NCBI GenBank assembly: GCA_035536915.1
Contig: DATLNE010000001.1
Location: forward strand, 1 to 64,000
Length of the DNA stretch: 64,000 nt
DNA from: Acidimicrobiales bacterium
Lineage (GTDB): Bacteria; Actinomycetota; Acidimicrobiia; Acidimicrobiales; JAHWLA01
Reading direction: 5' to 3'
Of this stretch, positions 1-64,000 are shown one piece after another. How positions within the stretch are numbered: position 1 is the stretch's first letter; every line of letters starts with the position of its first letter. The position numbers and the translations under genes were made by a program. The notes beneath the pieces are model-generated. The model saw only the letters and a program-made list of their open reading frames with translations. It was not told the DNA's origin and did not search any database.

Positions 1-1
1 G

Positions 2-217
2 GCCTCAGACCTTGCCTACCTCCACGTGCATCCTCTGGAGGGTCGGGTGGGCCCGGGCCAGGTGCCCTTCGCAGTCGAGGCTCCCTCGGCGGGCACCTAC
101 CGTCTGTTCTTCGATTTCAGCCACCAGGGAACGGTGCGGACGGCGGCTTTCACGGTCGAGGTCGCTGACGGCCAGGACGGCACGTCGAGGACCGCCGGCC
201 ACGGCGGGGGCCACTGA
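2..217 (+). CDS. C-terminal end of a secreted or surface protein (5' end outside window)
   Basis: The frame is open from the first bases of the window and stops at 215-217. The visible 71 residues contain a stretch of the type YLHVHPLEGR followed by an alternating hydrophobic segment (TYRLFFDFSHQG, TAAFTVEV), then a polar Gly/His tail ending GHGGGH. This pattern resembles the last beta strands of a beta-sandwich domain found in actinobacterial secreted or membrane proteins annotated as hypothetical. The His-rich tail could bind metal, but that is inference. Without the N-terminus no family can be assigned. Confidence 0.6.
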   Translation, partial: ASDLAYLHVHPLEGRVGPGQVPFAVEAPSAGTYRLFFDFSHQGTVRTAAFTVEVADGQDGTSRTAGHGGGH

Positions 218-339
218 CGTGGCCGTGGACCGCGGGCAGCTGGGCCACCCGCTCGAGCAGGGTGAGCTGGACGCGCCGGCCGATGATGGGGGCCACGGGT
301 GAGCACGGTGGCGGTCTGGGGGGCAGGCGCTCGAGGCGG

Positions 340-573
340 CGCCGGCCTCAGCCAGCTCGCCCCCGGCCGCCTCGGGGCTCGCCCCGGTGGTGAGGATGAA
401 GCCGGGAAGCGTCGGCAGACCGGCGGCGCCGGCGCGGACCAGGGCGACGGCTTGGCCCCGGTGGGAGCCGGGTTGAGGGTGTCCAGTTGGTCGAGGGCGA
501 TCAGGGCGGGCCGTACATCGCTCTGCTGGCTTGGCGTTGCTCGCACCAGCGTCGTTCGGGTCATGACCCGCAT
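340..573 (-). pseudogene. Frameshifted N-terminal fragment of a PEP/pyruvate-binding (PPDK/PEP synthase-like) protein
   Basis: From an ATG at 573 or 564 the minus strand reads an N-terminus with ALDQLDTLNPAPTGAK. Around position 452 the recognisable sequence jumps to another frame and continues AVALVRAGAAGLPTLPGF, then ILTTG. Joined, this matches the start of PEP synthase or pyruvate phosphate dikinase ATP-grasp domains (a GGKgxxLarlxxaGlpVPpGFvlTT pattern). The shift is explained by one missing G in an AAGGCC context. Beyond about 340 the similarity fades. This is either a decayed gene or a sequencing indel in a truncated gene. The remaining bases between 218 and 690 show no other convincing gene. 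Confidence 0.45.
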
Positions 574-690
574 CTTCAGCCCTGCGACTTGCCCTCGGCT
601 TCCAGATGACGACCGGCGCCCTGCAAGCGGGCGGCAAGAGTCCGGCAAGTGCGCCCCCGTACCGTCCCCACCAGAAAGGAGGTGGGCACG

Positions 691-1605
691 ATGGACAAAG
701 CAGTGATCGAGGCCCGGGGGCTGAGGAAGGCGTTCGGGCGGCACCTGGCGGTAGAGGATCTCAGCTTCGAGGTCCGAGGTGGCGGGGTGACGGGGTTCCT
801 CGGCCCGAACGGGGCCGGGAAGACCACGACCTTGCGGATGCTGCTCGGGCTGGCCGCCCCGACATCGGGCACCGCCACGGTGTGGGGGCGGCCCTACGGC
901 GAGCTTGAGAATCCCTCTCGCATGGTCGGCGTCATGCTCGACGCCGCGTCGTTCCACCCCCGGCGGAGTGCTCGTGACCACCTGCGTTGGATGGCGGCCG
1001 CCGCCGACATCTCGAGCCATCGCATCGACGACGTCCTCGCCGCCGTCGACCTCACCGGAGCCGCCGACCGCCGGGTGGGGGAGTTCTCCCTCGGCATGCG
1101 CCAGCGCCTGGGGCTGGCCGCAGCTCTGCTGGGCGACCCCAAGCTGCTCGTCCTCGACGAGCCGGCCAACGGGCTGGACCCCGCCGGTATCCGCTGGCTG
1201 CGCGAATCGCTGCGCTCCTTCGCGAAAAGCGGAGGGACGGTGTTCGTCTCCAGCCATCAGCTGGGTGAGGTGACCCACATGGCCGACGAGGTCGTCGTCC
1301 TCCGGGCCGGACGCCTCGTCGCCCACACAAGCGTGGCGGACCTCACCGGCGGTTCCACCGCCGCTGCCCGGGTCCGTTCGCAAGAGCCGGAGCGGCTGGC
1401 GGAGGTGCTCATTGGTGCGGGAGCGGAGGTGCGAAGCGGAGAGCGGGGTGCGATGCACGTGCGGGGGCTGCGGCCCGAGCAGGTCGGCGAGCTGGCCGCC
1501 GCCGCGGGCGTGGTGCTGCACGAGCTGGTGGGAGAGATCAACAGCCTCGAGGACGTTTTCTTCGAGCTGACAGAGAAGGAGGAAAGCCATGCCGGGATTG
1601 GTTAG
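691..1605 (+). CDS. ABC transporter ATP-binding protein (drug/antibiotic exporter type)
   Basis: A 304-residue ABC ATPase with Walker A GPNGAGKTT near residue 40, a signature-like SLGMRQR, Walker B LLVLDEP and the switch His in SSHQ. The short signature lacking a Gln-rich LSGGQ and the region after residue 215 match the CcmA/DrrA class used by two-component exporters. The ATG at 691 is preferred because AAAGGAGGTG sits 7 bases upstream; an in-frame ATG at 649 has no comparable site. The permease gene starts 17 bases before this stop, so the two are translationally coupled. It would energise export of an unknown substrate at the inner membrane. Confidence 0.9.
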   Translation: MDKAVIEARGLRKAFGRHLAVEDLSFEVRGGGVTGFLGPNGAGKTTTLRMLLGLAAPTSGTATVWGRPYGELENPSRMVGVMLDAASFHPRRSARDHLRWMAAAADISSHRIDDVLAAVDLTGAADRRVGEFSLGMRQRLGLAAALLGDPKLLVLDEPANGLDPAGIRWLRESLRSFAKSGGTVFVSSHQLGEVTHMADEVVVLRAGRLVAHTSVADLTGGSTAAARVRSQEPERLAEVLIGAGAEVRSGERGAMHVRGLRPEQVGELAAAAGVVLHELVGEINSLEDVFFELTEKEESHAGIG

Positions 1606-2332
1606 GGCCGAGCTCATAAAGCTGACGACGACCAAGACGGCGCTAGGTCTGGTCGTGGGGGGGAGCGCGGTGGCCGCCCTCGGCGCCTTCTCCACCATCA
1701 TGAGCGCCAGTACCGAGGACCTGGCGCGGCCCGTTCACGACCAGCACTTCTTCATGCTGGCCTCGATCAACCTGGCGCTGTTCGCCCTGGTGCTCGGGAT
1801 CCGGTCCGTCACCGACGAGTTCCGCCACGGCTCGATCGTGCCCACCCTGCTCGTGGCACCCAAACGGTCGCGGGTGGTCGTGGCCAAGGTGGCGATGTCT
1901 GGCGCCGCCGGCGCTGCCATGTCCGCCGTGGCCCAGACGGCGATGCTGGCCCTCGCCGTTCCCCTTATCGCCGCCAAGGGGAGCGGCCCCTCCTTCGAGG
2001 CGGCAGACCTCGCCGCCGTTGGCGGCCTCGTCGTGGCCGGAGCGCTGTGGGCGGCAATTGGCGCGGCCGTCGGCGCCATCGTGCGCTACCAGGTGGCCGC
2101 CGTGGTGGGGGCGTTGGTGTGGGTCCTGGTGTTGGAGAACCTGGGATCGGTCTTCCTCGGCGATGCCGGCAGATTCCTCCCCGGGCAGGCGGCGCACGCC
2201 GTGGCTCAGGCCACACAAGCCGGGTCGCTCCTCGCCCCGGCGACCGGTGCGGTCGTCCGCGTCGCCTACGTCCTGGCCGCCAGCGCCGCGGCCGCGCTGC
2301 GAACCACCCGGTCCGACATCGCCTTGACCTGA
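1589..2332 (+). CDS. ABC transporter permease (ABC-2 type)
   Basis: A 247-residue membrane protein beginning MPGLVRAELIKLTTTKTA, the usual cytoplasmic start of ABC-2 permeases, followed by about six hydrophobic segments. An AAGGAGG ribosome site lies within the end of the upstream ATPase gene, and the reading frames overlap by 17 bases. The motif VTDEFRHGSIVPTLL at about residues 70-85 is typical of this family, where it follows the second membrane span. With the preceding ATPase it forms a minimal exporter. The last span is followed by only about ten residues, so the C-terminus is short. Confidence 0.87.
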   Translation: MPGLVRAELIKLTTTKTALGLVVGGSAVAALGAFSTIMSASTEDLARPVHDQHFFMLASINLALFALVLGIRSVTDEFRHGSIVPTLLVAPKRSRVVVAKVAMSGAAGAAMSAVAQTAMLALAVPLIAAKGSGPSFEAADLAAVGGLVVAGALWAAIGAAVGAIVRYQVAAVVGALVWVLVLENLGSVFLGDAGRFLPGQAAHAVAQATQAGSLLAPATGAVVRVAYVLAASAAAALRTTRSDIALT

Positions 2333-2358
2333 CCAGCACTGGAGAAAGCAGAGAACAG

Positions 2359-3123
2359 ATGAGACGACTCCTTGTCCTCGTGTCCGTGGTCCTCGTCCTC
2401 GCCGGTGCCTGCGGCACCAGCACCGACGACGAGCGGGCCTCGAACGGCGCCGGCGACGACGTTGGGGGTCCGGCGACGACCGTCACGACGGCCCTCTCGG
2501 GCTCGACCACCACCACGCCGCCCAGCTCCCACCTACCCCCTCGTCCCGGTCCGACCACGGTCGCCACGACCACCACCGCCCCACCGAGCGCGGCGCCGGC
2601 GCTGGACTGGAGGACCCGACGAGCGGTGGCGGCAGGCGCGGGATGGGACGTCAGGGCCTGCGAGGGCGATGCCCCCCTCTACTGCGCCTACGACCGGGCC
2701 GTCCTCGTAGGCGCCGTCGAGTTGGTGTCCTTCCCGCTCGACAGCTTCGAGTCCTTGCGAGGGCTGTCAAGATCCGACGCCCTGGGCCGGCTGGCTGCCG
2801 ACGCCGACCGCTCGGCCCGCGAGGACCGGGAGAAGGGCTGCCCCCCCGGCTCGCGTTACGCCTCGATCCCGGCCCGGCGCCTTCCTGTAGCCGGGGACCA
2901 AGGCATCCGCTATGGCTTCACCATCACCTCACCACGGGGCGCTGCCGCCGAGCGCTCCGTCACCTACGCCACCATTGCCGGCGACACCATCTTCCTGACC
3001 GTCGCCGCTGCCTTCGGCGAGGGCAGCTGCGTCGGCGTGGAGGGCACGCAGTTCCAGCCGGCCACGCTCGAGCGCTTCGAGCCCGTCCTCGACCGGCTCG
3101 TTGCCCGCATGGTGCTGCCGTGA
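2359..3123 (+). CDS. Putative secreted lipoprotein, Thr/Pro-rich linker
   Basis: A 254-residue protein with a clear lipoprotein signal: MRRLLVLVSVVLVLAGACG places the lipidated cysteine at residue 18. A low-complexity Thr/Ser/Pro linker runs to about residue 75, then a globular domain with four cysteines spaced as in CEGDAPLYC, KGCPPG and GSCVG, which could form disulphides. The gene starts 27 bases after the ABC permease stop, so it probably belongs to the same operon, perhaps as an extracytoplasmic partner or cargo. I do not recognise the family. Confidence 0.75.
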   Translation: MRRLLVLVSVVLVLAGACGTSTDDERASNGAGDDVGGPATTVTTALSGSTTTTPPSSHLPPRPGPTTVATTTTAPPSAAPALDWRTRRAVAAGAGWDVRACEGDAPLYCAYDRAVLVGAVELVSFPLDSFESLRGLSRSDALGRLAADADRSAREDREKGCPPGSRYASIPARRLPVAGDQGIRYGFTITSPRGAAAERSVTYATIAGDTIFLTVAAAFGEGSCVGVEGTQFQPATLERFEPVLDRLVARMVLP

Positions 3124-3199
3124 GCGCCGCCCGCCTGACCGCACGCCCGCAACACGTCGCTCCAGTCTCTGCCCGGAGATCACAGGAGGTGAATTCACC

Positions 3200-3328
3200 A
3201 TGATCATCGACGACCGCATGCTCATCGCCTGGTCGCCGGGCGGGCCTGGCCATCATCGATTCAGGTATCGACACGGTCGATGGCGGGGTCGGGGGCCTCG
3301 CCGAGGAACTCGACCCAGGCGCGCTTGA
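3200..3328 (+). CDS. Short ORF with a strong ribosome site, probable 5' remnant
   Basis: An ATG at 3200 is preceded by a near-perfect AGGAGGTG, yet the frame gives only 42 residues. The first dozen look like a real protein start (MIIDDRMLIAWSPG) and the rest are Arg/Gly-rich and unlike coding sequence. The frame runs antisense into the 3' end of the pseudogene that ends at 3261. The simplest reading is the translation start of a gene whose body was lost in a rearrangement. A genuine micropeptide is possible but less likely. Confidence 0.3.
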   Translation: MIIDDRMLIAWSPGGPGHHRFRYRHGRWRGRGPRRGTRPRRA

Positions 3329-3611
3329 CGCACGGGTAGTGGGTCGATGCCTCGACCAGGACCAAGAAGTTGGCGATCGTGTCGTCGAAGCGGCCGCGGA
3401 GCCGTTTGTCGGCGATGTCGCCAGTGTCGTCGAGCGGGGGCTTGGGCGAAGGAGAACATGTCGGGATAGATGCGGGCGCCGAGGTGCTCGAGCGGGACCC
3501 GTAGCGACCACAGGCCCCGATTGCGCCCACCATCGACGGAGACGCGGCTAAGGAGCGTCGACGACTTCTTCCCGCAGGTACCACTGGACGATGGCCAGGC
3601 CTCCTGACAGC
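3261..3611 (-). pseudogene. Remnant of an unidentified gene with two frameshifts
   Basis: Three consecutive protein-like stretches on the minus strand lie in three different frames. They are LAIVQWYLREEVVDA (ending near 3552), then LLSRVSVDGGRNRG to IYPDMFSFAQAP (to about 3441), then PLDDTGDIADKRLRGRFDD through EFLGEAPDPAIDRVDT to a stop at 3261. One shift lies near 3552 and the other in a run of five G at 3436-3440. Together they give about 110 residues of one continuous C-terminal domain. I do not recognise it. Either it is a true pseudogene, or the second indel is a homopolymer sequencing error and the gene is only truncated. Confidence 0.5.
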
Positions 3612-3641
3612 CTTTTCCCAGAGTCGACAAGGGGGTGGCAG

Positions 3642-3983
3642 GTGGCTGGTGTCGAAGTTCGATCGTCCGATGCGTCTGATGAGGAATTCACGGCCGAGAA
3701 GGCCCGTGCGCACCGCGTCGACGTGGGCAGCCACAGCGTCTGGAGGTGCACCTTCGAGCCCGGCTGGCGGTACACGGAGCACTTCGAGCCGGAACTGTGT
3801 AAGGCACCCCATCTCGCCTTCGTGGCATCGGGCAGGCTGCACATCGTGATGAAGGATGGGACAGAAGCCGAGGCCGGCCCGGGATCGGTCGTCGTGATCG
3901 AGCCAGGGCACGACGCGTGGACGGTCGGCGACGAGCCCTGCGTGTTCATCGACTTCGGAGAGAGCCTCGCCGCGGCCGAATGA
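3642..3983 (+). CDS. Cupin-domain protein
   Basis: A 113-residue small beta-barrel protein. The cupin core shows as WRCTFEPGWRYTEHF, then HLAFVASGRLHIVM, DGTEAEAGPGSVVVIEPGHD and a final strand. The usual first-motif pattern G(X)5HXH is altered: only one His (in TEHF) is clear, so metal binding may be weak or absent. The GTG at 3642 has an AAGGGGGT site just upstream. An ATG at 3591 in the same frame is an alternative, but it would overlap the antisense remnant. The role is unknown; it sits alone between decayed sequence and the integrase. Confidence 0.7.
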   Translation: MAGVEVRSSDASDEEFTAEKARAHRVDVGSHSVWRCTFEPGWRYTEHFEPELCKAPHLAFVASGRLHIVMKDGTEAEAGPGSVVVIEPGHDAWTVGDEPCVFIDFGESLAAAE

Positions 3984-4571
3984 AAGAGCCTTGAGCATGC
4001 AGGTAGCCGCTGGCCGGTGAGTGCACGGCTCGGTCGATGGGGCCGGACCAGGCGGCGGCCGGCGTCGCGCCCCGCTCGTGGATGCTGCTACTACCACCAC
4101 GAACCGCCCAAGCCGCCACCATCGCCGAGTAGCGAACCGGCGATCACGCGGTGCGCCGACCGTCCCATAACCACGACGCCGGCGAGCTGCGAGAGCATCC
4201 TCGATGTGCCGTTCAGGGACGCTACATATCATTCGCTCGATATCGCGGTTGCCCGCCCGTCCCTGACGCTCTGGTCGGCGCGTAGCCGAGCGGGACGGCG
4301 CCACCTATCGCTCGGGGCGCAGCGGGGCTGACCCCACCGCCGCCTACGCCACACCGTGTGTCGTCGAACCGCCGAGGAAAGAAGGCGTCCCCCGTGCTCA
4401 TGGCTGGGGACTGCGCCGCCCGCGTTCCCCCGAGTCGGCTTCCGCGTGCCCGACCCCCGGCTACCTGGACATTTGCTCCTCGGCCACTCGACAAGCGTCT
4501 GGCGACTTGCGTGGTCTACCGATTGTTCCCCCGGGTTTCGACGAGCGGGACCCGCGATGAAGGAGGACACG
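3984..4571. other. Gene-free stretch upstream of the integrase
   Basis: About 590 bases without a convincing gene on either strand; open frames here have coding-unlike composition. It contains one imperfect inverted repeat with 9-base arms TCAGGGACG (4213-4221) and CGTCCCTGA (4258-4266), separated by an AT-richer stretch (CATATCATTCGCTCGATATC). This could be a binding site for the integrase or for a regulator, or simply element debris. No excisionase gene is visible. Confidence 0.4.
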
Positions 4572-5765
4572 ATGAAGGGGCACGTCAAGAAGCGAGGGGA
4601 CCGCTACTACGCAGTGATCTACGAAGGTCGAGACCCCGTGACCGGCAAGGAGCGCCGCAGCTGGCACCCGGCAGGCACCGTCCGGGCCGAGGCCGAGCGC
4701 CTCGCCGCCAAGCTCGCCGCGACCGAGACGAGCCGGGTCGACTCGGTGCGGTCGCTGACCTTCGGCGCGTACCTGACCAGCCAGTGGCTACCAGCAAAGA
4801 AACTGCACCTGGCCATCAGCACTTACCACGGCTACGAACGAAACGTACAAATCCACATCCTGCCTGTGTTGGGCAGGGTTGGCATCCGGCGCTTGCGCTA
4901 CCAGCAGATCGAGGCGCTCTACGACACGCTGCTCCACCCCACCGAGGGCAAGGGCCTATCACCGAAGACCGTCTATGAGGTCCATCTCATCATCAAGGGT
5001 GCGCTCGCTGACGCTCTGCGGCGCGGCCTGGTATCCCGCAACGTCGCCGTGGTCGCGCGAGCCCCCAAACAGCGGTCGCTCCAGCGGATCGAGGGCGCCT
5101 CGCTCACCGAGGACGAGCTGCGCCAGCTCATGCGTAGCGCGGTCGGCCACCGGCTCTTCCCGCTCTACTGGTTGACGGCAATGACCGGGATGCGCCGCAA
5201 CGAGGTACTCGGCCTCAAGTGGCCCGACATCGACTTCACCAAGCGGTGTCTGCACCTCAACAGGGGGCTCGTCGCCGTCGGCTACGAAATCCACCAGACA
5301 CGCGGCAAGACCAAGAACGCTCGCCGCGCCATCGCCCTCGACGACACCACCCTCACCATCCTCGCCGGCTGGCGGGACTTCCAGGCCGCCGAGTTCGCCG
5401 CGGTCGGCATCACCAACGACGACCGATGGGTTTTCACCGACGGCGCCGGCAAGCCCGTACATCCCCACTCGGTCTACGAGGCATTCCGCCGAATCGTTCA
5501 CAACGCCGGCGTGTCGACCATCCGCTTTCATGATCTCCGGCACACCCACGGCAGCCTGCTCATCCAGGACGGGATCCCCGTGAAGGTCGTCAGCGAACGT
5601 CTCGGCCAGGCCAACATCGGGTTCACGATGCAGACCTACCAGCACGTCCTGCCCGGTATGCAGGCCGACGCAGCCCGATCGGCCGAGCGGCTCGCCAAGC
5701 CCACTCCCCCGACCGCGAGAAGGACGGGGGAACGTCGGGGGAACGGCCGGAGGAAGAGCGCCTGA
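4572..5765 (+). CDS. Tyrosine site-specific recombinase (phage-type integrase)
   Basis: A 397-residue integrase. Residues 1-50 form an AP2-like arm-binding region (KKRGDRYYAVIYEG), 60-155 the SAM-like core-binding domain, and 180-375 the catalytic domain. Catalytic residues visible are Arg208 (TGMRRNE), His320-x-x-Arg323 (HDLRH) and nucleophile Tyr356 (TYQHV). The usual second His (LGH) is Gln346 in LGQAN, a known but minority variant. The ATG at 4572 has GGAGG six bases upstream; ATG 4557 lacks a site. The gene ends 66 bases from the 3' end of tRNA-fMet, the classic arrangement of an element integrated at a tRNA gene, with the element lying to the left. Confidence 0.92.
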   Translation: MKGHVKKRGDRYYAVIYEGRDPVTGKERRSWHPAGTVRAEAERLAAKLAATETSRVDSVRSLTFGAYLTSQWLPAKKLHLAISTYHGYERNVQIHILPVLGRVGIRRLRYQQIEALYDTLLHPTEGKGLSPKTVYEVHLIIKGALADALRRGLVSRNVAVVARAPKQRSLQRIEGASLTEDELRQLMRSAVGHRLFPLYWLTAMTGMRRNEVLGLKWPDIDFTKRCLHLNRGLVAVGYEIHQTRGKTKNARRAIALDDTTLTILAGWRDFQAAEFAAVGITNDDRWVFTDGAGKPVHPHSVYEAFRRIVHNAGVSTIRFHDLRHTHGSLLIQDGIPVKVVSERLGQANIGFTMQTYQHVLPGMQADAARSAERLAKPTPPTARRTGERRGNGRRKSA

Positions 5766-5790
5766 ACCGGGGGACACCAGCGCAACGAGC

Positions 5791-5817
5791 AAGGCTCAGG
5801 TCGCTGACCTGGGCCTT
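5791..5817 (+). terminator. Hairpin terminator after the integrase
   Basis: Arms AAGGCTCAGGTC (5791-5802) and GACCTGGGCCTT (5806-5817) pair with one T-G wobble around a three-base loop, followed by a weakly T-rich stretch. It lies between the integrase and the oppositely oriented tRNA gene and could serve both. Confidence 0.6.
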
Positions 5818-5831
5818 CTCACTGCTTTTCG

Positions 5832-5905
<74 letters not shown>

Positions 5906-5999
5906 GCGAGACCGGTCACGATAGCACCCGCAACCAGACGCGCAAAAGTGAGCGCCGGAGGCCCGTTTCAGTGCATTCCAGTGATTTTTAATTGACTCC

Positions 6000-7163
6000 A
6001 TGATCGAACATGTGTACGGTCGGAGCGTGATCGGAGCACTGCGGAAAGCCATCGAGGACCTGGAGGTGCCGCTCGACGGCGACGCCTTGGCGGAAGTCCT
6101 GAAGGTGGTCGACCTGCTGAACGCCAAGGTGGCGGCGGCGATCGGTGCCTTCGACGCCGAGGCCCTGTGGGAGCTCGACGGAGCCACGTCGATGACGGCG
6201 TGGCTGCGACATCACGCACGCATGACGGCGAGCACTGCCAAGTCGACGGCTTCGACCGCGAAGAAGCTGCGCGGCTTGCCGCTGACCGAGGACTACTGGC
6301 TGTCCGGAAGGCTGTCCGGCGGCCAGGTGCAGGCCATCGTGCGCAACGCCACGGCGGAGTTCCCCGAGCACGAGGCGGCGGTAGTGCCCGCGTTGGTCGA
6401 CCTGTCGGTGGCCGGCACGGCCTTGGCCATGCAGCAGTGGAAGGCCATGCTCGACATCGAGCCCACGTTCCAACGAGGCGTCCACCTGTCCCAGACGCTG
6501 GAGGGCCAGTGGGATCTGACCGGCTCGCTCGACCCGCTGGGCGGCGAGACGGTGGCCACTGCGTTGCGCCTGGCCATGGTCGACGAGCCCGAGGTGCCGC
6601 CTGCCCGCAGGCGGGCCGACGCGCTGATCGACGTGTGCAGGTTCTTCCTCGACCACCATGCAGGTAGCTTGGGTGGACGGCACCGCCCGCACCTCAACGT
6701 GGTGGTCGACTACGAAGCCTTGCGCGCCGGCCGCGGCGGCAGCTTCGTGGGCGGTGGGCTGATCGACGGTGCGTCGATGCAGGCGCTGGCCTGCGACGCG
6801 GCCATTCACCGAGTCGTGACCGACGGACGCAGCACGATCCTCGACTACGGCACCTCGACGCGCACGATCCCGGCGCCCTTGTGGTCGGCGCTGGTGCTGC
6901 GCGACCGGCACTGCCGCTTCGATGGATGCGACCGGCCGTCGCACTGGTGCGAGGCCCATCACGTGGTCCCGTGGCAAAACGGCGGGAGGACGAGCCTCGC
7001 CAACCTGGTCCTCAAGTGCAGCCGGCACCACCACTTGGGGCACCAACCGGGCTGGTCCGAGAAGCTCCAGCCCGACGGCACGCTGGTCATCACCGATCCA
7101 AGGGGCCGCACCCGCACGACCCGACCACCGGGCTCGCTCAGCGACCTGCAGCGCGCGAGTTGA
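6000..7163 (+). CDS. DUF222 / HNH endonuclease-domain protein (13E12 repeat family)
   Basis: A 387-residue protein. Residues 10-270 form a helical DUF222 domain (MTAWLRHHARM, LSGGQVQAIVRNA) and the C-terminus an HNH nuclease fold: CRFDGCDRP, then EAHHVVPWQNGG with His320-His321, and a final CSRHHHLGH. The Cys pairs and His residues needed for zinc and catalysis are present. Such proteins are multicopy and often mobile in actinobacteria (the mycobacterial REP13E12 group); their target is not established. It lies just beyond the tRNA-fMet gene, outside the inferred integrated element. Confidence 0.88.
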   Translation: MIEHVYGRSVIGALRKAIEDLEVPLDGDALAEVLKVVDLLNAKVAAAIGAFDAEALWELDGATSMTAWLRHHARMTASTAKSTASTAKKLRGLPLTEDYWLSGRLSGGQVQAIVRNATAEFPEHEAAVVPALVDLSVAGTALAMQQWKAMLDIEPTFQRGVHLSQTLEGQWDLTGSLDPLGGETVATALRLAMVDEPEVPPARRRADALIDVCRFFLDHHAGSLGGRHRPHLNVVVDYEALRAGRGGSFVGGGLIDGASMQALACDAAIHRVVTDGRSTILDYGTSTRTIPAPLWSALVLRDRHCRFDGCDRPSHWCEAHHVVPWQNGGRTSLANLVLKCSRHHHLGHQPGWSEKLQPDGTLVITDPRGRTRTTRPPGSLSDLQRAS

Positions 7164-7210
7164 TACCCGGTTGAGAGTTACTCGTGGGCGCTGCTCGTTG
7201 AGCTGGCGCC

Positions 7211-10105
7211 CTACGCGGTGCCGCCGGCTGACCGGTTGGCTTCGTTGGCCCGGCGCACGAGCTCGCCGACCTCGTTGACCCGGCGTTGGTACTCGGCCAG
7301 GTCGCCGCGCCGCAGCGCCTCTTGGGCAGCGTCGTACGCTGTCTGAGCCTGGGCCAGCAGCGCCTGCACGTCGGCTGAAGGCGGTTGCCCGCCGGGCTGC
7401 GTCGGCGTGGTGGGCGGGGCGGGCGCGCCTTGCGGCCCCCGTTCCAGGGTGGCGGGCGCCGAGCCGAAGATCTTGGTCAGCGCCTGCTGCAGGGTGGTGC
7501 CCATCTCGGCCCGCTCGCCGAACACCACAATGACCCGCTTGAGCTCGGGCACTGGGTTGTTCTGCGACTGCACGTACAGGGGCCGTACGTAGACAATCGA
7601 GTTCTCGATGGGCAGCACCACCAGGTTCCCTTGCAACGCCTGCGAGCCCTGCTGGTTCAACAGGGTTATCTCGCTGGTGATCGTGGTGTTGGCCTTGATG
7701 CGGGCATCGACCAAAGCGGGCCCGTCGACCTGGCGGCCACGGGGCATCTCGAACACCTCAAGCTTCCCGTACGACCCCGGGTCGCTCTTGGCCGTCATGA
7801 AGGCGGTCAGGTTCTGCTGCTTGTCGGCCTGCGAGGCGGCCACGAAGGGTCGCAGGATCAGGAACGACTCACGGGGGTCGCCGGGCAGCCGCAGCAACAG
7901 GTACGTCGGGTCCATGCGCTTGGTCTTGCGCCGCACCAGGTTGCCCTCGGCGTCGAGCACCTGGACCTCCTGGGCGGGCGCCGACGGGTTGCCCGAGCCG
8001 GGGTCCTGCGACACGTTCCAGGCGTCGGTGGCCCGGTAGAACTCCACCGGATCGGTGATGTGATAGCGCCCGTACATGTTCGTCTGCACCCGGAAGATGT
8101 CCTCGGCGTAGCGCAGGTGCTCGACCATCTCGGGGTCCATGGCCGAGAACGGCGTGAACAGCTTGGGGAAGGCCTTGGCGTAGGCCTGCACGATCCGGTC
8201 ATCGGGGTCGACGATGTAGAACGTCATCGTGCCGTCGTAGGCATCGGTGACGACCTTGACCGAGTTGCGCACGTAGTTGAACGAGGTGTTGAGCCCGCTG
8301 CCCGGCGGCAGCTCCTCCACGTTGGCGTGCTGTGCGTACGGGTACCGCGACGTTGTCGTGTAGGCGTCTTGCACCCACTGGATGCGGCCCTTGACAATCA
8401 CGGGATAGGGGTCGGCGTCGTAGCGGAGGAACGGCGCCGCCTGCTTCACCCGGCTCTCGATGTCGCGGTAGAAGACAGCTCGGGACTGCGGCGTCACCTG
8501 GTCGGAGATCAACACGTTCTGGTCGCCGAAGCGAATGGCGAACGCCAGCCGCCGCAGGAACGACCCCATGGGCACGCCGCCCTTGCCTGCGTACGTGCTC
8601 TCCTCGGTCTCGCCCGACTCCGTCTGGAAGTCGATCTCCTTCTGCTTGCTGTTGACGATGGCGTAGCTGCTCAGGTTTTCGCCGAAGTAGATGCGCGGCT
8701 CGGTGATGGCCGGTGTGCCCGCCGGTGGCACGTCCTTGACCAGGAACTCAGGCTTGCCGTCACTGCTCACCGCGTTGGCGGGCGACACCACGGCGCCGTA
8801 GCCGTGGGTGTACTGCAACCGCTGGTTCACCCACGACTGCGACGGCAGGTCGCCGCTGTTGAGCTCACGAGCCGACACGATCGTCTGCAACAGCTCGCCG
8901 CCGATGGTGTAGCGGTCGATGTCGACGTCGTTGAACCGGTAGTACTGCCGGATCTCCTGCAGCCGCTGGTAGGTGCCCTTGACGTAGGTGGGGTCCCACA
9001 GCCGGACGTTGCGCACCGTGGTGGCGTTCTCGCTCAGGTCCTGGGCGGTGAGGCTCTCGTCGTAGTCGAAGGAACGCTCCTGCACGTCGCTGATGTTCAT
9101 CGCCACGCGGGTCGCCTTGATGTTGCGGTCGATGTACTTGCTCTCCCGCTGGAGCTCGGACGGCTCCACGCGGAACTTCTGGATGAAGGCGGGGTAGGCG
9201 GCGCCCACGATCACCGAGATGAACGCCCACAGGCCGACGCCGATGACGGGCAGCACCCAGCCCTGCCAGCGGATGTTGAGCAGGAACAGCACGCACGCCG
9301 CCAACGAGATGACCACCAGCAGTTGCAGGGCGGGCAACTGGGCGTTCACGTCGGTGTAGGTGGCGCCGTGCACCGCGCCCCGGGTGGAAAAGTTCAGCTC
9401 GTAGCGCGACAGGTAGTAGCCCGCCGCCTTGAGCAGGGCGAGCACGGCCAGCAGCACCGAGATGTGCGCCTTCACGTGGCGGGTGACCCGCGGGGCGGGC
9501 GGCTGCACCCGGATGCCGCCGTTGAGGTAGTGGGCCACCAGCGAGACCACGGCCACGATGAACACGGCGAGGAAGAGCCAGTCGACGACGAACGACATGA
9601 ACGGCAGTCGGAACACGTAAAAGCTGACGTCTTCGCCGAACTGAGGGTCGTTCACGCCGAAGTCAACGCTGTTGCGGAACAACAGCCAGTTGTTCCACTG
9701 GCTCGCCGTGTTGCCCCCCGCCATCAGGGCGAACAGGGCGGCGATGACGAGGCGGACCTTGCCGGCGTGGCGGCCTACGGCGTCGCGGTAACGCTGCACC
9801 AGCTCGTCGTCGGGGCCGGGCGTGCGGAACTTGGGCGCCAGCCGGTCGGCGATGAGCAGGTTGAGGTACAGCAGGACGAAGAAGCCCGCCGTGAAGCCCG
9901 CGACGAGCGCCAGCTTGGTGCCCAGCACCCCCTGCCACACGTCGCCGAAGCCCAGTTCGTCGAACCACAAGTACGTCGTGTAGAAGCCCGCGATCCCCCG
10001 CAGCGACGTGAGGCCGAAGAACAGCACGACACCCGCGGCGATCAGGATCGTGCGGCCGCGGTTGCCGCGACGAGCCGGCCGGGGGAGGTCGGTGGGAGCA
10101 CGCAT
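7211..10105 (-). CDS. UPF0182 family large membrane protein
   Basis: A 964-residue protein with about seven transmembrane spans in residues 20-320 and a large extracytoplasmic region to about 880, ending in a Gln/Ala-rich helical tail (ALLAQAQTAYDAAQEALRRG). Family hallmarks include YLWFDELGF, FYVFRLPF and the long domain with VYYRDIESR-like and GRYHITDPVEFY segments. UPF0182/COG1615 proteins are widespread in actinobacteria and their function is not defined. In mycobacteria the gene adjoins a PDZ/Lon-type protease; here the equivalent protease lies 5.8 kb upstream in the same orientation, with three other envelope genes between. Confidence 0.93.
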   Translation of the reverse strand: MRAPTDLPRPARRGNRGRTILIAAGVVLFFGLTSLRGIAGFYTTYLWFDELGFGDVWQGVLGTKLALVAGFTAGFFVLLYLNLLIADRLAPKFRTPGPDDELVQRYRDAVGRHAGKVRLVIAALFALMAGGNTASQWNNWLLFRNSVDFGVNDPQFGEDVSFYVFRLPFMSFVVDWLFLAVFIVAVVSLVAHYLNGGIRVQPPAPRVTRHVKAHISVLLAVLALLKAAGYYLSRYELNFSTRGAVHGATYTDVNAQLPALQLLVVISLAACVLFLLNIRWQGWVLPVIGVGLWAFISVIVGAAYPAFIQKFRVEPSELQRESKYIDRNIKATRVAMNISDVQERSFDYDESLTAQDLSENATTVRNVRLWDPTYVKGTYQRLQEIRQYYRFNDVDIDRYTIGGELLQTIVSARELNSGDLPSQSWVNQRLQYTHGYGAVVSPANAVSSDGKPEFLVKDVPPAGTPAITEPRIYFGENLSSYAIVNSKQKEIDFQTESGETEESTYAGKGGVPMGSFLRRLAFAIRFGDQNVLISDQVTPQSRAVFYRDIESRVKQAAPFLRYDADPYPVIVKGRIQWVQDAYTTTSRYPYAQHANVEELPPGSGLNTSFNYVRNSVKVVTDAYDGTMTFYIVDPDDRIVQAYAKAFPKLFTPFSAMDPEMVEHLRYAEDIFRVQTNMYGRYHITDPVEFYRATDAWNVSQDPGSGNPSAPAQEVQVLDAEGNLVRRKTKRMDPTYLLLRLPGDPRESFLILRPFVAASQADKQQNLTAFMTAKSDPGSYGKLEVFEMPRGRQVDGPALVDARIKANTTITSEITLLNQQGSQALQGNLVVLPIENSIVYVRPLYVQSQNNPVPELKRVIVVFGERAEMGTTLQQALTKIFGSAPATLERGPQGAPAPPTTPTQPGGQPPSADVQALLAQAQTAYDAAQEALRRGDLAEYQRRVNEVGELVRRANEANRSAGGTA

Positions 10106-10114
10106 GGGCGGAGC

Positions 10115-12103
10115 CTAGGGCGCGGCAGGGACGAGCAAGCAGCGGCACCCGGCGTGCGCGGGCGGATGCAGCCTGCCGGTGGGGTACTCCTCGCCGCGAG
10201 GGGTGGGGCCGGCCAGGGCGTTGTCGTCGCAGTCGGGGCAGGGGCCGCCTACGTCGTCGACGATCCAGCGCAGCGGCGCCCCTTCGGGGGTGGCGCTGAA
10301 CGTGCCCCGGGAGAAGGCGGCGATCACGTGGTCGGTGGCCAGTTGCTCGATGCGCTTGCCCTTGGTCTCGCGGTAGGCGGCGCCGATGCGCTCGACCACC
10401 AACGACGCCTCTTCTTCGGCGCCTTCCTCCAGGCCTCGCTCGAGCCGCTTGCGCAGGGGGCCGACGAGGTCGGCGGCCAGGCTTTCGGCCAGGTCGTCGA
10501 CGTCGACGGCCGTGTCGCCGCCGTCGACGAAGGACACCCCTGCCGTTGACGCCTCGGCCAGCAGTTCGGCAGCCACGGCCCGATAGCGGGCGGGGTGGTC
10601 GTCCGCGCTGGGCAGGACGGCATCCGCCGTCGGGCGGCCGCGGTGGCTGCGGAACCGGTCGAGCACGTCGTTCTGCTCGTCCTGCAAGGCCCGCTTCAGC
10701 CGGCGCGAGAGGCGGTGCTCGATGTCTTCCACCGCGCCGTCACGCCGCTGGAGCAGGGCTTCGTCCTCGTCGGAGAGAGGTGCTTCTTCGGCCGGCTCCG
10801 ATGCAGGCGCTGCGGCGGCGGGTTCGGGCGCGGCGTCGCCCTCGGCGTCAGCGTCGGCCCCGCTGTCGAGCACCTCGCGGGCGCGGGCCACGGCTTGGGC
10901 GCGGTCGGCACGTATGCGGGCGAACAGGTCGTCGACGGCGTCGGGGGCTTCGTCGCCTGTCGTGGGCACTTCTTCGGCGTTGCCGCTCGACGCTTCCTCG
11001 GGCAGCGGCGGGTCGGCTGGGCGCGAGGCTGCCTTCGCTGCTTCTTCTTCGGGCAGCAGCGGGTCGACGGGACGCGGAGGCTCCTCGACTGCCCGCGGCG
11101 GCTTGGGCTCGGGCTCGGGCGGCGCCTCCTGGCTCGGCTCCGGCTTGATGATGCGCACGCCTTCGCCTGCCATGGGTGGGGCGACGGGCGTGAACGCCGC
11201 GGCCCGCTCCGCCTCGGCTGCCTCTTCGTCCTTGGGGCGGCGCAGGATGCGCACCGACGACCGACGCCGTTCCTCGGGCTCGGGCTCAGGTTCCGGTGCA
11301 GGTGCAGGTGCGGGCTCCGGCTCCGGCTCCGGCTCGGCCGCAGGTTCGGCGGCGGGCTCTGCGACCTCGTCAAGCTGCTCCTCGGGCACCCGGCGTGCGG
11401 CCGCCTCCGCTGCCGACCGCGCCTCGGCTTCGGCCTTGACCAGTTCCTCGGTGACCTCGTCGAGTGTGGTGCGCACCATGCGGTACGCCTCCAGCAGCCG
11501 GTCGCGCCCGGCCCGCAACTGCTCGACCTGGGTGTGCGCCAGCTTGCGCCGCCGGGCCAGGTCACCGAGCACCTTGGCCCGGCGGCCTTCGGCCTCTTCG
11601 ACCATGGCGCGGGCCTTGCCCTCCACGTCCTCCAGCAGGCGTTCGGCCTCCTGCCGCGCCCGCCCGAGGGCAGCCTCGGCGTCGGCTTCGGCCGCCGTGC
11701 GGATCTCGGCGGCGGCCGCTTCGGCCTCTTCGGTCTCTCGGGCCAACAAGCCTTCGGCCTCGGCCCGCATCCGGCCCGCCTCTTCGTAGGCCTCCCGCAG
11801 CAGCTGGGCCACGTTGTCTTCGGCCTTGCCCCGGATGTCGGCCGCTGCGTCCTGGGCCGAGCGCAGGATGCGGGCCGTCTCCTCACCGAGCGCGCTGGTC
11901 AGCGTGTCGACGTCCATCTGGGGGTGCGCCGCCCGTTCCTCGGCCTCGGCCAAGCGGCGGCGCAGCGCCTCCGCTTCGTCCTGCGCGGCGCGCAGCTGCT
12001 CGGCCACGCGGGCCAGGAACCTCTTGACCTCGGTGGGGTCGAGGCCGCGGAACGACGTCGGGAACGCGTGCGCGGCCACCTCGTCCGGCGACAACTCGGG
12101 CAT
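10115..12103 (-). CDS. DivIVA-like coiled-coil protein with a phage-minor-head-like C-terminal Cys/His motif
   Basis: A 662-residue protein. Residues 1-60 resemble the DivIVA/Wag31 membrane-curvature domain (FPTSFRGLDPTEVKRFL), and 35-250 are a long Ala/Glu/Arg coiled coil. Residues 255-480 are an acidic Pro/Glu-rich linker, and 490-610 a second helical domain. The last 45 residues carry C622-P-D-C625, an HPPAH segment and C653-R-C655. That final pattern (CxxC, then HPxxHxxCRC) is what I know from Mu gpF / SPP1 gp7 minor head proteins; I know of no DivIVA protein with it. Likely membrane-associated scaffold; its ATG is 38 bases after the FecR-like gene stop. Confidence 0.85.
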   Translation of the reverse strand: MPELSPDEVAAHAFPTSFRGLDPTEVKRFLARVAEQLRAAQDEAEALRRRLAEAEERAAHPQMDVDTLTSALGEETARILRSAQDAAADIRGKAEDNVAQLLREAYEEAGRMRAEAEGLLARETEEAEAAAAEIRTAAEADAEAALGRARQEAERLLEDVEGKARAMVEEAEGRRAKVLGDLARRRKLAHTQVEQLRAGRDRLLEAYRMVRTTLDEVTEELVKAEAEARSAAEAAARRVPEEQLDEVAEPAAEPAAEPEPEPEPAPAPAPEPEPEPEERRRSSVRILRRPKDEEAAEAERAAAFTPVAPPMAGEGVRIIKPEPSQEAPPEPEPKPPRAVEEPPRPVDPLLPEEEAAKAASRPADPPLPEEASSGNAEEVPTTGDEAPDAVDDLFARIRADRAQAVARAREVLDSGADADAEGDAAPEPAAAAPASEPAEEAPLSDEDEALLQRRDGAVEDIEHRLSRRLKRALQDEQNDVLDRFRSHRGRPTADAVLPSADDHPARYRAVAAELLAEASTAGVSFVDGGDTAVDVDDLAESLAADLVGPLRKRLERGLEEGAEEEASLVVERIGAAYRETKGKRIEQLATDHVIAAFSRGTFSATPEGAPLRWIVDDVGGPCPDCDDNALAGPTPRGEEYPTGRLHPPAHAGCRCLLVPAAP

Positions 12104-12141
12104 GGCCGAAGCCTACGAGCCGCAGCCCGGGATTTGGCGGA

Positions 12142-13323
12142 CTACGGCAGCGGGTCGAGCAGGCCGTTCAAGGTGTCGACGACGGGGGCCACCAGCGGGT
12201 CGATCGGCGTCTGGGTTGTCACCGGCGGGACGGGCTCGTCGGGGTCGTCGGGCTGCGTCGTCGGGGTGGTGCCGCCGTTGCGAGGCCGGGTCGTGGTCGT
12301 CGTCGACCCGCCGGAGCCGCCAGGACCGGGCCGCGTCGGCGTCGGCGTGGTCGGGGAAGGTCCGGCCGCCACCGTCGCAGGGCCGGAAAAGCCCAGTGGC
12401 GCCCGTCCGATGGCGAGGTCGAGGTCACGTACCAACGCAGGGGCGTCGGCTACTGCCTGGTCGAGGGCCACGAGCCCCCATGCCGCACCTTCGTCGCGGA
12501 ACCGGAAGACCGACTGCCACCGTTCGCCGAACGACGACTGCTTGCCTGCCACGGTGATCACGGCGCCGACCAGCGTCTCGCCGGGCGGGCGGGCGCCGTC
12601 GAGCAACGAGGCCGCGAACGACGGCTCGTTGTCGAGCGCGGGCAGCACCTGCTTGTAGAACCCGGGGGTGCGGCCTTCGCCGGCGCGCACGTTGGGGCCG
12701 AAGGCGCGGCTGCGTGCCTCCAGTTCGCGGCCGAAGGCCATGGCGGCGCCGAGGTGGCGGCGGTCCCACTCGTCGGTGTCGTTGTAGGCCACGGGCGCCG
12801 CCGAGGTGGGCAGCACGCCGATCGCAGGGATCGATGCCTGGCGCAAGGCGGGCACGGTGAAGGCCGGGCCGCCGGAGCGGAGCACGACGTGGCCGCGGTA
12901 GGCGGCGGCGGAGACGGCCAGCGACCGCGACACTCGCGCCGCGCCCGTGACTTCCACTTCGGAGCCCGCCGTGCGCACCACGACGGGGGCGCCTTCGGTG
13001 GCGACCAACAGGTCGCCGGTCATCAGGTTGGGGCTGGCCGCCAGCTCGAACTCGGTACAGGAGTCGGCCGCGCAGCGCAGGTCGTAGCTGCGGCCGTCGC
13101 CGGACACGACCCGAGCCGTGCCCTGCTCCAGCTTCACCCGGTCGCCGAAGTGGAGCCGTTGCGAGCGCTCCACGACCTTGGCCGCCTTGCCCGCCACGCT
13201 GACCAGCGCCCGTCCTTCGACGTCGAGGCGCGCCTCACCGGAGCGCAGCTTGTCGCGGCTGCACCCAGCGGCGCCGACGGCCAGGAGGCCGGCGACCAAG
13301 ACCATCGAAAGCGAACGCTTCAT
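12142..13323 (-). CDS. FecR-like lipoprotein with a Pro/Thr-rich C-terminus
   Basis: A 393-residue lipoprotein: the signal MKRSLSMVLVAGLLAVGAAGC places the lipidated Cys at residue 21. Residues 35-160 read as a FecR-type beta domain (RLHFGDRVKLEQGTARVVSG, two Cys in LRCAADSC). A helical domain covers 190-320, and the tail is an extracytoplasmic Thr/Pro linker. Its start overlaps the sensor-kinase stop by four bases (ATGA), so the two are translationally coupled and probably function together, for instance as sensor accessory and kinase. FecR domains usually sense or transmit envelope signals; a direct role here is inference. Confidence 0.75.
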   Translation of the reverse strand: MKRSLSMVLVAGLLAVGAAGCSRDKLRSGEARLDVEGRALVSVAGKAAKVVERSQRLHFGDRVKLEQGTARVVSGDGRSYDLRCAADSCTEFELAASPNLMTGDLLVATEGAPVVVRTAGSEVEVTGAARVSRSLAVSAAAYRGHVVLRSGGPAFTVPALRQASIPAIGVLPTSAAPVAYNDTDEWDRRHLGAAMAFGRELEARSRAFGPNVRAGEGRTPGFYKQVLPALDNEPSFAASLLDGARPPGETLVGAVITVAGKQSSFGERWQSVFRFRDEGAAWGLVALDQAVADAPALVRDLDLAIGRAPLGFSGPATVAAGPSPTTPTPTRPGPGGSGGSTTTTTRPRNGGTTPTTQPDDPDEPVPPVTTQTPIDPLVAPVVDTLNGLLDPLP

Positions 13324-15875
13324 CGCCTTCCTTGTATCGGCGTAGCGGGCAGGAAGATGGAGAAACGGGAGCCTTTGCCCGGTTCGGACAAAAGCGACAC
13401 CGAGCCGCCGTGGGCCTCGGCCACCCGCTGCACGAGCGAGAGTCCGAGCCCCAAGCCGCCGAAGCTCCGGGTGTCAGAGGTATCACCTTGCACGAAGTCA
13501 GCGAACGCCAGTTCCTGCTCCTGCGGCGTCATCCCCTTGCCTCGGTCGACCACGCTTACCTCGAGGCCGCCGTCGACGGGCGCAGCGGTCACCGTGATCT
13601 TGCCCCCGTCGCCCGAGAACTTCACGGCGTTGTCGACCAGCTCGTCGAGGCTCAGGGTCAGCCACCGCCGGTCGACCTGCACCTTGGGCACGCCGCGGCT
13701 CACCCGGCGCACGATCGACCGGGTGCCGTTAACCCGTTCGTCCCACCGCTTCACCACTTCGTCGACCAGGGCTCGCACCTCGACCACCTCGGGGCGGAGG
13801 ATGACGCGACCGGCGCCCGCCGAGGCGAAGAACTCCAGCATCTGCACGATGCGGAACAACGCCTTGGACTGCTTGAGGATCTCGCCGTGCCACTGGCGGG
13901 CCCGCTCGGGCGGCACGTCCTTGCGGGTAAGCAGGTCGGCGTAGCCCATGATCCCGGTCAGCGGGGTGCGCAACTCGTGGCCGATGCGCGAGAGAAACTC
14001 CGTCTTCATCTGCTCGACCTCGCGCTCGCGGCGCAGGTCGCGCAGCACGAACACCGCACCGGCCAGCTCCCCCGCCAAGTCGCGCAGCGGACCGCCCAGG
14101 ACCGACACGGGGATGCGGCTGCCGTCCTGGTGGTCGACCCAGCCTTCGGCGTGCCAGCGGGTGGGCGACAGCCGGGTGAGGCGGCCGCCGATGTCGGTGC
14201 CGTCGTCGGCGCTGAGGCTGACCACTTCGTCGGCCCGTTGCTCACGCGCCGAGGCGGCGCCGATGCCGAGCAACTCCTCAGCGGCCTGGTTGAAGTCGGT
14301 GATGCGGCCGGTGGCGTCGACGGCGATGAGCGCCTCGCCCATGCCCGCCACGACCGCTTCCAAGCGGCTGCGCAGGCGGCTTTCCGCTTCGGTCTTCTCC
14401 TGGATCGACAAGGCCATCGAGTCGAAGGCGCTGCCCAACACGCCGACCTCGTCGTCGCTGGCGATCTCGGCCCGCACGTTGAGCTCGCCGCGCTGGATGC
14501 CCTCGGCCACTCGGGTCAGGCGGCGCAGGCCTGCGCCGATGCGCTCGCCCACGATCGACGCCAGCAGCAGGGCGAGCAGGGTGCCACCCAGGGCGATGAC
14601 GAACAGGGTGCGGAACAAGCGATCGCGCGAGTCGCCCACGATGGCGGTCGGGGTGGAAGCGGCCATGGCGAGGATGGGGCGCTCGTCCTCCATGCGCACC
14701 GGGCGGATGGCCACGAAACGGGTAGGCGTGATGGTCGACTCGGCCCGGCCGGTGTCGATCACCGTCTTGGCCAACGACAGCACGGTGCCCGCAGGCGGGC
14801 GGGGGCCGAACGACGCCACGAAGCGGTCACGATCCGCCAAGGCCAGCGAGAGCGACTCGTCGTCGCTGGAGCGCACGTTGAGGTAGTCGTCGTTGAGCCG
14901 GGAGACGGCGATGGCCACGCCGAGCAGGACGGGCGAGGCCCCTTGCTGCTGCATGCGCGCCGGTGAGGCGGCCACCGCGAAGGCCTGGCCCGCCAGCACG
15001 TCGACCGAGTTGCGGGCCGACAGCGTCTGGATCGACTGGCGCACGATCTCCGAGCCGGCCAAGGCCACGGCTGTGGCGTTGTCGATGCCGGTGACGCCGA
15101 GGACCTCGCCGGTCGGGGCCACAAAGGCCAGGGGCGTGCCGAGGAAGTAGGTCGACGACAACGCCGCCAGTTCGGGGTTGAGGTTGCCCTCGCCCGGGCC
15201 GGTGAAGTCGAGGATGGCCTGGGCCCGCTGGCTGCCGAGGTTGGCGGCCACGATCTTGGCTTCGGCCAGGCGGGCCGCCCCTTCCCGGCGGGCGAAGGTC
15301 GCTTCCGAGCGGGCACGGGCGTCGAGGCGGGTGAGCTCCTGGTCCTCCACGGTGTTGGCCAGGACTGCCGACAGCGCCACCGACAGCACGAGCACGACCA
15401 GCAGGAGGGCGCCCGCCGCGCTGGCCGCCACCCGGGCGGCGATGGACCGGCGGCTGGCGGTGAGCACCGACGAGCCGATGCCCGCGGCACCGATGACGAG
15501 CAAGGCGGCGGGGACGTTGCTGGTCGTGGTCGTGGCCGCCGCCACGGTGGCTGCCGCGGTGCCGGCCATGCCCACCCACATGAGGCGGCGCGATGTGCGC
15601 CCGCCGCACCACGGGACGGAGCCGAACAACAAGGCGGCCACGCCCGCGCCGCGCAGGCTGAGCAGGAGGGGGTCGTCGCCGCTTTCGATGAGGCTGGAGC
15701 CGTGGAAGAAGGCGGCGGCGGAGAGGGAGAGGAAGCCGACGGCCAACAGGGCACGGGAGCCGAGCGGGCGCGCCACCAGCTCCCCGCGCAGGACGACGAG
15801 GGCCAGCCCCGCTGCCGAGGCGAGGAACAGCACGAATTCGGCGGCGAACTGGAACTGGGCGGCCGAAGCGGACAT
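13320..15875 (-). CDS. Membrane sensor histidine kinase (HAMP-PAS-HisKA-HATPase), orphan
   Basis: An 851-residue kinase. Six N-terminal hydrophobic segments are followed by an extracytoplasmic sensor region (about 185-415), another span, HAMP (about 440-490), a PAS domain (about 500-615) and HisKA with phospho-acceptor His633 in IGHELRTPL. The ATPase follows with N box ELVDNAVKF, G1 VVDRGKGM and G2 GGLGLGLSL. All catalytic boxes are intact. No response-regulator gene is adjacent; the coupled downstream gene is the FecR-like lipoprotein. It probably monitors an envelope signal together with that lipoprotein; the partner regulator must be elsewhere. Confidence 0.93.
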   Translation of the reverse strand: MSASAAQFQFAAEFVLFLASAAGLALVVLRGELVARPLGSRALLAVGFLSLSAAAFFHGSSLIESGDDPLLLSLRGAGVAALLFGSVPWCGGRTSRRLMWVGMAGTAAATVAAATTTTSNVPAALLVIGAAGIGSSVLTASRRSIAARVAASAAGALLLVVLVLSVALSAVLANTVEDQELTRLDARARSEATFARREGAARLAEAKIVAANLGSQRAQAILDFTGPGEGNLNPELAALSSTYFLGTPLAFVAPTGEVLGVTGIDNATAVALAGSEIVRQSIQTLSARNSVDVLAGQAFAVAASPARMQQQGASPVLLGVAIAVSRLNDDYLNVRSSDDESLSLALADRDRFVASFGPRPPAGTVLSLAKTVIDTGRAESTITPTRFVAIRPVRMEDERPILAMAASTPTAIVGDSRDRLFRTLFVIALGGTLLALLLASIVGERIGAGLRRLTRVAEGIQRGELNVRAEIASDDEVGVLGSAFDSMALSIQEKTEAESRLRSRLEAVVAGMGEALIAVDATGRITDFNQAAEELLGIGAASAREQRADEVVSLSADDGTDIGGRLTRLSPTRWHAEGWVDHQDGSRIPVSVLGGPLRDLAGELAGAVFVLRDLRREREVEQMKTEFLSRIGHELRTPLTGIMGYADLLTRKDVPPERARQWHGEILKQSKALFRIVQMLEFFASAGAGRVILRPEVVEVRALVDEVVKRWDERVNGTRSIVRRVSRGVPKVQVDRRWLTLSLDELVDNAVKFSGDGGKITVTAAPVDGGLEVSVVDRGKGMTPQEQELAFADFVQGDTSDTRSFGGLGLGLSLVQRVAEAHGGSVSLLSEPGKGSRFSIFLPATPIQGRR

Positions 15876-15920
15876 ACGTCTACTTATCGGCGGGAAGCGG
15901 GGCGATCCCAGGAATTCGGG

Positions 15921-17015
15921 TCACCGGCTCCCCCCTGCTGTGGCCGCCGTGATGTCGCCGCCGAGACGGCCCAACGCCTGGATGGCCTCCTCCAAGGTGG
16001 CCACCTTCACGATCTGCAGCTTGCTGCCCGCGTGCGACAGCGCCACCTCGTACTCGCCCGGCGGCACGAGGAAGACGTCTGCTCCTTGGTTGCGGACGGC
16101 CGCCGTCTTCTGGGCGACCCCGCCGACTTCGCCGACTTCGCCGTTCATGTCGATGGTGCCGGTGACCGCCACCTTCTTGCCCCCGGTGAGCTCGCCCGCC
16201 GAGAGCTGCTCGATGAGGCCGAGGGCGAAGGCCAGGCCCGCCGAGGGGCCGCCGATGCGACCGCTGTCGATGTTCACCTCGAAGGGCTTGTCGAAGCGGC
16301 GGTCCTTGGTCTGCATGACCACGCCGAGGAAGGCGTTGCCCTCTCGCTCGCCCAGGGTAACCTCTTCGATGCGGGTGGTGCCGTTGCTGTCGGTCACCTC
16401 GATGCGGGCGACTTCGCCGGGCCGGTGAGAGCGGATGCGGTCGACGGCGGCCTGCGACACGGTCGTCGGAACGCCGTCGACGGCGGTGATGGCGTCGCCC
16501 GGGGCGAGGCGCCCGGAGGCCGGTGAGCCGTCGCTGACCTGGACGACGAGGGCGCCCTTGCCGGTCTCGGGCACGTTGTGGCCGAGCTGGCGCAGGGCGA
16601 CGACGATGGCCGTCTCCTTGGAGTCGTCCATGAGCTGGAGGTTCTGCTGGCGGTACTGCGCCGGCGGGGTGCGGCCCAGGATCTGCTCTTCGGGCACGAC
16701 GTCGACCTCGTCGTCGAGCCAGCCCTGCACGGCGCCCAGCGCCTTGACCCGCTGGAGGGAGACGGTGGCCAGGTAGACCTCGCCGCGGCTCGGGTAGAGG
16801 CGACCCTCGGGCGCCCGGATGAGCTCGTCGACCTCACGGGCGTCGCCGGGTGCGATGGCGTAGTACGGGAGATCGGTGTTGAGAGAGACGGCGAGGGTGA
16901 GAAGGCCGATGACCACGTGCGGCACCCACCAGAAGTGCAGCCACAGGGGGCGTTCGGGCGCCGGTTGGAGGCCGCTCCCCGATGGCACACCCGTCCCGGA
17001 GTCGGGCACTACCAT
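15921..17015 (-). CDS. YlbL-type membrane protease (PDZ plus Lon-like S16 domain)
   Basis: A 364-residue protein from the ATG at 17015, with one N-terminal span (PHVVIGLLTLAVSL). A PDZ domain follows (PASGRLAPGDAITAVDGVP), then a C-terminal Lon-type catalytic domain with Ser258 in GGPSAGLAFAL and Lys303 in QKTAAV, 45 residues apart as in Lon. Upstream in-frame starts (GTG 17033, ATG 17108) would add residues that do not look conserved. Known relatives are YlbL and mycobacterial Rv3194c; they degrade or process membrane proteins. It transcribes divergently from the proline-rich membrane protein gene. Confidence 0.88.
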   Translation of the reverse strand: MVVPDSGTGVPSGSGLQPAPERPLWLHFWWVPHVVIGLLTLAVSLNTDLPYYAIAPGDAREVDELIRAPEGRLYPSRGEVYLATVSLQRVKALGAVQGWLDDEVDVVPEEQILGRTPPAQYRQQNLQLMDDSKETAIVVALRQLGHNVPETGKGALVVQVSDGSPASGRLAPGDAITAVDGVPTTVSQAAVDRIRSHRPGEVARIEVTDSNGTTRIEEVTLGEREGNAFLGVVMQTKDRRFDKPFEVNIDSGRIGGPSAGLAFALGLIEQLSAGELTGGKKVAVTGTIDMNGEVGEVGGVAQKTAAVRNQGADVFLVPPGEYEVALSHAGSKLQIVKVATLEEAIQALGRLGGDITAATAGGSR

Positions 17016-17147
17016 CGGGTCGATCGTGTCCACGTCCGTGACTTGCCTCTTCGGGATGCCGGCGGGTGGGCCGGGCGGCCGCAATAAGTGTGCGGGACAG
17101 CCTGCCATGGAACCGGCCGCTATCGGCGCCGTCCTGGTCGGCGCGCC

Positions 17148-18365
17148 ATGACGGAGCCCGAGGAGGGACCGGAGGCGCCCAAGGCGCCCGACCTGAGCAC
17201 CAAGCCGGTGCTCGAGTGGACGGCCGACGAATGGCGGGCGTGGATCGAGACCACGCGCGTGCCCGAGCAGTCGGCCGCCTCGCCCGCGGCAGAGGCGGCG
17301 CCGACCAAGGACTGGTGGGACCGCTTGGCCGGCGACCAGCCCCGTCAGGCGCCCGCTCCGGGCCCGTCGACCGCTCCCCCGCGGCCTGAGCCGGGGTCCG
17401 CGCCACCGAATGTGCCTGCGCGTCCGGAGGCGACCGATGCGCCGTCGCCGCCCGAGCCGGCTTCATGGCCGCGGCCTGCGCCCGCCGCGGCGGCGCCGAC
17501 TTCGCCCGCCGCACCTCCGCGGCCTGAGGCCCCCTCTGCGACGCCGGGCTCGCCGCCCGCTCCGTCGCGGCCCGAGGTTGCTACCACGGGTTCGACGGGT
17601 TCGCCGGTGAATCCTCAGCGGCCCGAGCCGTCGCCCGCAGGTGCGCCTCCTGCACCGCTGCGGCCCGAGCCCACGGCCCCGGCACCGGCTCCACCCGCCG
17701 CTTCCCCGCGACCCGAGGCCACCTCCGGGTTCCCGGGTTCACCCGCTCCGTCGCCACGGCCTGAGACCGCATCTGCGGCGACGGGTACGCCGACTGCTTC
17801 TCCGCGTCCCGAATCAGGTTCTGCGTCGCCGAGTCCGACACGGCCCGAGCCGACGTCGCCGGCATCGACTTCCCCGCCTGGGCCCGCACCCGGTCCTCCG
17901 TCGGCCCCGCCGCGACCGCCCTCGTTCTCGCCGCCGCCCGGTGCGCCCGCGCCCCCCCGTCCCGAGACGGCGGTGCCACCGAGCCCGACGACGCACGCCC
18001 CCGCGGCCGCCGGTCCGCAATCGGCTGGGCCGTCGACCGTCCCGCGTCCGGTCCCGCCGTTGCCCGGTGCGCCCGGTGCGCCCGGTGCGCCCGGTGCGCC
18101 GATGCCCACGCCGGCCCCGCCGCTTCCCCGACCGGTGGACGCGCCGCCCACGGCCACAACGCCGGCCCCGCCTGGTCGGGCCACGCCGCCGGGCCCACCG
18201 GCGGAACAGCGTCGCCAACGTGCCATCGCCGACCCCGCCCAGCATCGCGTGCGCTCAGGCGTGGCCCTGCTGATCGTGTCGGTCGTGGTCGGAGTACTCA
18301 GCGCGGGCTTGGTGGCCGTGGCCATCGCTTTGGCGCTGGTCGCGCTGAAGCGCGCCGTCGGCTGA
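17148..18365 (+). CDS. Proline-rich tail-anchored membrane protein
   Basis: A 405-residue protein. Residues 1-60 are acidic and contain two Trp-rich helices (EWTADEWRAWIETT, KDWWDRLAG). About 290 residues of degenerate Pro/Ala repeat follow, in which RPE recurs roughly every 10-14 residues. The tail is a single C-terminal span (GVALLIVSVVVGVLSAG) ending in KRAVG. A perfect GAPG tandem repeat lies at about 18068-18100. The protein is probably a cytoplasmic proline-rich rod anchored by its tail. Proline-rich regions of this kind bind partner domains, but no partner is evident. No ribosome site is obvious. Confidence 0.7.
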   Translation: MTEPEEGPEAPKAPDLSTKPVLEWTADEWRAWIETTRVPEQSAASPAAEAAPTKDWWDRLAGDQPRQAPAPGPSTAPPRPEPGSAPPNVPARPEATDAPSPPEPASWPRPAPAAAAPTSPAAPPRPEAPSATPGSPPAPSRPEVATTGSTGSPVNPQRPEPSPAGAPPAPLRPEPTAPAPAPPAASPRPEATSGFPGSPAPSPRPETASAATGTPTASPRPESGSASPSPTRPEPTSPASTSPPGPAPGPPSAPPRPPSFSPPPGAPAPPRPETAVPPSPTTHAPAAAGPQSAGPSTVPRPVPPLPGAPGAPGAPGAPMPTPAPPLPRPVDAPPTATTPAPPGRATPPGPPAEQRRQRAIADPAQHRVRSGVALLIVSVVVGVLSAGLVAVAIALALVALKRAVG

Positions 18366-18404
18366 CCGACGACGCGCTTCTAGACGACCTGCACTACAGA
18401 GCGA

Positions 18405-18722
18405 TCAGCGGTTGAAGCGGTTGAACCGGCCCGCGGCGGCGCCGTTGCCCGACATGGGCTCGACGACGACCGGGTCGTCCATCATGCCAACGGCGCGCTC
18501 GGCCTCTTCGACCACAGGCGCAGCGTCGGCCGAGGCAGCAACCTCGACGCGGTAGTAGGTGCGGACTTCAAGCGGGATCTCCTGCATGTGGAACAGCCGG
18601 GTGTCGGTGACACCCTCCTGGTTCCGCAGGTGCTCCACGAACCGAACCGCTTCATCGAGGGATTCGGCTTGGTGGTAGCCCGGCTTCCCGTCAGCGCTCC
18701 GGAAGACGACCATGTGCGACAT
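18405..18722 (-). CDS. Small conserved-looking protein of unknown function
   Basis: A 105-residue protein starting at ATG 18722, chosen because AAAGGAG lies seven bases upstream. The first 70 residues form a compact alpha/beta pattern (MSHMVVFRSADGKPGYHQ, LDEAVRFVEHLRN, TRLFHMQEIPLEV, YYRVEV). A disordered tail ends in GRFNRFNR. The early part resembles small actinobacterial proteins that take a string-of-strands dimer fold, but I cannot name a family. It diverges from the toxin-antitoxin operon. Confidence 0.7.
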   Translation of the reverse strand: MSHMVVFRSADGKPGYHQAESLDEAVRFVEHLRNQEGVTDTRLFHMQEIPLEVRTYYRVEVAASADAAPVVEEAERAVGMMDDPVVVEPMSGNGAAAGRFNRFNR

Positions 18723-18780
18723 GACCACTCCTTTCCGGGACTAGCCATCGACCCCCGCTGGCCGGCACTTGAGCAACGTT

Positions 18781-18823
18781 CCTCCGAACGGAGGTCTACG
18801 AAAAAGTAGACGAAGCAGTAGAC
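18781..18823. promoter_or_regulatory. Clustered palindromes upstream of the toxin-antitoxin operon (candidate operator)
   Basis: A perfect palindrome CCTCCG-AA-CGGAGG spans 18781-18794. It is followed by GTCTAC (18794-18799), GTAGAC (18806-18811) and again GTAGAC (18818-18823), the three half-sites lying exactly 12 bases apart. The last half-site also forms a TAGACT -10-like box six bases before the antitoxin GTG. Ribbon-helix-helix antitoxins bind such arrayed half-sites, so autoregulation is the natural inference. Confidence 0.6.
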
Positions 18824-18830
18824 TGTTGGT

Positions 18831-19070
18831 GTGAGCACGACGATCAGAGTCCCGATACGAACGCGTGACCGGCTCGCCGCGCTGGCCAACGCCACCGGCC
18901 GGCCCATGACGGCTGTGGTCGAGGACGCGCTCGACGCGCTCGAGCGGCGCATCTTCTTCGAGAGCCTCAACGCCCGCTACGAGGACCTGCGGAACGACGG
19001 GGCCGCGTGGGCCGCCGTCGAGGCTGAACGGGCGGCGGAAGAAGGCGCCACCCGCGACCACTCGAAGTGA
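18831..19070 (+). CDS. Ribbon-helix-helix-type antitoxin (MazE-like)
   Basis: A 79-residue protein. Its N-terminal strand MSTTIRVPIRTRDRLAALA and following helix (GRPMTAVVEDALDALERR) match the RHH DNA-binding dimer fold of antitoxins. The C-terminal half is charged and helical, as expected for the toxin-binding arm. It begins with GTG and probably has no leader, since a TAGACT box is six bases upstream. The toxin gene overlaps its last four bases (GTGA). It should neutralise the toxin and repress the operon through the upstream half-sites. Confidence 0.82.
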   Translation: MSTTIRVPIRTRDRLAALANATGRPMTAVVEDALDALERRIFFESLNARYEDLRNDGAAWAAVEAERAAEEGATRDHSK

Positions 19071-19405
19071 GGCCACGCAGGGGTGAACTGTGGTTGGTCG
19101 ACTTCGGGGAGCCCGTCGGGCGTGAACAGGCTGGGCGCCGTCCTGCGCTCGTCGTCTCCGCCGATGCGCTGAACGAAGGCCCCGCCGGCGTGGTGGTCGT
19201 CGTCCCTCTCACCACCGCACGCCGGGGACTGCCGTCGCACATCGAGATAGAGCCACGCGACTCCGGCTTGTCGGAAGTGAGCTACGCCAAGTGCGAAGAC
19301 GTGAAGTCGATCTCGGACCGGCGCCTGGTGGCGCGACTGGGGAGCACGGACCCCGGCGTCATGTTCTCGGTCGGCCGCACCCTGACCTATCTGCTCGACC
19401 TCTGA
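19067..19405 (+). CDS. MazF/PemK-like mRNA interferase toxin
   Basis: A 112-residue protein opening RRGELWLVDFGEPVG, then RPALVVSADALN and VVVVPLTTARRG. These are the conserved beta strands of the CcdB/PemK barrel, with an Arg after PLTT as expected for RNA cleavage. The segment YAKCEDVKSISDRRL corresponds to the conserved C-terminal half (usually S/AxxDQIrtidksRL). Length and overlap with the antitoxin gene fit a type II module. The cleavage sequence cannot be predicted from this. Confidence 0.87.
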   Translation: MRPRRGELWLVDFGEPVGREQAGRRPALVVSADALNEGPAGVVVVVPLTTARRGLPSHIEIEPRDSGLSEVSYAKCEDVKSISDRRLVARLGSTDPGVMFSVGRTLTYLLDL

Positions 19406-19410
19406 CCGAC

Positions 19411-20031
19411 CTACGGCCGGAGCGCCAGGCGCACCACGTAGCGCTGCTTGGCCGAGCCGGGCGGATGGCAGGCGAACAACGTTGCCGTCGGCGTGGGCGT
19501 GGGATCGGCGATGTCGACCCGCCGCGGTGTGACCACGAACGACTCGGTCACCAGGTACACGGTGCGCACGCCACCTAGGTCGAAGACGACCTCGTCGCCG
19601 GCGACCAGCTTGTCGATGTTGCGGAACGGGCGCGAGTGGGTCACCCGGTGCCCGGCGATGACGACGTTGCCGTTCTCTCCCGGCATGGCCGTGCCCGGCC
19701 AGTGGCTCGGGCCCTTGTCGATGTTGCGCAGGCTGATGCCGTGGTAGAGCCGGTGCACCAACCCGATCTTGGGGATCTCGATGGTGCCGATCTCCACGAT
19801 GGGCTCGGCCGCGTAGGGGTCGGCGGGTGGCGTGACCGGCCCGCGCACGGTGGTGGTGGTCGACGACCCGGCCGGCGCCGCCACCGTCGTCGACACCGGC
19901 ACCTCGGCCACCGGGTTGTCGACGGCGACCGCAGGCGCCTCGGTCGTCCGCTCCACCACGACGGCGCCGAGGCCCGACAGCAGCAGGCCGACGACGAGGA
20001 CCGTCAGGAGGCGGCGGGTGTCGGGACGCAT
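19411..20031 (-). CDS. Class E sortase
   Basis: A 206-residue membrane-anchored transpeptidase. One N-terminal span (residues 9-26) is followed by a Thr/Pro linker, then the sortase barrel with catalytic His128 (AGHRVTH), Cys188 (LFACHPPG) and Arg197 (KQRYVV). The sequence TLFACHPPG rather than TLxTC is usual in class E. It would anchor surface proteins with an LPXTG-like (often LAXTG) signal to peptidoglycan. No substrate with a sorting signal is visible in the window. The start lies 28 bases inside the end of the TetR gene, implying co-translation. Confidence 0.88.
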   Translation of the reverse strand: MRPDTRRLLTVLVVGLLLSGLGAVVVERTTEAPAVAVDNPVAEVPVSTTVAAPAGSSTTTTVRGPVTPPADPYAAEPIVEIGTIEIPKIGLVHRLYHGISLRNIDKGPSHWPGTAMPGENGNVVIAGHRVTHSRPFRNIDKLVAGDEVVFDLGGVRTVYLVTESFVVTPRRVDIADPTPTPTATLFACHPPGSAKQRYVVRLALRP

Positions 20032-20639
20032 CCCGCCAGTGTGGCGCCGCCGTACACCGCGTGCAGCCACAGGTCGGCCAACGTCTCGGCCAGCGCCTCG
20101 CCCGAGGGCGGTTCGCCGAACTCCACGTGGGCGATGGCCGACCACTCGACCATGGCCACAAGCGCGTAGGCGGTCGACGAGGGGTCGAGCGCCCGCACCT
20201 CTCCGCGCTCCACCAACAGCGCCAACAGCCGCTCCACCCGCTGGATGAAGGGGCGGCGCAAGTCGGTCCACATGCGCTCCAGCGCCGCGCTCGAGTGCAT
20301 GCCTTCGAGCAGGCACCGCCACAGCCCCTTGTGGGCGGCGAACACGCCGAAGGCGCCGGTCACCGCTCGCCGCACCGTCGAGGCCAGGTCGCCGCTCCAC
20401 GGCTCCTCCGCCTGCCGGTGGATGTCGCCCGCCACGTCGGCCATGACGTTGGCGAAGGCGTCCTCCTTGTTGCGGAAGTACAGGTAGAACGTGCCGTGCG
20501 ACATGTTCGCCGCTTCGGTGATGGCACCGACCGACGCGCCTTGGTAGCCGCGTTCTTCGAAGACCTGACGGGCGGCAACCAGCAGCTGCTCACCCGTCCT
20601 CTGGCGTTTGCTCACAAGCTCGGCCAACCTCTCGTTCAC
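20004..20639 (-). CDS. TetR-family transcriptional regulator
   Basis: A 211-residue regulator. The helix-turn-helix lies at about residues 20-65 with the signature VGAITEAANMSHGTFYLYF, followed by a helical ligand domain. It shares a 28-base overlap with the sortase gene and is divergent from the HEAT-repeat gene by two bases. Any operator must therefore lie within coding sequence or upstream of a longer transcript. The regulated genes are unknown; the sortase is the nearest candidate. Confidence 0.88.
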   Translation of the reverse strand: MNERLAELVSKRQRTGEQLLVAARQVFEERGYQGASVGAITEAANMSHGTFYLYFRNKEDAFANVMADVAGDIHRQAEEPWSGDLASTVRRAVTGAFGVFAAHKGLWRCLLEGMHSSAALERMWTDLRRPFIQRVERLLALLVERGEVRALDPSSTAYALVAMVEWSAIAHVEFGEPPSGEALAETLADLWLHAVYGGATLAGCVPTPAAS

Positions 20640-20641
20640 CG

Positions 20642-21250
20642 ATGACCGGGGACGACCACGTTACCGAGCACGCCCGCCGCCGACGCCAGGTGGCCCTTGC
20701 GGGCCACGCAGGCGACGAACGCAGCGCCCGCGCCGGCTTGGGCGACGGCCACCCCGGCACCCGGGCCACCGCCCTCGGTGCCCTGGCCCGCGCCGATGCC
20801 CTCACCGACGACGACCTGCGGGCGGGCCTGGCCGACCCCGACCCCGCGGTGCGCCGCCGCGCCTGCGAACTGGCCGCCATTCACCCCGGCGTCGAGCTCG
20901 TCGACTCGCTGGCCGACGGCGACACCACCGTGGTGGAAGCGGCGGCGTGGGCGCTGGGTGAACAAGGCCACGACGACGACGGCACCGTCGCCGCCCTCAG
21001 TGCCATCGCCCTCCACCACAAGGACCCGCTGTGCCGCGAGGCGGCGGTGGCCGCACTGGGCGCCATCGGCGCCGAGGGCGGGTTGGCCGCCATCCTCGTC
21101 GCCACCGAGGACAAGCCCGCCGTGCGCCGACGCGCCGTGCTCGCCCTTGCCCCCTTCGAGGGCCCCGAGGTCGACGCCGCCCTGCAACGAGCACTCGTCG
21201 ACCGCGACTGGCAGGTCCGCCAAGCAGCCGAGGACCTGCTCCGAGAATGA
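20642..21250 (+). CDS. HEAT-repeat protein
   Basis: A 202-residue protein built of about five helical repeats of some 30 residues. Examples are PDPAVRRRACELAAI, DTTVVEAAAWALGEQG, DPLCREAAVAALGAIG, KPAVRRRAVLALA and DWQVRQAAEDLLRE. The pattern is that of HEAT/PBS-lyase-like scaffolds, which bind partner proteins. No catalytic residues are visible. The ATG at 20642 begins two bases from the divergent TetR start, so expression signals overlap that gene. A strong terminator follows at once. Confidence 0.8.
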   Translation: MTGDDHVTEHARRRRQVALAGHAGDERSARAGLGDGHPGTRATALGALARADALTDDDLRAGLADPDPAVRRRACELAAIHPGVELVDSLADGDTTVVEAAAWALGEQGHDDDGTVAALSAIALHHKDPLCREAAVAALGAIGAEGGLAAILVATEDKPAVRRRAVLALAPFEGPEVDAALQRALVDRDWQVRQAAEDLLRE

Positions 21251-21285
21251 GAAAGGCCCGCCCCCAGTGGGGGCGGGCCTTTCTC
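21249..21285. terminator. Bidirectional hairpin terminator
   Basis: A perfect 17-base stem (21249-21265 with 21269-21285) has a three-base loop AGT. The left arm ends GGCCCGCCCCC and starts GAGAAA, so a short A/T-biased tail exists on both sides. It sits between the convergent HEAT-repeat and substrate-binding-protein genes, overlapping the former's stop codon. Confidence 0.85.
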
Positions 21286-21300
21286 GACAACGTTCGGTGC

Positions 21301-22584
21301 TTACTTCGCCTCGGCGAATGTGTACTTCTTGGCGGCGTCCGAGGTGTAGTCGTACTTCACCCGCTCGATGCCGATGGGCTTGTCCGGGTTGATCTTGAAG
21401 AGGGTGCTCGTGCGGGGCGGCTCGCGCTCGGCGGCCGGGCCGTACTTGTAGTCACCGCTCAACCCGTCGAATGTCAGCGTGCCCACCTGCTCCATGGCCC
21501 GCTTGATGCCCTCCCGGCCCAGGTCGCCGAGCTCGACGGCCTTCTCCAGCACCTGGGTCACGGCCCGGGCCTGGTTGTAGCCGAAGGCGAAGTAGTAGTC
21601 GGGCTGCTGGCTCGGCTGGTAGTCGCGCAGGCGGTCGAGCATGGGCTTCATGCCGGGCACCGCGGGATCGCCCCACTCGGAGCCCTCACCGGCCAGGTAG
21701 AAGGTGCGGGCCAGGTAGTCCTTCAGCGCCGACTGGGCCAACGCTCCGATGTAGCTGGGCGACTGGCCGATCCACTGCGGCGCGAAGCCCTGCTGGGCCG
21801 CTGTGCCCAAGGCCTTGCCGGTGTCGGTCGGGGTCGACACGAGGAACACGACCTGGCACCCGGCGCCCTTGAGCTGCTGGACCTGGGCGGTGAAGTCGGG
21901 GGCCGACCCCTTGAACTTGGCCTGCGTCTTCACGGTGAAGTTGAGCTCCTTCGCCGCGAAGTCGACGCCCTGCTGGCCTGCCTGGCCGTAGACGTCGTCC
22001 TGGGTCATGGTGCAGATGGTCTTACCCTGGCCCCCGCCTTCCTTCATGAGCCAGTCGGCGGCGTTGATCATCTGGATCTGGTACGGCCCGCCGATGGGCA
22101 GGAGGTTGGGCTGACGCACCCACTCGGCGTCGAGCGACGCAGGAGACGCCACGATGTTGTCGGTCTTGAGCTGCGGCAGCACCGCGTTCGTCGACGGCGT
22201 GCCCAGAAGCTGGGCGAACATCACGACGTTGTTCTTGATCTCGTTGTAGCGCTGGATGGCGTTCTGGGGGATGTACTGGCTGTCCTTGGCGTCAAGCTCG
22301 ATCTTGTACTTGCCGGCGATGCCGCCCTGGGCGTTGATGTGGTCGAACCACACCCGGTTGCCCGCCGTCAGGGGCACGCCGATAGCCGCCACCGGCCCCG
22401 TGAGCGGGCTGATGACACCGAGACGGATGACGCCTGCGGCCGGGTCGAAGCCCGGGGCCGCCTGCAACGTCTTGTTGCCGTTGTCGCCGCCGGCATCGTC
22501 GTCGTCGGACCCGCCACACGCGGCGCCCAGCAGCGCCACGACCGACAGGACCGCCGACAGCCACCGCAGGTTCTTTCGTTTCAT
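21301..22584 (-). CDS. Liv-type ABC transporter substrate-binding lipoprotein
   Basis: A 427-residue periplasmic-binding-fold lipoprotein: the signal ends LLGAACGGS with Cys23 lipidated. The type I fold opens with VIRLGVISPLTGPVAAIG and NRVWFDHINAQGG, family signatures for branched-chain amino acid, amide or aromatic acid binders. An AAAGGAG site precedes the ATG. It is the last gene of the minus-strand liv operon. The ligand cannot be read directly. Co-transcription with an acyl-CoA synthetase hints at a carboxylic acid rather than an amino acid. Confidence 0.9.
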   Translation of the reverse strand: MKRKNLRWLSAVLSVVALLGAACGGSDDDDAGGDNGNKTLQAAPGFDPAAGVIRLGVISPLTGPVAAIGVPLTAGNRVWFDHINAQGGIAGKYKIELDAKDSQYIPQNAIQRYNEIKNNVVMFAQLLGTPSTNAVLPQLKTDNIVASPASLDAEWVRQPNLLPIGGPYQIQMINAADWLMKEGGGQGKTICTMTQDDVYGQAGQQGVDFAAKELNFTVKTQAKFKGSAPDFTAQVQQLKGAGCQVVFLVSTPTDTGKALGTAAQQGFAPQWIGQSPSYIGALAQSALKDYLARTFYLAGEGSEWGDPAVPGMKPMLDRLRDYQPSQQPDYYFAFGYNQARAVTQVLEKAVELGDLGREGIKRAMEQVGTLTFDGLSGDYKYGPAAEREPPRTSTLFKINPDKPIGIERVKYDYTSDAAKKYTFAEAK

Positions 22585-22595
22585 CAGCTCTCCTT

Positions 22596-22631
22596 TTGCT
22601 TGGTCAATACGAGTTGCATGGTCAATACGAG
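22596..22631. repeat. 18-base tandem duplication spanning the livM stop codon
   Basis: TTGCTTGGTCAATACGAG (22596-22613) and TTGCATGGTCAATACGAG (22614-22631) are adjacent copies differing at one base. On the minus strand the unit includes the end of livM and its TGA, so the duplication created a second in-frame-looking stop in the intergenic spacer. Confidence 0.85.
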
Positions 22632-23716
22632 AATGGCCAGGCCCGAAAGTAGGCCTTGATGCGAAGCCACACGGCGGCCAACCCGCGCGGCTCGAGGATC
22701 AGGAACAGGATGATGAGCACCCCGAAGGCGATCTGGTTGACCTGGAACACGGTCAACCCACCCGCTCCTGGTTGTTGCTCAATGAAGGGGATGCTGCCGC
22801 CGTACTTGCTCACCAACGCGGGGAGCAGGCCTGCGAACAGGGCGCCGATCACCGAGCCGAAGACGGTGCCGATGCCCCCGACGATGATCATGAACACGAA
22901 CTGGATCGACAGGAAGAGGTTGAACGAGTCGGGTGCGATGAACTGCTGGTACGTGGCGAACAAGGCGCCGGCCATGGCCGCAAGCGCGCTCGACACCACG
23001 AACGCACCGACCTTGTAGCGCCCCAGGCTCACGCCGATCACCTGGGCGGCGACGTCACGATCGCGGATAGCCTGCATGGCCCGCCCCGGTCGGCTGCGCA
23101 CGATGTTCTTGGCGATCAGCAGCGACAGGAACACGAGCGCCCACACCAGCCAGAAGAAGCTCTGGTTGCGGGTGTAGGCCCGTCCGCCCACCGCCAGGGC
23201 GTTGAAGTCGAGGAACCCGAGCGACAGCGGTGCGGTGGAGCCGTTGCCGCCGGGGCCGCCGGTCAGCGACTCCCAGTTCTCGAAGACGTGCTGGCCGAGG
23301 AACACGAGGCCCAGCGAGATGACGGCGAGGTAGTTGCCGCGCAGCCGCAAGGCGAAGGGCCCGACGATGCCGCCGACGAGCCCGCCCACCACGGCCGATG
23401 CCAGCAGCCATACCGGGAGGGGAAGCTCGTGCCTGGTGCCGAGCATCATCGTGGTGTACGCCCCGCACGCCATGAAGAAGGCGTGCCCGAGCGACACCTG
23501 TCCCGTGTAACCGCTCAGCAGGTTGAGGCCGATGGCACCGATGGCGAAGATCCCGGCGTAGACCAGCACGCTCAGCCAGAAGTCGTCGGGCAACAGCACC
23601 GGCAGTAACAGCGCCAAGGCGAGCACGGCGACGATCGACGCCTTCGACTGGCGCGTGCGGAACAGCTTGAGGTCGTCTGCGTAGTCGCGGGTCATGTTGA
23701 GGTTGCGCAGGCGCAT
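22622..23716 (-). CDS. livM: Liv-type ABC transporter permease, LivM family
   Basis: A 364-residue membrane protein with eight to ten spans. Family signatures are NLLSGYTGQVSLGHAFFMACGAY and GGIGTVFGSVIGALF, the second lying before the cytoplasmic coupling helix (both given here by their conserved cores). The start ATG shares one base with the livH stop (TGATG). It pairs with LivH to form the channel. It ends just before an 18-base duplicated segment, so the 3' end has been slightly remodelled without affecting the domain. Confidence 0.92.
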   Translation of the reverse strand: MRLRNLNMTRDYADDLKLFRTRQSKASIVAVLALALLLPVLLPDDFWLSVLVYAGIFAIGAIGLNLLSGYTGQVSLGHAFFMACGAYTTMMLGTRHELPLPVWLLASAVVGGLVGGIVGPFALRLRGNYLAVISLGLVFLGQHVFENWESLTGGPGGNGSTAPLSLGFLDFNALAVGGRAYTRNQSFFWLVWALVFLSLLIAKNIVRSRPGRAMQAIRDRDVAAQVIGVSLGRYKVGAFVVSSALAAMAGALFATYQQFIAPDSFNLFLSIQFVFMIIVGGIGTVFGSVIGALFAGLLPALVSKYGGSIPFIEQQPGAGGLTVFQVNQIAFGVLIILFLILEPRGLAAVWLRIKAYFRAWPFSY

Positions 23717-24612
23717 CAGACCCTCCGAACCTCAGGCGTACCGAACAACCCGTAGGGCCGCACCATCAGGATCACGATCATCACCAGGTAGGGCATGACG
23801 CCGTTGAAGCCGTTGCCCAGCCACGGCGCGTACTCGGGCTGGTAGCCCGCCGTGAGCGTCTGCGTAAGGCCGATGATGATGCCGCCGACCACGGCGCCCG
23901 CGGGCGAGTCGAGGCCGCCGAGGATGATGGCCGGAAAGGCGATCAGGGCGATGTACTGGATGTCGGGACGCACGCCGCCGGCGCCGGCGGCCAGCATCAC
24001 GCCCGCCAGCGTCGCCACTGCGCCGGCGATGGCCCACGACAGGGCGAACACCCGCCGGGCCGAGATCCCCTGGGCGATGGCCGCCTCTTGGTCGAAGGCG
24101 GTTGCTCGCATGGCCACGCCCATGCTGGAGTACCGGAAGAACAGGAAGAAGGCGAGCAGGACGACGGCCGCCAGCACGATGGTCCAGATGTCCTTCACGG
24201 CGAAGACCACCTCGCCCGACTTGAGCACCTCGATCCCCCACGGGTCACCGAGGTTCAGGCGGTCGAAGCCCCACACCGCGGTGACCGCCGGGTCGATGAT
24301 CGACAGCAGGCCGATGGTGAGCATGAGCACGGCGAAGGTGGGCTGGCCCACCATCCACCGCAGCACGAAACGTTCGATGGCGGCGCCGAACAAGGCGCAC
24401 GCCACCATGGCCAGCAGGATGCTGAGGTAGAAGGGCACGCCCCAGGTCTGATGGATGTTGTAGGTGAGGTAGCACCCCAGCAGCACCAGACCGCCCTGGG
24501 CGAAGTTGATGACGCCGGTGGCCTTGTAGATGACCACGAACCCCAGCGCCACCAACGCGTACAGCGCACCGATGGCGACGCCCGCGAAACAGAGCTGGAG
24601 GAAGTTCGTCAC
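23716..24612 (-). CDS. livH: Liv-type ABC transporter permease, LivH family
   Basis: A 298-residue permease beginning with GTG at 24612 ([19 protein letters not shown]), with about eight spans. Signatures are VIYKATGVINFAQGG near residue 30, AVAMRATAFDQEAAIAQGI-like coupling segment, and FPAIILGGLDSPAGA. The start overlaps the acyl-CoA synthetase stop by four bases (GTGA), so translation is coupled. With LivM it forms the membrane channel for the ligand delivered by the lipoprotein at 21301-22584. Confidence 0.92.
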   Translation of the reverse strand: MTNFLQLCFAGVAIGALYALVALGFVVIYKATGVINFAQGGLVLLGCYLTYNIHQTWGVPFYLSILLAMVACALFGAAIERFVLRWMVGQPTFAVLMLTIGLLSIIDPAVTAVWGFDRLNLGDPWGIEVLKSGEVVFAVKDIWTIVLAAVVLLAFFLFFRYSSMGVAMRATAFDQEAAIAQGISARRVFALSWAIAGAVATLAGVMLAAGAGGVRPDIQYIALIAFPAIILGGLDSPAGAVVGGIIIGLTQTLTAGYQPEYAPWLGNGFNGVMPYLVMIVILMVRPYGLFGTPEVRRV

Positions 24613-26432
24613 CGGTACATGGCCTCGATGAGGTCGTCGAACTCCTTGGCGATGGCGGAGCGCTTGACCTTCTGCGTCGCCGTCAGCTCGCCTTCTTCGT
24701 GGTCGAGCTCCTTGGGGATGAGCTCGAAGCGCTTGATCGTCTCGACCTGCGCCAGCTCCTTGTTCACCTCGTCGACCACCTCCTGCACCAGCGCCCGCAC
24801 CTCGGGCTTGGTGGTGAGGTCGCGATAGGTCGTGAACGACAAGCGGCGGCGGGTGGCCCAGTCGCCCACGGTGTCGGGCTCCACGCCGATGAGCGCGGTG
24901 AGGTACTTGCGCCGGTCGCCGATGACGACGGCCTCGCGGATGTAGGGCGACACCTTCAGCCGGTTCTCGATCTCCGACGGCGAGATGTTCTTGCCGCCCG
25001 CGGTGATGATGATGTCCTTCTTGCGGTCGGTGATCTTGAGGAAGCCGTCGTCGTCGAGCACGCCCACGTCGCCGGTGTGGAGCCAGCCTTCGGCATCGAC
25101 GGTCTCGCGGGTGGCGGCCTCGTTCTTGAAGTAGCCGATGAAGACGCCCGCACCCCGCACCAGGATCTCGCCGTCGTCCGCGATCTTGAGCTCGACGCCG
25201 GGAAGGGCCTTGCCCACGGTGCCGATCTTCACCCGGTCGTCGGGGGTGTAGGTGGCGAGCGCCGTGCCCTCGGTCTGGCCGTAGCCCTCGCGCACGGGAA
25301 CGCCGAGGGCCCAGAAGAACTCCAGCACCTGCGGCGCGATCGGCGCCGCACCCGACAGCGCCACGCGCACCCGGCCCAGCCCGAGCTTCTGGCGCAACGA
25401 CCGGAACAGCAGCAGCCACCCCAGCCCGTAGACGAGCTTGTCGAGCGGGTTGAGCTTGCCGTTCATGCGCTTGCGGGCCAGGCGCGACCCTTGCTTGATC
25501 CAGAACCTGTAGTTGGCCCGCTTGAGCCAACTGGCGTCGTTCATGCGGATCTGGATGCCGGCCAGCATCTTCTCCCACACCCGGGGCACGCCCAGGAAGA
25601 ACGTGGGCTGCACCTCTTGCAGGTCGCTCATGAACGACTCGCCGCCCTCGCCGAAGTTCACGATGTAGCCCGCAGCCAAGGCGTCGATGGCCGACGTGAG
25701 GCGCTCGGCGATGTGGCACAGCGGCAGGTACGACAGCACTTCGTCGTCGGTTCGAGGCTCGTAGACCTTCGAGACCACCTCGGCCGCGGCCATGAGGTTG
25801 GCGTGCGAGATCAATGCGCCCTTGGGCGGGCCGGTGGTGCCCGAGGTGTAGACGATGACGGCAGGCTCGGTGGGGTCGAGGGCGCTGACCCGGTCGAGCC
25901 ATTCGCTCGTCTCGCGCCGGCCCCCCAACTGCTCGACCTCGGCGAACGTCATGAGCATGGGGTCGTCGAGCTCGCGCACGCCGCGGGTGTCGATCACCAC
26001 GATCTTGCGGAGGTCGGGCAGGTTCTTGCGGACCGCCAGCGCCTTGTCGAGCTGCTCTTCGTCCTCGGCGATGAGCACCACCGACTCGGAATGGCTCAGC
26101 AGGTACTCCACCTCGGCGGCCGGGCTGGTGGGGTACACGCCGACGGTGACGGCGCCGATGCCTTGGATGCCCATGTCGGCCAGCATCCAGGCCGGGCGGT
26201 TCTCACTGTGGATGGCCACCCGGTCGCCGGGCTGCACGCCGAGCTCCAGCAGGCCGAGGCCGACGCGGGCGGCGCGGGTGAGGTACTCGTCCCACGTGTA
26301 CTCCCGCCAGCGGCCCAGGTCCTTCTTGCGCAAGGCAACGGCGGTGGGCCGTTCGCCCGCCCGCTGCACGAGGAGGCCGGGCAGCGACGTGGCGGTGGCG
26401 AGCGTGCGGGGCGTGTCGACGGTCGCAGTCAA
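24609..26432 (-). CDS. Long-chain acyl-CoA synthetase / AMP-forming ligase embedded in the liv operon
   Basis: A 607-residue adenylate-forming ligase. Visible motifs are A3 [14 protein letters not shown]5 [11 protein letters not shown]7 LHTGDVG, A8 [18 protein letters not shown] and the C-terminal lysine region (TATQKVKRS). The length and the long insertion before A5 match FadD15-type long-chain ligases. A TTG start at 26432 is inferred: AAGGAG lies ten bases upstream and the codon overlaps the livG stop (TTGA). The product would activate a carboxylic acid, presumably the one imported by this transporter, to its CoA thioester. Confidence 0.9.
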
Positions 26433-27213
26433 TTGAGGTCCGCTCCTTCCGCACCGGCGCCGAGGTAGGCCTCGATGACCCGGGGGTCGGCCTGTACTTC
26501 GGCGGGCGAGCCCGAGGCGATGACGAGGCCGAAGTCGAGCACCATCACCCGGTCGGCGATGTCCATGACCATGTGCATGTCGTGCTCGACCAGGACCATG
26601 GAGGTGCCCAGCTCCTCTTTCACCTCGAGGATGTAGCGGGCCATGTCCTCGGTCTCTTCCAGGTTCATGCCCGCCACCGGCTCGTCGAGCAGCAGCAGCT
26701 TGGGGTCCATGGCCAGTGCCCGGCCCAGCTCGATGCGCTTCTGGATGCCGTAGGGCAGCGACCCCACGTGGCTGCGCCGATAGGGCGCCAACTCCAGCAG
26801 GTCGATGATCTCCTCCACCCGGCGGCGGTGGGCGACCTCTTCCCGTCTCGCCCGGCCCAGCCACAACGCGCCGGAGAAGAAGCCGGTGCGCATGAGGATG
26901 TGGCGGCCCAGCATGAGGTTGTCGACCACGTCGAGGTTCACGAACAGGCCGAGGTTCTGGAAGGTGCGGGCGATGCCGAGGGCGGCGGTGGCGGCGGGCC
27001 GCTTGCCCATGAGCTCGGTGCCCTCCAGCCGAATGGAGCCCTCCTGCGGGCGGTACACCTGGTTGAGGCAGTTGAAGATCGACGTCTTGCCTGCGCCGTT
27101 GGGGCCGATGACGGCGAAGAGCTCGCCGGGGTCGACGGTGAAGCTCACGTCGGCCAAGGCGGTGACGCCGCCGAAGCGCAGGGTGAGGTGCTCGACCTCC
27201 AGCAGCGGAGTCA

Positions 27214-27214
<1 letters not shown>
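26429..27214 (-). CDS. livG: Liv-type ABC transporter ATPase, LivG family
   Basis: A 261-residue ATPase with Walker A GPNGAGKTS, signature SLPYGIQKR, Walker B LLLLDEPVAGMN and switch His in VEHDM. The LPYG signature and the insertion between Walker A and signature mark the LivG branch. The GTG at 27214 overlaps the livF stop by one base (TAGTG) with GGAG seven bases upstream; an in-frame GTG at 27226 is the alternative. Together with LivF it powers import. Confidence 0.92.
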
Positions 27215-28029
<815 letters not shown>

Positions 28030-28090
28030 CCAATGGGCATCCTTGCACGCGTCGAGCGATTTCTTGTGTCGCCCGTCACACTTTCTTACC

Positions 28091-29095
28091 TCAGCGGTGC
28101 GCCCCCATGAACATCACCTTCAGGGACTCGAACGCCTCGAGGCATTTGCCCGCTCCGAGCACCACGCACTCCAGCGGGGCGTCGACCAAGTGGACGGGGA
28201 TGGCCGTCTCCTGCGCCAACCGACGATCGAGGCCTCGCAGCATGCCGCCACCCCCGACCAGGTGGATGCCCTGCACGATCAAGTCCTGGGCCAGCTCCGG
28301 CGGGGCTTGGCCGAGGCACTGGATGACCGAGTCGACGATGGCGCCCACTTGTTCCTCGATGGCCAGGCGCACTTCCTCGGGCGACAGGATCACGTTCTTG
28401 GGCAGGCCGGTCATGAGGTCGCGGCCCCGCACCTCGGCCTTCACCTCGTCCTCGGTCGGGTAGGCGCTGCCGATGGCGACCTTGATCTCCTCGGCCGTGC
28501 GCTCGCCGATGGCGATGCCGTACTCGCGGCGCACGTATGTCTGGATCGACGCATCGATGTCGAAGCTGCCCACCCGGATGGCCTGCAGGGCCACGATGCC
28601 GCCGAGGGAGATGACCGCGGTCTCGCTGGTGCCGCCGCCGATGTCGACGACCATGTTGCCGAGCGGCTCGTGGATGGGCAGGCCCGCGCCGATGGCGGCC
28701 GCCATGGGCTGGCCGATGAGCTGGGCGTCGGCCGCGCCCGCCCGCCGCGCTGCTTCCTCGACGGCGCGGCGCTCCACCTCGGTGATGGCCGACGGCACGC
28801 AGATGACGACGCGGGGCCGGTTGAACCGGTTGACGCCGCTGCGCTTGAGCAGCAGGCGGATCATGCGCTGCGTGATGTCGAAGTCGGTGATAGCGCCCTT
28901 GCGCAAGGGGCGGACGGCCTGGATGTAGCCCGGCGTGCGGCCGATCATCTGCCAGGCCTCGTGGCCCATGGCCAGCACGTCCTGGGTCTTGGTGTTGAGG
29001 GCGATGACGGTGGGCTCGTTGAGCACGATGCCCTGCCCGCGCGCGTACACGAGCGTGTTGGCGGTGCCCAGGTCGATGGCGAGGTCCCTAGCCAG
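28091..29095 (-). CDS. mreB: Rod-shape-determining protein MreB/Mbl, apparent CTG start
   Basis: An actin-like ATPase. From CTG at 29095 it is 334 residues, normal for MreB, and opens ARDLAIDLGTANTLVYARG, the conserved phosphate-1 loop. The first ATG/GTG/TTG in frame (GTG 29050) would delete that loop. Further motifs are phosphate-2 VVDIGGGTSETAVI and the adenosine loop LVGGGGMLRGLD. The CTG overlaps the upstream gene's TAG, with GGGAG about ten bases before it, so translational coupling is likely. It directs cell-wall synthesis at the membrane. No mreC or mreD is adjacent. Confidence 0.9.
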   Translation of the reverse strand: MARDLAIDLGTANTLVYARGQGIVLNEPTVIALNTKTQDVLAMGHEAWQMIGRTPGYIQAVRPLRKGAITDFDITQRMIRLLLKRSGVNRFNRPRVVICVPSAITEVERRAVEEAARRAGAADAQLIGQPMAAAIGAGLPIHEPLGNMVVDIGGGTSETAVISLGGIVALQAIRVGSFDIDASIQTYVRREYGIAIGERTAEEIKVAIGSAYPTEDEVKAEVRGRDLMTGLPKNVILSPEEVRLAIEEQVGAIVDSVIQCLGQAPPELAQDLIVQGIHLVGGGGMLRGLDRRLAQETAIPVHLVDAPLECVVLGAGKCLEAFESLKVMFMGAHR

Positions 29096-29258
29096 GCTTC
29101 GACTCCCGTTCCCCCTCGGGCGCCAGCGCCCGTAGTTCGCGGCTGAACTCGGTGATGCCCGACTCGAGCGAGCGGGGCTTGCTGTGGCGGTACCACAGGA
29201 TCACCGAGCCCAAGATGCTGAGCCCCAGGGCGATGAGCAGGTAGAGCAGGTTGCTCAT
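29088..29258 (-). CDS. Small single-span membrane protein
   Basis: A 56-residue protein with one span (SNLLYLLIALGLSILGSVIL) then a cytoplasmic charged tail ending ESKPG. The start overlaps the moaE stop by four bases (ATGA) and the stop overlaps the putative mreB CTG start. The gene is thus wedged between moaE and mreB in a continuous translational unit. Function unknown. Its position suggests a membrane partner of MreB or only a coupling element. Confidence 0.65.
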   Translation of the reverse strand: MSNLLYLLIALGLSILGSVILWYRHSKPRSLESGITEFSRELRALAPEGERESKPG

Positions 29259-29731
29259 CGGGTCGAGACCTCTTCGACGTCGTTGGCGCCGGTCCCCCAG
29301 TCGGCGCCGCCTTCCCACGTTTCCTTCTTCCAGATGGGGACGGTGTGCTTGAGCGTGTCGATGCACCAGCGGCCTGCCTCGAACGCCTCCCCCCGATGGG
29401 GGGTGCTGACGGCGACCACGACCGACACGTCGGTCAGGTGGAGGAGGCCGGTGCGGTGCAACAGGGCGATGCGGCCCACGTCGGGCCAGCGGGTGCGGGC
29501 CTCCGCGGCGATGGCCTGCATGCGGGCTTCGGCCTCCTCCGCGTAGGCCTCGTACTCCAGCGACGTGACCCCTGAGCGGCCCTCGGCGTGGTCGCGCACG
29601 GTGCCTGCGAACACGACGTAGGCGCCGCAGTAAGGCTTGGGCACCCAGGCCGCGACGGCGGCGACGGGAAGTTCGTGGGCCGTCAGCCCGATCCAGTCGT
29701 CCGCCTGCCGAGGTGCATCCACACCCCTCAT
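29255..29731 (-). CDS. moaE: Molybdopterin synthase catalytic subunit MoaE
   Basis: A 158-residue protein that, with the thiocarboxylated MoaD, inserts two sulphurs into cyclic pyranopterin to make molybdopterin. Conserved elements are GAYVVFAGTVRD, LEYEAYAEEAE, the STPHRGEAF loop with Arg113, and catalytic lysines Lys128 (DTLKHTVPIWKKE) and Lys135/136. MoaD is not next to it. The modABC molybdate importer 29 kb away shows that the cell uses molybdenum cofactor. Confidence 0.92.
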   Translation of the reverse strand: MRGVDAPRQADDWIGLTAHELPVAAVAAWVPKPYCGAYVVFAGTVRDHAEGRSGVTSLEYEAYAEEAEARMQAIAAEARTRWPDVGRIALLHRTGLLHLTDVSVVVAVSTPHRGEAFEAGRWCIDTLKHTVPIWKKETWEGGADWGTGANDVEEVSTR

Positions 29732-29787
29732 GGTACGAGGGTTGCCCGACCCTTCGTGGGAGGAAGCGGTCGGTATCCTTCGTCGCC

Positions 29788-30924
29788 ATGGAGCTCGACG
29801 ACGGACTCGGCGACGACGAGCCCGTACCCCCGCTGCTCCCGCCCGACGACCGGCTGTGGCGGCACCCCTCGGAGATTGCCTCCCATCCGCCCGTTCGGCG
29901 GCGGTCTCGACGGGAGGCCCGCATGTGGCCGTCCACCCTGTTGGCCGGGGTCATCGGGGCGTTGTTGGCCACCGGCGTGCTGACCGTGACGGGCTTGCTG
30001 GGCGCTCGCACGTCGACCATCCGCACCGTCGTGCAGCGGGAGTCGACGCAGGTGCTGGGAGTCACGCCCGGCGCCGGGATCGTGGAGATCGCCGATCGCA
30101 CCCGCCCCGCGGTGGTCGAGCTGCGCAAGGTGGGCGAGGCGGCTGTCCTCGGCGCAGGTGTCGTGTACCGCAGCGACGGGTGGGTGGTCACCAACCACCA
30201 AGTGGTCGAAGGGCTGCCCGAGGTGGCGGTGGTACTGGGCGACGGGCAGGTGCAGACCTCGCCGGTCGTCGGCCGCGACCCCGAGACCAACATCGCCGTG
30301 ATCAAGGTGCCGCGCACGGGCATGGCCACGGCGACGATGGGCTCGGTGGCCACGCTGAAGCCCGGGCAGGTGACCGTGGTCGTCGGCAACTCGCTGTCGG
30401 TGGGGGTCATCTCGGCGCTGGGACGAGAGGTGCGGGTACCCAACGGCGCCTTGCTGCTCGACATGATCCAGACCGACGTGCGGGTCGACCCCGCCTCTGC
30501 GGGCGGGCCGCTGGTCGACTCCTCGGGCGCGGTGATCGGCGTGACCGCTCGCCTCGACGGCGGTTATGCCACGCCCGTCGACGTTGCCCGCGACGTGGCC
30601 GAGCAACTTATGTCGACAGGCCGGGTCGTACACGCCTGGCTCGGGGTCGACGGTGACGACATGTCGGCGGGCGACGCGGCCAAGGTCGGCATCGACGGCG
30701 GCGCGCTGGTGCGGCGAGTGCGGGCGGGCAGTCCCGCCGCCGCCGTGGGGTTGCGGCCTGGCGACGTGATCGTGTCGGTCGACGGCACCACCATCGAGTC
30801 GATGAGCGCCTTGAAGGTGCTGCTGCGCTCACGCCGGCCGGGACAAGCCGTCGACATCACCTACATCCGCGACAAGTCCCACCACCGGGCCGTCGCCACC
30901 CTCACGCCGCGGCCGACTGCTTAA
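29788..30924 (+). CDS. HtrA-like protein with all three catalytic positions replaced (pseudoprotease)
   Basis: A 378-residue protein: a cytoplasmic N-terminus, one span (about 48-70), a trypsin-like domain (about 95-285) and a PDZ domain (290-375, GLRPGDVIVSVDGT). Relative to HtrA the triad is gone. TNAHVV reads TNHQVV with Gln138 at the His position, TDLAV reads TNIAV with Asn168 for Asp, and GNSGGPL reads ASAGGPL with Ala238 for Ser. The fold is otherwise well kept, so this is probably a binding or regulatory protein. A TATCCT box eight bases before the ATG suggests a leaderless mRNA. It converges on the epimerase gene with overlapping stops. Confidence 0.88.
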   Translation: MELDDGLGDDEPVPPLLPPDDRLWRHPSEIASHPPVRRRSRREARMWPSTLLAGVIGALLATGVLTVTGLLGARTSTIRTVVQRESTQVLGVTPGAGIVEIADRTRPAVVELRKVGEAAVLGAGVVYRSDGWVVTNHQVVEGLPEVAVVLGDGQVQTSPVVGRDPETNIAVIKVPRTGMATATMGSVATLKPGQVTVVVGNSLSVGVISALGREVRVPNGALLLDMIQTDVRVDPASAGGPLVDSSGAVIGVTARLDGGYATPVDVARDVAEQLMSTGRVVHAWLGVDGDDMSAGDAAKVGIDGGALVRRVRAGSPAAAVGLRPGDVIVSVDGTTIESMSALKVLLRSRRPGQAVDITYIRDKSHHRAVATLTPRPTA

Positions 30925-31859
30925 CGGCGGCGAGCCTTGCGGCGCAGCAGGGCGACGACGCCGGCCACCAAGCCGACGCCGGCGGCGGCCGTCACGCCCA
31001 ACGCCACCTCTTGGCGACGGCGGGGGCTGATCTCCAGCTTCGACCCTTCGCCCGTCAGGACGTAGGCCTCCTCGTTGGTGTGCTCGGCCTTCCAGCCTGC
31101 GGCCACCAACCGGTCGTTGGCCACCACCCACGGGTGGCGTGTGTAGGGCTCCACGCCCGGCACCGGCCGGGCCGCCGACAATGCTCGCCACGCCGCGTGC
31201 AGCGGCCGCGACACCCGTTCGGGCAACGCCAGCCGGGCCGTCCCGCCCGCCAGCGCCCGCGCCGTCTCGTCGGGCACCCACCCGTCGGGCGCCACGTTGT
31301 AGGCGCCGTCGAGCCCGGTGCGCAGGGCGAACAGCACGGCGGAGCACAGGTCGTCGATGTGCAGGAACTGCACCGGACGCGCTGCTTCGGCGGGCCGGAA
31401 CCCGACGGTGCCCGCCAACGCCCGCGACAGCGACAGGTCGGCGCCCGGGCCCACGCACACGGTCGGCCGCAGCACGCAGACGACGGTGCCGGGATGGTCG
31501 TCCTTCCACTCGGCCGCCAGCCGCTCGGCCTCGGCCGTTGTCACCGCGGGCTCGAAGCCGGGATTGGGCCGCAACGGCGCGTCCTCCGACAACGGCACCG
31601 GGTTGTCGGGCCAGGCTCCGTAGACGGTGGCGCTCGACAGGAAGACCAGCACCCGCACCGATGCGTCGCCTGCCGCGTCGAGCACGGGCCGCAGGTCGCC
31701 CGACAGGTGGACGACCGCATCGACGCCGTGGAGGCGCTGTTTCAAGTCGTCGGCCTCGTCGATCGACACCACGGCGCTCACGCCGGGGTCGTCCTGCAGC
31801 TCGGCGGCCACTCGCCGCCCCAATCCGGTGCCCGCCCCCGTGACGGCAATCGTGCGCAT
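30921..31859 (-). CDS. NAD-dependent epimerase/dehydratase (extended SDR) with a C-terminal span
   Basis: A 312-residue protein. The nucleotide-binding loop GAGTGLGRR is close to the extended SDR GxxGxxG; VDAVVHLSG and FLSSATVYG follow. The catalytic YxxxK is not evident: after the SS-A-TVYG strand the expected Tyr/Lys pair is replaced by TTAEAERLAAEWK. The C-terminal 25 residues form a membrane span ending in RRKARRR, unusual for this family. Substrate unknown; it may be a non-catalytic or altered enzyme at the membrane. It is convergent with the pseudoprotease gene. Confidence 0.75.
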   Translation of the reverse strand: MRTIAVTGAGTGLGRRVAAELQDDPGVSAVVSIDEADDLKQRLHGVDAVVHLSGDLRPVLDAAGDASVRVLVFLSSATVYGAWPDNPVPLSEDAPLRPNPGFEPAVTTAEAERLAAEWKDDHPGTVVCVLRPTVCVGPGADLSLSRALAGTVGFRPAEAARPVQFLHIDDLCSAVLFALRTGLDGAYNVAPDGWVPDETARALAGGTARLALPERVSRPLHAAWRALSAARPVPGVEPYTRHPWVVANDRLVAAGWKAEHTNEEAYVLTGEGSKLEISPRRRQEVALGVTAAAGVGLVAGVVALLRRKARRR

Positions 31860-31877
31860 GCGACCTACCATGCCCCT

Positions 31878-33038
31878 GTGAGCACCCCCGGTCCACTCGG
31901 CGGCGGCAATCCGTTCGAGGGCCTTCCCATCTTCGGCGACCTGGCCAGGCTCTTCATCAGCTCCGGGCCCGTGCACTGGGAGATCGCCCGGCAGATGGCG
32001 CAGTACCTCGCCGTGGGCACCGAGCCCGAGGCCAACGTCGAGCCACTCCAGCGCATTCGGCTGGAAGAACTGGTGCGGGTGGCCGACCTGCACGTGGCCA
32101 CCACCACGGGGCTGACCGACGGCATCCTCAAGGCCGAGGTGGTGGGCAAGGCCGAGTGGGCCTCTCGCACGCTGCGCGACTACACCACGCTGCTGGAACG
32201 GCTGGCCTCCGGCTTGGCGGCGGTGCCCGACGGCGAGCCGACCGACGCCACGCCCGACTTCCTCGGCAACCTGGGCCAGGTGCTCGGCCCGGTGATGATG
32301 GGCTTCCAGGCGGGCTCCATGGTGGGCCACCTGGCCCAACGAGCCTTCGGCCAATACGACCTGCCCATCCCCCGCCCGGCGTCGGCCACCATCGTGTTGG
32401 TGCCCGCCAACATCGACGCCTTCGCGGCCGACTGGAGCCTGCCCGTCGACGACTTGCGGCTGTGGGTCTGCCTCAACGAGGTGGCCCACCACGCCGTGCT
32501 CAACCGCCCCCACGTGCGGGCTCGGCTGGAAGAGCTGCTGACCGCCTACGTATCGGGCTTCCGCCCCGAGGCCGCCGCTTTCGACGACCGCTTCGGCGCC
32601 TTCGACCCCACCGACCCGAGCTCGTTCCAAGCGGCCATGGCCGACCCGGAATCGGTGCTCGGCGCCATCCAGAGCGACGAGCAGCGCCGGCTCCTGCCCC
32701 GCATCGAGGCGGTGACTGCAGCCGTCGAGGGCTACGTCGACCACGTCATGGACAGCGTCGGCCGTGGCCTGGTGGGGTCCTACGGATCGCTCAGCGAAGC
32801 GCTCAAACGACGGCGGGTGGAACGGGGCGAAGGCGACCGCTTCGTCGAGCACCTCTTCGGCCTGGAGTTGGGCCAGCCCCAGTACGACCGGGGCGCGGCC
32901 TTCGTGCGCGGCGTGCTGGAACGGGCGGGCGACGAGGGGCTCTCGCGCTTGTGGGAGTCGGAGCGCACGCTGCCCACCCCGGCCGAGGTCGACGCCCCCG
33001 GCCTGTGGCTGGAGCGGATCAGCTTCCCCGAGGAATGA
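31878..33038 (+). CDS. DUF2342 zinc-dependent metalloprotease-like protein with a degraded HExxH motif
   Basis: A 386-residue protein starting at GTG 31878. The fold signatures of the DUF2342 / F420-associated hydrolase family are present: GNPFEGLPIFGDLA, MGFQAGSMVGHLAQRAFGQYDLP and PTPAEVDAPGLWLER. The zinc motif expected as HEVxH reads NEVAHH: Asn200 replaces the first His, while Glu201, His204 and His205 remain. One base (CAC to AAC) explains the change. Whether activity survives is unknown. The 3' end overlaps the convergent phosphodiesterase gene by 20 bases. Confidence 0.82.
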   Translation: MSTPGPLGGGNPFEGLPIFGDLARLFISSGPVHWEIARQMAQYLAVGTEPEANVEPLQRIRLEELVRVADLHVATTTGLTDGILKAEVVGKAEWASRTLRDYTTLLERLASGLAAVPDGEPTDATPDFLGNLGQVLGPVMMGFQAGSMVGHLAQRAFGQYDLPIPRPASATIVLVPANIDAFAADWSLPVDDLRLWVCLNEVAHHAVLNRPHVRARLEELLTAYVSGFRPEAAAFDDRFGAFDPTDPSSFQAAMADPESVLGAIQSDEQRRLLPRIEAVTAAVEGYVDHVMDSVGRGLVGSYGSLSEALKRRRVERGEGDRFVEHLFGLELGQPQYDRGAAFVRGVLERAGDEGLSRLWESERTLPTPAEVDAPGLWLERISFPEE

Positions 33039-33525
33039 CCACGATGCGATGGGCGGCCACCCGGCCGTCGTCGAGCTCCAACACCCCGTAGGTGTGGTCG
33101 GGCTGGGCCCGCCGCTCGGTGGCCGAACCCGGGTTGAACAGCAACTGCCCGTCGATGCCGGGCCGGTCCCACGGGATGTGGCTGTGGCCGAACACGACGA
33201 CGTCGGCGTCCGGGAACAGCCGCCGCATGCGGCCCTCACGGCCGGTGGACGGCCCGCTGTCGTGCACCATCGCCACCCGCACGTCGTCGAGGTCGAGCAC
33301 CGTGCGCTCGGGCAGGTGCGACAAGGCGGGGTCGAGGTCGTTGTTGCCGAGCACGGCGTGCACGGGCGCGAACCCCGACAACTCGTGCACCAGGTCGGCC
33401 GTGACGATGTCGCCTGCGTGCAGCACGGCGTCGGCCCGCGCCAACTCGTCGTAGACCTCGTCGGGCAGCCGCTTGCGCAGGCCGGGGCGCAGGTGGGTGT
33501 CGGACAGGACGAGGACGCGCATCAT
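33019..33525 (-). CDS. YfcE-type metallophosphoesterase
   Basis: A 168-residue phosphodiesterase with the full metal-binding series: SDTHLRPG near residue 9, GDIVTAD, GNND, and VFGHSHIPWDRPG near 117, then FNPGS. These match the YfcE/MJ0936 class active on phosphodiesters with Mn or Ni. The ATG at 33525 overlaps the MFS transporter stop by four bases, so the two form an operon. The cellular substrate is not known for this class. Confidence 0.9.
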   Translation of the reverse strand: MMRVLVLSDTHLRPGLRKRLPDEVYDELARADAVLHAGDIVTADLVHELSGFAPVHAVLGNNDLDPALSHLPERTVLDLDDVRVAMVHDSGPSTGREGRMRRLFPDADVVVFGHSHIPWDRPGIDGQLLFNPGSATERRAQPDHTYGVLELDDGRVAAHRIVVIPRGS

Positions 33526-34730
33526 CGTTGCTGCATCCCGTACCCACCGGCACACACCAGGCCAACCGCGGCCAGCACGTAGAAGCCGCCGGTCAAGGGG
33601 ATGGGGAGCACCACCGGCAGCAAGGCGCCGCCGACCCATGCCAGTTGGAACAACGCTTCGAAGCGGGCGAACGACCGCCCCCGCACGGCGTGCGGGGCGT
33701 CGCGCTGCACCAGGGAGTCGAAGGCCAGCTTGCCTCCGCCTGCCGCCAGCCCGACGACGGCGGCCAGCAGCGCCGCACCCACCCGGTCCGACACGAACGT
33801 CGCCACCAGGCCGCCCACCCCGAGCACCCCCAAGGCGGCGGTCAGCAACCGCTCCTCGCTCATCGCTCGCCGCAGCGGCCCGGCCGTGACCGAGCCCACG
33901 AACGAACCCACCATGCTGGCCAACAAGGCGGCGCCGAACACCCACGACGGCGCGCCGTCACGGCGCAGGGCGAAGGCCAAGAGGAACGTCAGGAACCCCA
34001 CCGACGCTCGCAGCGCACCCATGGCCACGCCGGCGGTGGCGATGCCTGCGTCGCTCACCGGCACCGCCGGCGCCTCCCCGCTCTCACGTCCGTCGGCGCG
34101 CACGGTCACGATCCGGGTGGCAGCCACGGCGGCGAGCAGGAACACCACGCCCGCCACCCGCACCACCCATTCCGCACCGGCCAGCTTGAGGATGGCCACG
34201 CCCGGCGCCGCAGCCAGCAGCCCCACCACCACGCCGGACAGGGCGAGCTTGGCGTTGGCCTCGACCAGTCCCTCCTCCGAGGAGACCACGCTGGGCACCA
34301 GCGAGCTCTTGGTCACCGAGTGCGTCTTGCCCAGCACCAAGGCAGCGAAGGCGGCGGGGAACAACCACAACTGGTTGAGCACCCCCGCCATGAACAGGCA
34401 GGTGACGGCCCGGGCCAAGGCGACCGCCGCCATCATGAACCGCCGCCCGCCTCGCACCCGGTCGACGGCGGGGCCGAGGAAGGGCGCCACCACGGCGAAG
34501 GGCGCCATCGACAGCACCAACGACAGCGTGACCCGGCCCCGTGCTGCGTTGGGCGAGATGTCGAAGAACAGCGACCCGGCCAAGGCGATGGTGATCAGGG
34601 CGTCGCCCGCCACGGTCAGGGCGTGGGCCACTGCCAAGCGGCCGAACGGGGAGGCGCCGAGGTTGACCGGATGCCCCTGCGCCGGCCCGGAAAGAGGCCG
34701 CCACCCGTCGTCGCCGCGCACGCCGGCCAT
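33522..34730 (-). CDS. Major facilitator superfamily transporter
   Basis: A 402-residue protein with twelve hydrophobic segments. Signs of the family are the loop between spans 2 and 3 (GPAVDRVRGGRRFMM) and a long central cytoplasmic loop around residue 205 (VRADGRESGEAP). Many Gly/Ala pairs in spans 5 and 11 fit an effluxer. The substrate is unknown. It is coupled by an ATGA overlap to the phosphodiesterase gene and begins 42 bases from the divergent hypothetical gene. Confidence 0.85.
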   Translation of the reverse strand: MAGVRGDDGWRPLSGPAQGHPVNLGASPFGRLAVAHALTVAGDALITIALAGSLFFDISPNAARGRVTLSLVLSMAPFAVVAPFLGPAVDRVRGGRRFMMAAVALARAVTCLFMAGVLNQLWLFPAAFAALVLGKTHSVTKSSLVPSVVSSEEGLVEANAKLALSGVVVGLLAAAPGVAILKLAGAEWVVRVAGVVFLLAAVAATRIVTVRADGRESGEAPAVPVSDAGIATAGVAMGALRASVGFLTFLLAFALRRDGAPSWVFGAALLASMVGSFVGSVTAGPLRRAMSEERLLTAALGVLGVGGLVATFVSDRVGAALLAAVVGLAAGGGKLAFDSLVQRDAPHAVRGRSFARFEALFQLAWVGGALLPVVLPIPLTGGFYVLAAVGLVCAGGYGMQQR

Positions 34731-34772
34731 CGTAGGGTCAAGCCCGGCGGCTCAAAGGCCGACATACATGGC

Positions 34773-35174
34773 ATGGATCTCTCGAAGGTGCTCGGTGACG
34801 TGTACGCCGGCAGTGCCCCCGCTCCCGCTCCCACCACCACGCCCGAATGGGCCGACGAGGCCCATCTCGACCAGGCGTTCGCCAACTGGACCCCCGGTCC
34901 CCCCGCCGACGCCCCCGCCGCTGAGCGGGAGATGGCGGCGCACGTCGACCCCACGTCACGGCGGCGCATCGACGACGACCTCGCCTCCGCCCTGACCGAG
35001 GCGCTGTCGGCCGCCCCGGCCGAGCCGGAGCCCGACTTGGCCGAACTGATCGCCGAGATCCCCGCTGCGCCCGTGGCACCCGAGCCGGTGCGCTCGTGGA
35101 GCCGAGGCGACGACGACGTACTGCCCAGCCGCGCCGGTACCCCCGGCCGCAAGTCGCGCTTCAGCCGCCGCTGA
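34773..35174 (+). CDS. Hypothetical acidic protein
   Basis: A 133-residue Ala/Pro/Glu-rich protein opening MDLSKVLGDVYAG with a basic C-terminus (RAGTPGRKSRFSRR). Two amphipathic helices (DLASALTEALSAA and DLAELIAEI) are separated by linkers. A second in-frame-looking ATG at 34768 lies in another frame. No domain recognised. It converges with the sensor kinase gene three bases away. Confidence 0.6.
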   Translation: MDLSKVLGDVYAGSAPAPAPTTTPEWADEAHLDQAFANWTPGPPADAPAAEREMAAHVDPTSRRRIDDDLASALTEALSAAPAEPEPDLAELIAEIPAAPVAPEPVRSWSRGDDDVLPSRAGTPGRKSRFSRR

Positions 35175-35177
35175 GCT

Positions 35178-36449
35178 TCAGCCCGCGCGGGCGCTGATCG
35201 TCACCGCTCGCGGCCCGGCAGGCAGCCGCAGGGTGAACTTCGAGCCCTGTCCCTCCGTCGACTTCACCGACACATGCCCGCCGTGGTGCCCGGCAACGTG
35301 GCGCACGATGGCCAAGCCCAACCCGGTCCCCGGCACCTCGCGCCCCTTGGGCCGCTCCACCCGGTAGAACCGCTCGAAGATCCGTTCCAGGTCACGCGCC
35401 GGAATCCCCGGGCCGCGGTCGCGCACGGCGATCTCCAGGTCGGGCCCGTCGGTCGTCACCGTTACGTCGATCACCCCGCCCGCCTCGGAGAACTTCACTG
35501 CGTTCTCCACCAAGTGGTGCACGGCGGTCAGCAGTTGGCGCCGGTCGCCCAACACGGTGAGGCGCCGGGGCGGGTCGTCGACCTCCAACCGCACGTTGCG
35601 TTCGGTGGCCGTGCCCCGCACCCGTTCGACAGCTTGGGCCACCACCAGGTGTACCGGCACGGCCTCGCGCACCGGCGACTCCTGGGCCTCGACCCGGCTC
35701 AGCTCCAGCAGGTCGTCGATGAGCCGGCTGACCCGCCCGGCCTCGGTGCGCAGCCGGTCGCACAAGCGGGCGAACACCGCAGGGTCGCGCTCGGGTGCCA
35801 GCGTTTCCACCAGCACGGCCAAGGCGCTGACGGGGGCCTTGAGCTCCTGGCCCACGTTGGCCACGAAGTCACGGCGCACCGACTCCAAGCGACGGCGGTC
35901 GGAGACGTCTTCCACCACCAGCACCGCCCCGATGCTGCGGGCGCCGTCGTCGAGCGGCTCGGCCCGGAGCACGAAGCTCTGCCGGGGCGGCCCGAACAGG
36001 TCGAGGGTGCGGACCTCGCCGCGGCCTGCGAGGGCGCCCTCGATCAGGTTGCGCACCAGTTCTTCGGCTTGGGGCTCGCGGTCGCGCACCGCTTCGAAAC
36101 GCGACGCCGCCTCGTTGACGAACACCGGCTCGGCGTGCTCGTCCCACACCATCACGCCCTCGGGCACTCGCCCCAGGGCGATGCCCAGGCGGACCGCGGC
36201 GGCCTCGGCTTCGGTGACGGCACCTACGCGCCCTTCGGCGGCCTGCTCCAAGCGGGCGAGCATGCGCTCGACGCCGCCCTTGGTGTCGACGCCCACGCCG
36301 GGACCTGTTTCCAGGCGGGTGGCGACCGAGGCCAGGCGCCGAGCCAGCGCCCGCCGACGTGCCCATGCCCGCCACAGCAGGAGGAGCACCAGCAGGACCA
36401 GCACGCCGGCCCCCGCCAGCACGGCCTGGTCGACCTCCGACAGCTCCAT
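35178..36449 (-). CDS. SenX3/PhoR-like sensor kinase lacking the phospho-acceptor histidine
   Basis: A 423-residue protein: one N-terminal span (about 8-27), a coiled linker, a PAS-like domain (about 80-185), a HisKA-like dimerisation domain and an ATPase domain. The H box, normally NVSHELRTP, reads NVGQELKAP with Gln201 at the phosphorylation site. The ATPase boxes remain intact: LVENAVKF, VRDRGPGIP, and GTGLGLAIV. The start is ATG 36449; a TTG at 36458 is the alternative. No response regulator is adjacent, unlike senX3-regX3. It may act as a phosphatase, an allosteric partner or an ATP-dependent switch. Confidence 0.9.
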   Translation of the reverse strand: MELSEVDQAVLAGAGVLVLLVLLLLWRAWARRRALARRLASVATRLETGPGVGVDTKGGVERMLARLEQAAEGRVGAVTEAEAAAVRLGIALGRVPEGVMVWDEHAEPVFVNEAASRFEAVRDREPQAEELVRNLIEGALAGRGEVRTLDLFGPPRQSFVLRAEPLDDGARSIGAVLVVEDVSDRRRLESVRRDFVANVGQELKAPVSALAVLVETLAPERDPAVFARLCDRLRTEAGRVSRLIDDLLELSRVEAQESPVREAVPVHLVVAQAVERVRGTATERNVRLEVDDPPRRLTVLGDRRQLLTAVHHLVENAVKFSEAGGVIDVTVTTDGPDLEIAVRDRGPGIPARDLERIFERFYRVERPKGREVPGTGLGLAIVRHVAGHHGGHVSVKSTEGQGSKFTLRLPAGPRAVTISARAG

Positions 36450-36500
36450 TGCCCCCAACGCTAGGCCACCCCCGCCCGCAGGCGAGGGACTGGCCCGTTC

Positions 36501-36782
36501 CTAGACTTCGTCTTCCTCTTCCGGGATGCCCAGGTCCCACTCCAGGATCAGGTTCTCGCGCTCGGCGTCACGGGCGACGCGCTCGCGGTTGCGGCGGAAC
36601 TGGGGGTCGTGCGGCGGCAGCAGTACCAAGCGGGCCAGCGCCCGCTGGCGGAACTCCTCGATCAGGGCACGGTCGCCGAACTGCGACTGGATGTCCCAGT
36701 GGGGGGCGACGGGGCCCATGTAGACGACGCGAACATGCCCCTTGGGCGGTTCCTGGGCGAGTTCCTCGGGGGCTTGCGACAT
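36501..36782 (-). CDS. Small hypothetical protein
   Basis: A 93-residue soluble protein with the core HVRVVYMGPVAPHWDIQ, a helix ALIEEFRQRALARL and a second helix NRERVARDAERENLILEW, and an acidic tail. It begins ten bases after the HtrA stop and may be co-transcribed with it. Not recognised. The conserved-looking VYMGPVAPHW stretch suggests a real domain. Confidence 0.6.
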   Translation of the reverse strand: MSQAPEELAQEPPKGHVRVVYMGPVAPHWDIQSQFGDRALIEEFRQRALARLVLLPPHDPQFRRNRERVARDAERENLILEWDLGIPEEEDEV

Positions 36783-36792
36783 GGCTTCCACC

Positions 36793-38094
36793 CTAGCGGC
36801 CGACCTGTCGGGACCCCAGGGTGACAGTGACCCGCCGTTCCTGGCTGCCACGGTGGAACACCATCTCCACCTGGTCGCCGGGCTTCTTGGCCCGCACTGC
36901 TGTCACCAGTTCTTCGGCCGTCGTGATCTTCTTGCCGTCGAACGAGGTGATGACGTCGGACCGACGCAGCCCCACGTTCTCGGCGGGCGAGCCCGGCGTC
37001 ACGGTGGCCACGACCGCGCCTTCGTCGACCTCGAAGCCCGACTGCTCTTTGAACTCCGGCGTCAGGGTGGCGGTCGACACGCCGAGGAACGCAGTGCTGC
37101 TGATGCCGCCGCCGCCTTGCTTCAACGTCTCCAGCATGGGCTTCACCGTGTTGATGGCGATGGCGAAGCCGATGTTCTGGGCGTCGCCCCGGATGGCGGT
37201 GTTCATGCCGATGACCTCGCCGTCGGAGTTGACCAGCGGCCCCCCCGAGTTGCCGGGGTTGATGGCCGCGTCGGTCTGGATGAGGCTCTCCAACTGCACG
37301 TCGTCGGCTTCCAGCACACGGTCCTTGGCCGACACGATGCCGAGGGTGACCGAGGGCCCGCCGGGCAGGGCCAAGGCGTTGCCGATGGCCACCACCTGGT
37401 CGCCCACCTGGATGCGGCTGGAGTCGCCCAGCGTCACCGCGGGCAGGCCCGAGGCGTTGCGGATCTTGAGCACGGCCACGTCGGAGGCCGGGTTGCTGCC
37501 CAGCAGGTCGGCGTCGCGGGCTTCGGCCTCGCCGCCGATGGTGACCTTGATCGACGTGGCCCCGTTGACCACGTGAGCGTTGGTGAGCACGTCGCCGTCG
37601 GCGCTGATGATCATGCCCGTGCCCGCCCCGCGCACCGGCTGCAGCCCGAAGAGGTCGCCGCCCTGGAAGGTGGAGGTGCGGATGGAGACCACGCCCGGCT
37701 GCACCTTGGCGAGGATCCCTTGGATGTCGCGGGGCTGGGTGATGGGGGCGCTGTTGTTCTCGTAGCGGACGGTCGTGGTGGCGCCGTCCTCGTCGAGCAG
37801 CACGGCTGCGCCGCCGCCGGCCAAGGCGCCTACGAGAGCGGCGACCAGGGCCACGACCGGCCATGCCGGGCTGCGCCGAGGGGCCGCCCCCGCAGCCGCG
37901 GGCGGCGGGGGCAACGGCCCGTCGACCGGGGGTTCGTCGGCGAGGGGCTGGGGCGGTTCGTCGGTGACGACGGTTTCCGTGGGCGGCTCGTCGGGCACGA
38001 CGTCAGTGGTGGGCGGCGCGTCATCGGCCGCCTGCTCGTCAGTCGTACCCCATGACCACCTGCCTTGCGGGGTGGAATCGTCCGTATCGTCCAC
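36793..38094 (-). CDS. HtrA/DegP-type serine protease (trypsin-like plus PDZ)
   Basis: A 433-residue protease anchored by one span (about 77-100) with an acidic Pro-rich cytoplasmic head. The catalytic triad is intact: His174 (LTNAHVV), Asp205 (ASDVAVLK), Ser283 (NPGNSGGPL). One PDZ domain occupies about 340-430 (GLRRSDVITSFDG). It degrades or refolds damaged extracytoplasmic proteins. It is transcribed divergently from a whiB gene; the shared 80-base region carries an ECF-type promoter whose mirror image could also serve this gene. In mycobacteria htrA belongs to the sigE locus, as here in broad layout. Confidence 0.93.
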   Translation of the reverse strand: MDDTDDSTPQGRWSWGTTDEQAADDAPPTTDVVPDEPPTETVVTDEPPQPLADEPPVDGPLPPPPAAAGAAPRRSPAWPVVALVAALVGALAGGGAAVLLDEDGATTTVRYENNSAPITQPRDIQGILAKVQPGVVSIRTSTFQGGDLFGLQPVRGAGTGMIISADGDVLTNAHVVNGATSIKVTIGGEAEARDADLLGSNPASDVAVLKIRNASGLPAVTLGDSSRIQVGDQVVAIGNALALPGGPSVTLGIVSAKDRVLEADDVQLESLIQTDAAINPGNSGGPLVNSDGEVIGMNTAIRGDAQNIGFAIAINTVKPMLETLKQGGGGISSTAFLGVSTATLTPEFKEQSGFEVDEGAVVATVTPGSPAENVGLRRSDVITSFDGKKITTAEELVTAVRAKKPGDQVEMVFHRGSQERRVTVTLGSRQVGR

Positions 38095-38128
38095 GTTGGC
38101 CTCCTACAGCCTTACAGTGCAGTAACCG

Positions 38129-38154
38129 GGAACCAACACCAGTCGTCGCTCGTT
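38129..38154 (+). promoter_or_regulatory. ECF-sigma-type promoter upstream of whiB (quasi-symmetric)
   Basis: GGAAC (38129-38133), a 17-base spacer and CGTT (38151-38154) match the classic -35/-10 of SigE/RpoE-class ECF factors exactly. Read on the minus strand the same bases give GGAAC-N17-GGTT, one base off the consensus, pointing at htrA. The identical architecture precedes the sigma gene at 40236. Confidence 0.7.
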
Positions 38155-38174
38155 CCAAGAGGACGGAGGTGTCG

Positions 38175-38423
38175 ATGGACACTCAATGGATGGCCGAGGG
38201 CAACTGTCGCACAGAGCCGCCCTCCACCTTTTTCCCGAGCGACGGCGTAGGCGTTGAGGTAGCTCGGCGCATCTGTGCCACCTGCCCTGTGCAGGCGCCG
38301 TGCCTGGAGTATGCCCTTTTGCACCGAATTGATCACGGTGTGTGGGGCGGTGCTTCCGAACGGGAGCGCCGGCGCATCGCCCGCCAGCGACGGCTGGCCC
38401 GCGCCACCGCCCGCTCACGCTGA
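38175..38423 (+). CDS. WhiB-family iron-sulphur transcription factor
   Basis: An 82-residue protein with the four cluster ligands Cys11, Cys34, Cys37 and Cys43 (CATCPVQAPC). The family GVWGG turn (HGVWGGASERER) and an Arg-rich C-terminus follow. WhiB proteins bind a [4Fe-4S] cluster and interact with the primary sigma factor to sense redox or nitric oxide. The ATG at 38175 has GGAGG five bases upstream. An ECF promoter 20 bases further up suggests stress control. The 3' end overlaps the convergent RseB-like gene by nine bases. Confidence 0.92.
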   Translation: MDTQWMAEGNCRTEPPSTFFPSDGVGVEVARRICATCPVQAPCLEYALLHRIDHGVWGGASERERRRIARQRRLARATARSR

Positions 38424-39314
38424 CCCCCCGAGCACCGTCTCGGCCAAGGCCCGGGCGCGCTGGCGCACGCGCGTGCCCACCGACGGCGGGGCGGGCGCAG
38501 GCATCGAGGCGGCGGCGCTGAGCACGTCGTCGACGGTGCCGTCGCCCACCGCGGTGTAGACGACCCCGCCTGCCTCCCACGTCACCGTCACGCCGCCGGG
38601 CCACGTATGGACGGCCGCCGTGCGCGTGCCCAGCGCCACCCACATGACGTTGCCGGGCATGGCGTCGATGTCGAGGCGGCCGGCCTGGAGGAACACCGAC
38701 AGCCCGTGGAGGCCGTCGCTGTAGACCGCTTGGACGACATCGCCGCGGCGGTAGGCCGCCACCCGCTGGTAGCCGGCCGCCAACGCCTGCGGCGCCCGGT
38801 ACCGGGAGGGCAGGTCGGTCGGAGCGTCGGCCGGGCCGGGCACCACCACGTCGTCGGGCGGCAACAGCAACAACGACTCGATGCGTACCACCCGCACCGG
38901 CCGGCCCGTGCCGTCGAACTGGGCCCGCTCGAGCACCAGGCTGGTCTCGGCGTCGAGGGCGAGGCGCTCGCGCAGCCTGCCGCTCACGAAGACGTCGACC
39001 GCGGTGGTGGAGCGGCCTGCCACGACCGTGCCCGGACGGGTGCGCAGGTCGTACTTGGGGCCGGGGGCAGGCGGCTGGAGCAGCGCCCCGTTCGACCATT
39101 GGAGGCCGCCCACCCGCACGGTGCCCTGGTCGGAGTGGACCTCGACGAGCTCGTCGTGCACGCCGTCGGCGTCGGCCCACTGCACCGAGACGGCAGCCCG
39201 GAAACGCAGGGTGGTGGCGGCGTCGCGGGCGCCCTGGAGCGGGTCGTCGGCGGCCGCGGCGGGGACCACGAGGGTCGTGGCCACGGCCAGCACGGCGACG
39301 AGGGTGCGACGCAT
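38415..39314 (-). CDS. RseB/MucB-like periplasmic sigma-regulatory protein
   Basis: A 299-residue exported protein: signal MRRTLVAVLAVATTLVVPAAAA, then a lolB-like beta domain (about 30-180, with FRAAVSVQW, LVLERAQFDGTGRPVRVV) and a small C-terminal domain ending VRQRARALAETVLGG. The two-domain layout and its position as the third gene after sigma and anti-sigma fit RseB. The ATG overlaps the anti-sigma stop (TGATG). It probably binds the anti-sigma factor outside the membrane and sets the threshold for its proteolysis; the inducer is unknown. Confidence 0.72.
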   Translation of the reverse strand: MRRTLVAVLAVATTLVVPAAAADDPLQGARDAATTLRFRAAVSVQWADADGVHDELVEVHSDQGTVRVGGLQWSNGALLQPPAPGPKYDLRTRPGTVVAGRSTTAVDVFVSGRLRERLALDAETSLVLERAQFDGTGRPVRVVRIESLLLLPPDDVVVPGPADAPTDLPSRYRAPQALAAGYQRVAAYRRGDVVQAVYSDGLHGLSVFLQAGRLDIDAMPGNVMWVALGTRTAAVHTWPGGVTVTWEAGGVVYTAVGDGTVDDVLSAAASMPAPAPPSVGTRVRQRARALAETVLGGSA

Positions 39315-39727
39315 CACTCGCCGAACCTCACGGGCACGGCGGCGGGGGTGAGCACCGACACCGGGTCCGTGCCTGGACCCGAGGTGGCGTGCACGTCGAC
39401 CAGTTGCGCCACCCGGGGCCGCACGGGACGAGGGTCGGGCGTCGCCACGGCGAACAACATGGCCGCGGCAGCAGCCAGCACCGCGCCCGCAGCCGCCGCC
39501 CCCCTCGTTCTGGTGGGGGAATCCCGCGCCCCAGCGCTGGATTCCCCCACCAGAACGGCGGGAGGGTCGAGCCAAGGCAGGTCGCGGACTGCACGGCGCA
39601 CCCGTTGGAGGTCGGCCAGTTCGGCGGCGCAGTCGGCGCAGCCCGCCAGATGGGCCAGCACCTCGGACTCCTCGGCGGGCGACAGCTCGCCGTCGGCCAG
39701 CGCGCTCAGCAGTTCGCCGTCGATCAT
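39314..39727 (-). CDS. Membrane anti-sigma factor with zinc-binding domain
   Basis: A 137-residue anti-sigma factor. Residues 1-55 carry the ZAS motif with His26, Cys30 and Cys33 (HLAGCADC), then a linker, one span (about 80-95) and an external tail. The ATG overlaps the sigma stop by four bases (ATGA). It should sequester the sigma factor at the membrane until cleaved. The linker is encoded by a 52-base perfect inverted repeat (39506-39557), an odd intrusion that keeps the frame open. Confidence 0.87.
   Translation of the reverse strand: MIDGELLSALADGELSPAEESEVLAHLAGCADCAAELADLQRVRRAVRDLPWLDPPAVLVGESSAGARDSPTRTRGAAAAGAVLAAAAAMLFAVATPDPRPVRPRVAQLVDVHATSGPGTDPVSVLTPAAVPVRFGE
39506..39557. repeat. 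Perfect 19-base inverted repeat inside the anti-sigma gene
   Basis: Arms CGTTCTGGTGGGGGAATCC (39506-39524) and its exact complement (39539-39557) are separated by 14 bases containing AGCGCT. The hairpin lies wholly in coding sequence, in frame, encoding the variable linker between the zinc domain and the membrane span. The arm shares its first nine and last four bases with the arm of the terminator at 60513-60562. Confidence 0.9.
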
Positions 39728-40236
39728 CCCAGCGCCTCACGCAACAGGGCGCGGCCCCGGTGGATGCGGCTGCGCACGGTCCCCACCGGCACGTCGAGGG
39801 CCTCGCTGATCTCGGCGTACGACAGGCCCGCCACGTCGCACAGCACGACGGCCGCCCGGTAGTCGTCGGGCAGGCGCAGCAGAGCGGCCTGCACATGGTC
39901 GGACAGCCGAGCGGCATCGAGCGCCTCGTCGGGCGCGGGCGCAGCAGGCAGCACCCGGTCGGGATCGTCCGGGAGCGCGTCGGCAGGTCGCCGCTTGCGG
40001 CGCCGCACGTCGTCGAGGAACACGTTCGTCGTGATCCTGCTCAACCACCCTTCCATCGACCCCGGCCGGTAACTCGCGAGCCCGCGTCGGACCCGGAGGA
40101 GCACGTCCTGCACCAGGTCCTGCGCGTCGTCCTGGTTGCCGGTCAGTCGATAGGCGACCGTGAAGAGGAACCGACCGTAACGCCGGGCCACCTCTTCCCA
40201 GTCGGGGACCGACTGCTCGTCCTCCGTCTCCGTCAT
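39724..40236 (-). CDS. ECF RNA polymerase sigma factor (SigE/RpoE-like)
   Basis: A 170-residue sigma-70 factor with region 2 (RFLFTVAYRLTGN, DAQDLVQDVLLRV, WLSRITTNVFLDDVRR) and region 4 (LPDDYRAAVVLCDVAGLSYAEI, VGTVRSRIHRGRALLREAL, each listed by its core). It heads the sigma/anti-sigma/RseB-like operon, linked by ATGA and TGATG overlaps. Its own upstream region carries a perfect GGAAC-N17-CGTT promoter, so positive autoregulation is likely. The order tatA, sigma, anti-sigma with htrA nearby mirrors the mycobacterial sigE locus. Confidence 0.92.
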   Translation of the reverse strand: MTETEDEQSVPDWEEVARRYGRFLFTVAYRLTGNQDDAQDLVQDVLLRVRRGLASYRPGSMEGWLSRITTNVFLDDVRRRKRRPADALPDDPDRVLPAAPAPDEALDAARLSDHVQAALLRLPDDYRAAVVLCDVAGLSYAEISEALDVPVGTVRSRIHRGRALLREALG

Positions 40237-40240
40237 GCGG

Positions 40241-40266
40241 AACGACGGCGGGGAGCGGTCGGTTCC
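40241..40266 (-). promoter_or_regulatory. ECF-type autoregulatory promoter of the sigma operon
   Basis: On the minus strand GGAAC (40266-40262), a 17-base spacer and CGTT (40244-40241) precede the sigma ATG at 40236 by four bases. Transcription would start at about the initiation codon, so the message may be leaderless, or a later start may be used. The site is symmetric in the same way as the one at 38129-38154. Confidence 0.72.
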
Positions 40267-40275
40267 AGGTACCGC

Positions 40276-40452
40276 CTACTTCTTCTTGGTGGCGTCGTCG
40301 TCGGCGTCGTCCTGGGCACCCTCGGCCACGCCGTGCTTGAACTCCTTGGAGGCCTGGCCAAGCGACCGGGCGACCTTGGGCAGCCGGCTGCCGAACAGCA
40401 ACAGCACGATGGCCAGCACGATGATCAGCTCGACCGGTCCGATGTTCGGCAT
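40276..40452 (-). CDS. tatA: Sec-independent translocase subunit TatA
   Basis: A 58-residue protein: short N-terminus MPNIGPVELIIVLAIVLLLF, hinge FGSRLPKVARSLG, amphipathic helix (ASKEFKHGV) and an acidic tail ending in KKK. The FG-x-x-xLP hinge is diagnostic for TatA/E. AAAGGAG lies seven bases before the ATG, inside the end of the luciferase-like gene, so the two are coupled. It forms the pore for folded proteins; tatC is not in the window. Confidence 0.9.
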   Translation of the reverse strand: MPNIGPVELIIVLAIVLLLFGSRLPKVARSLGQASKEFKHGVAEGAQDDADDDATKKK

Positions 40453-40453
40453 A

Positions 40454-41416
40454 TCAGGCTCCTTTGCGAACGGCTGCCAACAGCGACAGGTCGTCGACGT
40501 CCGTCACTGCAAACGGTAGCGCTCCCAAGCACGCGATCAGATGTGCCACCCCGACCTCCGCCCAGGCGCCCAGTTGTTCGCGCACCTGCTCGACGGTGCC
40601 GACCAGGGCGCCTTTGCGCCATTCCTCCAGCGGGGTGGCGTCGATCACGCCGGGCGGCGTGAGGGCCTGGAGGCGCTCGTACCGGCGGCGCACGTCGGCT
40701 TCGTCCTCCCCCACCAGCGTGTAGAGGTTGAGGCTGCGCTCGACGGTGGCCGGGTCGCGCCCGGCCCGTTCGCAAGCGGCGTCGAGGACGGCGGCGCGGA
40801 CGCGGTAGCTCTCGGGGGTGTGGCGCCAGCCGGTGTTCCAGCCGTCGGCGTGACGGGCGACGACGTTGAGCAGGCGGTCGCCGCGTCCGCCAACGAAAAC
40901 CGGGGGCCGAGGCTCCTGCACCGGGCGCGGCCGGCAGGGAGCGTCGTTCCAGCCGCCGGTGAACATGGCCTTGTAGACCTCGACCGCCTCGGCCAACTGC
41001 TGCAGCCGCACGCCGGGCCGTTCGAACGGCACCCCTGCCGCTTCGAACTCGGGCTCGTACCAGCCCGCCCCGAGGCCGACGGAGAGGCGCCCGCCGGAGA
41101 GCACGTCGACGGTGACGAGCGCCTTGGCGGCAACGGTGGGGGGGCGCAGTTGCGCGCACAGGACGAGGGTGCCGAGGCCCACGGTGGTGGTGGCGCGGGC
41201 CAGGCCGGCGAGGGCCGCAATGGGGTCGAGGGCGCTGGAGCGGCCGGGCGGGCCGCCGTACTTCTCGATCGACCAGAACAGGTGGTCGGCCAGCCACACC
41301 GAGTCGAGGCCGGAGGCCTCAGCGGCCGTGGCCCACTCCACCACGGCGTCCCACGGCAGCGGCGAGCGGCCGGGGACGGAGAAGTCGAACTGCGGGAGCG
41401 CGAGGCCGACGTCCAT
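40454..41416 (-). CDS. LLM-class (luciferase-like, probably F420-dependent) oxidoreductase
   Basis: A 320-residue TIM-barrel enzyme. It opens VGLALPQFDFSVPG and contains LDSVWLADHLFW, TTTVGLGTLVLC, RLSVGLGAGWYEPEF and PPVFVGGRGDRLLNVVARHADGWN-type segments, all standard for the F420/FMN luciferase-like superfamily. Ser/His residues around GLGAGW that bind the cofactor phosphate are preserved. The substrate is not predictable. It ends just before tatA and diverges from the formiminotransferase-like gene. Confidence 0.88.
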   Translation of the reverse strand: MDVGLALPQFDFSVPGRSPLPWDAVVEWATAAEASGLDSVWLADHLFWSIEKYGGPPGRSSALDPIAALAGLARATTTVGLGTLVLCAQLRPPTVAAKALVTVDVLSGGRLSVGLGAGWYEPEFEAAGVPFERPGVRLQQLAEAVEVYKAMFTGGWNDAPCRPRPVQEPRPPVFVGGRGDRLLNVVARHADGWNTGWRHTPESYRVRAAVLDAACERAGRDPATVERSLNLYTLVGEDEADVRRRYERLQALTPPGVIDATPLEEWRKGALVGTVEQVREQLGAWAEVGVAHLIACLGALPFAVTDVDDLSLLAAVRKGA

Positions 41417-41436
41417 CGCTGTGCGAGCGTAGGCGG

Positions 41437-42243
41437 GTGCTCGAATGCGTGGTGAACGTGAGCGAGGGGCGGCGGCCCGAGGTGATCGAGGCCGTCGGGG
41501 CGGCGGCGGGCGCCGCCTTGCTCGACGTGCACTCCGACGTGTCGCACCACCGCTCGGTGTTCACGCTGGCGGGGACCGACGTGGAGGACGCGACGAGGGC
41601 GCTCGCCCGGGAGGCGGTGGCCCGCATCGACCTGCGGGCGCACGAGGGGGTGCACCCCCGGCTGGGAGTGGTCGACGTGGTGCCGTTCGTCCCACTGGAC
41701 GACGACGACGCCGTGGGGGCACGGGACCGTTTCGCGGCGTGGGCGGCCGCTGAGTTGGACGTCCCGTGCTTCCTCTACGGGTCGGAGCGGTCGCTGCCCG
41801 AGGTGCGGCGGCGGGCGTTCGTCGACCTGGTGCCCGATGTCGGGGCGTCAGTGCCGCACCCGACCGCGGGCGCGGTGGCCGTGGGGGCCAGGCCGGTGCT
41901 GGTGGCCTACAACCTGTGGCTGGCGTCGGCCGACGTGGCCGTGGCCCGAGCGATCGCCCGGTCGTTGCGCAGCGAGCACGTGCGGGCGCTGGGGCTCGAC
42001 GTGGACGGGCAGGCGCAGGTGTCGTGCAACCTCATCGCGCCACTCGTCGTGGGCCCCGATGTTGTCTACGACGCGGTGGCGGCGACCACCGAGGTCGCAC
42101 GGGCGGAACTCGTCGGGCTGGCGCCCCACGCCGTGGTGGACGCCATCCCCCGCCACCGGTGGCCCGAGCTCGACCTGGACTCATCGAGAACGATCGAGGC
42201 CCGCCTGGAGCAGGCGGGCCTCGACGGGGGAAGGTTTTCTTGA
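41437..42243 (+). CDS. Glutamate formiminotransferase-like protein (FTCD N-terminal domain)
   Basis: A 268-residue protein starting at GTG 41437. It contains ECVVNVSEGRRPEVIEA at the N-terminus, DVHSDVSHHRSVFTLAG and DLRAHEGVHPRLGVVDVVP, the two folate/formimino-site signatures with the conserved His residues. PCFLYG and QVSCNLI follow. It lacks a cyclodeaminase domain. In full-length enzymes the domain transfers a formimino or formyl group from glutamate to tetrahydrofolate. Here no histidine-degradation gene is nearby, so the physiological substrate is uncertain. Confidence 0.85.
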   Translation: MLECVVNVSEGRRPEVIEAVGAAAGAALLDVHSDVSHHRSVFTLAGTDVEDATRALAREAVARIDLRAHEGVHPRLGVVDVVPFVPLDDDDAVGARDRFAAWAAAELDVPCFLYGSERSLPEVRRRAFVDLVPDVGASVPHPTAGAVAVGARPVLVAYNLWLASADVAVARAIARSLRSEHVRALGLDVDGQAQVSCNLIAPLVVGPDVVYDAVAATTEVARAELVGLAPHAVVDAIPRHRWPELDLDSSRTIEARLEQAGLDGGRFS

Positions 42244-42277
42244 CGTGCCGGTCGTGGGAGGCACGTTTCTCAACGGG

Positions 42278-42568
42278 TCAGGAGGCGGATGCCGCCCCGT
42301 TGGCCCGGCGGGCCAAGGCCCTTGCTCGGCGGATGCGGCGGCGTTCGCGTTCGCTCATGCCGCCCCAGATGCCGAACTTCTCGCCGTTGGCGAGGGCGTA
42401 CTCGAGGCAGTCCTCACGGACGACGCAGCCCCGGCACACCTCCTTCGCCTCTCGCGTCGATGCACCACGCTCGGGGAAGAACAGGTCTGGGTCAACGCCC
42501 ATGCAGTTGGCTTGGTCCTGCCAGCTCCGCTCTTCGCTGTCGGTCAACACGTGCAGCAATCCATCCAT
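42278..42568 (-). CDS. WhiB-family transcription factor (WhiB2/WhmD-like)
   Basis: A 96-residue protein with cluster ligands Cys22, Cys45, Cys48 and Cys54 (CRGCVVREDC), the turn FGIWGGMSERERR and a basic C-terminal helix. DPDLFFPERG is typical of the WhiB2 group, which controls cell division and sporulation septation. The start ATG 42568 is set by GGAGG eight bases upstream; earlier in-frame ATGs lack one. It is divergent from a membrane-protein gene across a region with a TGTAATTACA palindrome. Confidence 0.92.
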   Translation of the reverse strand: MDGLLHVLTDSEERSWQDQANCMGVDPDLFFPERGASTREAKEVCRGCVVREDCLEYALANGEKFGIWGGMSERERRRIRRARALARRANGAASAS

Positions 42569-42630
42569 CGGACAACCTCCCCTCTGACTGCCGTAACCCG
42601 CCGGGTGATGCCCTCGTAGCATCCCACCGA

Positions 42631-42640
42631 TGTAATTACA
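42631..42640. promoter_or_regulatory. TGTAATTACA palindrome between divergent genes
   Basis: A perfect 10-base AT-rich palindrome lies 63 bases from the whiB start and 51 bases from the membrane-protein start, inside otherwise GC-rich DNA. It could be an operator or part of back-to-back promoters. No partner regulator is evident. Confidence 0.35.
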
Positions 42641-42690
42641 ACAATGTCATCATCCCCCGTTCGCTCGCGATGCGCAAGGGGGGATTTGGA

Positions 42691-43503
42691 ATGGCCGAGA
42701 AGGAGCAGGTCGGGTCGGCCGCGCTGCAGGAAGCCGCCAAGCTGCTGCTGCCTCTCGGTGCTGTCGTCGTCGGCGCCGTCTTCCTGGTCGCAGGGGCGGC
42801 CAACCTCGGCTTCTACGACGCCTTCGGCATCCAGGACCTCCGCGTGGTCGGCATCGACAAGTCGGCCATCGTCGACCATGCCATCCTTCCGAGCGTCATC
42901 CTCACGCCGATGGTGGGAGGCCTCGTCGGGTACGCGTTGTGGGCCGCCCGGGTGAGCACCAAGGAGGTACCACCGCCTCCCGAGCTGCCCTCCCCCTCCC
43001 GCAAGCGACGGCACCTCGTGTTCGGCGTGGCAGTGGTCGTCTGCGGACTCGCCGCCATGGCTTGGCAGATCAAAGCCCGCCCCGGGATAGGCGTCGCGGG
43101 GTTCATCCTCGCGGGGTTCGCTCTCGCGGTGGTGAAGAACGCCCCCCGCACCGTGCGGTGGACCGTGACGCATCCTTGGCAGTTCATCGGCGCATGCGTG
43201 GCCGTCACTGCGCTGGTTGCCTTCATGGCCTTCTTGCAAGGTGCGGCCTGGGGGAAGGCGGTGGCGGAGCGGCGGAGAGCCGACCCACCCGCGCTGGCGT
43301 ACGTGGTCCTCGTGCAGTGGCCCAGAGGCGCCGTGCTGGACGAGCGCGCCGACCTGTGCACCAGCGACATCCTGCTCGGGCGCGCCGGTGGCACCTACGT
43401 GCTCTTCAACGTGCGCACCCGCTTGGTTCACGAAGTTCCGGCGAACCAACCGCTCACGCGCATCTCGCTCAGAGCCGTCATGCCCACCGGCTGCCCATCC
43501 TGA
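42691..43503 (+). CDS. Four-span membrane protein of unknown function
   Basis: A 270-residue protein beginning at ATG 42691, chosen because a GGGGGG ribosome site lies eight bases upstream; ATG 42670 in frame is weaker. Spans lie at about residues 16-40, 66-86, 108-126 and 150-190. The last 65 residues form a soluble extracytoplasmic or cytoplasmic domain with CTSDILLGRAGGTYVLFNV. No family recognised. Confidence 0.7.
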   Translation: MAEKEQVGSAALQEAAKLLLPLGAVVVGAVFLVAGAANLGFYDAFGIQDLRVVGIDKSAIVDHAILPSVILTPMVGGLVGYALWAARVSTKEVPPPPELPSPSRKRRHLVFGVAVVVCGLAAMAWQIKARPGIGVAGFILAGFALAVVKNAPRTVRWTVTHPWQFIGACVAVTALVAFMAFLQGAAWGKAVAERRRADPPALAYVVLVQWPRGAVLDERADLCTSDILLGRAGGTYVLFNVRTRLVHEVPANQPLTRISLRAVMPTGCPS

Positions 43504-43592
43504 GGGGCCCATCAGTACAGCTTTCGTGCGAACTGGACCGCGGACGGGGAAAAGGAGGGGCGCGCTCGCTGGTGGCGGGGCATGATCCAGCG

Positions 43593-44300
43593 ATGGAAGG
43601 TGCGGGACTCGCTGAGCTTGTCGCGGCCATGGAAGAGATCGACGAGGACGAGCTCTTCCTTGACCTCGTTGAAGCACGTCGGATCGTCGATGACCGTTCG
43701 GAACTTCACTTCACTGTGCGCAGGCGCACAGTGGTCCATAGCGAATGGGTCGTCGTTGCGCATGGCGTCCGCGAGACCCGCCTGACGCTGGGGCCGCACG
43801 GCTGGCTCAGCTTGGAGTCGAGCCACCCACTGCTCCTGGATCACACGGACACGATGGGTGAGCTCTACCTGAAGGAACGAGCAACTGAGGCCGGCGAGGT
43901 GCTTGCGGCGATCTGGCTCGCCCATCGGGAGATCGTCGGCGAGTGGCGGCCACTCGCTCGCTACCTCAACTCGCTCGTCGACCCTCTGGACCTGCTTCGG
44001 GGAGGTATGGGCGTACTCGCATGCGGGCCGCAAACGCTGCTGAACGGCTACCGGGACGCGATCACCCCGCTCGTAGAGACGGGATCCCTCCTTCCCACCG
44101 GACCTGCCAAGCGTTGGGTTGTAGGGGGGATGTGGGATGAAGAGGGGATGTGGGTCGAAGAGGGGATGTGGGTCGAGGAGAACGAGCCGCTCGTCGCCCT
44201 GGTTCTCCCGTATAGCGATGGCTTGTCCGTCGGACAGAACCAGTCGCGGTCATCGTGGCTCGTCGCGCAGTCAGTCGACGCGCGCAGATTGGACGGATAG
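43593..44300 (+). CDS. Hypothetical protein with GMWxEE tandem repeats
   Basis: A 235-residue soluble protein. The main domain (1-170) alternates strands and helices: ELFLDLVEARRIVDD, LHFTVRRRTVVHSEWVVVA, HPLLLDHTDTMG. Residues 179-196 are three perfect-frame copies of GMW(D/V)EE, then a domain tail PLVALVLPYSDGLSVGQ. The start ATG 43593 is the first reasonable one. Its codon composition is less GC-extreme than its neighbours. Not recognised; possibly recently acquired. Confidence 0.6.
   Translation: MEGAGLAELVAAMEEIDEDELFLDLVEARRIVDDRSELHFTVRRRTVVHSEWVVVAHGVRETRLTLGPHGWLSLESSHPLLLDHTDTMGELYLKERATEAGEVLAAIWLAHREIVGEWRPLARYLNSLVDPLDLLRGGMGVLACGPQTLLNGYRDAITPLVETGSLLPTGPAKRWVVGGMWDEEGMWVEEGMWVEENEPLVALVLPYSDGLSVGQNQSRSSWLVAQSVDARRLDG
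44127..44180 (+). repeat. Three 18-base tandem repeats (GMWxEE codons)
   Basis: Units at 44127-44144, 44145-44162 and 44163-44180 read GGGATGTGGG(A/T)(T/C)GA(A/G)GAG-like, nearly identical. The array preserves the frame and adds six residues per copy, so copy number may vary among strains. Confidence 0.85.
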
Positions 44301-44330
44301 CCGCCCGACTCAGAGAGAAGTGACTCCTCC

Positions 44331-46352
44331 TCAGGCACTGCGGTTGCCCCGGCCCCGCATGGCCCGCTTCTGCTCGATGAAATCGACGAGCACGTAGTCG
44401 CCGAGGGTCTCGGGCGTGGTAAAGAAGGCCCGGCCCCGATTGAGCTCGGTGAGCTTCTCCACGAACTGCCGGAGGTACGACGTGGCGTCGAGCATGAAGG
44501 TGTTGATGCGGATGCCCTCACGGGTGCAGCGCATGACCTCGGCCAGCGTGGCGTCGACCGTCTCCTGCACCGGCGGGTAGCTGAAGAACGGCACGTCGGA
44601 GCCGGGCGGGAAGTGGGCGGTGGGCTCGCCGTCGGTGATCATGATGATCTGCTTCGTCCCCGACTGGCGGGCCAGCATCCGGCGGCTCAGCAGGAACCCG
44701 TGCTGCATGTTGGTGCCGTACACGAAGTCCCACGACACCTCGGGCAGGTGCTCGGGCTTGAGCTCCCGGGCCACCTCGCTGAACCCGACGATGCCCAGGA
44801 AGTCGCGCGGGTACTGGGTGGCGATCAGCGAGTGCAGCGCCATGGCCACCTTCTTGGCCGCCAGGAAGTTGTCGCGCATGGGCATCGACAACGACAGGTC
44901 GACCATCAACACCGTGGAGGTGCGCGTCAGCGTCTCGGTGCGTTCCACCTCGAAGTCGTCGGGCGACAGCCGCACCGGCTTGCCTCCCCCGGTCCGCTGC
45001 ACGGCGTTGCGCACGGTGCGCTCGATCGACAGGTTGAAAGGGTCACCGAACTCGTAGGGCTTCGTCTCGTACGCCCGCTCGTGGCCGATGCCCACGGAGT
45101 CGGCCGAATGCCGGCCGAGCCGGTCCTTGGCCAAGTTGTCGAACAGGTCCGACAGCGCGTTCGCGCCGACCTTGCGCAGGCCTCGCGGCGTGAGCTCGAG
45201 GCGTCCCTCGCGCTGCTCGATGAGCCCGGCCTGCTCCAGCATCCGGGTCAGCTCGGCCATGCGTTCCAAGGAGCGAGCCCCGTCCTCGCCCAACAACGAC
45301 CGCGCCCGGTCGAGGTCGACCTCGGCCAACGCACCCGGCGAGCCCGCCGAACGCAGCAGGTTCTCCAGTTGGTCGATGTCGCCGAGCTCGTCCATCAAGC
45401 CCGCCGCGTCGGCAAAGCCGAGGGGGTCCTGGCCGCTGAAGTCGTACGACCGGTTCCACCCGGCGGCGGGGAAGGCGTTGCGCAGGTTGTCGCTCAGCCG
45501 CGACACCTGCCAGCGCAGGTCCATGTCCTCCAGCAGCGACTCGGCCAAGCCCTGCAACTGCGCCCGCTGGTCAGGCGTCATCGAGTTGAGCATCGACTGC
45601 ATGGCCGCCATCTGGCGGGCCATGTTCTCCAGCAGCTCGTCGAGGCTCTGCGGGTCGCCGGGCACCATGTCGCCGAACTGCTCCATGAAGCGCTCGAAGG
45701 CGGCGTCTGTGTCGGCGCCTGCCTCGCGCATCTCCAGCAGCTCGTTCAGCGCGTTGAACATGTCCTTGGTGCGCTGGAGCTGTTCGGGCGAGATGTCGGA
45801 CATGGCGCCCGCCATCTGGTTGAACATGCTCTGCATGAGCTCGCGGCGCAGCTGGTCGAGCAGCTCGTCGAACTTCTCCCGAGCCTCGGTCGAGGTGAAC
45901 TCGTACTCCTGCAGCCCGCGCACCATGCCCGACAGGTCGGGCGGCACGAGGTCGAGTTGCATCCGCCGTTCGGCTGCCACTTCCTCGGTGATCTCCCGGC
46001 GCCGCTCGTCGCCCGACGCCCGCGCTTCCTCGACGAGCTTGTCGAGGCCTTCCCGTTCGATGTCCATGACGTCGCGCAGCCGCTGGGCGATGTCGTCGTA
46101 CACGCCGCCGAGGTCGTAGCGCTCCAACTCGTCGCGCCGCCGGCGCTTGAGGCGCTCCAGCAGTTCGCGCATGCCCGCCACCCGTTCGTCGTTGCGGTCG
46201 CGGAAGCCCTGTTGCATCAGCCGGCGCAGGGCGGCGTTAAGGTCGCCGTGGTAGAGCAGGTCGTCGGTGAGCTGCTCCAGCACGTCGTCGGCACTCACCT
46301 CGAAGCCGACCTGCGTGCCGTCCCAACGTGAATAACCAAACCGATTGGGCAT
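44331..46352 (-). CDS. von Willebrand factor A domain protein, partner of the AAA ATPase
   Basis: A 673-residue protein starting at ATG 46352. The first 440 residues are helical and charged (many Met-rich coiled stretches, MFNQMAGAMSDI, ENMARQMAAMQ). The VWA domain follows from about 480 with an intact MIDAS motif DLSLSM and later ITDGEPTAH. The layout equals the YehP/CoxE-like or ChlD-type partners of MoxR-family ATPases, which cooperate in metal insertion or protein maturation. The likely ATPase partner is at 49273-50673, separated by a plus-strand cassette. Both point the same way. Confidence 0.88.
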   Translation of the reverse strand: MPNRFGYSRWDGTQVGFEVSADDVLEQLTDDLLYHGDLNAALRRLMQQGFRDRNDERVAGMRELLERLKRRRRDELERYDLGGVYDDIAQRLRDVMDIEREGLDKLVEEARASGDERRREITEEVAAERRMQLDLVPPDLSGMVRGLQEYEFTSTEAREKFDELLDQLRRELMQSMFNQMAGAMSDISPEQLQRTKDMFNALNELLEMREAGADTDAAFERFMEQFGDMVPGDPQSLDELLENMARQMAAMQSMLNSMTPDQRAQLQGLAESLLEDMDLRWQVSRLSDNLRNAFPAAGWNRSYDFSGQDPLGFADAAGLMDELGDIDQLENLLRSAGSPGALAEVDLDRARSLLGEDGARSLERMAELTRMLEQAGLIEQREGRLELTPRGLRKVGANALSDLFDNLAKDRLGRHSADSVGIGHERAYETKPYEFGDPFNLSIERTVRNAVQRTGGGKPVRLSPDDFEVERTETLTRTSTVLMVDLSLSMPMRDNFLAAKKVAMALHSLIATQYPRDFLGIVGFSEVARELKPEHLPEVSWDFVYGTNMQHGFLLSRRMLARQSGTKQIIMITDGEPTAHFPPGSDVPFFSYPPVQETVDATLAEVMRCTREGIRINTFMLDATSYLRQFVEKLTELNRGRAFFTTPETLGDYVLVDFIEQKRAMRGRGNRSA

Positions 46353-46450
46353 CAATGCCAGCCTAGGGGTCTTTACGAATTGCGCAGGCTTCCGTAGCCT
46401 GGCCGCAGAAGTAGCACTCAACTGGGGTCGGCGGGTTGGGGGTCAGCATC

Positions 46451-47116
46451 ATGAAGCGGCTCGCAGTGGTCACCATCGGGGCCATCGTCGTCACCGGCAT
46501 CGGTCCTGCAACCGCGGGCATCGGCGGCGGCGAAAACGGCTCGTGGTGCGCGGACCGCTCCTCCCTCGACGCTCGTGTTGACGGGCCCGCCGACGTGGTC
46601 GTCGTCGTCGGTGCAGGCAGCCGGCCCGACAAGCCCGTGAAGAGCGCCTTCGCATGTGTCGACGGCAACGTCGGCCGCCGCTACAGCGTCGATGCCCTCG
46701 TCACCACGTGGATCGACACGGAGTACGGCCGGGCCGGCTACTCCTGCCCGCGCCAGCCCGTGCAAGCGGTCCAGTGCAGGCGCACCAGCTTCCAGCTGCC
46801 CGCCCAGTCGTCGAACCAGCTCGAATCGGCAGACAACGCCTGGACAATCGAGCTGCTCGGCGCGGGCGTCGCCTACGACCTCGACCTGTCGAGGAGCCGG
46901 ACCGCCGCCCACACACCCGGCGCGTGTGCCCGCGAGGTGTGCCACGAACCCGGCGCATACGGCGCCTGGGCCGACACCGGTCCCGCCGATGCCCCGCCTC
47001 CCGATCCCGACTGCGGCGAGCAGTGCGTCACCGCCGCCGAGCGGCGTTCGAGCGAGAGCCCGGGCGTCGGCGTCGGCGTCGAAGGCGTCCCCGCCGAGCC
47101 GGCGCCCGGCGACTGA
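46451..47116 (+). CDS. Secreted protein of unknown function
   Basis: A 221-residue protein starting MKRLAVVTIGAIVVTGIGPATAG, a standard signal peptide. The mature part has paired cysteines (WCADRS, ACVDGN, YSCPRQ, QCRRT, ACAREVCHE, CGEQC) that suggest a disulphide-rich fold. The tail is Ser/Pro/Gly-rich. It lies 52 bases upstream of an ECF sigma gene in the same direction and may be part of its regulon or operon. No family recognised. Confidence 0.65.
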   Translation: MKRLAVVTIGAIVVTGIGPATAGIGGGENGSWCADRSSLDARVDGPADVVVVVGAGSRPDKPVKSAFACVDGNVGRRYSVDALVTTWIDTEYGRAGYSCPRQPVQAVQCRRTSFQLPAQSSNQLESADNAWTIELLGAGVAYDLDLSRSRTAAHTPGACAREVCHEPGAYGAWADTGPADAPPPDPDCGEQCVTAAERRSSESPGVGVGVEGVPAEPAPGD

Positions 47117-47133
47117 AGGATTTCTGCGAACGC

Positions 47134-47158
47134 GGTAACCCTGGCGGGGGCCTCCGTT
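47134..47158 (+). promoter_or_regulatory. Possible ECF-type promoter of the second sigma cassette
   Basis: GGTAAC (47134-47139) is followed after 15 bases by CGTT (47155-47158), ten bases before the sigma ATG. The pattern is close to, but shorter in spacing than, GGAAC-N17-CGTT; autoregulation is plausible but weaker than at 40241-40266. Confidence 0.35.
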
Positions 47159-47168
47159 CGTTAGGACG

Positions 47169-47702
47169 ATGATGCGCACCCGCTGCCGGCGCGACGCCGA
47201 GTTCGAGGAGTTCTTCCGCTCGAACTACCCGCGGGCTTTTGGGGTCGCGGTGCGGATGCTGGGCGGGGCCGCCGAGGCCGAGGACGCTGCCGCCGAGGCG
47301 TTCTCTCGTGCCCTCGTCCGCTGGCCGCGGGTGCGCGGGCTCGACTACCGCGACGCGTGGGTGATGCGGGTCACTGCCAACGTCGCCATCGACATGTTGC
47401 GCCGCCGTCGGGCCATGCCCGACGTGCGCACCGAAGTCGACGACCCGCAGGGCTCCACCGTCGAACGCATGTGGCTGCTGGGGGCGCTCGACAAGCTCCC
47501 CGACCGCCAGCGTGAAGTGTTGCTGCTGCGCTACTTCGGCGACCTCGCCGATGACGACATCGCCCAATGCCTGTCGATGGCGAACGGCACGGTGAAGTCG
47601 CATGTCCACCGCGGGCTCGTCCGACTGCGCGAGCGGTTCGGGGTCGACATCGAGCCGCCTGACGGGAAGGAGGTGCAGGTTGCCGTCGACCTTCACCACT
47701 GA
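47169..47702 (+). CDS. ECF RNA polymerase sigma factor (SigE-family, second cassette)
   Basis: A 177-residue sigma-70 factor: region 2 FFRSNYPRAFGVAVRMLGG with AEAEDAAAEAFSRAL and WVMRVTANVAIDMLRRRR, and region 4 LPDRQREVLLLRYFGDLAD with NGTVKSHVHRGLVRLRERF (cores). It overlaps the downstream membrane protein gene by 23 bases. No ZAS-type anti-sigma follows; instead a single-span protein with an external domain does, so that protein is the likely regulator. Confidence 0.9.
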   Translation: MMRTRCRRDAEFEEFFRSNYPRAFGVAVRMLGGAAEAEDAAAEAFSRALVRWPRVRGLDYRDAWVMRVTANVAIDMLRRRRAMPDVRTEVDDPQGSTVERMWLLGALDKLPDRQREVLLLRYFGDLADDDIAQCLSMANGTVKSHVHRGLVRLRERFGVDIEPPDGKEVQVAVDLHH

Positions 47703-48555
47703 TCCGATCGGGCCGCGCTCGGTCGACGAGATGCTCGACGTGGTCTACGGCCGCGCCGACGCCTTGCAACGCCGTCGCACCGTCCAGCGAATGGGCGGAG
47801 GAATTGCCGCGGTGGTTCTGGCCCTGGTGGCGACCCTGACAGTGCAGGGAAGCAACGAGGGGGCAAGCGTGCGATCGGTCGACGACCCGAACGGCAAGCA
47901 GGAGGAACAGGCCCCCGACAACGGCGAAGGCGGCGGCTCCCCCTCGGGCGGTGAGGCTCCAGGGTCGGCGCCCCCCGGCGATGCCGCCGGCACGGCTGCT
48001 CGGTCGACGCCGTCGAGCGTGCCTGCCAAAGCGGTCGCCACCACCGTCCCCCCCGTGATGACGCCGCCCGCTGCGGCCATCGAGACATGGAAGACGGTCG
48101 GCGACGCAAAGGGCGACGCCACACCCGACCGGTGGTACTACGACATCACCACTGCGGCCATGGAGTACGACCCCAACCGCAGCACGGTCATTTTCACCAC
48201 CTCCTACCGGGCCCCCACCGGCTCTACCAGCGGCCGCCAGGAACGCGAGATGGAGTCCGAGTTCACCTTCGACGACACAACCCACAGCGTCAACGTGCGG
48301 GAATCGGGAGACCAGTTGGGCGAGGTGCACATCGACGACGTACACCCGTGCCCCGGGTGCACGGCGACGTTCGACGCCGCCGCCGGCCGCTTGGTGGTGA
48401 CGGTGCCGATGTCGGTGATGAACGACGTGATGGCTCGGGAGAGCGACGCCCGGCTCCAGGCAGGCGCCCGCATCGACACGTTGGTCGCCACCTCGGCCAC
48501 CGTGGGGGCGGGCAACGCCACAGTCCAAGCCGACACGGCGAGGGAGGACGGCTGA
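47680..48555 (+). CDS. Single-span membrane protein, candidate anti-sigma factor
   Basis: A 291-residue protein from a TTG at 47680, selected because GGAAGGAGG lies about seven bases upstream. A cytoplasmic head (VDEMLDVVYGRADALQRRRT) of about 40 residues precedes one span (GGGIAAVVLALVATLTV), then a disordered Ser/Pro region and an external beta domain (WYYDITTAAMEYDPNR, HPCPGCTATFD). Many ECF neighbours that lack a zinc motif look like this. Regulation of the sigma factor is inferred from position only. Its stop overlaps the next start (TGATG). Confidence 0.65.
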   Translation: MPSTFTTDPIGPRSVDEMLDVVYGRADALQRRRTVQRMGGGIAAVVLALVATLTVQGSNEGASVRSVDDPNGKQEEQAPDNGEGGGSPSGGEAPGSAPPGDAAGTAARSTPSSVPAKAVATTVPPVMTPPAAAIETWKTVGDAKGDATPDRWYYDITTAAMEYDPNRSTVIFTTSYRAPTGSTSGRQEREMESEFTFDDTTHSVNVRESGDQLGEVHIDDVHPCPGCTATFDAAAGRLVVTVPMSVMNDVMARESDARLQAGARIDTLVATSATVGAGNATVQADTAREDG

Positions 48556-49271
48556 TGGTCTCCGTCGACACGCCCACGTTGGCACTGGTGGTGGCCCGCG
48601 ACCTCGGCGCCGTCTCCGAAGCGCTCGGCCGCTCCGGACTGAACGAAGCGGCCGCGATGGCCGGCGGCGCGCCGAGCATCCCGCACCGCACGGTCGTCAT
48701 CGACAACGTCGACGGCCGCCACGCCCTGTGCCGTCTGGCGGCGGCTAATGGCTGGATGGTGCTCCTGGCACCCGCAGTGGCCTACCGCCGGGCCACCACA
48801 TTGCTGATCCTCGCCACACGGCTGCCCACGTCGCGGCGGGTCCTCCACGTGGACGAACTGCTCATGTACCAAGTGCTGGCCGCTTCCACCAACGAGGAGC
48901 AGGAAGCGCTCGTCAACGCCGTGCTGGCGCCGGTACTCGCCTTGCCCCCTGCGTTGGGCAACCGCCTGCTCACAACCCTCGAAGCACTGCACTGGAACGA
49001 CGGCTCGGCCAAGAGCACGGCCCGCGCCCTCGGCCTGCACAGCAAGACCGTCCTCAACCGGGTCCGCCGGTTCGAGGCACTGACGGGGCTCAGCCTCGAC
49101 CGCCCGCCCGACCGACTGCGCGCCGACGTCGCCCTCTACGTCCTCCGGATGCGCGGTCGGTTGGCGCGGGTGGAAATCGAACGGGGTGCGACGCCTGCCG
49201 ACGCCCCGCGGGGTAACGGCAACGGGATCCTGCGGGCGTCGCGCGTCGGCCTGGCCGCCGCCCCCTCGTAG
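48555..49271 (+). CDS. PucR/CdaR-like helix-turn-helix regulator
   Basis: A 238-residue protein whose C-terminal 80 residues match the PucR-type HTH: LLTTLEALHWNDGSAKSTARAL then LHSKTVLNRVRRFEALTG (cores). The N-terminal 130 residues look like a GGDEF-like or sensor remnant (VVIDNVDGRHALCRLAAANG) without recognised catalytic residues. It is translationally coupled to the preceding membrane protein. It may be the output regulator of the cassette. It converges with the AAA ATPase gene, one base between stops. Confidence 0.75.
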   Translation: MVSVDTPTLALVVARDLGAVSEALGRSGLNEAAAMAGGAPSIPHRTVVIDNVDGRHALCRLAAANGWMVLLAPAVAYRRATTLLILATRLPTSRRVLHVDELLMYQVLAASTNEEQEALVNAVLAPVLALPPALGNRLLTTLEALHWNDGSAKSTARALGLHSKTVLNRVRRFEALTGLSLDRPPDRLRADVALYVLRMRGRLARVEIERGATPADAPRGNGNGILRASRVGLAAAPS

Positions 49272-49272
49272 C

Positions 49273-50673
49273 TCAGCGGCCCCGGTAGGTGGCCCGGCCG
49301 GGGACGGCTTCCTTGTTGAGCCGCTTCGACAGGTGCAGCCCTTCCAGCACGAACTCGGCCGCACTGGCGACCGCAGCGGGCGTCTCGCTGCCCGCCAGTT
49401 CCATGACCGGCGCTTTGAGCACGGGCATGGTGGCCAACGTCTCCACGTAGGTGGCCGAGGGGACGTCGTCGCCCGCGTGCACGACCGTGCCCTCGTCGAA
49501 GGCCACGACGACGTCGCGGAACAGGTCCATGGGGCAGCGGTCCTTGAACACGGTGAGCACGGCCGACTTCACCAGCCGCTCGACGATCTGCTCGTCGCGC
49601 CCTTCCTCCAACGTCTCGATCTCGACCTTGCCCGCGGTCGACGAGGCGAGGGCATCGAGGTCGCTGACGCGAGGCACGACGTCCTTCTCGCCCAGGCGCA
49701 GCGCCCGCCGGGCGGCGTTGGCCACGAGGGTCTCGTAGTTGGCGATGCTGAGGCGCACCGACACGCCCGAGCGCTGGTTGATGTGGGCGCTGGCCCGGGC
49801 CAGGTGGGTGAGCGTGGCCACGATCTCGGCCATGAACGACGGCACCTGCACCCGCAGCCCGAGGGCGTCGAGGGTGTCGGCCTCCTGGCGCACCACCTCC
49901 ATCTCGGTGGCCGTGTCGAGGGGGTAGTGGGTGCGGATCTGGGCGCCGAAACGGTCCTTGAGGGGCGTGATGATGCGGCCCCGGTTGGTGTAGTCCTCGG
50001 GGTTGGCCGAGGCGACGAGCATGACGTCGAGCGGAAGGCGGATCTTGTAGCCGCGCACCTGCACGTCGCGCTCTTCGAGCACGTTGAGCAGGCCCACCTG
50101 GATGCGCTCGGCCAAGTCGGGGAGCTCGTTGATGGCGAAGACGCCGCGGTTGGTGCGCGGCACGAGCCCGTAGTGCAGCGTGAGCTCGTCGGAGAGGTAC
50201 CGGCCCTCGGCCACCTTGATGGGGTCGACCTCGCCGATGAGGTCGGCGATGGAGGTGTCGGGGGTGGCCAGCTTCTCGCCGAAGCGGGTGCTGCGGTGGA
50301 TCCACTCGACCGGCGTGTCGTCGCCTTTGTCGGCGATGAGGTCGCGGGCGTGCTTGCTGACCGGGTTGTAGGGGTCGTCGTTGATCTCGCTGCCCGACAC
50401 GATCGGGAGCCACTCGTCGAGCAGGTTGGTGAGGCTGCGGATCATGCGGGTCTTGGCCTGGCCCCGCTCGCCCAGGAAGATGATGTCGTGGCCCGCCAGG
50501 AGGGCGTTCTCCAGTTGCGGCAGGACGGTGTCCTCGTAGCCGAGCACGCCTTCGACCAACGGCTTGCCCTCGGCGATGCGCGCCGCGGCGTTGCGCCGCA
50601 CCTCTTCCTTGACGGGCACCGACTGCCAGCCGGATTCCTTCAGTTGGCCGAGCGTCGCCGGTCGAGACGTCAT
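49273..50673 (-). CDS. MoxR/Mg-chelatase-like AAA ATPase
   Basis: A 466-residue AAA ATPase. Walker A reads GERGQAKTR at about residue 68, the Walker B strand FAINELPDL (Asn in place of the usual Asp), sensor 1 MLVASANPEDY and an Arg finger in GRIITPLKDRFG. The family is the one that partners with VWA proteins, here the protein at 44331-46352. Possible roles are cofactor or protein-complex maturation. It overlaps the upstream small membrane gene by four bases (ATGA). Confidence 0.85.
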   Translation of the reverse strand: MTSRPATLGQLKESGWQSVPVKEEVRRNAAARIAEGKPLVEGVLGYEDTVLPQLENALLAGHDIIFLGERGQAKTRMIRSLTNLLDEWLPIVSGSEINDDPYNPVSKHARDLIADKGDDTPVEWIHRSTRFGEKLATPDTSIADLIGEVDPIKVAEGRYLSDELTLHYGLVPRTNRGVFAINELPDLAERIQVGLLNVLEERDVQVRGYKIRLPLDVMLVASANPEDYTNRGRIITPLKDRFGAQIRTHYPLDTATEMEVVRQEADTLDALGLRVQVPSFMAEIVATLTHLARASAHINQRSGVSVRLSIANYETLVANAARRALRLGEKDVVPRVSDLDALASSTAGKVEIETLEEGRDEQIVERLVKSAVLTVFKDRCPMDLFRDVVVAFDEGTVVHAGDDVPSATYVETLATMPVLKAPVMELAGSETPAAVASAAEFVLEGLHLSKRLNKEAVPGRATYRGR

Positions 50674-50849
50674 TGCCCGAATCTACGGCGGTTCGACCAC
50701 ATACGTGTCCGGGCCTCGCGTCGGGCTTGGTGGACGGCGTGCCAGTAGTCGGTGGCGGCCCGTTGGGGGCGGCCGGTGCGGCGAGCCCGCCAGTCGGAGA
50801 CGGCGGCCACGACCAGCAGCAGCACCACGACGGCCGGGATCACCCACAC
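50670..50849 (-). CDS. Small single-span membrane protein upstream of the AAA ATPase
   Basis: A 59-residue protein from GTG 50849: span VIPAVVVLLLVVAAVS, then a basic tail (DWRARRTGRPQR, ARREARTRMWSNRRRFG). Its stop overlaps the ATPase ATG. It might tether the ATPase complex to the membrane. Function unknown. Confidence 0.55.
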   Translation of the reverse strand: MWVIPAVVVLLLVVAAVSDWRARRTGRPQRAATDYWHAVHQARREARTRMWSNRRRFGQ

Positions 50850-50897
50850 GCCACCATCTTGGCGGACGGTACGGCGTTCGGGGGTAGCGTTCGCGGG

Positions 50898-53027
50898 ATG
50901 GAGTTGGCCGCGGGCTGGCGGGCGATCGAAGCCGACGAAGGCCTGCGCCGTGCGTACCCCGACCCCGACTTCGACGACAGCGGCTGGGCCGACCTCCGCG
51001 TGCCGGGCCACTGGCGGTCGTCCGCCGCCTTCGCCGGCTCCGAGGGGCCGCTGCTCCACCGCCATCGCTTCGAGGCACCGCAACCCGGGGAAGGGCGCCG
51101 GTCGTGGCTCACCTTCGAAGGCCTCTTCTACCAAGGCGACGTGTGGCTCGACGGCTCCTACGTGGGCGACACCGAGGGCTACTTCTTCCCCCACACCTTC
51201 GAGGTCACCGACGCCCTGCGCGCCCAAGCCGAGCACGTCCTCGCCCTGGAACTGACCTGCGCACCGCAGCGCGACAAGACGGCCAAGCGCAACATCACCG
51301 GCGTCTTCCAGCACTGGGACTGCCTCGACCCCGACTGGAACCCGGGCGGCATCTGGCGTCCCGTCCACCTCAGCGAGACGGGCCCGGTGCGCATGCACCA
51401 CCTGCGCACGCTGTGCGCCGAGGCCACGCCCGAACGAGCGGTCGTCCGCTTCCGGGCGGTGCTCGACGCCGCCGAGGCGGGCAGCGCCTGCATCCGTACG
51501 ACGATCGGCGGCACCGACCACGAGCACGAGCAGCCGTTGGCGGCGGGCGAGAACCGGGTGCTGTGGACCGTGGTGGTCGACAAGCCCGACCTGTGGTGGC
51601 CGCATGCCCTCGGCGACCAGCCCCTCCACGAGGTGACCGTCGAAGTCCGCCTGCCCGAGCGGGGCAACGAGGTCAGCGACCGGCGCACCTTTGCCACCGG
51701 GCTGCGCCAGGTGCGCATGAAGAACTGGGTGACGTCGGTCAACGGCGAGCGCCTGTTCCTCAAAGGCACCAACCAGGGCCCCACACGCATGCGACTGGCC
51801 GACGCCACGGCCGAGGACTTCGAGCGCGATGTCGTGCTGGCCAAAGAAGCGGGCCTCGACCTGGTGCGGGTGCACGGCCACGTCAGCCGCCCCGACCTTT
51901 ACGACGCCGCCGACCGCCACGGCCTCCTCCTGTGGCAGGACATGCCGCTGCAGTGGGGCTACGCCCGCGGCATCCGCAAGCAGGCCGCTCGCCAGGCGCG
52001 CGAGGCGGTCGACCTCCTGGGCCACCACCCCTCGATCGCCCTGTGGTGCGGCCACAACGAGCCCATGGCCCTCGACGTGGAGCCGGGCACAAAGGTCGAC
52101 GCCGCCCGCCTGCGCCTCAAGTACCTGGCCCTCCAGCAGGTGCCGACGTGGAACAAGACGATCCTCGACTCGTCGGTGAAGCGGGCGTTCGACAAGGCCG
52201 ACGGCACCCGTCCCGCCATCGCCCACTCCGGCGTCATGCCTCATGTCGGCGCCGACGGCACCGACGCCCACCTCTACTTTGGCTGGTACCACGGCGACGA
52301 GCGTGACCTGCCCGGCTACCTCGCTGCCTGGCCCCGCCAGGCCCGGTTCGTCAGCGAGTTCGGCGCCCAAGCGGTGCCGGAGACGGCCGACTTCCTCGAC
52401 CCCGCTGCGTGGCCCGCCCTCGACTGGCGCCGCCTCGTGCGCACCCACGCCCTGCAGTTGGGGATCTTCAAGCGCCACGGCCTCGACCCCGCCGACTTCG
52501 CCACCTTCGACGAGTGGCGCCAGGCCACGCAGGCGTACCAGGCCACCGTCGTGCGCCATCACGTCGAGCACCTGCGCCGGCTCAAGTACCGGCCCACGGG
52601 CGGGTTCTGCCAGTTCTCCTTCGCCGACGGCCACCCGGCGGTGACGTGGTCGGTACTCGACCACGAACGGGTGCCGAAGCTCGGCTACGAAGCGTTGGCC
52701 GCCGCCTGCGCGCCCGTCATCGTGACCGCCGACCGCCCCGCCGCCGTCTACGCCCCGGGCGACACCCTCGCCCTCGACGTGCACGTGGTCAGCGACCTGC
52801 GCACGCCGGTGACGGGGTGCACGGTCACAGCCACCCTGCGGTGGGAAGGCGGAAGCGCATCGTGGTCGTGGGGCGGGGACGTGCCGCCCGACTCATGCCA
52901 GCGCGTGGGGATGGTGCGCGCCGTGGTGCCCGATGCGCCCGGCCCGCTGGTGCTCGACCTCTCTCTCGACGCCGACGAGGTCAAGGCCGCCAACCGCTAC
53001 GACGCCCTCATCGCCGAAGTTGCGTAG
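50898..53027 (+). CDS. Glycoside hydrolase family 2 (beta-mannosidase/glucuronidase-like)
   Basis: A 709-residue enzyme with the GH2 domain order: jelly-roll (1-160, with DGSYVGDTEGYFFPHTF), Ig-like (170-280), TIM barrel (290-570). Catalytic acid/base Glu388 is in GHNEP and nucleophile Glu487 in VSEFGAQ. LKGTNQGP and LLWQDMPLQW fit beta-mannosidase-type enzymes. No signal peptide is visible, so it is cytoplasmic. A hairpin starting at its final codon ends transcription. Confidence 0.9.
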   Translation: MELAAGWRAIEADEGLRRAYPDPDFDDSGWADLRVPGHWRSSAAFAGSEGPLLHRHRFEAPQPGEGRRSWLTFEGLFYQGDVWLDGSYVGDTEGYFFPHTFEVTDALRAQAEHVLALELTCAPQRDKTAKRNITGVFQHWDCLDPDWNPGGIWRPVHLSETGPVRMHHLRTLCAEATPERAVVRFRAVLDAAEAGSACIRTTIGGTDHEHEQPLAAGENRVLWTVVVDKPDLWWPHALGDQPLHEVTVEVRLPERGNEVSDRRTFATGLRQVRMKNWVTSVNGERLFLKGTNQGPTRMRLADATAEDFERDVVLAKEAGLDLVRVHGHVSRPDLYDAADRHGLLLWQDMPLQWGYARGIRKQAARQAREAVDLLGHHPSIALWCGHNEPMALDVEPGTKVDAARLRLKYLALQQVPTWNKTILDSSVKRAFDKADGTRPAIAHSGVMPHVGADGTDAHLYFGWYHGDERDLPGYLAAWPRQARFVSEFGAQAVPETADFLDPAAWPALDWRRLVRTHALQLGIFKRHGLDPADFATFDEWRQATQAYQATVVRHHVEHLRRLKYRPTGGFCQFSFADGHPAVTWSVLDHERVPKLGYEALAAACAPVIVTADRPAAVYAPGDTLALDVHVVSDLRTPVTGCTVTATLRWEGGSASWSWGGDVPPDSCQRVGMVRAVVPDAPGPLVLDLSLDADEVKAANRYDALIAEVA

Positions 53028-53068
53028 AAAACGCGCCGGAAAACGGCGCGATTCCTACGCAACTTCGG
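53014..53068. terminator. Bidirectional two-part hairpin terminator
   Basis: Outer arms CCGAAGTTGCGTAG (53014-53027) and CTACGCAACTTCGG (53055-53068) are perfect complements; nested inside are CGCGCCG (53032-53038) and CGGCGCG (53044-53050). The left arm includes the GH2 stop codon. It separates the convergent GH2 and methyltransferase genes. Confidence 0.8.
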
Positions 53069-53080
53069 GGGACGGCGGGG

Positions 53081-53908
53081 TCAGGAGCGGGCGGTGACCA
53101 GCCAGGCGGCGCCGGTCAGCGACACGCCGTCGGGGCCTGCATAAGGCGCCAAAGCCTCTCGCACGGCCTCCCACGCCCGCCCCACCGTCTCCTCGTCGAC
53201 GTCCTTGAGCAGCGTCCGGGCCATCTCCGTGTTGCGGAGGAACGCCACCGCCTCCTCGACGGACTCGCCGTAGCGCATGGGCTCCTCGACGGGCTCCAGT
53301 TCCACGTCGGCGAAGCCCGCGCCGTCGAGCAGCGAGCGCACCCGGTCGGCGTCGCCCAGCGCGAAGGGGCCGGGGGCGCCCGGCTCCCCCATCGGCGGCA
53401 GGGGCACGTGGGCCAGCACCGCGCCTGCGGGCACCATGATCCAGGCGTTGGAGAACATCGGCTGCCAGCAGGCGAACACCAACCGCCCGCCGGGCCGCAG
53501 CATGCGGGCGATGTTGGCGAAGGCGGCGGCCGGGTCCTCGAAGAACATGACGCCGAACCGGCTCACGGCGGCGTCGAACGACGCATCGGGCAGGGCGTGG
53601 AGCTGGGCGTCGCCCTTCTCGAAGGTGGCGTTGGACAGGCCCGCAGCGGCGGCCCGCTCGGCGGCCGTGGCCAGCATGGGCCCGGAGATGTCGAGCCCGA
53701 CCACCTCCCCGACGTGCGGCGCGATCCCCAGCGCCAGCGCGCCGTTGCCGCAGCCGATGTCGAGGACCCGCTCCCCCGGCTGCGGGTCGAGGCGCGCCAT
53801 GATCCGGTCGGCGTAGCGGCGGAGCAGGGCGTCGTAGAAGTCGGCGTGCTCAGCCCAGTGCTCGCCCCCTTCGCCGTCCCAGTGCTCGATCTGCTCGGTG
53901 TTCGGCAT
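53081..53908 (-). CDS. Class I SAM-dependent methyltransferase
   Basis: A 275-residue protein with the SAM motif VLDIGCGNGALALGIA near residue 50, VGLDISGPMLATAAERA and the post-I strand ATFEKGDAQLHALPDASFDAAVS (given in parts). These fit ubiquinone/menaquinone-type or generic methyltransferases. The substrate is not predictable. It is transcribed divergently from sdhA across a 59-base region containing a GGGTGG-ATT-CCACCC palindrome. Confidence 0.88.
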   Translation of the reverse strand: MPNTEQIEHWDGEGGEHWAEHADFYDALLRRYADRIMARLDPQPGERVLDIGCGNGALALGIAPHVGEVVGLDISGPMLATAAERAAAAGLSNATFEKGDAQLHALPDASFDAAVSRFGVMFFEDPAAAFANIARMLRPGGRLVFACWQPMFSNAWIMVPAGAVLAHVPLPPMGEPGAPGPFALGDADRVRSLLDGAGFADVELEPVEEPMRYGESVEEAVAFLRNTEMARTLLKDVDEETVGRAWEAVREALAPYAGPDGVSLTGAAWLVTARS

Positions 53909-53931
53909 GGGGCCACGCTACGGGTGGATTC

Positions 53932-53946
53932 CACCCTCTGCACGTG
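53932..53946. promoter_or_regulatory. GGGTGG-ATT-CCACCC palindrome upstream of sdhA
   Basis: A perfect 15-base inverted repeat lies in the short divergent region between the methyltransferase and sdhA, 22 bases before the sdhA GTG. Candidate operator; the regulator is unknown. Confidence 0.4.
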
Positions 53947-53967
53947 CGGATGGAAGGATGAGCCACC

Positions 53968-55707
53968 GTGAACGTGCACCAGCACAGCTACGACGCGGTC
54001 ATCGTGGGCGCCGGGGGAGCGGGCCTGCGAGCCGCCATCGAAACGGCCGGGAAATGCCGCACCGCGGTGATCACCAAGCTCTACCCCACCCGTTCCCACA
54101 CGGGAGCGGCGCAAGGGGGCATGTGCGCGGCGCTCGCCAACGTCGAGGAGGACTCGTGGGAGTGGCACCTCTTCGACACGGTGAAGGGCGGCGACTACCT
54201 CGTCGACCAGCCCGCTGCGGAGATCATGTGCCGCGAGGCGATCGACGCGGTCATCGAGCTCGAGCACTTCGGCCTCCCCTTCAACCGCACGCCTGAAGGT
54301 CGCATCGACCAGCGGCGCTTCGGCGGCCACACCCGCAACCACGGCGAGGCCCCCGTCCGGCGGGCCTGCTACAGCGCCGACCGCACCGGCCACATGATCC
54401 TGCAGACCCTGTTCCAGCAGTGCGTGGCCCGCGACGTGAACTTCTTCAACGAGTTCCAGGTCCTCGACATCGCCTTCTCCGAGGGCCGCGTGGCGGGCGT
54501 CGTGGCCTACGAGCAGTCGACCGGCGACCTCCACGTGTTCAACACCAAGGCGGTGCTCTTCGCCACCGGCGGGTTCGGCAAGGTGTTCAAGGTCAGCTCC
54601 AACGCCCACACCCTGACCGGCGACGGCCCCGGCCTCCTGTACCGCCGCAACATCCCGTTGCAGGACATGGAGTTCTTCCAGTTCCACCCGACGGGCATCT
54701 ACAAGCTCGGCATCCTGCTGTCGGAAGCCGCCCGCGGCGAGGGCGGCATCCTGCGCAACGACTCCAACGAGCGGTTCATGGAGCGCTACGCCCCCACCGT
54801 CAAGGACCTGGCGCCTCGCGACATGGTGGCCCGCGCCATCCAGACCGAGATCCTCGAAGGGCGCGGCATCGGCCCCGACAAGGACGCCGTCTACCTCGAC
54901 CTCACCCACCTCCCGCCGGAGCAGATCGACGAGAAGCTGCCCGACATCACCGACTTCGTGCGCACGTACCTGGGCATCGAGCCCAAGACCAGCCCCATCC
55001 CGATCCAGCCCACGGCTCACTACGCCATGGGCGGCATCCCCACCAACATCGACGGTGAAGTCGTCATCGACGCCGACGACACGGTGTTTCCCGGCCTCTA
55101 CGCGGCGGGCGAGTGCGCCTGCGTCAGCGTGCACGGCTCCAACCGCCTGGGCACCAACTCGCTCCTCGACATCGTGGTGTTCGGCAAGCGAGGCGGCCGG
55201 GCCATGGCCGAGTACGTCAAGACAGTCGACCTGCCCGAGATGCCCAAGGGCGCCGAGGACGACGTGCGGGGCCGCATCGAGAAGATGAAGGCGGGCTCGG
55301 GTACCGAGAAGGTGGGCGCCATCCGCACCCAGCTCCAGAACGAGATGACCGAGAAGGCCTTCGTCTTCCGCACCGAGGAGACCCTGTCGTCGATGGAGGC
55401 CACCATCGGCCAGCTCAAGGCCCGCTACGAGAACGTGTCGATCGACGACAAGGGCGCCACGTTCAACTACGACCTGACCGAGGCGCTCGAGCTCGGCTAC
55501 CTGCTCGACCTGGCCGAGGCCCTGGTGGTCAGCGCCCGGGCCCGCAAGGAGAGCCGGGGGGCGCAGTTCCGCAACGACTACCCCACCCGCGACGACGTCA
55601 ACTGGATGAAGCACACCCTCGCCGCCCGTCGGGAAGACGGCACCGTCGAGCTGTCCTACAAGCCGGTCGTCGGCGGCAAGTACGAGCCCATGGAACGGAA
55701 GTACTGA
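53968..55707 (+). CDS. sdhA: Succinate dehydrogenase/fumarate reductase flavoprotein subunit
   Basis: A 579-residue flavoprotein starting at GTG 53968. FAD-binding GAGGAGLRAAIE at residue 14, covalent-FAD His44 in SHTGAAQGG, catalytic Arg in HTRNHGEAPVRRACYSADRTG-like segment, and GSNRLGTNSLLD near the C-terminal FAD site are present. The length is standard. It overlaps sdhB by TGATG. Membrane-anchor genes sdhC and sdhD are neither upstream nor downstream in the window, so they must be elsewhere or the complex uses another anchor. Confidence 0.95.
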   Translation: MNVHQHSYDAVIVGAGGAGLRAAIETAGKCRTAVITKLYPTRSHTGAAQGGMCAALANVEEDSWEWHLFDTVKGGDYLVDQPAAEIMCREAIDAVIELEHFGLPFNRTPEGRIDQRRFGGHTRNHGEAPVRRACYSADRTGHMILQTLFQQCVARDVNFFNEFQVLDIAFSEGRVAGVVAYEQSTGDLHVFNTKAVLFATGGFGKVFKVSSNAHTLTGDGPGLLYRRNIPLQDMEFFQFHPTGIYKLGILLSEAARGEGGILRNDSNERFMERYAPTVKDLAPRDMVARAIQTEILEGRGIGPDKDAVYLDLTHLPPEQIDEKLPDITDFVRTYLGIEPKTSPIPIQPTAHYAMGGIPTNIDGEVVIDADDTVFPGLYAAGECACVSVHGSNRLGTNSLLDIVVFGKRGGRAMAEYVKTVDLPEMPKGAEDDVRGRIEKMKAGSGTEKVGAIRTQLQNEMTEKAFVFRTEETLSSMEATIGQLKARYENVSIDDKGATFNYDLTEALELGYLLDLAEALVVSARARKESRGAQFRNDYPTRDDVNWMKHTLAARREDGTVELSYKPVVGGKYEPMERKY

Positions 55708-56435
55708 TGACCGCCACCCTGAACGACAACGCCAAGGTCAAGGTCCACCTCAAGGTCAAGCGCTACAACCCCGAGCAGGACAAGAAGCCCTACTGGCAGG
55801 AGTTCGAGGTCGAGGCCGAGCCCACCGACCGCGTGCTCGACGCCCTGCACACGGCCAAGTGGGAGTACGACGGCACCCTCACCTTCCGCCGCTCCTGCGC
55901 CCACGGCGTGTGCGGGTCCGACGCCATGGTCATCAACGGCGCCAACGCCTTGGCCTGCCTGAAGCTGATCCAAGACGTCGGCACCGACATCACCGTCGAG
56001 GCCATCCGGGGGCTGCCGGTCATCAAGGACCTGGTGGTCGACATGGAGCCGTTCTTCGCCCAGTACCGCTCGGTGCTCCCCTACCTGATCGCCAGCGACG
56101 ACCCCGGCTACAAGGAGCGGCACCAGTCGACAGAGGACCGGGAGCGCTTCGACGACACCACCAAGTGCATCCTGTGCGCGGCCTGCACCACCTCGTGCCC
56201 CGTCTACTGGGGCAACACCGAGTACGTGGGGCCGGCGGCGATCGTCAACGCCCACCGCTTCATCTTCGACTCGCGTGACGAGGCGTCGGACCAGCGGCTC
56301 GACATCTTGAACCAGCGCTCGGGCGTGTGGAAGTGCCGCACGGCGTTCAACTGCTCCGAGGCGTGTCCCCGCGGCATCAAGGTCACCCAGGCCATCGAAG
56401 AGGTCAAGCGAGCCATCCTCTACGACCGCGTGTGA
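55707..56435 (+). CDS. sdhB: Succinate dehydrogenase/fumarate reductase iron-sulphur subunit
   Basis: A 242-residue protein with three clusters. They are [2Fe-2S] in SCAHGVCGSDAM then ALAC, [4Fe-4S] in CILCAACTTSCP, and [3Fe-4S] in CRTAFNC with the final CPRGI. It is coupled to sdhA by a shared base. The stop lies inside a 16-base palindrome. Electron transfer goes from the flavoprotein to quinone at the (unseen) membrane anchor. Confidence 0.95.
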   Translation: MTATLNDNAKVKVHLKVKRYNPEQDKKPYWQEFEVEAEPTDRVLDALHTAKWEYDGTLTFRRSCAHGVCGSDAMVINGANALACLKLIQDVGTDITVEAIRGLPVIKDLVVDMEPFFAQYRSVLPYLIASDDPGYKERHQSTEDRERFDDTTKCILCAACTTSCPVYWGNTEYVGPAAIVNAHRFIFDSRDEASDQRLDILNQRSGVWKCRTAFNCSEACPRGIKVTQAIEEVKRAILYDRV

Positions 56436-56448
56436 GGACTAGTCCTCA
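56433..56448. terminator. TGAGGACTAGTCCTCA palindrome at the sdhB stop
   Basis: A perfect 16-base palindrome whose first three bases are the sdhB stop codon. With no loop it is a weaker hairpin and could be a terminator, operator or transcript-end stabiliser. Confidence 0.4.
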
Positions 56449-56618
56449 GGGATGATGTTCGTGATCCCTCAACTGCGCGCGTACCCTGTCGATACAAGCC
56501 TTTAGGGAAGGAGATCCCGTTCCCGGAGGCGAAGTTGAACAGCCACCGGGGGCAGGACATCGGACCGAGCGGTCCGTAGCTCACGCCTCCACGTGGGCCT
56601 TCGAACCGGACCGCTTCC
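56449..56618 (+). ncRNA. Structured 5' leader of the peptidoglycan-binding glycosidase-like gene (cis-regulatory RNA candidate)
   Basis: The 170 bases before the ATG at 56619 contain potential helices: CCCG-flanked GGGAAGGAGATCCC, CGGACCG-AG-CGGTCCG, and GGAGGCG pairing with CGCCTCC to enclose the middle. The segment GTAGCTCACGCCTCC recalls the GACAGCTAACCCC box of the c-di-AMP (ydaO) riboswitch, which often controls cell-wall hydrolases in actinobacteria. The match is partial, so only a structured leader is claimed. Confidence 0.35.
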
Positions 56619-58193
56619 ATGGAACTCACGCCCGCCGCCCCCCGCCGCAGCCTCGCCGCCCGCCGCCAGGCGGCCCTCCTGGCCTGGGCCGAGTTGCTGG
56701 AGCGCAAGGCCACCGGCGGCCCCCGCCTCCTACGCCCCCTGTTCGCCGCCGAACTGGCCTTCGAGGCCTGGTGCGGAGCCCGCTGGCGTCGAGTGCGGCC
56801 GCTGTTGGTCGCCGCCGTGCAGGCCTTCCTCATGGTGCTGGCCGCCGAGGTCGCCGACGCCGTCGAGCGCCTTGACGCCTACCGCACCCGGCTCGACGGC
56901 TGGACCCGTCGCCACGGCGAGCGCCGGCTGGCCCAGACCGCCATCGCCGTCACCCTGGTCACAGCCACGCTGGCCCTCGCTGCCGCCGACGCCATGCACC
57001 CCACCGTGCGGGGCTTCGTGGTCGACCGCATGGCGGACGGGCGGCCTGCCCCCGACGAAGCCCTCGGCACCGACCAGGCAGCCGCCGTCGACCCCACCGC
57101 AGGCGCCGTGGCCTCTCCTGGCCCGACCGACGCCCTCGCCGGCCTGGCCCTGCCGACGCCGCCGCCCCTCACCCCGGCCATCCCCACCCAGCGGGGCCCC
57201 CTCCCGGTGGGCAAGGGCATGTGGATCTACGTGGAGCAGCGGGCCGAAGGCGGCAACCCCGATGCCATCGTGGCCCGGGCCAAGGCCACCGGCCTCACCC
57301 ACCTCTACGTGCGCACCGGCACCCTCAAGGAAGGGTTCATGGGGGCGCCGTTCCTCGACGCCCTGCTGCCCAAGGCGCACGCTGCCGGACTGCGCGTCTA
57401 CGCCTGGGACTTCCCGTACCTCAACGACGCCGCAGGCGACGTGAACCGGGCGGTGGCGGCCATCAACCACCGCACCCCCGACGGGCACCGGGTCGACGGC
57501 TACGTGGCCGACATCGAACTGCGGAGCATGGGCGTCAACGTGAACCCGCAGACGGCCACCACATTCGGCTCGCTCCTGCGCAAGGCCGTCGGCCCCAACT
57601 TCCCGCTCATCGCCTGCGTGCCCCGGCCCTCCCCCGCGCTGATCACCTATCCGTTCGCCGAGGTCACCGGCTCGTTCGATGCGATCGCGCCGATGGTCTA
57701 CTGGATGGGGCGTGACCCCGCCGCCGACATCGCAGGGGCCATCCGAGACCTGTCGCACCTGGGCAAGCCGATCATCCCGGTGGGCCAGGCCTACGACGGC
57801 TTCACCGAGGGCGGGCCTCCCGGCGTGCCGCCTCGCGACCAGTTGCTGAAGTTCATGGCCACGGCCGAGCAGCACGGCGCCATCGGCGTGTCGTGGTGGT
57901 CGTGGCAGCACGCCGACCAGCAGGCGTGGGACGCCATCCGCGACGCCCCGCAGTTCACCCTGCCGGTGGGCGACGGCGCCGCCTTCACGACCGGCCAGGT
58001 GCGGTCGTACCAGATGCTGCTGCACTCGCTCGGCTTCCCCATGCCGATCACCGCTGTGTGGGACGGGCCGACGGTGGCCGCCGTCCAGGCCTACCAGCGG
58101 GCTGCCCGCCTGCCGGTGACCGGCGTGATCGACGAGGCCACCCGCACCGTGCTGCTCAGCCCCTTCGGGCCCCCCATCCAGCCCCAGCCGTAG
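56619..58193 (+). CDS. Membrane glycosidase-like protein with C-terminal peptidoglycan-binding domain
   Basis: A 524-residue protein. Two hydrophobic segments lie in residues 60-125. A TIM-barrel-like domain follows (about 200-450): MWIYVEQRAEGGN, GLTHLYVRTG, HAAGLRVYAWDFPYLND, VDGYVADIELRSMG and SFDAIAPMVYWMG, in the style of DUF4015/GH-like families. A PG_binding_1 domain ends it (VRSYQMLLHSLGFPM, VQAYQRAARLPVTGVID). It probably acts on cell wall or glycan outside the membrane. The acidic residue in DIE is a candidate catalyst. Function inferred from domains only. Confidence 0.78.
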   Translation: MELTPAAPRRSLAARRQAALLAWAELLERKATGGPRLLRPLFAAELAFEAWCGARWRRVRPLLVAAVQAFLMVLAAEVADAVERLDAYRTRLDGWTRRHGERRLAQTAIAVTLVTATLALAAADAMHPTVRGFVVDRMADGRPAPDEALGTDQAAAVDPTAGAVASPGPTDALAGLALPTPPPLTPAIPTQRGPLPVGKGMWIYVEQRAEGGNPDAIVARAKATGLTHLYVRTGTLKEGFMGAPFLDALLPKAHAAGLRVYAWDFPYLNDAAGDVNRAVAAINHRTPDGHRVDGYVADIELRSMGVNVNPQTATTFGSLLRKAVGPNFPLIACVPRPSPALITYPFAEVTGSFDAIAPMVYWMGRDPAADIAGAIRDLSHLGKPIIPVGQAYDGFTEGGPPGVPPRDQLLKFMATAEQHGAIGVSWWSWQHADQQAWDAIRDAPQFTLPVGDGAAFTTGQVRSYQMLLHSLGFPMPITAVWDGPTVAAVQAYQRAARLPVTGVIDEATRTVLLSPFGPPIQPQP

Positions 58194-58206
58194 TAACCAG
58201 GAGCCC

Positions 58207-58884
58207 GTGCTCCGCCCGCTGGCCCCTGTCCTCGCCCTGCTGCTCCTGCCCGCCTGCGCCGACGACGGCGGCGACCGGTTGACGGTGCTGGCGGCCTCGT
58301 CGTTGCAAGGCGTGGTGCCGTCGTTGGTGGACGGGTTCCAGGGGGATGTCGACGTGGCCTACGGCTCGTCGTCGCGACTGGTGGCGCAGGTGCGTTCCGG
58401 GGCGCCGGGCGACGTGATCCTGGCCGCCGACGACGTGTCGCTGGCGCCGTTGGGCGTGCCGACCGAGCCCTTTGCCACCACGTCAATGGTGGTGGCGGTG
58501 GCGCCGGGCAACCCCGGAGGCGTTCGGTCGGTGGCCGACTTAACCCGGGTACGCACGGTGCTGGCCGCCCCTGAGGTGCCCGCCGGCCGGTACGCCGCGC
58601 AGGTGCTGACGCGGGCGGGGGTGACGGTGCGGCCGCTGTCGCACGAGCTCGACGCCCGGGCGGTGGTGGCCAAGGTGGCCTCGGGCGAGGTCGACGCCGC
58701 CTTGGTGTACGCCGTCGACGTCGGTGGCCTGGCGACGGTGCCCCTCGCCGCCGAGCACGATGTGCAGGTGACGTACACGTTGGCGGTGGTGAAGCGGACG
58801 GCCGCAGCCCTCGCCTTCGTCGACTTCCTGCGCACGACGCAGGGCCGGCAGGTGCTCGACGCCGCCGGCCTGGGCACCCCGTGA
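58207..58884 (+). CDS. modA: Molybdate ABC transporter substrate-binding lipoprotein ModA
   Basis: A 225-residue protein starting at GTG 58207 with lipobox LLLLPAC. LTVLAASSLQGVVPSLVDGF and YGSSSRLVAQVRSGAPGDVILAAD hold the Ser residues that bind the oxyanion; the segments AGRYAAQVLTRAG, ALVYAVD and DFLRTTQGRQVL complete the fold. It heads modABC, each gene coupled by an overlap. The binding site cannot distinguish molybdate from tungstate here. Confidence 0.9.
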   Translation: MLRPLAPVLALLLLPACADDGGDRLTVLAASSLQGVVPSLVDGFQGDVDVAYGSSSRLVAQVRSGAPGDVILAADDVSLAPLGVPTEPFATTSMVVAVAPGNPGGVRSVADLTRVRTVLAAPEVPAGRYAAQVLTRAGVTVRPLSHELDARAVVAKVASGEVDAALVYAVDVGGLATVPLAAEHDVQVTYTLAVVKRTAAALAFVDFLRTTQGRQVLDAAGLGTP

Positions 58885-59636
58885 CCCGCCCCCGGCCCCC
58901 CGGGGGGGTCGTGGCGGTCGCCGTCGTCGGGGTGGGGGTGCTGGCGTTGCCGTTGGCCGCCCTGCTGGCCCGGGCGCCGTGGAGCGACGCCCGGCGGGTG
59001 CTGGCCTCCTCCGCCACGGCCGACGCCCTGCGCATCTCCCTGCTGGCGGCCACGGCGGCGGCGAGCTTGGCCGTCGTCCTCGGGGTGCCGCTGGCCTACG
59101 TCATCGCCCGCCGGGGGTGGCGGGTGGTGCGCACGTTGGCCATGGTCCCGCTCGTGCTGCCGCCGGTCGTCGGCGGCGTTGCCCTCCTGTCGGCCTTCGG
59201 CCGCCGCGGGTTGGTGCCCACCGACCTGCCGTTCTCGTTCGCAGGCGTCGTGGCTGCGGAGCTGTTCGTGGCCCTCCCGTTCGTGGTCGTCACCGTGGAA
59301 GCGGGCCTGCGCGGCCTCGACGACCGCTACGAGCAGGTGGCGGCGGAACTGGGCGCCGGCCCGTGGCGGGCCTTCCGCACCATCACCCTGCCGCTGGCGC
59401 TGCCCTCGATCGCCGCCGGGGCGGCGCTCGCGTGGGCGAGGGCGCTCGGCGAGTTCGGCGCCACCGTCACCTTCGCGGGCACCTTCCCCGGCCGCACCGA
59501 AACGCTTCCGTCGTCGGTCTACCTGGCCATGGAGCGCGAGCCGGGAGCGGCCGTGCTGTTGAGCGTGCTGCTGCTGGCCATCTCCGTCCTCGTCCTCGTG
59601 GCCCTGCGGGGCCGCTGGCTGCGGGTGCTCCGATGA
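58881..59636 (+). CDS. modB: Molybdate ABC transporter permease ModB
   Basis: A 251-residue permease from GTG 58881 (GTGA overlap with modA), with five to six spans and the coupling-helix sequence EQVAAELGAGPWRAFRTITLPLALPS (given by its core) typical of the family. The EAA-loop Gly is intact. It forms the homodimeric channel. Confidence 0.9.
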   Translation: MTRPRPPGGVVAVAVVGVGVLALPLAALLARAPWSDARRVLASSATADALRISLLAATAAASLAVVLGVPLAYVIARRGWRVVRTLAMVPLVLPPVVGGVALLSAFGRRGLVPTDLPFSFAGVVAAELFVALPFVVVTVEAGLRGLDDRYEQVAAELGAGPWRAFRTITLPLALPSIAAGAALAWARALGEFGATVTFAGTFPGRTETLPSSVYLAMEREPGAAVLLSVLLLAISVLVLVALRGRWLRVLR

Positions 59637-60526
59637 TCGAGCTCGTCCCCGGCCGCACCATCGCCCTCGTCGGCCCCAACGGGGCGGGCAAGACCACCCT
59701 GCTCCGGTCGCTCGTCGCCGGCTTCGAGCCGCCCGTCGGCGTGGTGCACCAGCCCGCGCTGCTGTTCCCCCACCTGTCCGCCCTCGACAACGTGGCCTAC
59801 GGCTCCAGCCGCGACGAGGCCCGCCGGTGGCTGGAACGGGTGGGCGTGGCCGCCCGCTCCGACGCCAAGCCACACGAGCTGTCGGGCGGCGAAGCCCAAC
59901 GGGTCGCCCTGGCCCGGGCCCTGGCGCCCGCACCCCGGGCGCTGTTCCTCGACGAGCCCCTCTCGGCCGTCGACGCCTCGGCCCGGCCTGCCTTGCGGGC
60001 GCTGCTGCGCGAGCACCTGGCCGCCTTCGAGGGGCCCCGCTTGCTCGTCACCCACGACCCCCTCGACGCCGTCCTCGCCGACACCGTGGTCGTGCTGGAG
60101 GCGCACCGGATCGTGCAGCAGGGCACCCTCGACGAGCTGCGGGCGCGCCCCCGGTCGAGGTTCGTGGCCGACCTGCTGGGCGTGAACCTGCTGTCGGGCG
60201 TGGGCCGGGCCGGCCGGGTCGACGTGAACGGCACCGAGCTCGTCGCCCCCGACGTGCCCGACGGCGACGTGCTCGTCGTCGTGCATCCTCGGGCCGTCGC
60301 CCTGCACGCCGAACGGCCCACGGGCTCGCCCCGCAACGTGCTGCGCTGCGTCGTGCAAGCCGTGCACGCCGACGGCGAACGCGTGCGGGTGGAACTGGGC
60401 GGCCCTGTGGCGCTGGTGGCCGAGGTGACGGCGGCCGCAGCCGCCGACCTTCACCTCGAAGCGGGCGCCGAGGTGTGGGCTGCGGTCAAGGCCACCGACC
60501 TCACCGTCGAACGTTCTGGTCCGTAG
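59633..60526 (+). CDS. modC: Molybdate ABC transporter ATPase ModC
   Basis: A 297-residue ATPase with Walker A GPNGAGKTT at residue 15 (the N-terminal strand is shortened), signature LSGGEAQR, Walker B ALFLDEPLSAVD and switch VTHD. A TOBE/MOP-like regulatory domain covers the last 70 residues. The ATG overlaps the modB stop by four bases. The stop codon sits within a 23-base hairpin stem that also contains the stop of the opposite gene. Confidence 0.9.
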   Translation: MIELVPGRTIALVGPNGAGKTTLLRSLVAGFEPPVGVVHQPALLFPHLSALDNVAYGSSRDEARRWLERVGVAARSDAKPHELSGGEAQRVALARALAPAPRALFLDEPLSAVDASARPALRALLREHLAAFEGPRLLVTHDPLDAVLADTVVVLEAHRIVQQGTLDELRARPRSRFVADLLGVNLLSGVGRAGRVDVNGTELVAPDVPDGDVLVVVHPRAVALHAERPTGSPRNVLRCVVQAVHADGERVRVELGGPVALVAEVTAAAAADLHLEAGAEVWAAVKATDLTVERSGP

Positions 60527-60562
60527 ATCCGGCGCTACCGCGCCGGATCTACGGACCAGAAC
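60513..60562. terminator. 23-base perfect hairpin holding the stop codons of both convergent genes
   Basis: Arms 60513-60535 and 60540-60562 are exact complements around a four-base loop TACC. The modC TAG (60524-60526) lies in the left arm and the opposite gene's TAG (60537-60535) at the loop edge. It can terminate both transcripts. The first 19 bases from 60512 match the arm of the inverted repeat at 39506 at 13 positions. Confidence 0.85.
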
Positions 60563-61236
60563 CACTGCCCCCAGCCCACCTCGCCGTTGAGGCGGGCCAG
60601 CCGCCGGTCGAGATAGCCGCCGGGCACGGCCACGGGCGCTTCCAGCAACGTCTCGACCTCGCCGACCGCAACGCCGGCCCGGCGGTCGGCGCCTAGCCAC
60701 CACGAGGCATCGGACGGGCCACCCCACTCGTGCCGGCGCCAGCCCACCCCGTCGAAGTCGATCGTCTCCGGCGTGCCGCCCACCCCCACCAGGATCTCGC
60801 CGTGCACCACGCCCCGCTGGGCGTACGAGCCGTCGCCGCCGTCGACCGGCCCCGAGGCCTCCCACTCGATGTCGAGCCCCAGCCCGACCCGGTCGCCCCG
60901 TTCGCCGCGCAGCGCCTCGGCCGGGTCGTCGAGCGCCACGCCGAAGGCCTCCAGCCCGTATGACCAGTGGTCGAACGGCGTCTCGCAGTTCATGTCGGCC
61001 CACAGCGCCTCGGCCCGCACCTCGGCCGACGACGACGAGCGCGGCAGCGGCACGTCGAGCTCACGCACCAACAAGTAGGGACGGCCTGCGCCGACCAGGC
61101 CCGCCCAGTACCACGCCGTCCGGGCGTGGAAGGCGTAGGCCACGAACCCGCCGAGCGACCCGTCGGCGGCCCAGAAGTCGAGCCCCCACACGTCGGGCAC
61201 GTCGGCCTGGCGGCGCTCCCAGGCCAGGTCAGCCAC
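60535..61236 (-). CDS. Hypothetical protein, beta-rich
   Basis: About 233 residues from GTG 61236 (ATG 61284 is an alternative that would overlap the upstream gene more). Repeating aromatic strands (VWGLDFWAADGS, YAFHARTAWYWAGLVG, TPFDHWSYGLEAFGVAL) and IDFDGVGWRRHEWGG suggest a lipocalin-like or DUF7064-like beta barrel, where a similar G-RDHSWG turn occurs. The similarity is weak and no function is claimed. It overlaps the swivel-domain gene by eight bases. Confidence 0.6.
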   Translation of the reverse strand: MADLAWERRQADVPDVWGLDFWAADGSLGGFVAYAFHARTAWYWAGLVGAGRPYLLVRELDVPLPRSSSSAEVRAEALWADMNCETPFDHWSYGLEAFGVALDDPAEALRGERGDRVGLGLDIEWEASGPVDGGDGSYAQRGVVHGEILVGVGGTPETIDFDGVGWRRHEWGGPSDASWWLGADRRAGVAVGEVETLLEAPVAVPGGYLDRRLARLNGEVGWGQWFWSVDPAR

Positions 61237-61537
61237 GGACGAGGCCGTCGTCACCGGAGCAGTCGACCTCGACCTGGCGCCCATCCTCGGGCACCTCGGC
61301 CATGGCCGCCGCCACCACGCAGGGCACGCCGAGGTTGGCAGCCATGATCCCCACGTGGCTGCGGGGCGTCCCTGTGGTGCACACCACCGCTACCAACGAC
61401 TCCCCCAGCGAGGCCAGCCACACGGCGCCCGGGTCACGCACCACGGCCACCACGGGCCCCTCCACCCCGGCCAGGTCGGCGGACGTGCGGAACGTGCGCC
61501 ACGCCCCCCGGACCGGGGGATGGTCGAACACCTTCAT
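61229..61537 (-). CDS. Stand-alone PEP-utilising enzyme mobile (swivel) domain
   Basis: A 102-residue protein from ATG 61537. The sequence TTGTPRSHVGIMAANLGVPCVV with His61 is the phosphohistidine swivel motif of PEP synthase and PPDK (usually TDxGGxxSHaAIxAREyGIPAV). No ATP-grasp or PEP-binding domain accompanies it. An ATG at 61597 and a GTG near 61558 are possible earlier starts. A lone swivel domain must work with other subunits or regulate, so the role is unclear. Confidence 0.72.
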   Translation of the reverse strand: MKVFDHPPVRGAWRTFRTSADLAGVEGPVVAVVRDPGAVWLASLGESLVAVVCTTGTPRSHVGIMAANLGVPCVVAAAMAEVPEDGRQVEVDCSGDDGLVRG

Positions 61538-61624
61538 GCCGCGGCCGAGTTCCTGCACGCCGCCGATGCTAGAGAGTGCCCGCCGCCTGTCCTGCATGCG
61601 GGGCGTCCCTGCTAGACCTTGGAC

Positions 61625-62014
61625 GTGGCCCGCTTCCTGAGCCGTGAGTGGTTCGACGACGTGAACGCCGCCGCCGCGAGCGACGACGTGGCCGCCGCCG
61701 TTACGCCCGGCCTGCGCCTGGTGGTGCAGCAGGTGGTGACCGACGGCCCCGAGGGCGACGTGCGTTACGCCGTGCGCATCGAGGACGGCGCGGTGGCCGT
61801 CGTGCCCGGTGACGCCCCCGACCCCGACGTCACCGTGACCGAGGACCATGCCACCGCCACGGCCGTGGCCCAAGGCGAGCTGGCCGCCCCCGTCGCCTTC
61901 ATGACCGGGCGCATCCGGGTCTCGGGCGACACCCGGGCGCTGCTCACCGCCCAGCCCGCCCTCCACCGCCTCGATGCCGTGTTCGCCTCGGTGCGCGAGC
62001 GCACGACCTACTGA
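61625..62014 (+). CDS. SCP2 sterol-carrier-like protein
   Basis: A 129-residue protein from GTG 61625 (a TTG at 61619 is possible). It opens ARFLSREWFDDVN, an opening common in actinobacterial SCP2 proteins, then shows LRLVVQQVVTDGPEGDVRYAVRI, the strand-helix pattern ATATAVAQGELAAPVAFMTGRIRV and the final helix LHRLDAVF. It binds hydrophobic ligands. TAGACC six bases before the start suggests a leaderless mRNA. Its stop overlaps the next start. Confidence 0.8.
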   Translation: MARFLSREWFDDVNAAAASDDVAAAVTPGLRLVVQQVVTDGPEGDVRYAVRIEDGAVAVVPGDAPDPDVTVTEDHATATAVAQGELAAPVAFMTGRIRVSGDTRALLTAQPALHRLDAVFASVRERTTY

Positions 62015-62688
62015 TGACGAACGACCAGTCGACCAAGGCGCCGGGCTGGTACCGCGACCCCGAGGACCCTGCCTTCATCCGCTATTGGGACGGTGCCCAC
62101 TGGACCGACCAGCGCCGCGACCGGCCCGCGTGGGCGCCCGCCATGACCGCCGAGGAGGAGGCCGCCCACCGGGCTGCGCTCCGGCGCCGCAAGTGGTGGA
62201 TGCGCGGCGCCGGGTCCCTCCTGATGGTCGCCCTGCTGGTGGCCACGCTGTTCGCCATCCGCTCCGACGTGCCCTCGATCCCCGCCCGCACGGTCGAGGA
62301 CACAGCCTTCACCGACGCCGCCCAGCAGGTGTGCGCCCGACGCATGCCCGCCATCCTCAAGCAGCCGCCCGAGCCCGGCGGCGAGGACAAGCCGAACGCC
62401 GACGAGCAGTTGGCCCAGCGAGTGGAGCGCACCGCCACCGACCTGTCGGGCGTGATGACCGAACTGCGGGCCATCCCGGTGGCCGAGCCCGACCGGGTCG
62501 AAGTCGAGGGCTGGTTCCGTGACTGGGCCACGTTCATCGACGTGGGCCACCGCTACGCCGGCGCCCTGCGTCGGGGCAAGCCCGCCGAGTTCCGCAAGGT
62601 GGGCGACGAAGGCACCGCACCCAGCCGCCGCATCTACGTGTTCGCCAAGGCGAACGGGATGCCCGACTGCGTCTTCTCGGCCACCTGA
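62014..62688 (+). CDS. DUF2510 membrane protein
   Basis: A 224-residue protein. The N-terminal DUF2510 signature (PGWYRDPEDPAFIRYWDGAHW) at residues 10-30 is followed by a helix, one span (about 66-86) and an external helical domain with two cysteines (QVCARRMPA, PDCVFSAT). DUF2510 is a small cytoplasmic module common in actinobacterial membrane proteins. Function unknown. It shares one base with the SCP2 stop (TGATG). Confidence 0.8.
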   Translation: MTNDQSTKAPGWYRDPEDPAFIRYWDGAHWTDQRRDRPAWAPAMTAEEEAAHRAALRRRKWWMRGAGSLLMVALLVATLFAIRSDVPSIPARTVEDTAFTDAAQQVCARRMPAILKQPPEPGGEDKPNADEQLAQRVERTATDLSGVMTELRAIPVAEPDRVEVEGWFRDWATFIDVGHRYAGALRRGKPAEFRKVGDEGTAPSRRIYVFAKANGMPDCVFSAT

Positions 62689-62693
62689 TCGCC

Positions 62694-63101
62694 ATGGAGA
62701 TCCTGTCGAGCCGCATCCTGCTCCACCCCGTCGACCTGGAGGCGTCGCGGGAGTTCTATCGGGACACCCTGGGCCTGGCCATCTTCCGGGAGTTCGGCGA
62801 GGGGCCGACCCGAGGGACGGTGTTCTTCATGGGCGGCGGGTTCCTCGAGGTCTCGCACGGGTCGTGGGAGCGGCCCGGCCGCAACATCGCCTTCTGGCTC
62901 CAGGTGCGTGACTGCGCGGCGGCCCACGAGGAGCTGGTGGCCAAGGGCGTCGAGATCCTGCGCCCGCCCCTGCAGGAGCCGTGGGGCTTGGTGGAGATGT
63001 GGATCGAGGACCCCGACGGCGTGCGCATCGTGCTCATCGAGGTCCCCGCCGACCATCCCCTCCGGGGCGGGCTCAGCCGCCCACTGCGCCGTCGACCCTG
63101 A
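62694..63101 (+). CDS. VOC/glyoxalase-domain protein
   Basis: A 135-residue protein with one VOC module: LLHPVDLEASREFYRDTLGL, FFMGGGFLEVS, VRDCAAAHEELVAKGVEI and WIEDPDGVRIVLIEV. His and Glu ligands are at the usual positions (LHPV, LIEV). VOC proteins include dioxygenases, isomerases and antibiotic-binding proteins. A specific role cannot be given. Its 3' end overlaps the opposite gene by 29 bases. Confidence 0.82.
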   Translation: MEILSSRILLHPVDLEASREFYRDTLGLAIFREFGEGPTRGTVFFMGGGFLEVSHGSWERPGRNIAFWLQVRDCAAAHEELVAKGVEILRPPLQEPWGLVEMWIEDPDGVRIVLIEVPADHPLRGGLSRPLRRRP

Positions 63102-63783
63102 TGTCCTGCACGTCGACGACTCGGCCGTCGGCTGCCTGCATGCGCACCTGCACTGTCCGCTCGGCCCGAGGGACGGCGACGGCCAGGTAACGAGCGCCGT
63201 CGGGGTGCGCCGGGTCGACGACCGGGACCACCCGATGCTGTTGCTTGGTGCCCTGCCACTCCACGATCACGTGGTCGACCTCGGCGTCGAGCACGCCGAA
63301 CACCAGGACGTCGCCGCCGCCTGCCAGGACGGGGCCGAGTTGGCTGAACCCGAAGGAGTCGCCTGCCCGTCCGCCGTCGAAGCCGCAGCCGCGGGGTGTG
63401 TGCTCGCGGCGCCCGTCCGTGGGCAGGGCGAAGCACGGCGTGTCGTCGCCGGGCGGTGCCGCCTCGAAGCCGGGCAGGCGTTCGGCCCCGTAGAGCGCCC
63501 ATCGCTCGGTGCCGATCGTGCCTTCGAGGAGCAGCCGTCCCCCCTCGGGGCCTGCGACTGCCGAGGCAGGCGGTGCCGCGGGCCGTACCGCCTGCTCGCC
63601 GCTGGGGCGGAGGGCGACCGCCGCGCCGACCACGGCCACCGCCGCAGCGGCGGTGGCCAGGAGGGCAAAGGGGCGGTGCGACCGCGGCGCCGGCGCCTCG
63701 ACGTAGGCGGAGATCTGCTCGGTCCCCGTCGCCTCGGCGACGGCATGGAGGGTGGCCCGCAGGCGGGTCTCGACGTCGTTCAT
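63073..63783 (-). CDS. Membrane protein downstream of an ECF sigma factor
   Basis: A 236-residue protein starting at ATG 63783 with AAGGAG upstream. An N-terminal helix (VETRLRATLHAVAEATGTEQ), a span (about 41-58) and an external beta domain with two cysteines. Coupled to the sigma gene by an ATGA overlap, it is the likely membrane regulator of that sigma factor. It has no recognisable zinc motif. Confidence 0.7.
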   Translation of the reverse strand: MNDVETRLRATLHAVAEATGTEQISAYVEAPAPRSHRPFALLATAAAAVAVVGAAVALRPSGEQAVRPAAPPASAVAGPEGGRLLLEGTIGTERWALYGAERLPGFEAAPPGDDTPCFALPTDGRREHTPRGCGFDGGRAGDSFGFSQLGPVLAGGGDVLVFGVLDAEVDHVIVEWQGTKQQHRVVPVVDPAHPDGARYLAVAVPRAERTVQVRMQAADGRVVDVQDIRVDGAVGG

Positions 63784-64000
63784 CGCATTGTCTCCTTCAG
63801 ATGGGCCAAGCCTCGGTGGATGAGTGACTTCACCGTGCCGGGACGGCAGTCGAGGGCGGAGGCGATGTCGGCTTCCGACATGTCCTCGTAGAAACGCAGG
63901 ACGAGGGCCGCCCGTTGGCGGTACGGCAGGCGCCGCAGCGCCGTCCACGTCTCGTCGAACTCCGGGTTGTGGGTGACGGTGACGACGCTGGTGCGCCGGC
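63780..64000 (-). CDS. ECF sigma factor, C-terminal part (5' end outside window)
   Basis: The visible 73 codons include sigma region 4: LPYRQRAALVLRFYEDMSEADIASAL, then RPGTVKSLIHRGLAHLKETM (core listed in parts). The stop overlaps the next start (ATGA). Region 2 lies beyond position 64000. It forms a third sigma/membrane-protein pair in this window. Confidence 0.85.
   Translation of the reverse strand, partial: RRTSVVTVTHNPEFDETWTALRRLPYRQRAALVLRFYEDMSEADIASALDCRPGTVKSLIHRGLAHLKETMR

Follow-up and report, generated by a model that had tools for sequence, protein, structure and literature searches.

A DivIVA-type protein with a C-terminal domain related to phage portal/MuF proteins, encoded beside UPF0182 in Acidimicrobiales

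The locus described here raises the question of what a bacterial gene is doing that begins like a DivIVA polar scaffold and ends like a phage head protein. It lies on the minus strand of a stretch of 64,000 nucleotides from an Acidimicrobiales bacterium, referred to below as the window. A preliminary description, made from the sequence alone, had recorded a DivIVA-like N-terminus, a coiled coil, an acidic linker and a Cys/His end, all of which were upheld by the reading frame, profile searches, a structural model and the sequence itself; it was made without a view of the status of the gene as a core gene across its order, or of the portal-type kinship of its tail. The gene, its parts and its neighbours are as follows.

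10115..12103, minus strand: DivIVA-MuF fusion gene, ATG start, 662 aa plus stop; DivIVA over the Pfam/NCBIfam cut-offs, tail related to phage portal/MuF proteins
11927..12103, minus strand: DivIVA N-terminal domain, residues 1-59 (PF05103 4.2e-14, TIGR03544 2.1e-9; helix at 23-59 in the model)
11396..11884, minus strand: helix of the coiled coil, residues 74-236, which includes the conserved stretch DLARRRKLAHTQVEQLRAGR (AlphaFold pLDDT ~90)
10772..11395, minus strand: disordered acidic Pro/Glu/Ala linker, residues 237-444 (pLDDT <50 over most of it)
10865..10939, minus strand: conserved helix within the linker, with V..LFAR(L/I)RA at residues 389-413, which may serve as a docking motif (conservation and AlphaFold)
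10118..10771, minus strand: MuF-type phage-head domain, residues 445-662, 218 aa (AlphaFold, Foldseek, hhalign, PHROG 2662)
10139..10240, minus strand: motif C622xxC625 ... H646PPAH650 ... C653RC655, the MuF end (sequence, conservation, chance estimate)
7211..10105, minus strand: UPF0182 membrane protein (PF03699 1.7e-277), next gene in the run after a 9-bp gap, the probable functional partner
12142..13323, minus strand: FecR-like lipoprotein encoded upstream in the run, found in some lineages only
13320..15875, minus strand: HAMP-PAS histidine kinase (Pfam HisKA, HATPase_c, PAS, HAMP), overlapping the FecR-like gene by 4 bp
15921..17108, minus strand: YlbL-type PDZ-Lon membrane protease (Pfam PDZ_2 4e-8, Lon_C 1.6e-7)

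Membership of the DivIVA domain family was met against both Pfam PF05103 (E 4e-14, 53.1 bits, cut-off 28) and TIGR03544 (36.9 bits, cut-off 22). The translated reading frame of 662 residues carries FPTSFRGLDPTEVKRFL at its N-terminus, and the long coiled coil called for after a DivIVA N-domain was present in the AlphaFold model as a continuous helix at residues 74-236. The score against the Wag31 equivalog NF050102 was only 26.4 bits, with a cut-off of 260, and the protein is not filed as Wag31. A profile search of the contigs of the source genome returned three DivIVA matches over the cut-off, and the canonical divIVA gene, of 225 aa, lies separately in the ftsQ-ftsZ-sepF cluster; the fusion is therefore an additional, specialised paralogue and not the main DivIVA. 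It shares the N-terminal domain, coiled coil and acidic linker of DivIVA/Wag31 proteins (PF05103, TIGR03544), but is about three times the length of the canonical DivIVA of the same genome, carries the MuF domain in addition, and is encoded with UPF0182 rather than in the ftsZ-sepF cluster. Two adjoining further DivIVA-like genes, of which one passes the Pfam cut-off and the other matches weakly, were observed elsewhere in this genome (G000 contig C14, 77488-78413, minus strand).

The full-length AlphaFold model, built on 42 orthologues, predicts an ordered scaffold, a disordered tether and an ordered head, in the order DivIVA part (1-59), coiled coil (74-236), disorder, helix (389-413), disorder, and compact helical domain (445-662). 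The linker (residues 236-455) is 19% Pro and 19% Glu, with a net charge of -33. The helix within it was modelled at pLDDT 85-88 amid the disorder, and its F394 is conserved in 98% of the 42 orthologues; it is likely to be a docking motif, for which there are no binding data. In the orthologue alignment (n=42) residues 181-200 of the coiled coil were 75% conserved, and the most conserved region of the whole protein was its final 40 residues (75-82%).

The tail is a helical domain of 218 aa ending in CPDC...HPPAH.GCRC, and when residues 452-662 were modelled alone by AlphaFold the result was of high quality (pLDDT 96.9, pTM 0.92). For a single sequence the support for kinship with MuF proteins is modest, while at the level of the family it is strong. 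Against PF04233 (Phage_Mu_F) the tail from the window scored 14 bits, short of the curated cut-off of 29.6; matches below that cut-off were obtained for 27 of 59 orthologous tails (best 6e-6), and the best score in the family, 28.4 bits, was also under it. Since the tail and its orthologues miss the curated cut-off, it is called a diverged, distant relative of MuF and not a Pfam member. The SPP1 gp7 model TIGR01641 gave E 0.007 for the window tail and matched 25 of the 59 orthologues (best 3.9e-6). The PHROG portal family 2662 was matched much more firmly, at E 7.7e-9 to 1.1e-8 by the window tail and by 55 of the 59 orthologous tails (best 4e-15), and the tail most resembles portal proteins with a C-terminal MuF-type region. 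An hhalign comparison with eight phage MuF proteins from IMG/VR gave 99.4% and E 2e-21 over 128 columns; the phage contigs were chosen by motif patterns, so the share of this match due to the motif is not independent, whereas the share due to the helices is. Foldseek against BFVD returned 39 matches at E<=1e-3, of which 17 were unnamed and 22 carried a protein name. Nineteen of the latter were portal, minor-capsid, minor structural, head-morphogenesis or capsid-maturation proteins, and the remaining three were two proteins called uncharacterized and a 1069-aa phage protein whose name refers to a zeta-toxin domain. The similarity to phage proteins spans about 130-150 residues, helices included, together with the predicted fold, and it is very likely that the tail and the phage MuF proteins share both homology (hhalign, PHROG 2662) and a fold (Foldseek), the latter as predicted by a model.

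Two other searches added less. Sequence and fold searches of the PDB with the tail returned nothing significant, and no solved MuF relative was found there; matches to ZorA and ribosomal S19 were set aside as weak helical matches. A phage gene look-up with the window tail alone gave no match. With the family consensus it led to portal, MuF and capsid-maturation genes and to four hypothetical genes, the matches covering only 18-32 residues of the end motif.

The end of the protein meets the pattern CxxC...PPxHxxCRC of MuF domains, with C622, C625, H646-PPA-H650, C653 and C655 in place. A motif of the form C..C...P..H...C.C at a protein end occurred once among the 336 window ORFs of >=100 aa and was absent from 856 ORFs of control loci. 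Shuffling the last 60 residues 200,000 times produced it in 6 cases, and this rarity indicates more than chance. All four Cys were kept in 128 of 166 distinct tails, and the third and fourth in about 96%, while one of the first two was missing in 29 and the entire Cys end in 6, with the helices and the operon with UPF0182 retained; losses of this kind with the operon intact mean that the Cys site is not essential everywhere. Six individual orthologues (L057, L058, L061, L063, L199 and L200) stop before the Cys/His module but retain their helices and have UPF0182 as neighbour. A sister group shows CX4C spacing and mostly CTC as its last pair, and in the most diverged members Cys persists longer than His. 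This would fit a metal site of mainly Cys ligands, a tentative idea, as metal binding is inferred and there are no metal data.

The core proposal of the preliminary description, a polar-growth scaffold fused to a domesticated phage-head domain, was thus borne out, by the DivIVA cut-offs at one end and by profile and fold at the other. It had named a fold or profile comparison of the tail and the state of the Cys/His residues in orthologues as the means of checking it; neither the former (PHROG 2662, TIGR01641, PF04233 below cut-off, hhalign, Foldseek) nor the latter (four Cys in 128 of 166 tails) refuted it. Its suggestions of metal binding, a cargo module and a polar scaffold remain inferences, without metal, binding or localisation data.

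The fusion is a long-kept, normal core gene across the order. A tail profile matched 159 of 198 genomes of the order, and 127 of the 153 of good quality; in the other 39 of the 198 the profile search found no tail. The 80 named loci kept from GTDB genomes belong to Acidimicrobiia or to loosely labelled actinobacterial MAGs, with one exception (L154), titled Acidobacteria, which has the same gene order. In a sample of the phylum 56 of 396 genomes matched, some of them from further orders of the class and some from different classes, and among the 27 loci fetched from outside the order UPF0182 was downstream in all and a recognisable DivIVA N-terminus was on the same ORF in most. DivIVA N-terminus and tail were found on one ORF at 148 of 197 loci, the remainder being partly contig or locus ends.

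In a tree of 31 phage sequences and 52 cellular tails, a branch supported at SH-aLRT 97 has all of the cellular tails to one side. The tree rests on few columns and on a phage set selected by motif; it makes a single origin of the cellular tails, as a lineage apart from the phages, likely, and does not prove a direction. Transfer from phage to cell is inferred. A prophage remnant was considered and rejected on the grounds of the wide spread of the tail within the order and beyond it, and of the fixed cellular synteny, and a profile search of the contigs found no PF04233 match over the cut-off anywhere in the source genome, which also counts against it. Nor is the gene encoded among phage head genes, its neighbourhood being fixed and cellular. 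The sole PF04233 match over the cut-off within the order (L262, G016 contig C61) was set aside as a separate phage-like protein and not an orthologue; it is a long phage-like MuF protein that runs well past the MuF end, and is unrelated to the fusion gene.

The gene order in the window, all on the minus strand, is ylbL, histidine kinase, FecR-like gene, divIVA-muF, UPF0182, with gaps of 38 bp and 9 bp flanking the fusion gene. UPF0182 was directly downstream on the same strand in all 146 loci tested (median gap about 28 bp), and orthologous loci usually have YlbL on the upstream side, the kinase/FecR pair being inserted in some lineages only. As to the neighbours claimed earlier, UPF0182 is certain (E 2e-277), while the "FecR-like" protein has no Pfam family match and its label is only a resemblance; the envelope function proposed from them is strengthened by the synteny. 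In 32 sampled actinobacterial loci picked around UPF0182, YlbL or the kinase, with or without FecR, adjoins UPF0182 where a neighbour was recognised, and the tail is absent from all 32. At one locus from another actinobacterial family (L247, 561-1023, minus strand) an ORF of 154 aa that combines a DivIVA domain with a coiled coil and lacks the MuF tail lies directly upstream of UPF0182. Conceivably this is a precursor state, in which a DivIVA gene came to stand beside UPF0182 first and the phage domain was added later, but it is a single case and the evidence is thin. Gene neighbourhood is in any event not proof of a physical interaction with UPF0182.

What the protein does can be approached from these data. 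The domain identities, the ancient conservation and the fixed gene order are shown; the localisation, the docking role, the partner and any metal in the Cys site are inferred. The reading preferred here, which stands roughly as much chance of being wrong as of being right, is that of a second DivIVA scaffold at the poles or septa bearing a tethered, formerly phage docking module, probably for UPF0182. The N-terminus and coiled coil would oligomerise on strongly curved membrane at the poles or septum, as inferred from the DivIVA family, and the flexible acidic linker of about 200 residues would hold out the C-terminal MuF domain. A tailed phage would have supplied that domain on a single occasion, and the cell would have retained it as a compact bundle of helices, Cys-rich at its end, which would now most likely serve as an adaptor for protein docking and bring an envelope complex together at the pole or septum. 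The likeliest partner would be the co-encoded membrane protein UPF0182, with the YlbL protease in the same pathway. Phage MuF proteins attach to the portal ring; in phage SPP1, gp7 is bound to the portal and contributes to the onset of infection (PMC6316719), the function of the MuF domain in phages being otherwise largely unknown (PMC5576092). YlbL of Bacillus subtilis acts on, or helps to clear, a cell-division inhibitor (PMC6051672). The tail has a median net charge of -10 in the order and -4 outside it and is acidic in most orthologues, which makes non-specific DNA binding less likely. A bolder version, which can be offered only as a possibility, is that an early actinobacterial lineage domesticated, on a single occasion, a portal/minor-head domain of a tailed phage and made it the functional head of a DivIVA scaffold, where it still docks in phage-like manner onto an oligomeric UPF0182 membrane assembly and organises that assembly at the pole or septum. 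If so, parts of the phage head vertex would have found a use in the cell, much as the capsid shell has in encapsulins.

Of the alternatives, a structural cap survives best and may yet be correct. Here the helical bundle, with its metal- or disulfide-held end, would stabilise or oligomerise the scaffold without any specific partner, in keeping with the very compact model (pLDDT 97) and with the erosion of Cys positions in several lineages while the helices stay. Against it, the conservation of the last 40 residues (75-82%) goes beyond the need of a plain cap, and the 200-residue tether before the tail suggests reach to a partner. A tether between pole and chromosome is unlikely. In that case the MuF domain would keep DNA binding of the SPP1 gp7 type and the DivIVA part would anchor the nucleoid at the membrane, as for RacA or Wag31-ParB; a paper listed among the references of PMC5576092 calls SPP1 gp7 a DNA-binding protein in its title, and DivIVA proteins do serve as chromosome anchors, but the tail is acidic in most orthologues and the fixed partner gene encodes a membrane protein rather than a chromosome gene. 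That the tail is no MuF homologue at all, and that an unrelated Cys/His knuckle reached a similar motif by convergence, draws on the low PF04233 score of the window tail (14 bits, cut-off 29.6); it is very improbable in view of the similarity over about 130-150 residues including the helices (PHROG, hhalign), and of the match of the predicted fold to BFVD entries whose names are those of phage head proteins. An anti-phage decoy, in which the portal-like domain would sit at the pole, capture head parts of infecting phages and so disrupt the assembly of virions, has the relationship to portal/MuF proteins in its favour and can be all but dismissed, the gene being order-wide with fixed neighbours, unlike defence genes, and PADLOC having found no meaningful match for the fusion protein (a weak JetC match covered only the coiled coil).

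Within the open-access literature searched, the architecture appears to be new. The tail shares with Mu gpF, SPP1 gp7 (PF04233, TIGR01641) and the PHROG 2662 portals a helical domain ending W...CxxC...PPxHxxCRC, but it belongs to a cellular core gene without phage neighbours, and it has other residues where the phage helix commonly has a Thr-Glu pair. MuF polymorphic toxins (PMC5576092) likewise carry the MuF domain in a fusion protein, but there it is N-terminal to the toxin and on a prophage, whereas in the fusion it forms the C-terminus and neither toxin nor prophage is involved; only 7 residues follow the last Cys, leaving no C-terminal toxin domain. FilP, Scy, GpsB and SepIVA (PMC9858780, PMC11571769) resemble the fusion in their DivIVA-like N-terminus or similarity, coiled coil, and polar or septal work, and none of them is known to contain a phage-type globular domain; a 2023 survey of DivIVA-related scaffolds (cited with PMC9858780, PMC11571769) mentions neither phage nor fusion. 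The statement in the preliminary description that no protein of this design had been described held within the open-access literature searched, in which the DivIVA plus MuF architecture was not found, although an uncommented domain-database listing may exist.

Phage capsid and tail parts have become cellular machines before, as in encapsulins and contractile injection systems. To our knowledge there is no cellular co-option of a portal-associated MuF domain. The long-kept fusion in a large actinobacterial group suggests that bacteria turned a part of a virus into their own cell architecture. With MuF fused to a scaffold of known type in a conserved cellular gene, the role of MuF becomes testable. 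UPF0182 is a widespread membrane family without known function, and the Acidimicrobiia are large and poorly studied; the fusion gene provides a handle on the former and hints at a component of the cell pole or division architecture that is specific to the latter lineage.

Three further genes of the window were noted at lower coordinates. A phage-type tyrosine integrase gene (4356-5765, plus strand) adjoins a tRNA-Met gene (5831-5905, minus strand), as at the end of an integrated element, and beside these two lies a gene for a DUF222 and HNH endonuclease protein (6000-7163, plus strand), of a common actinobacterial repeat family.
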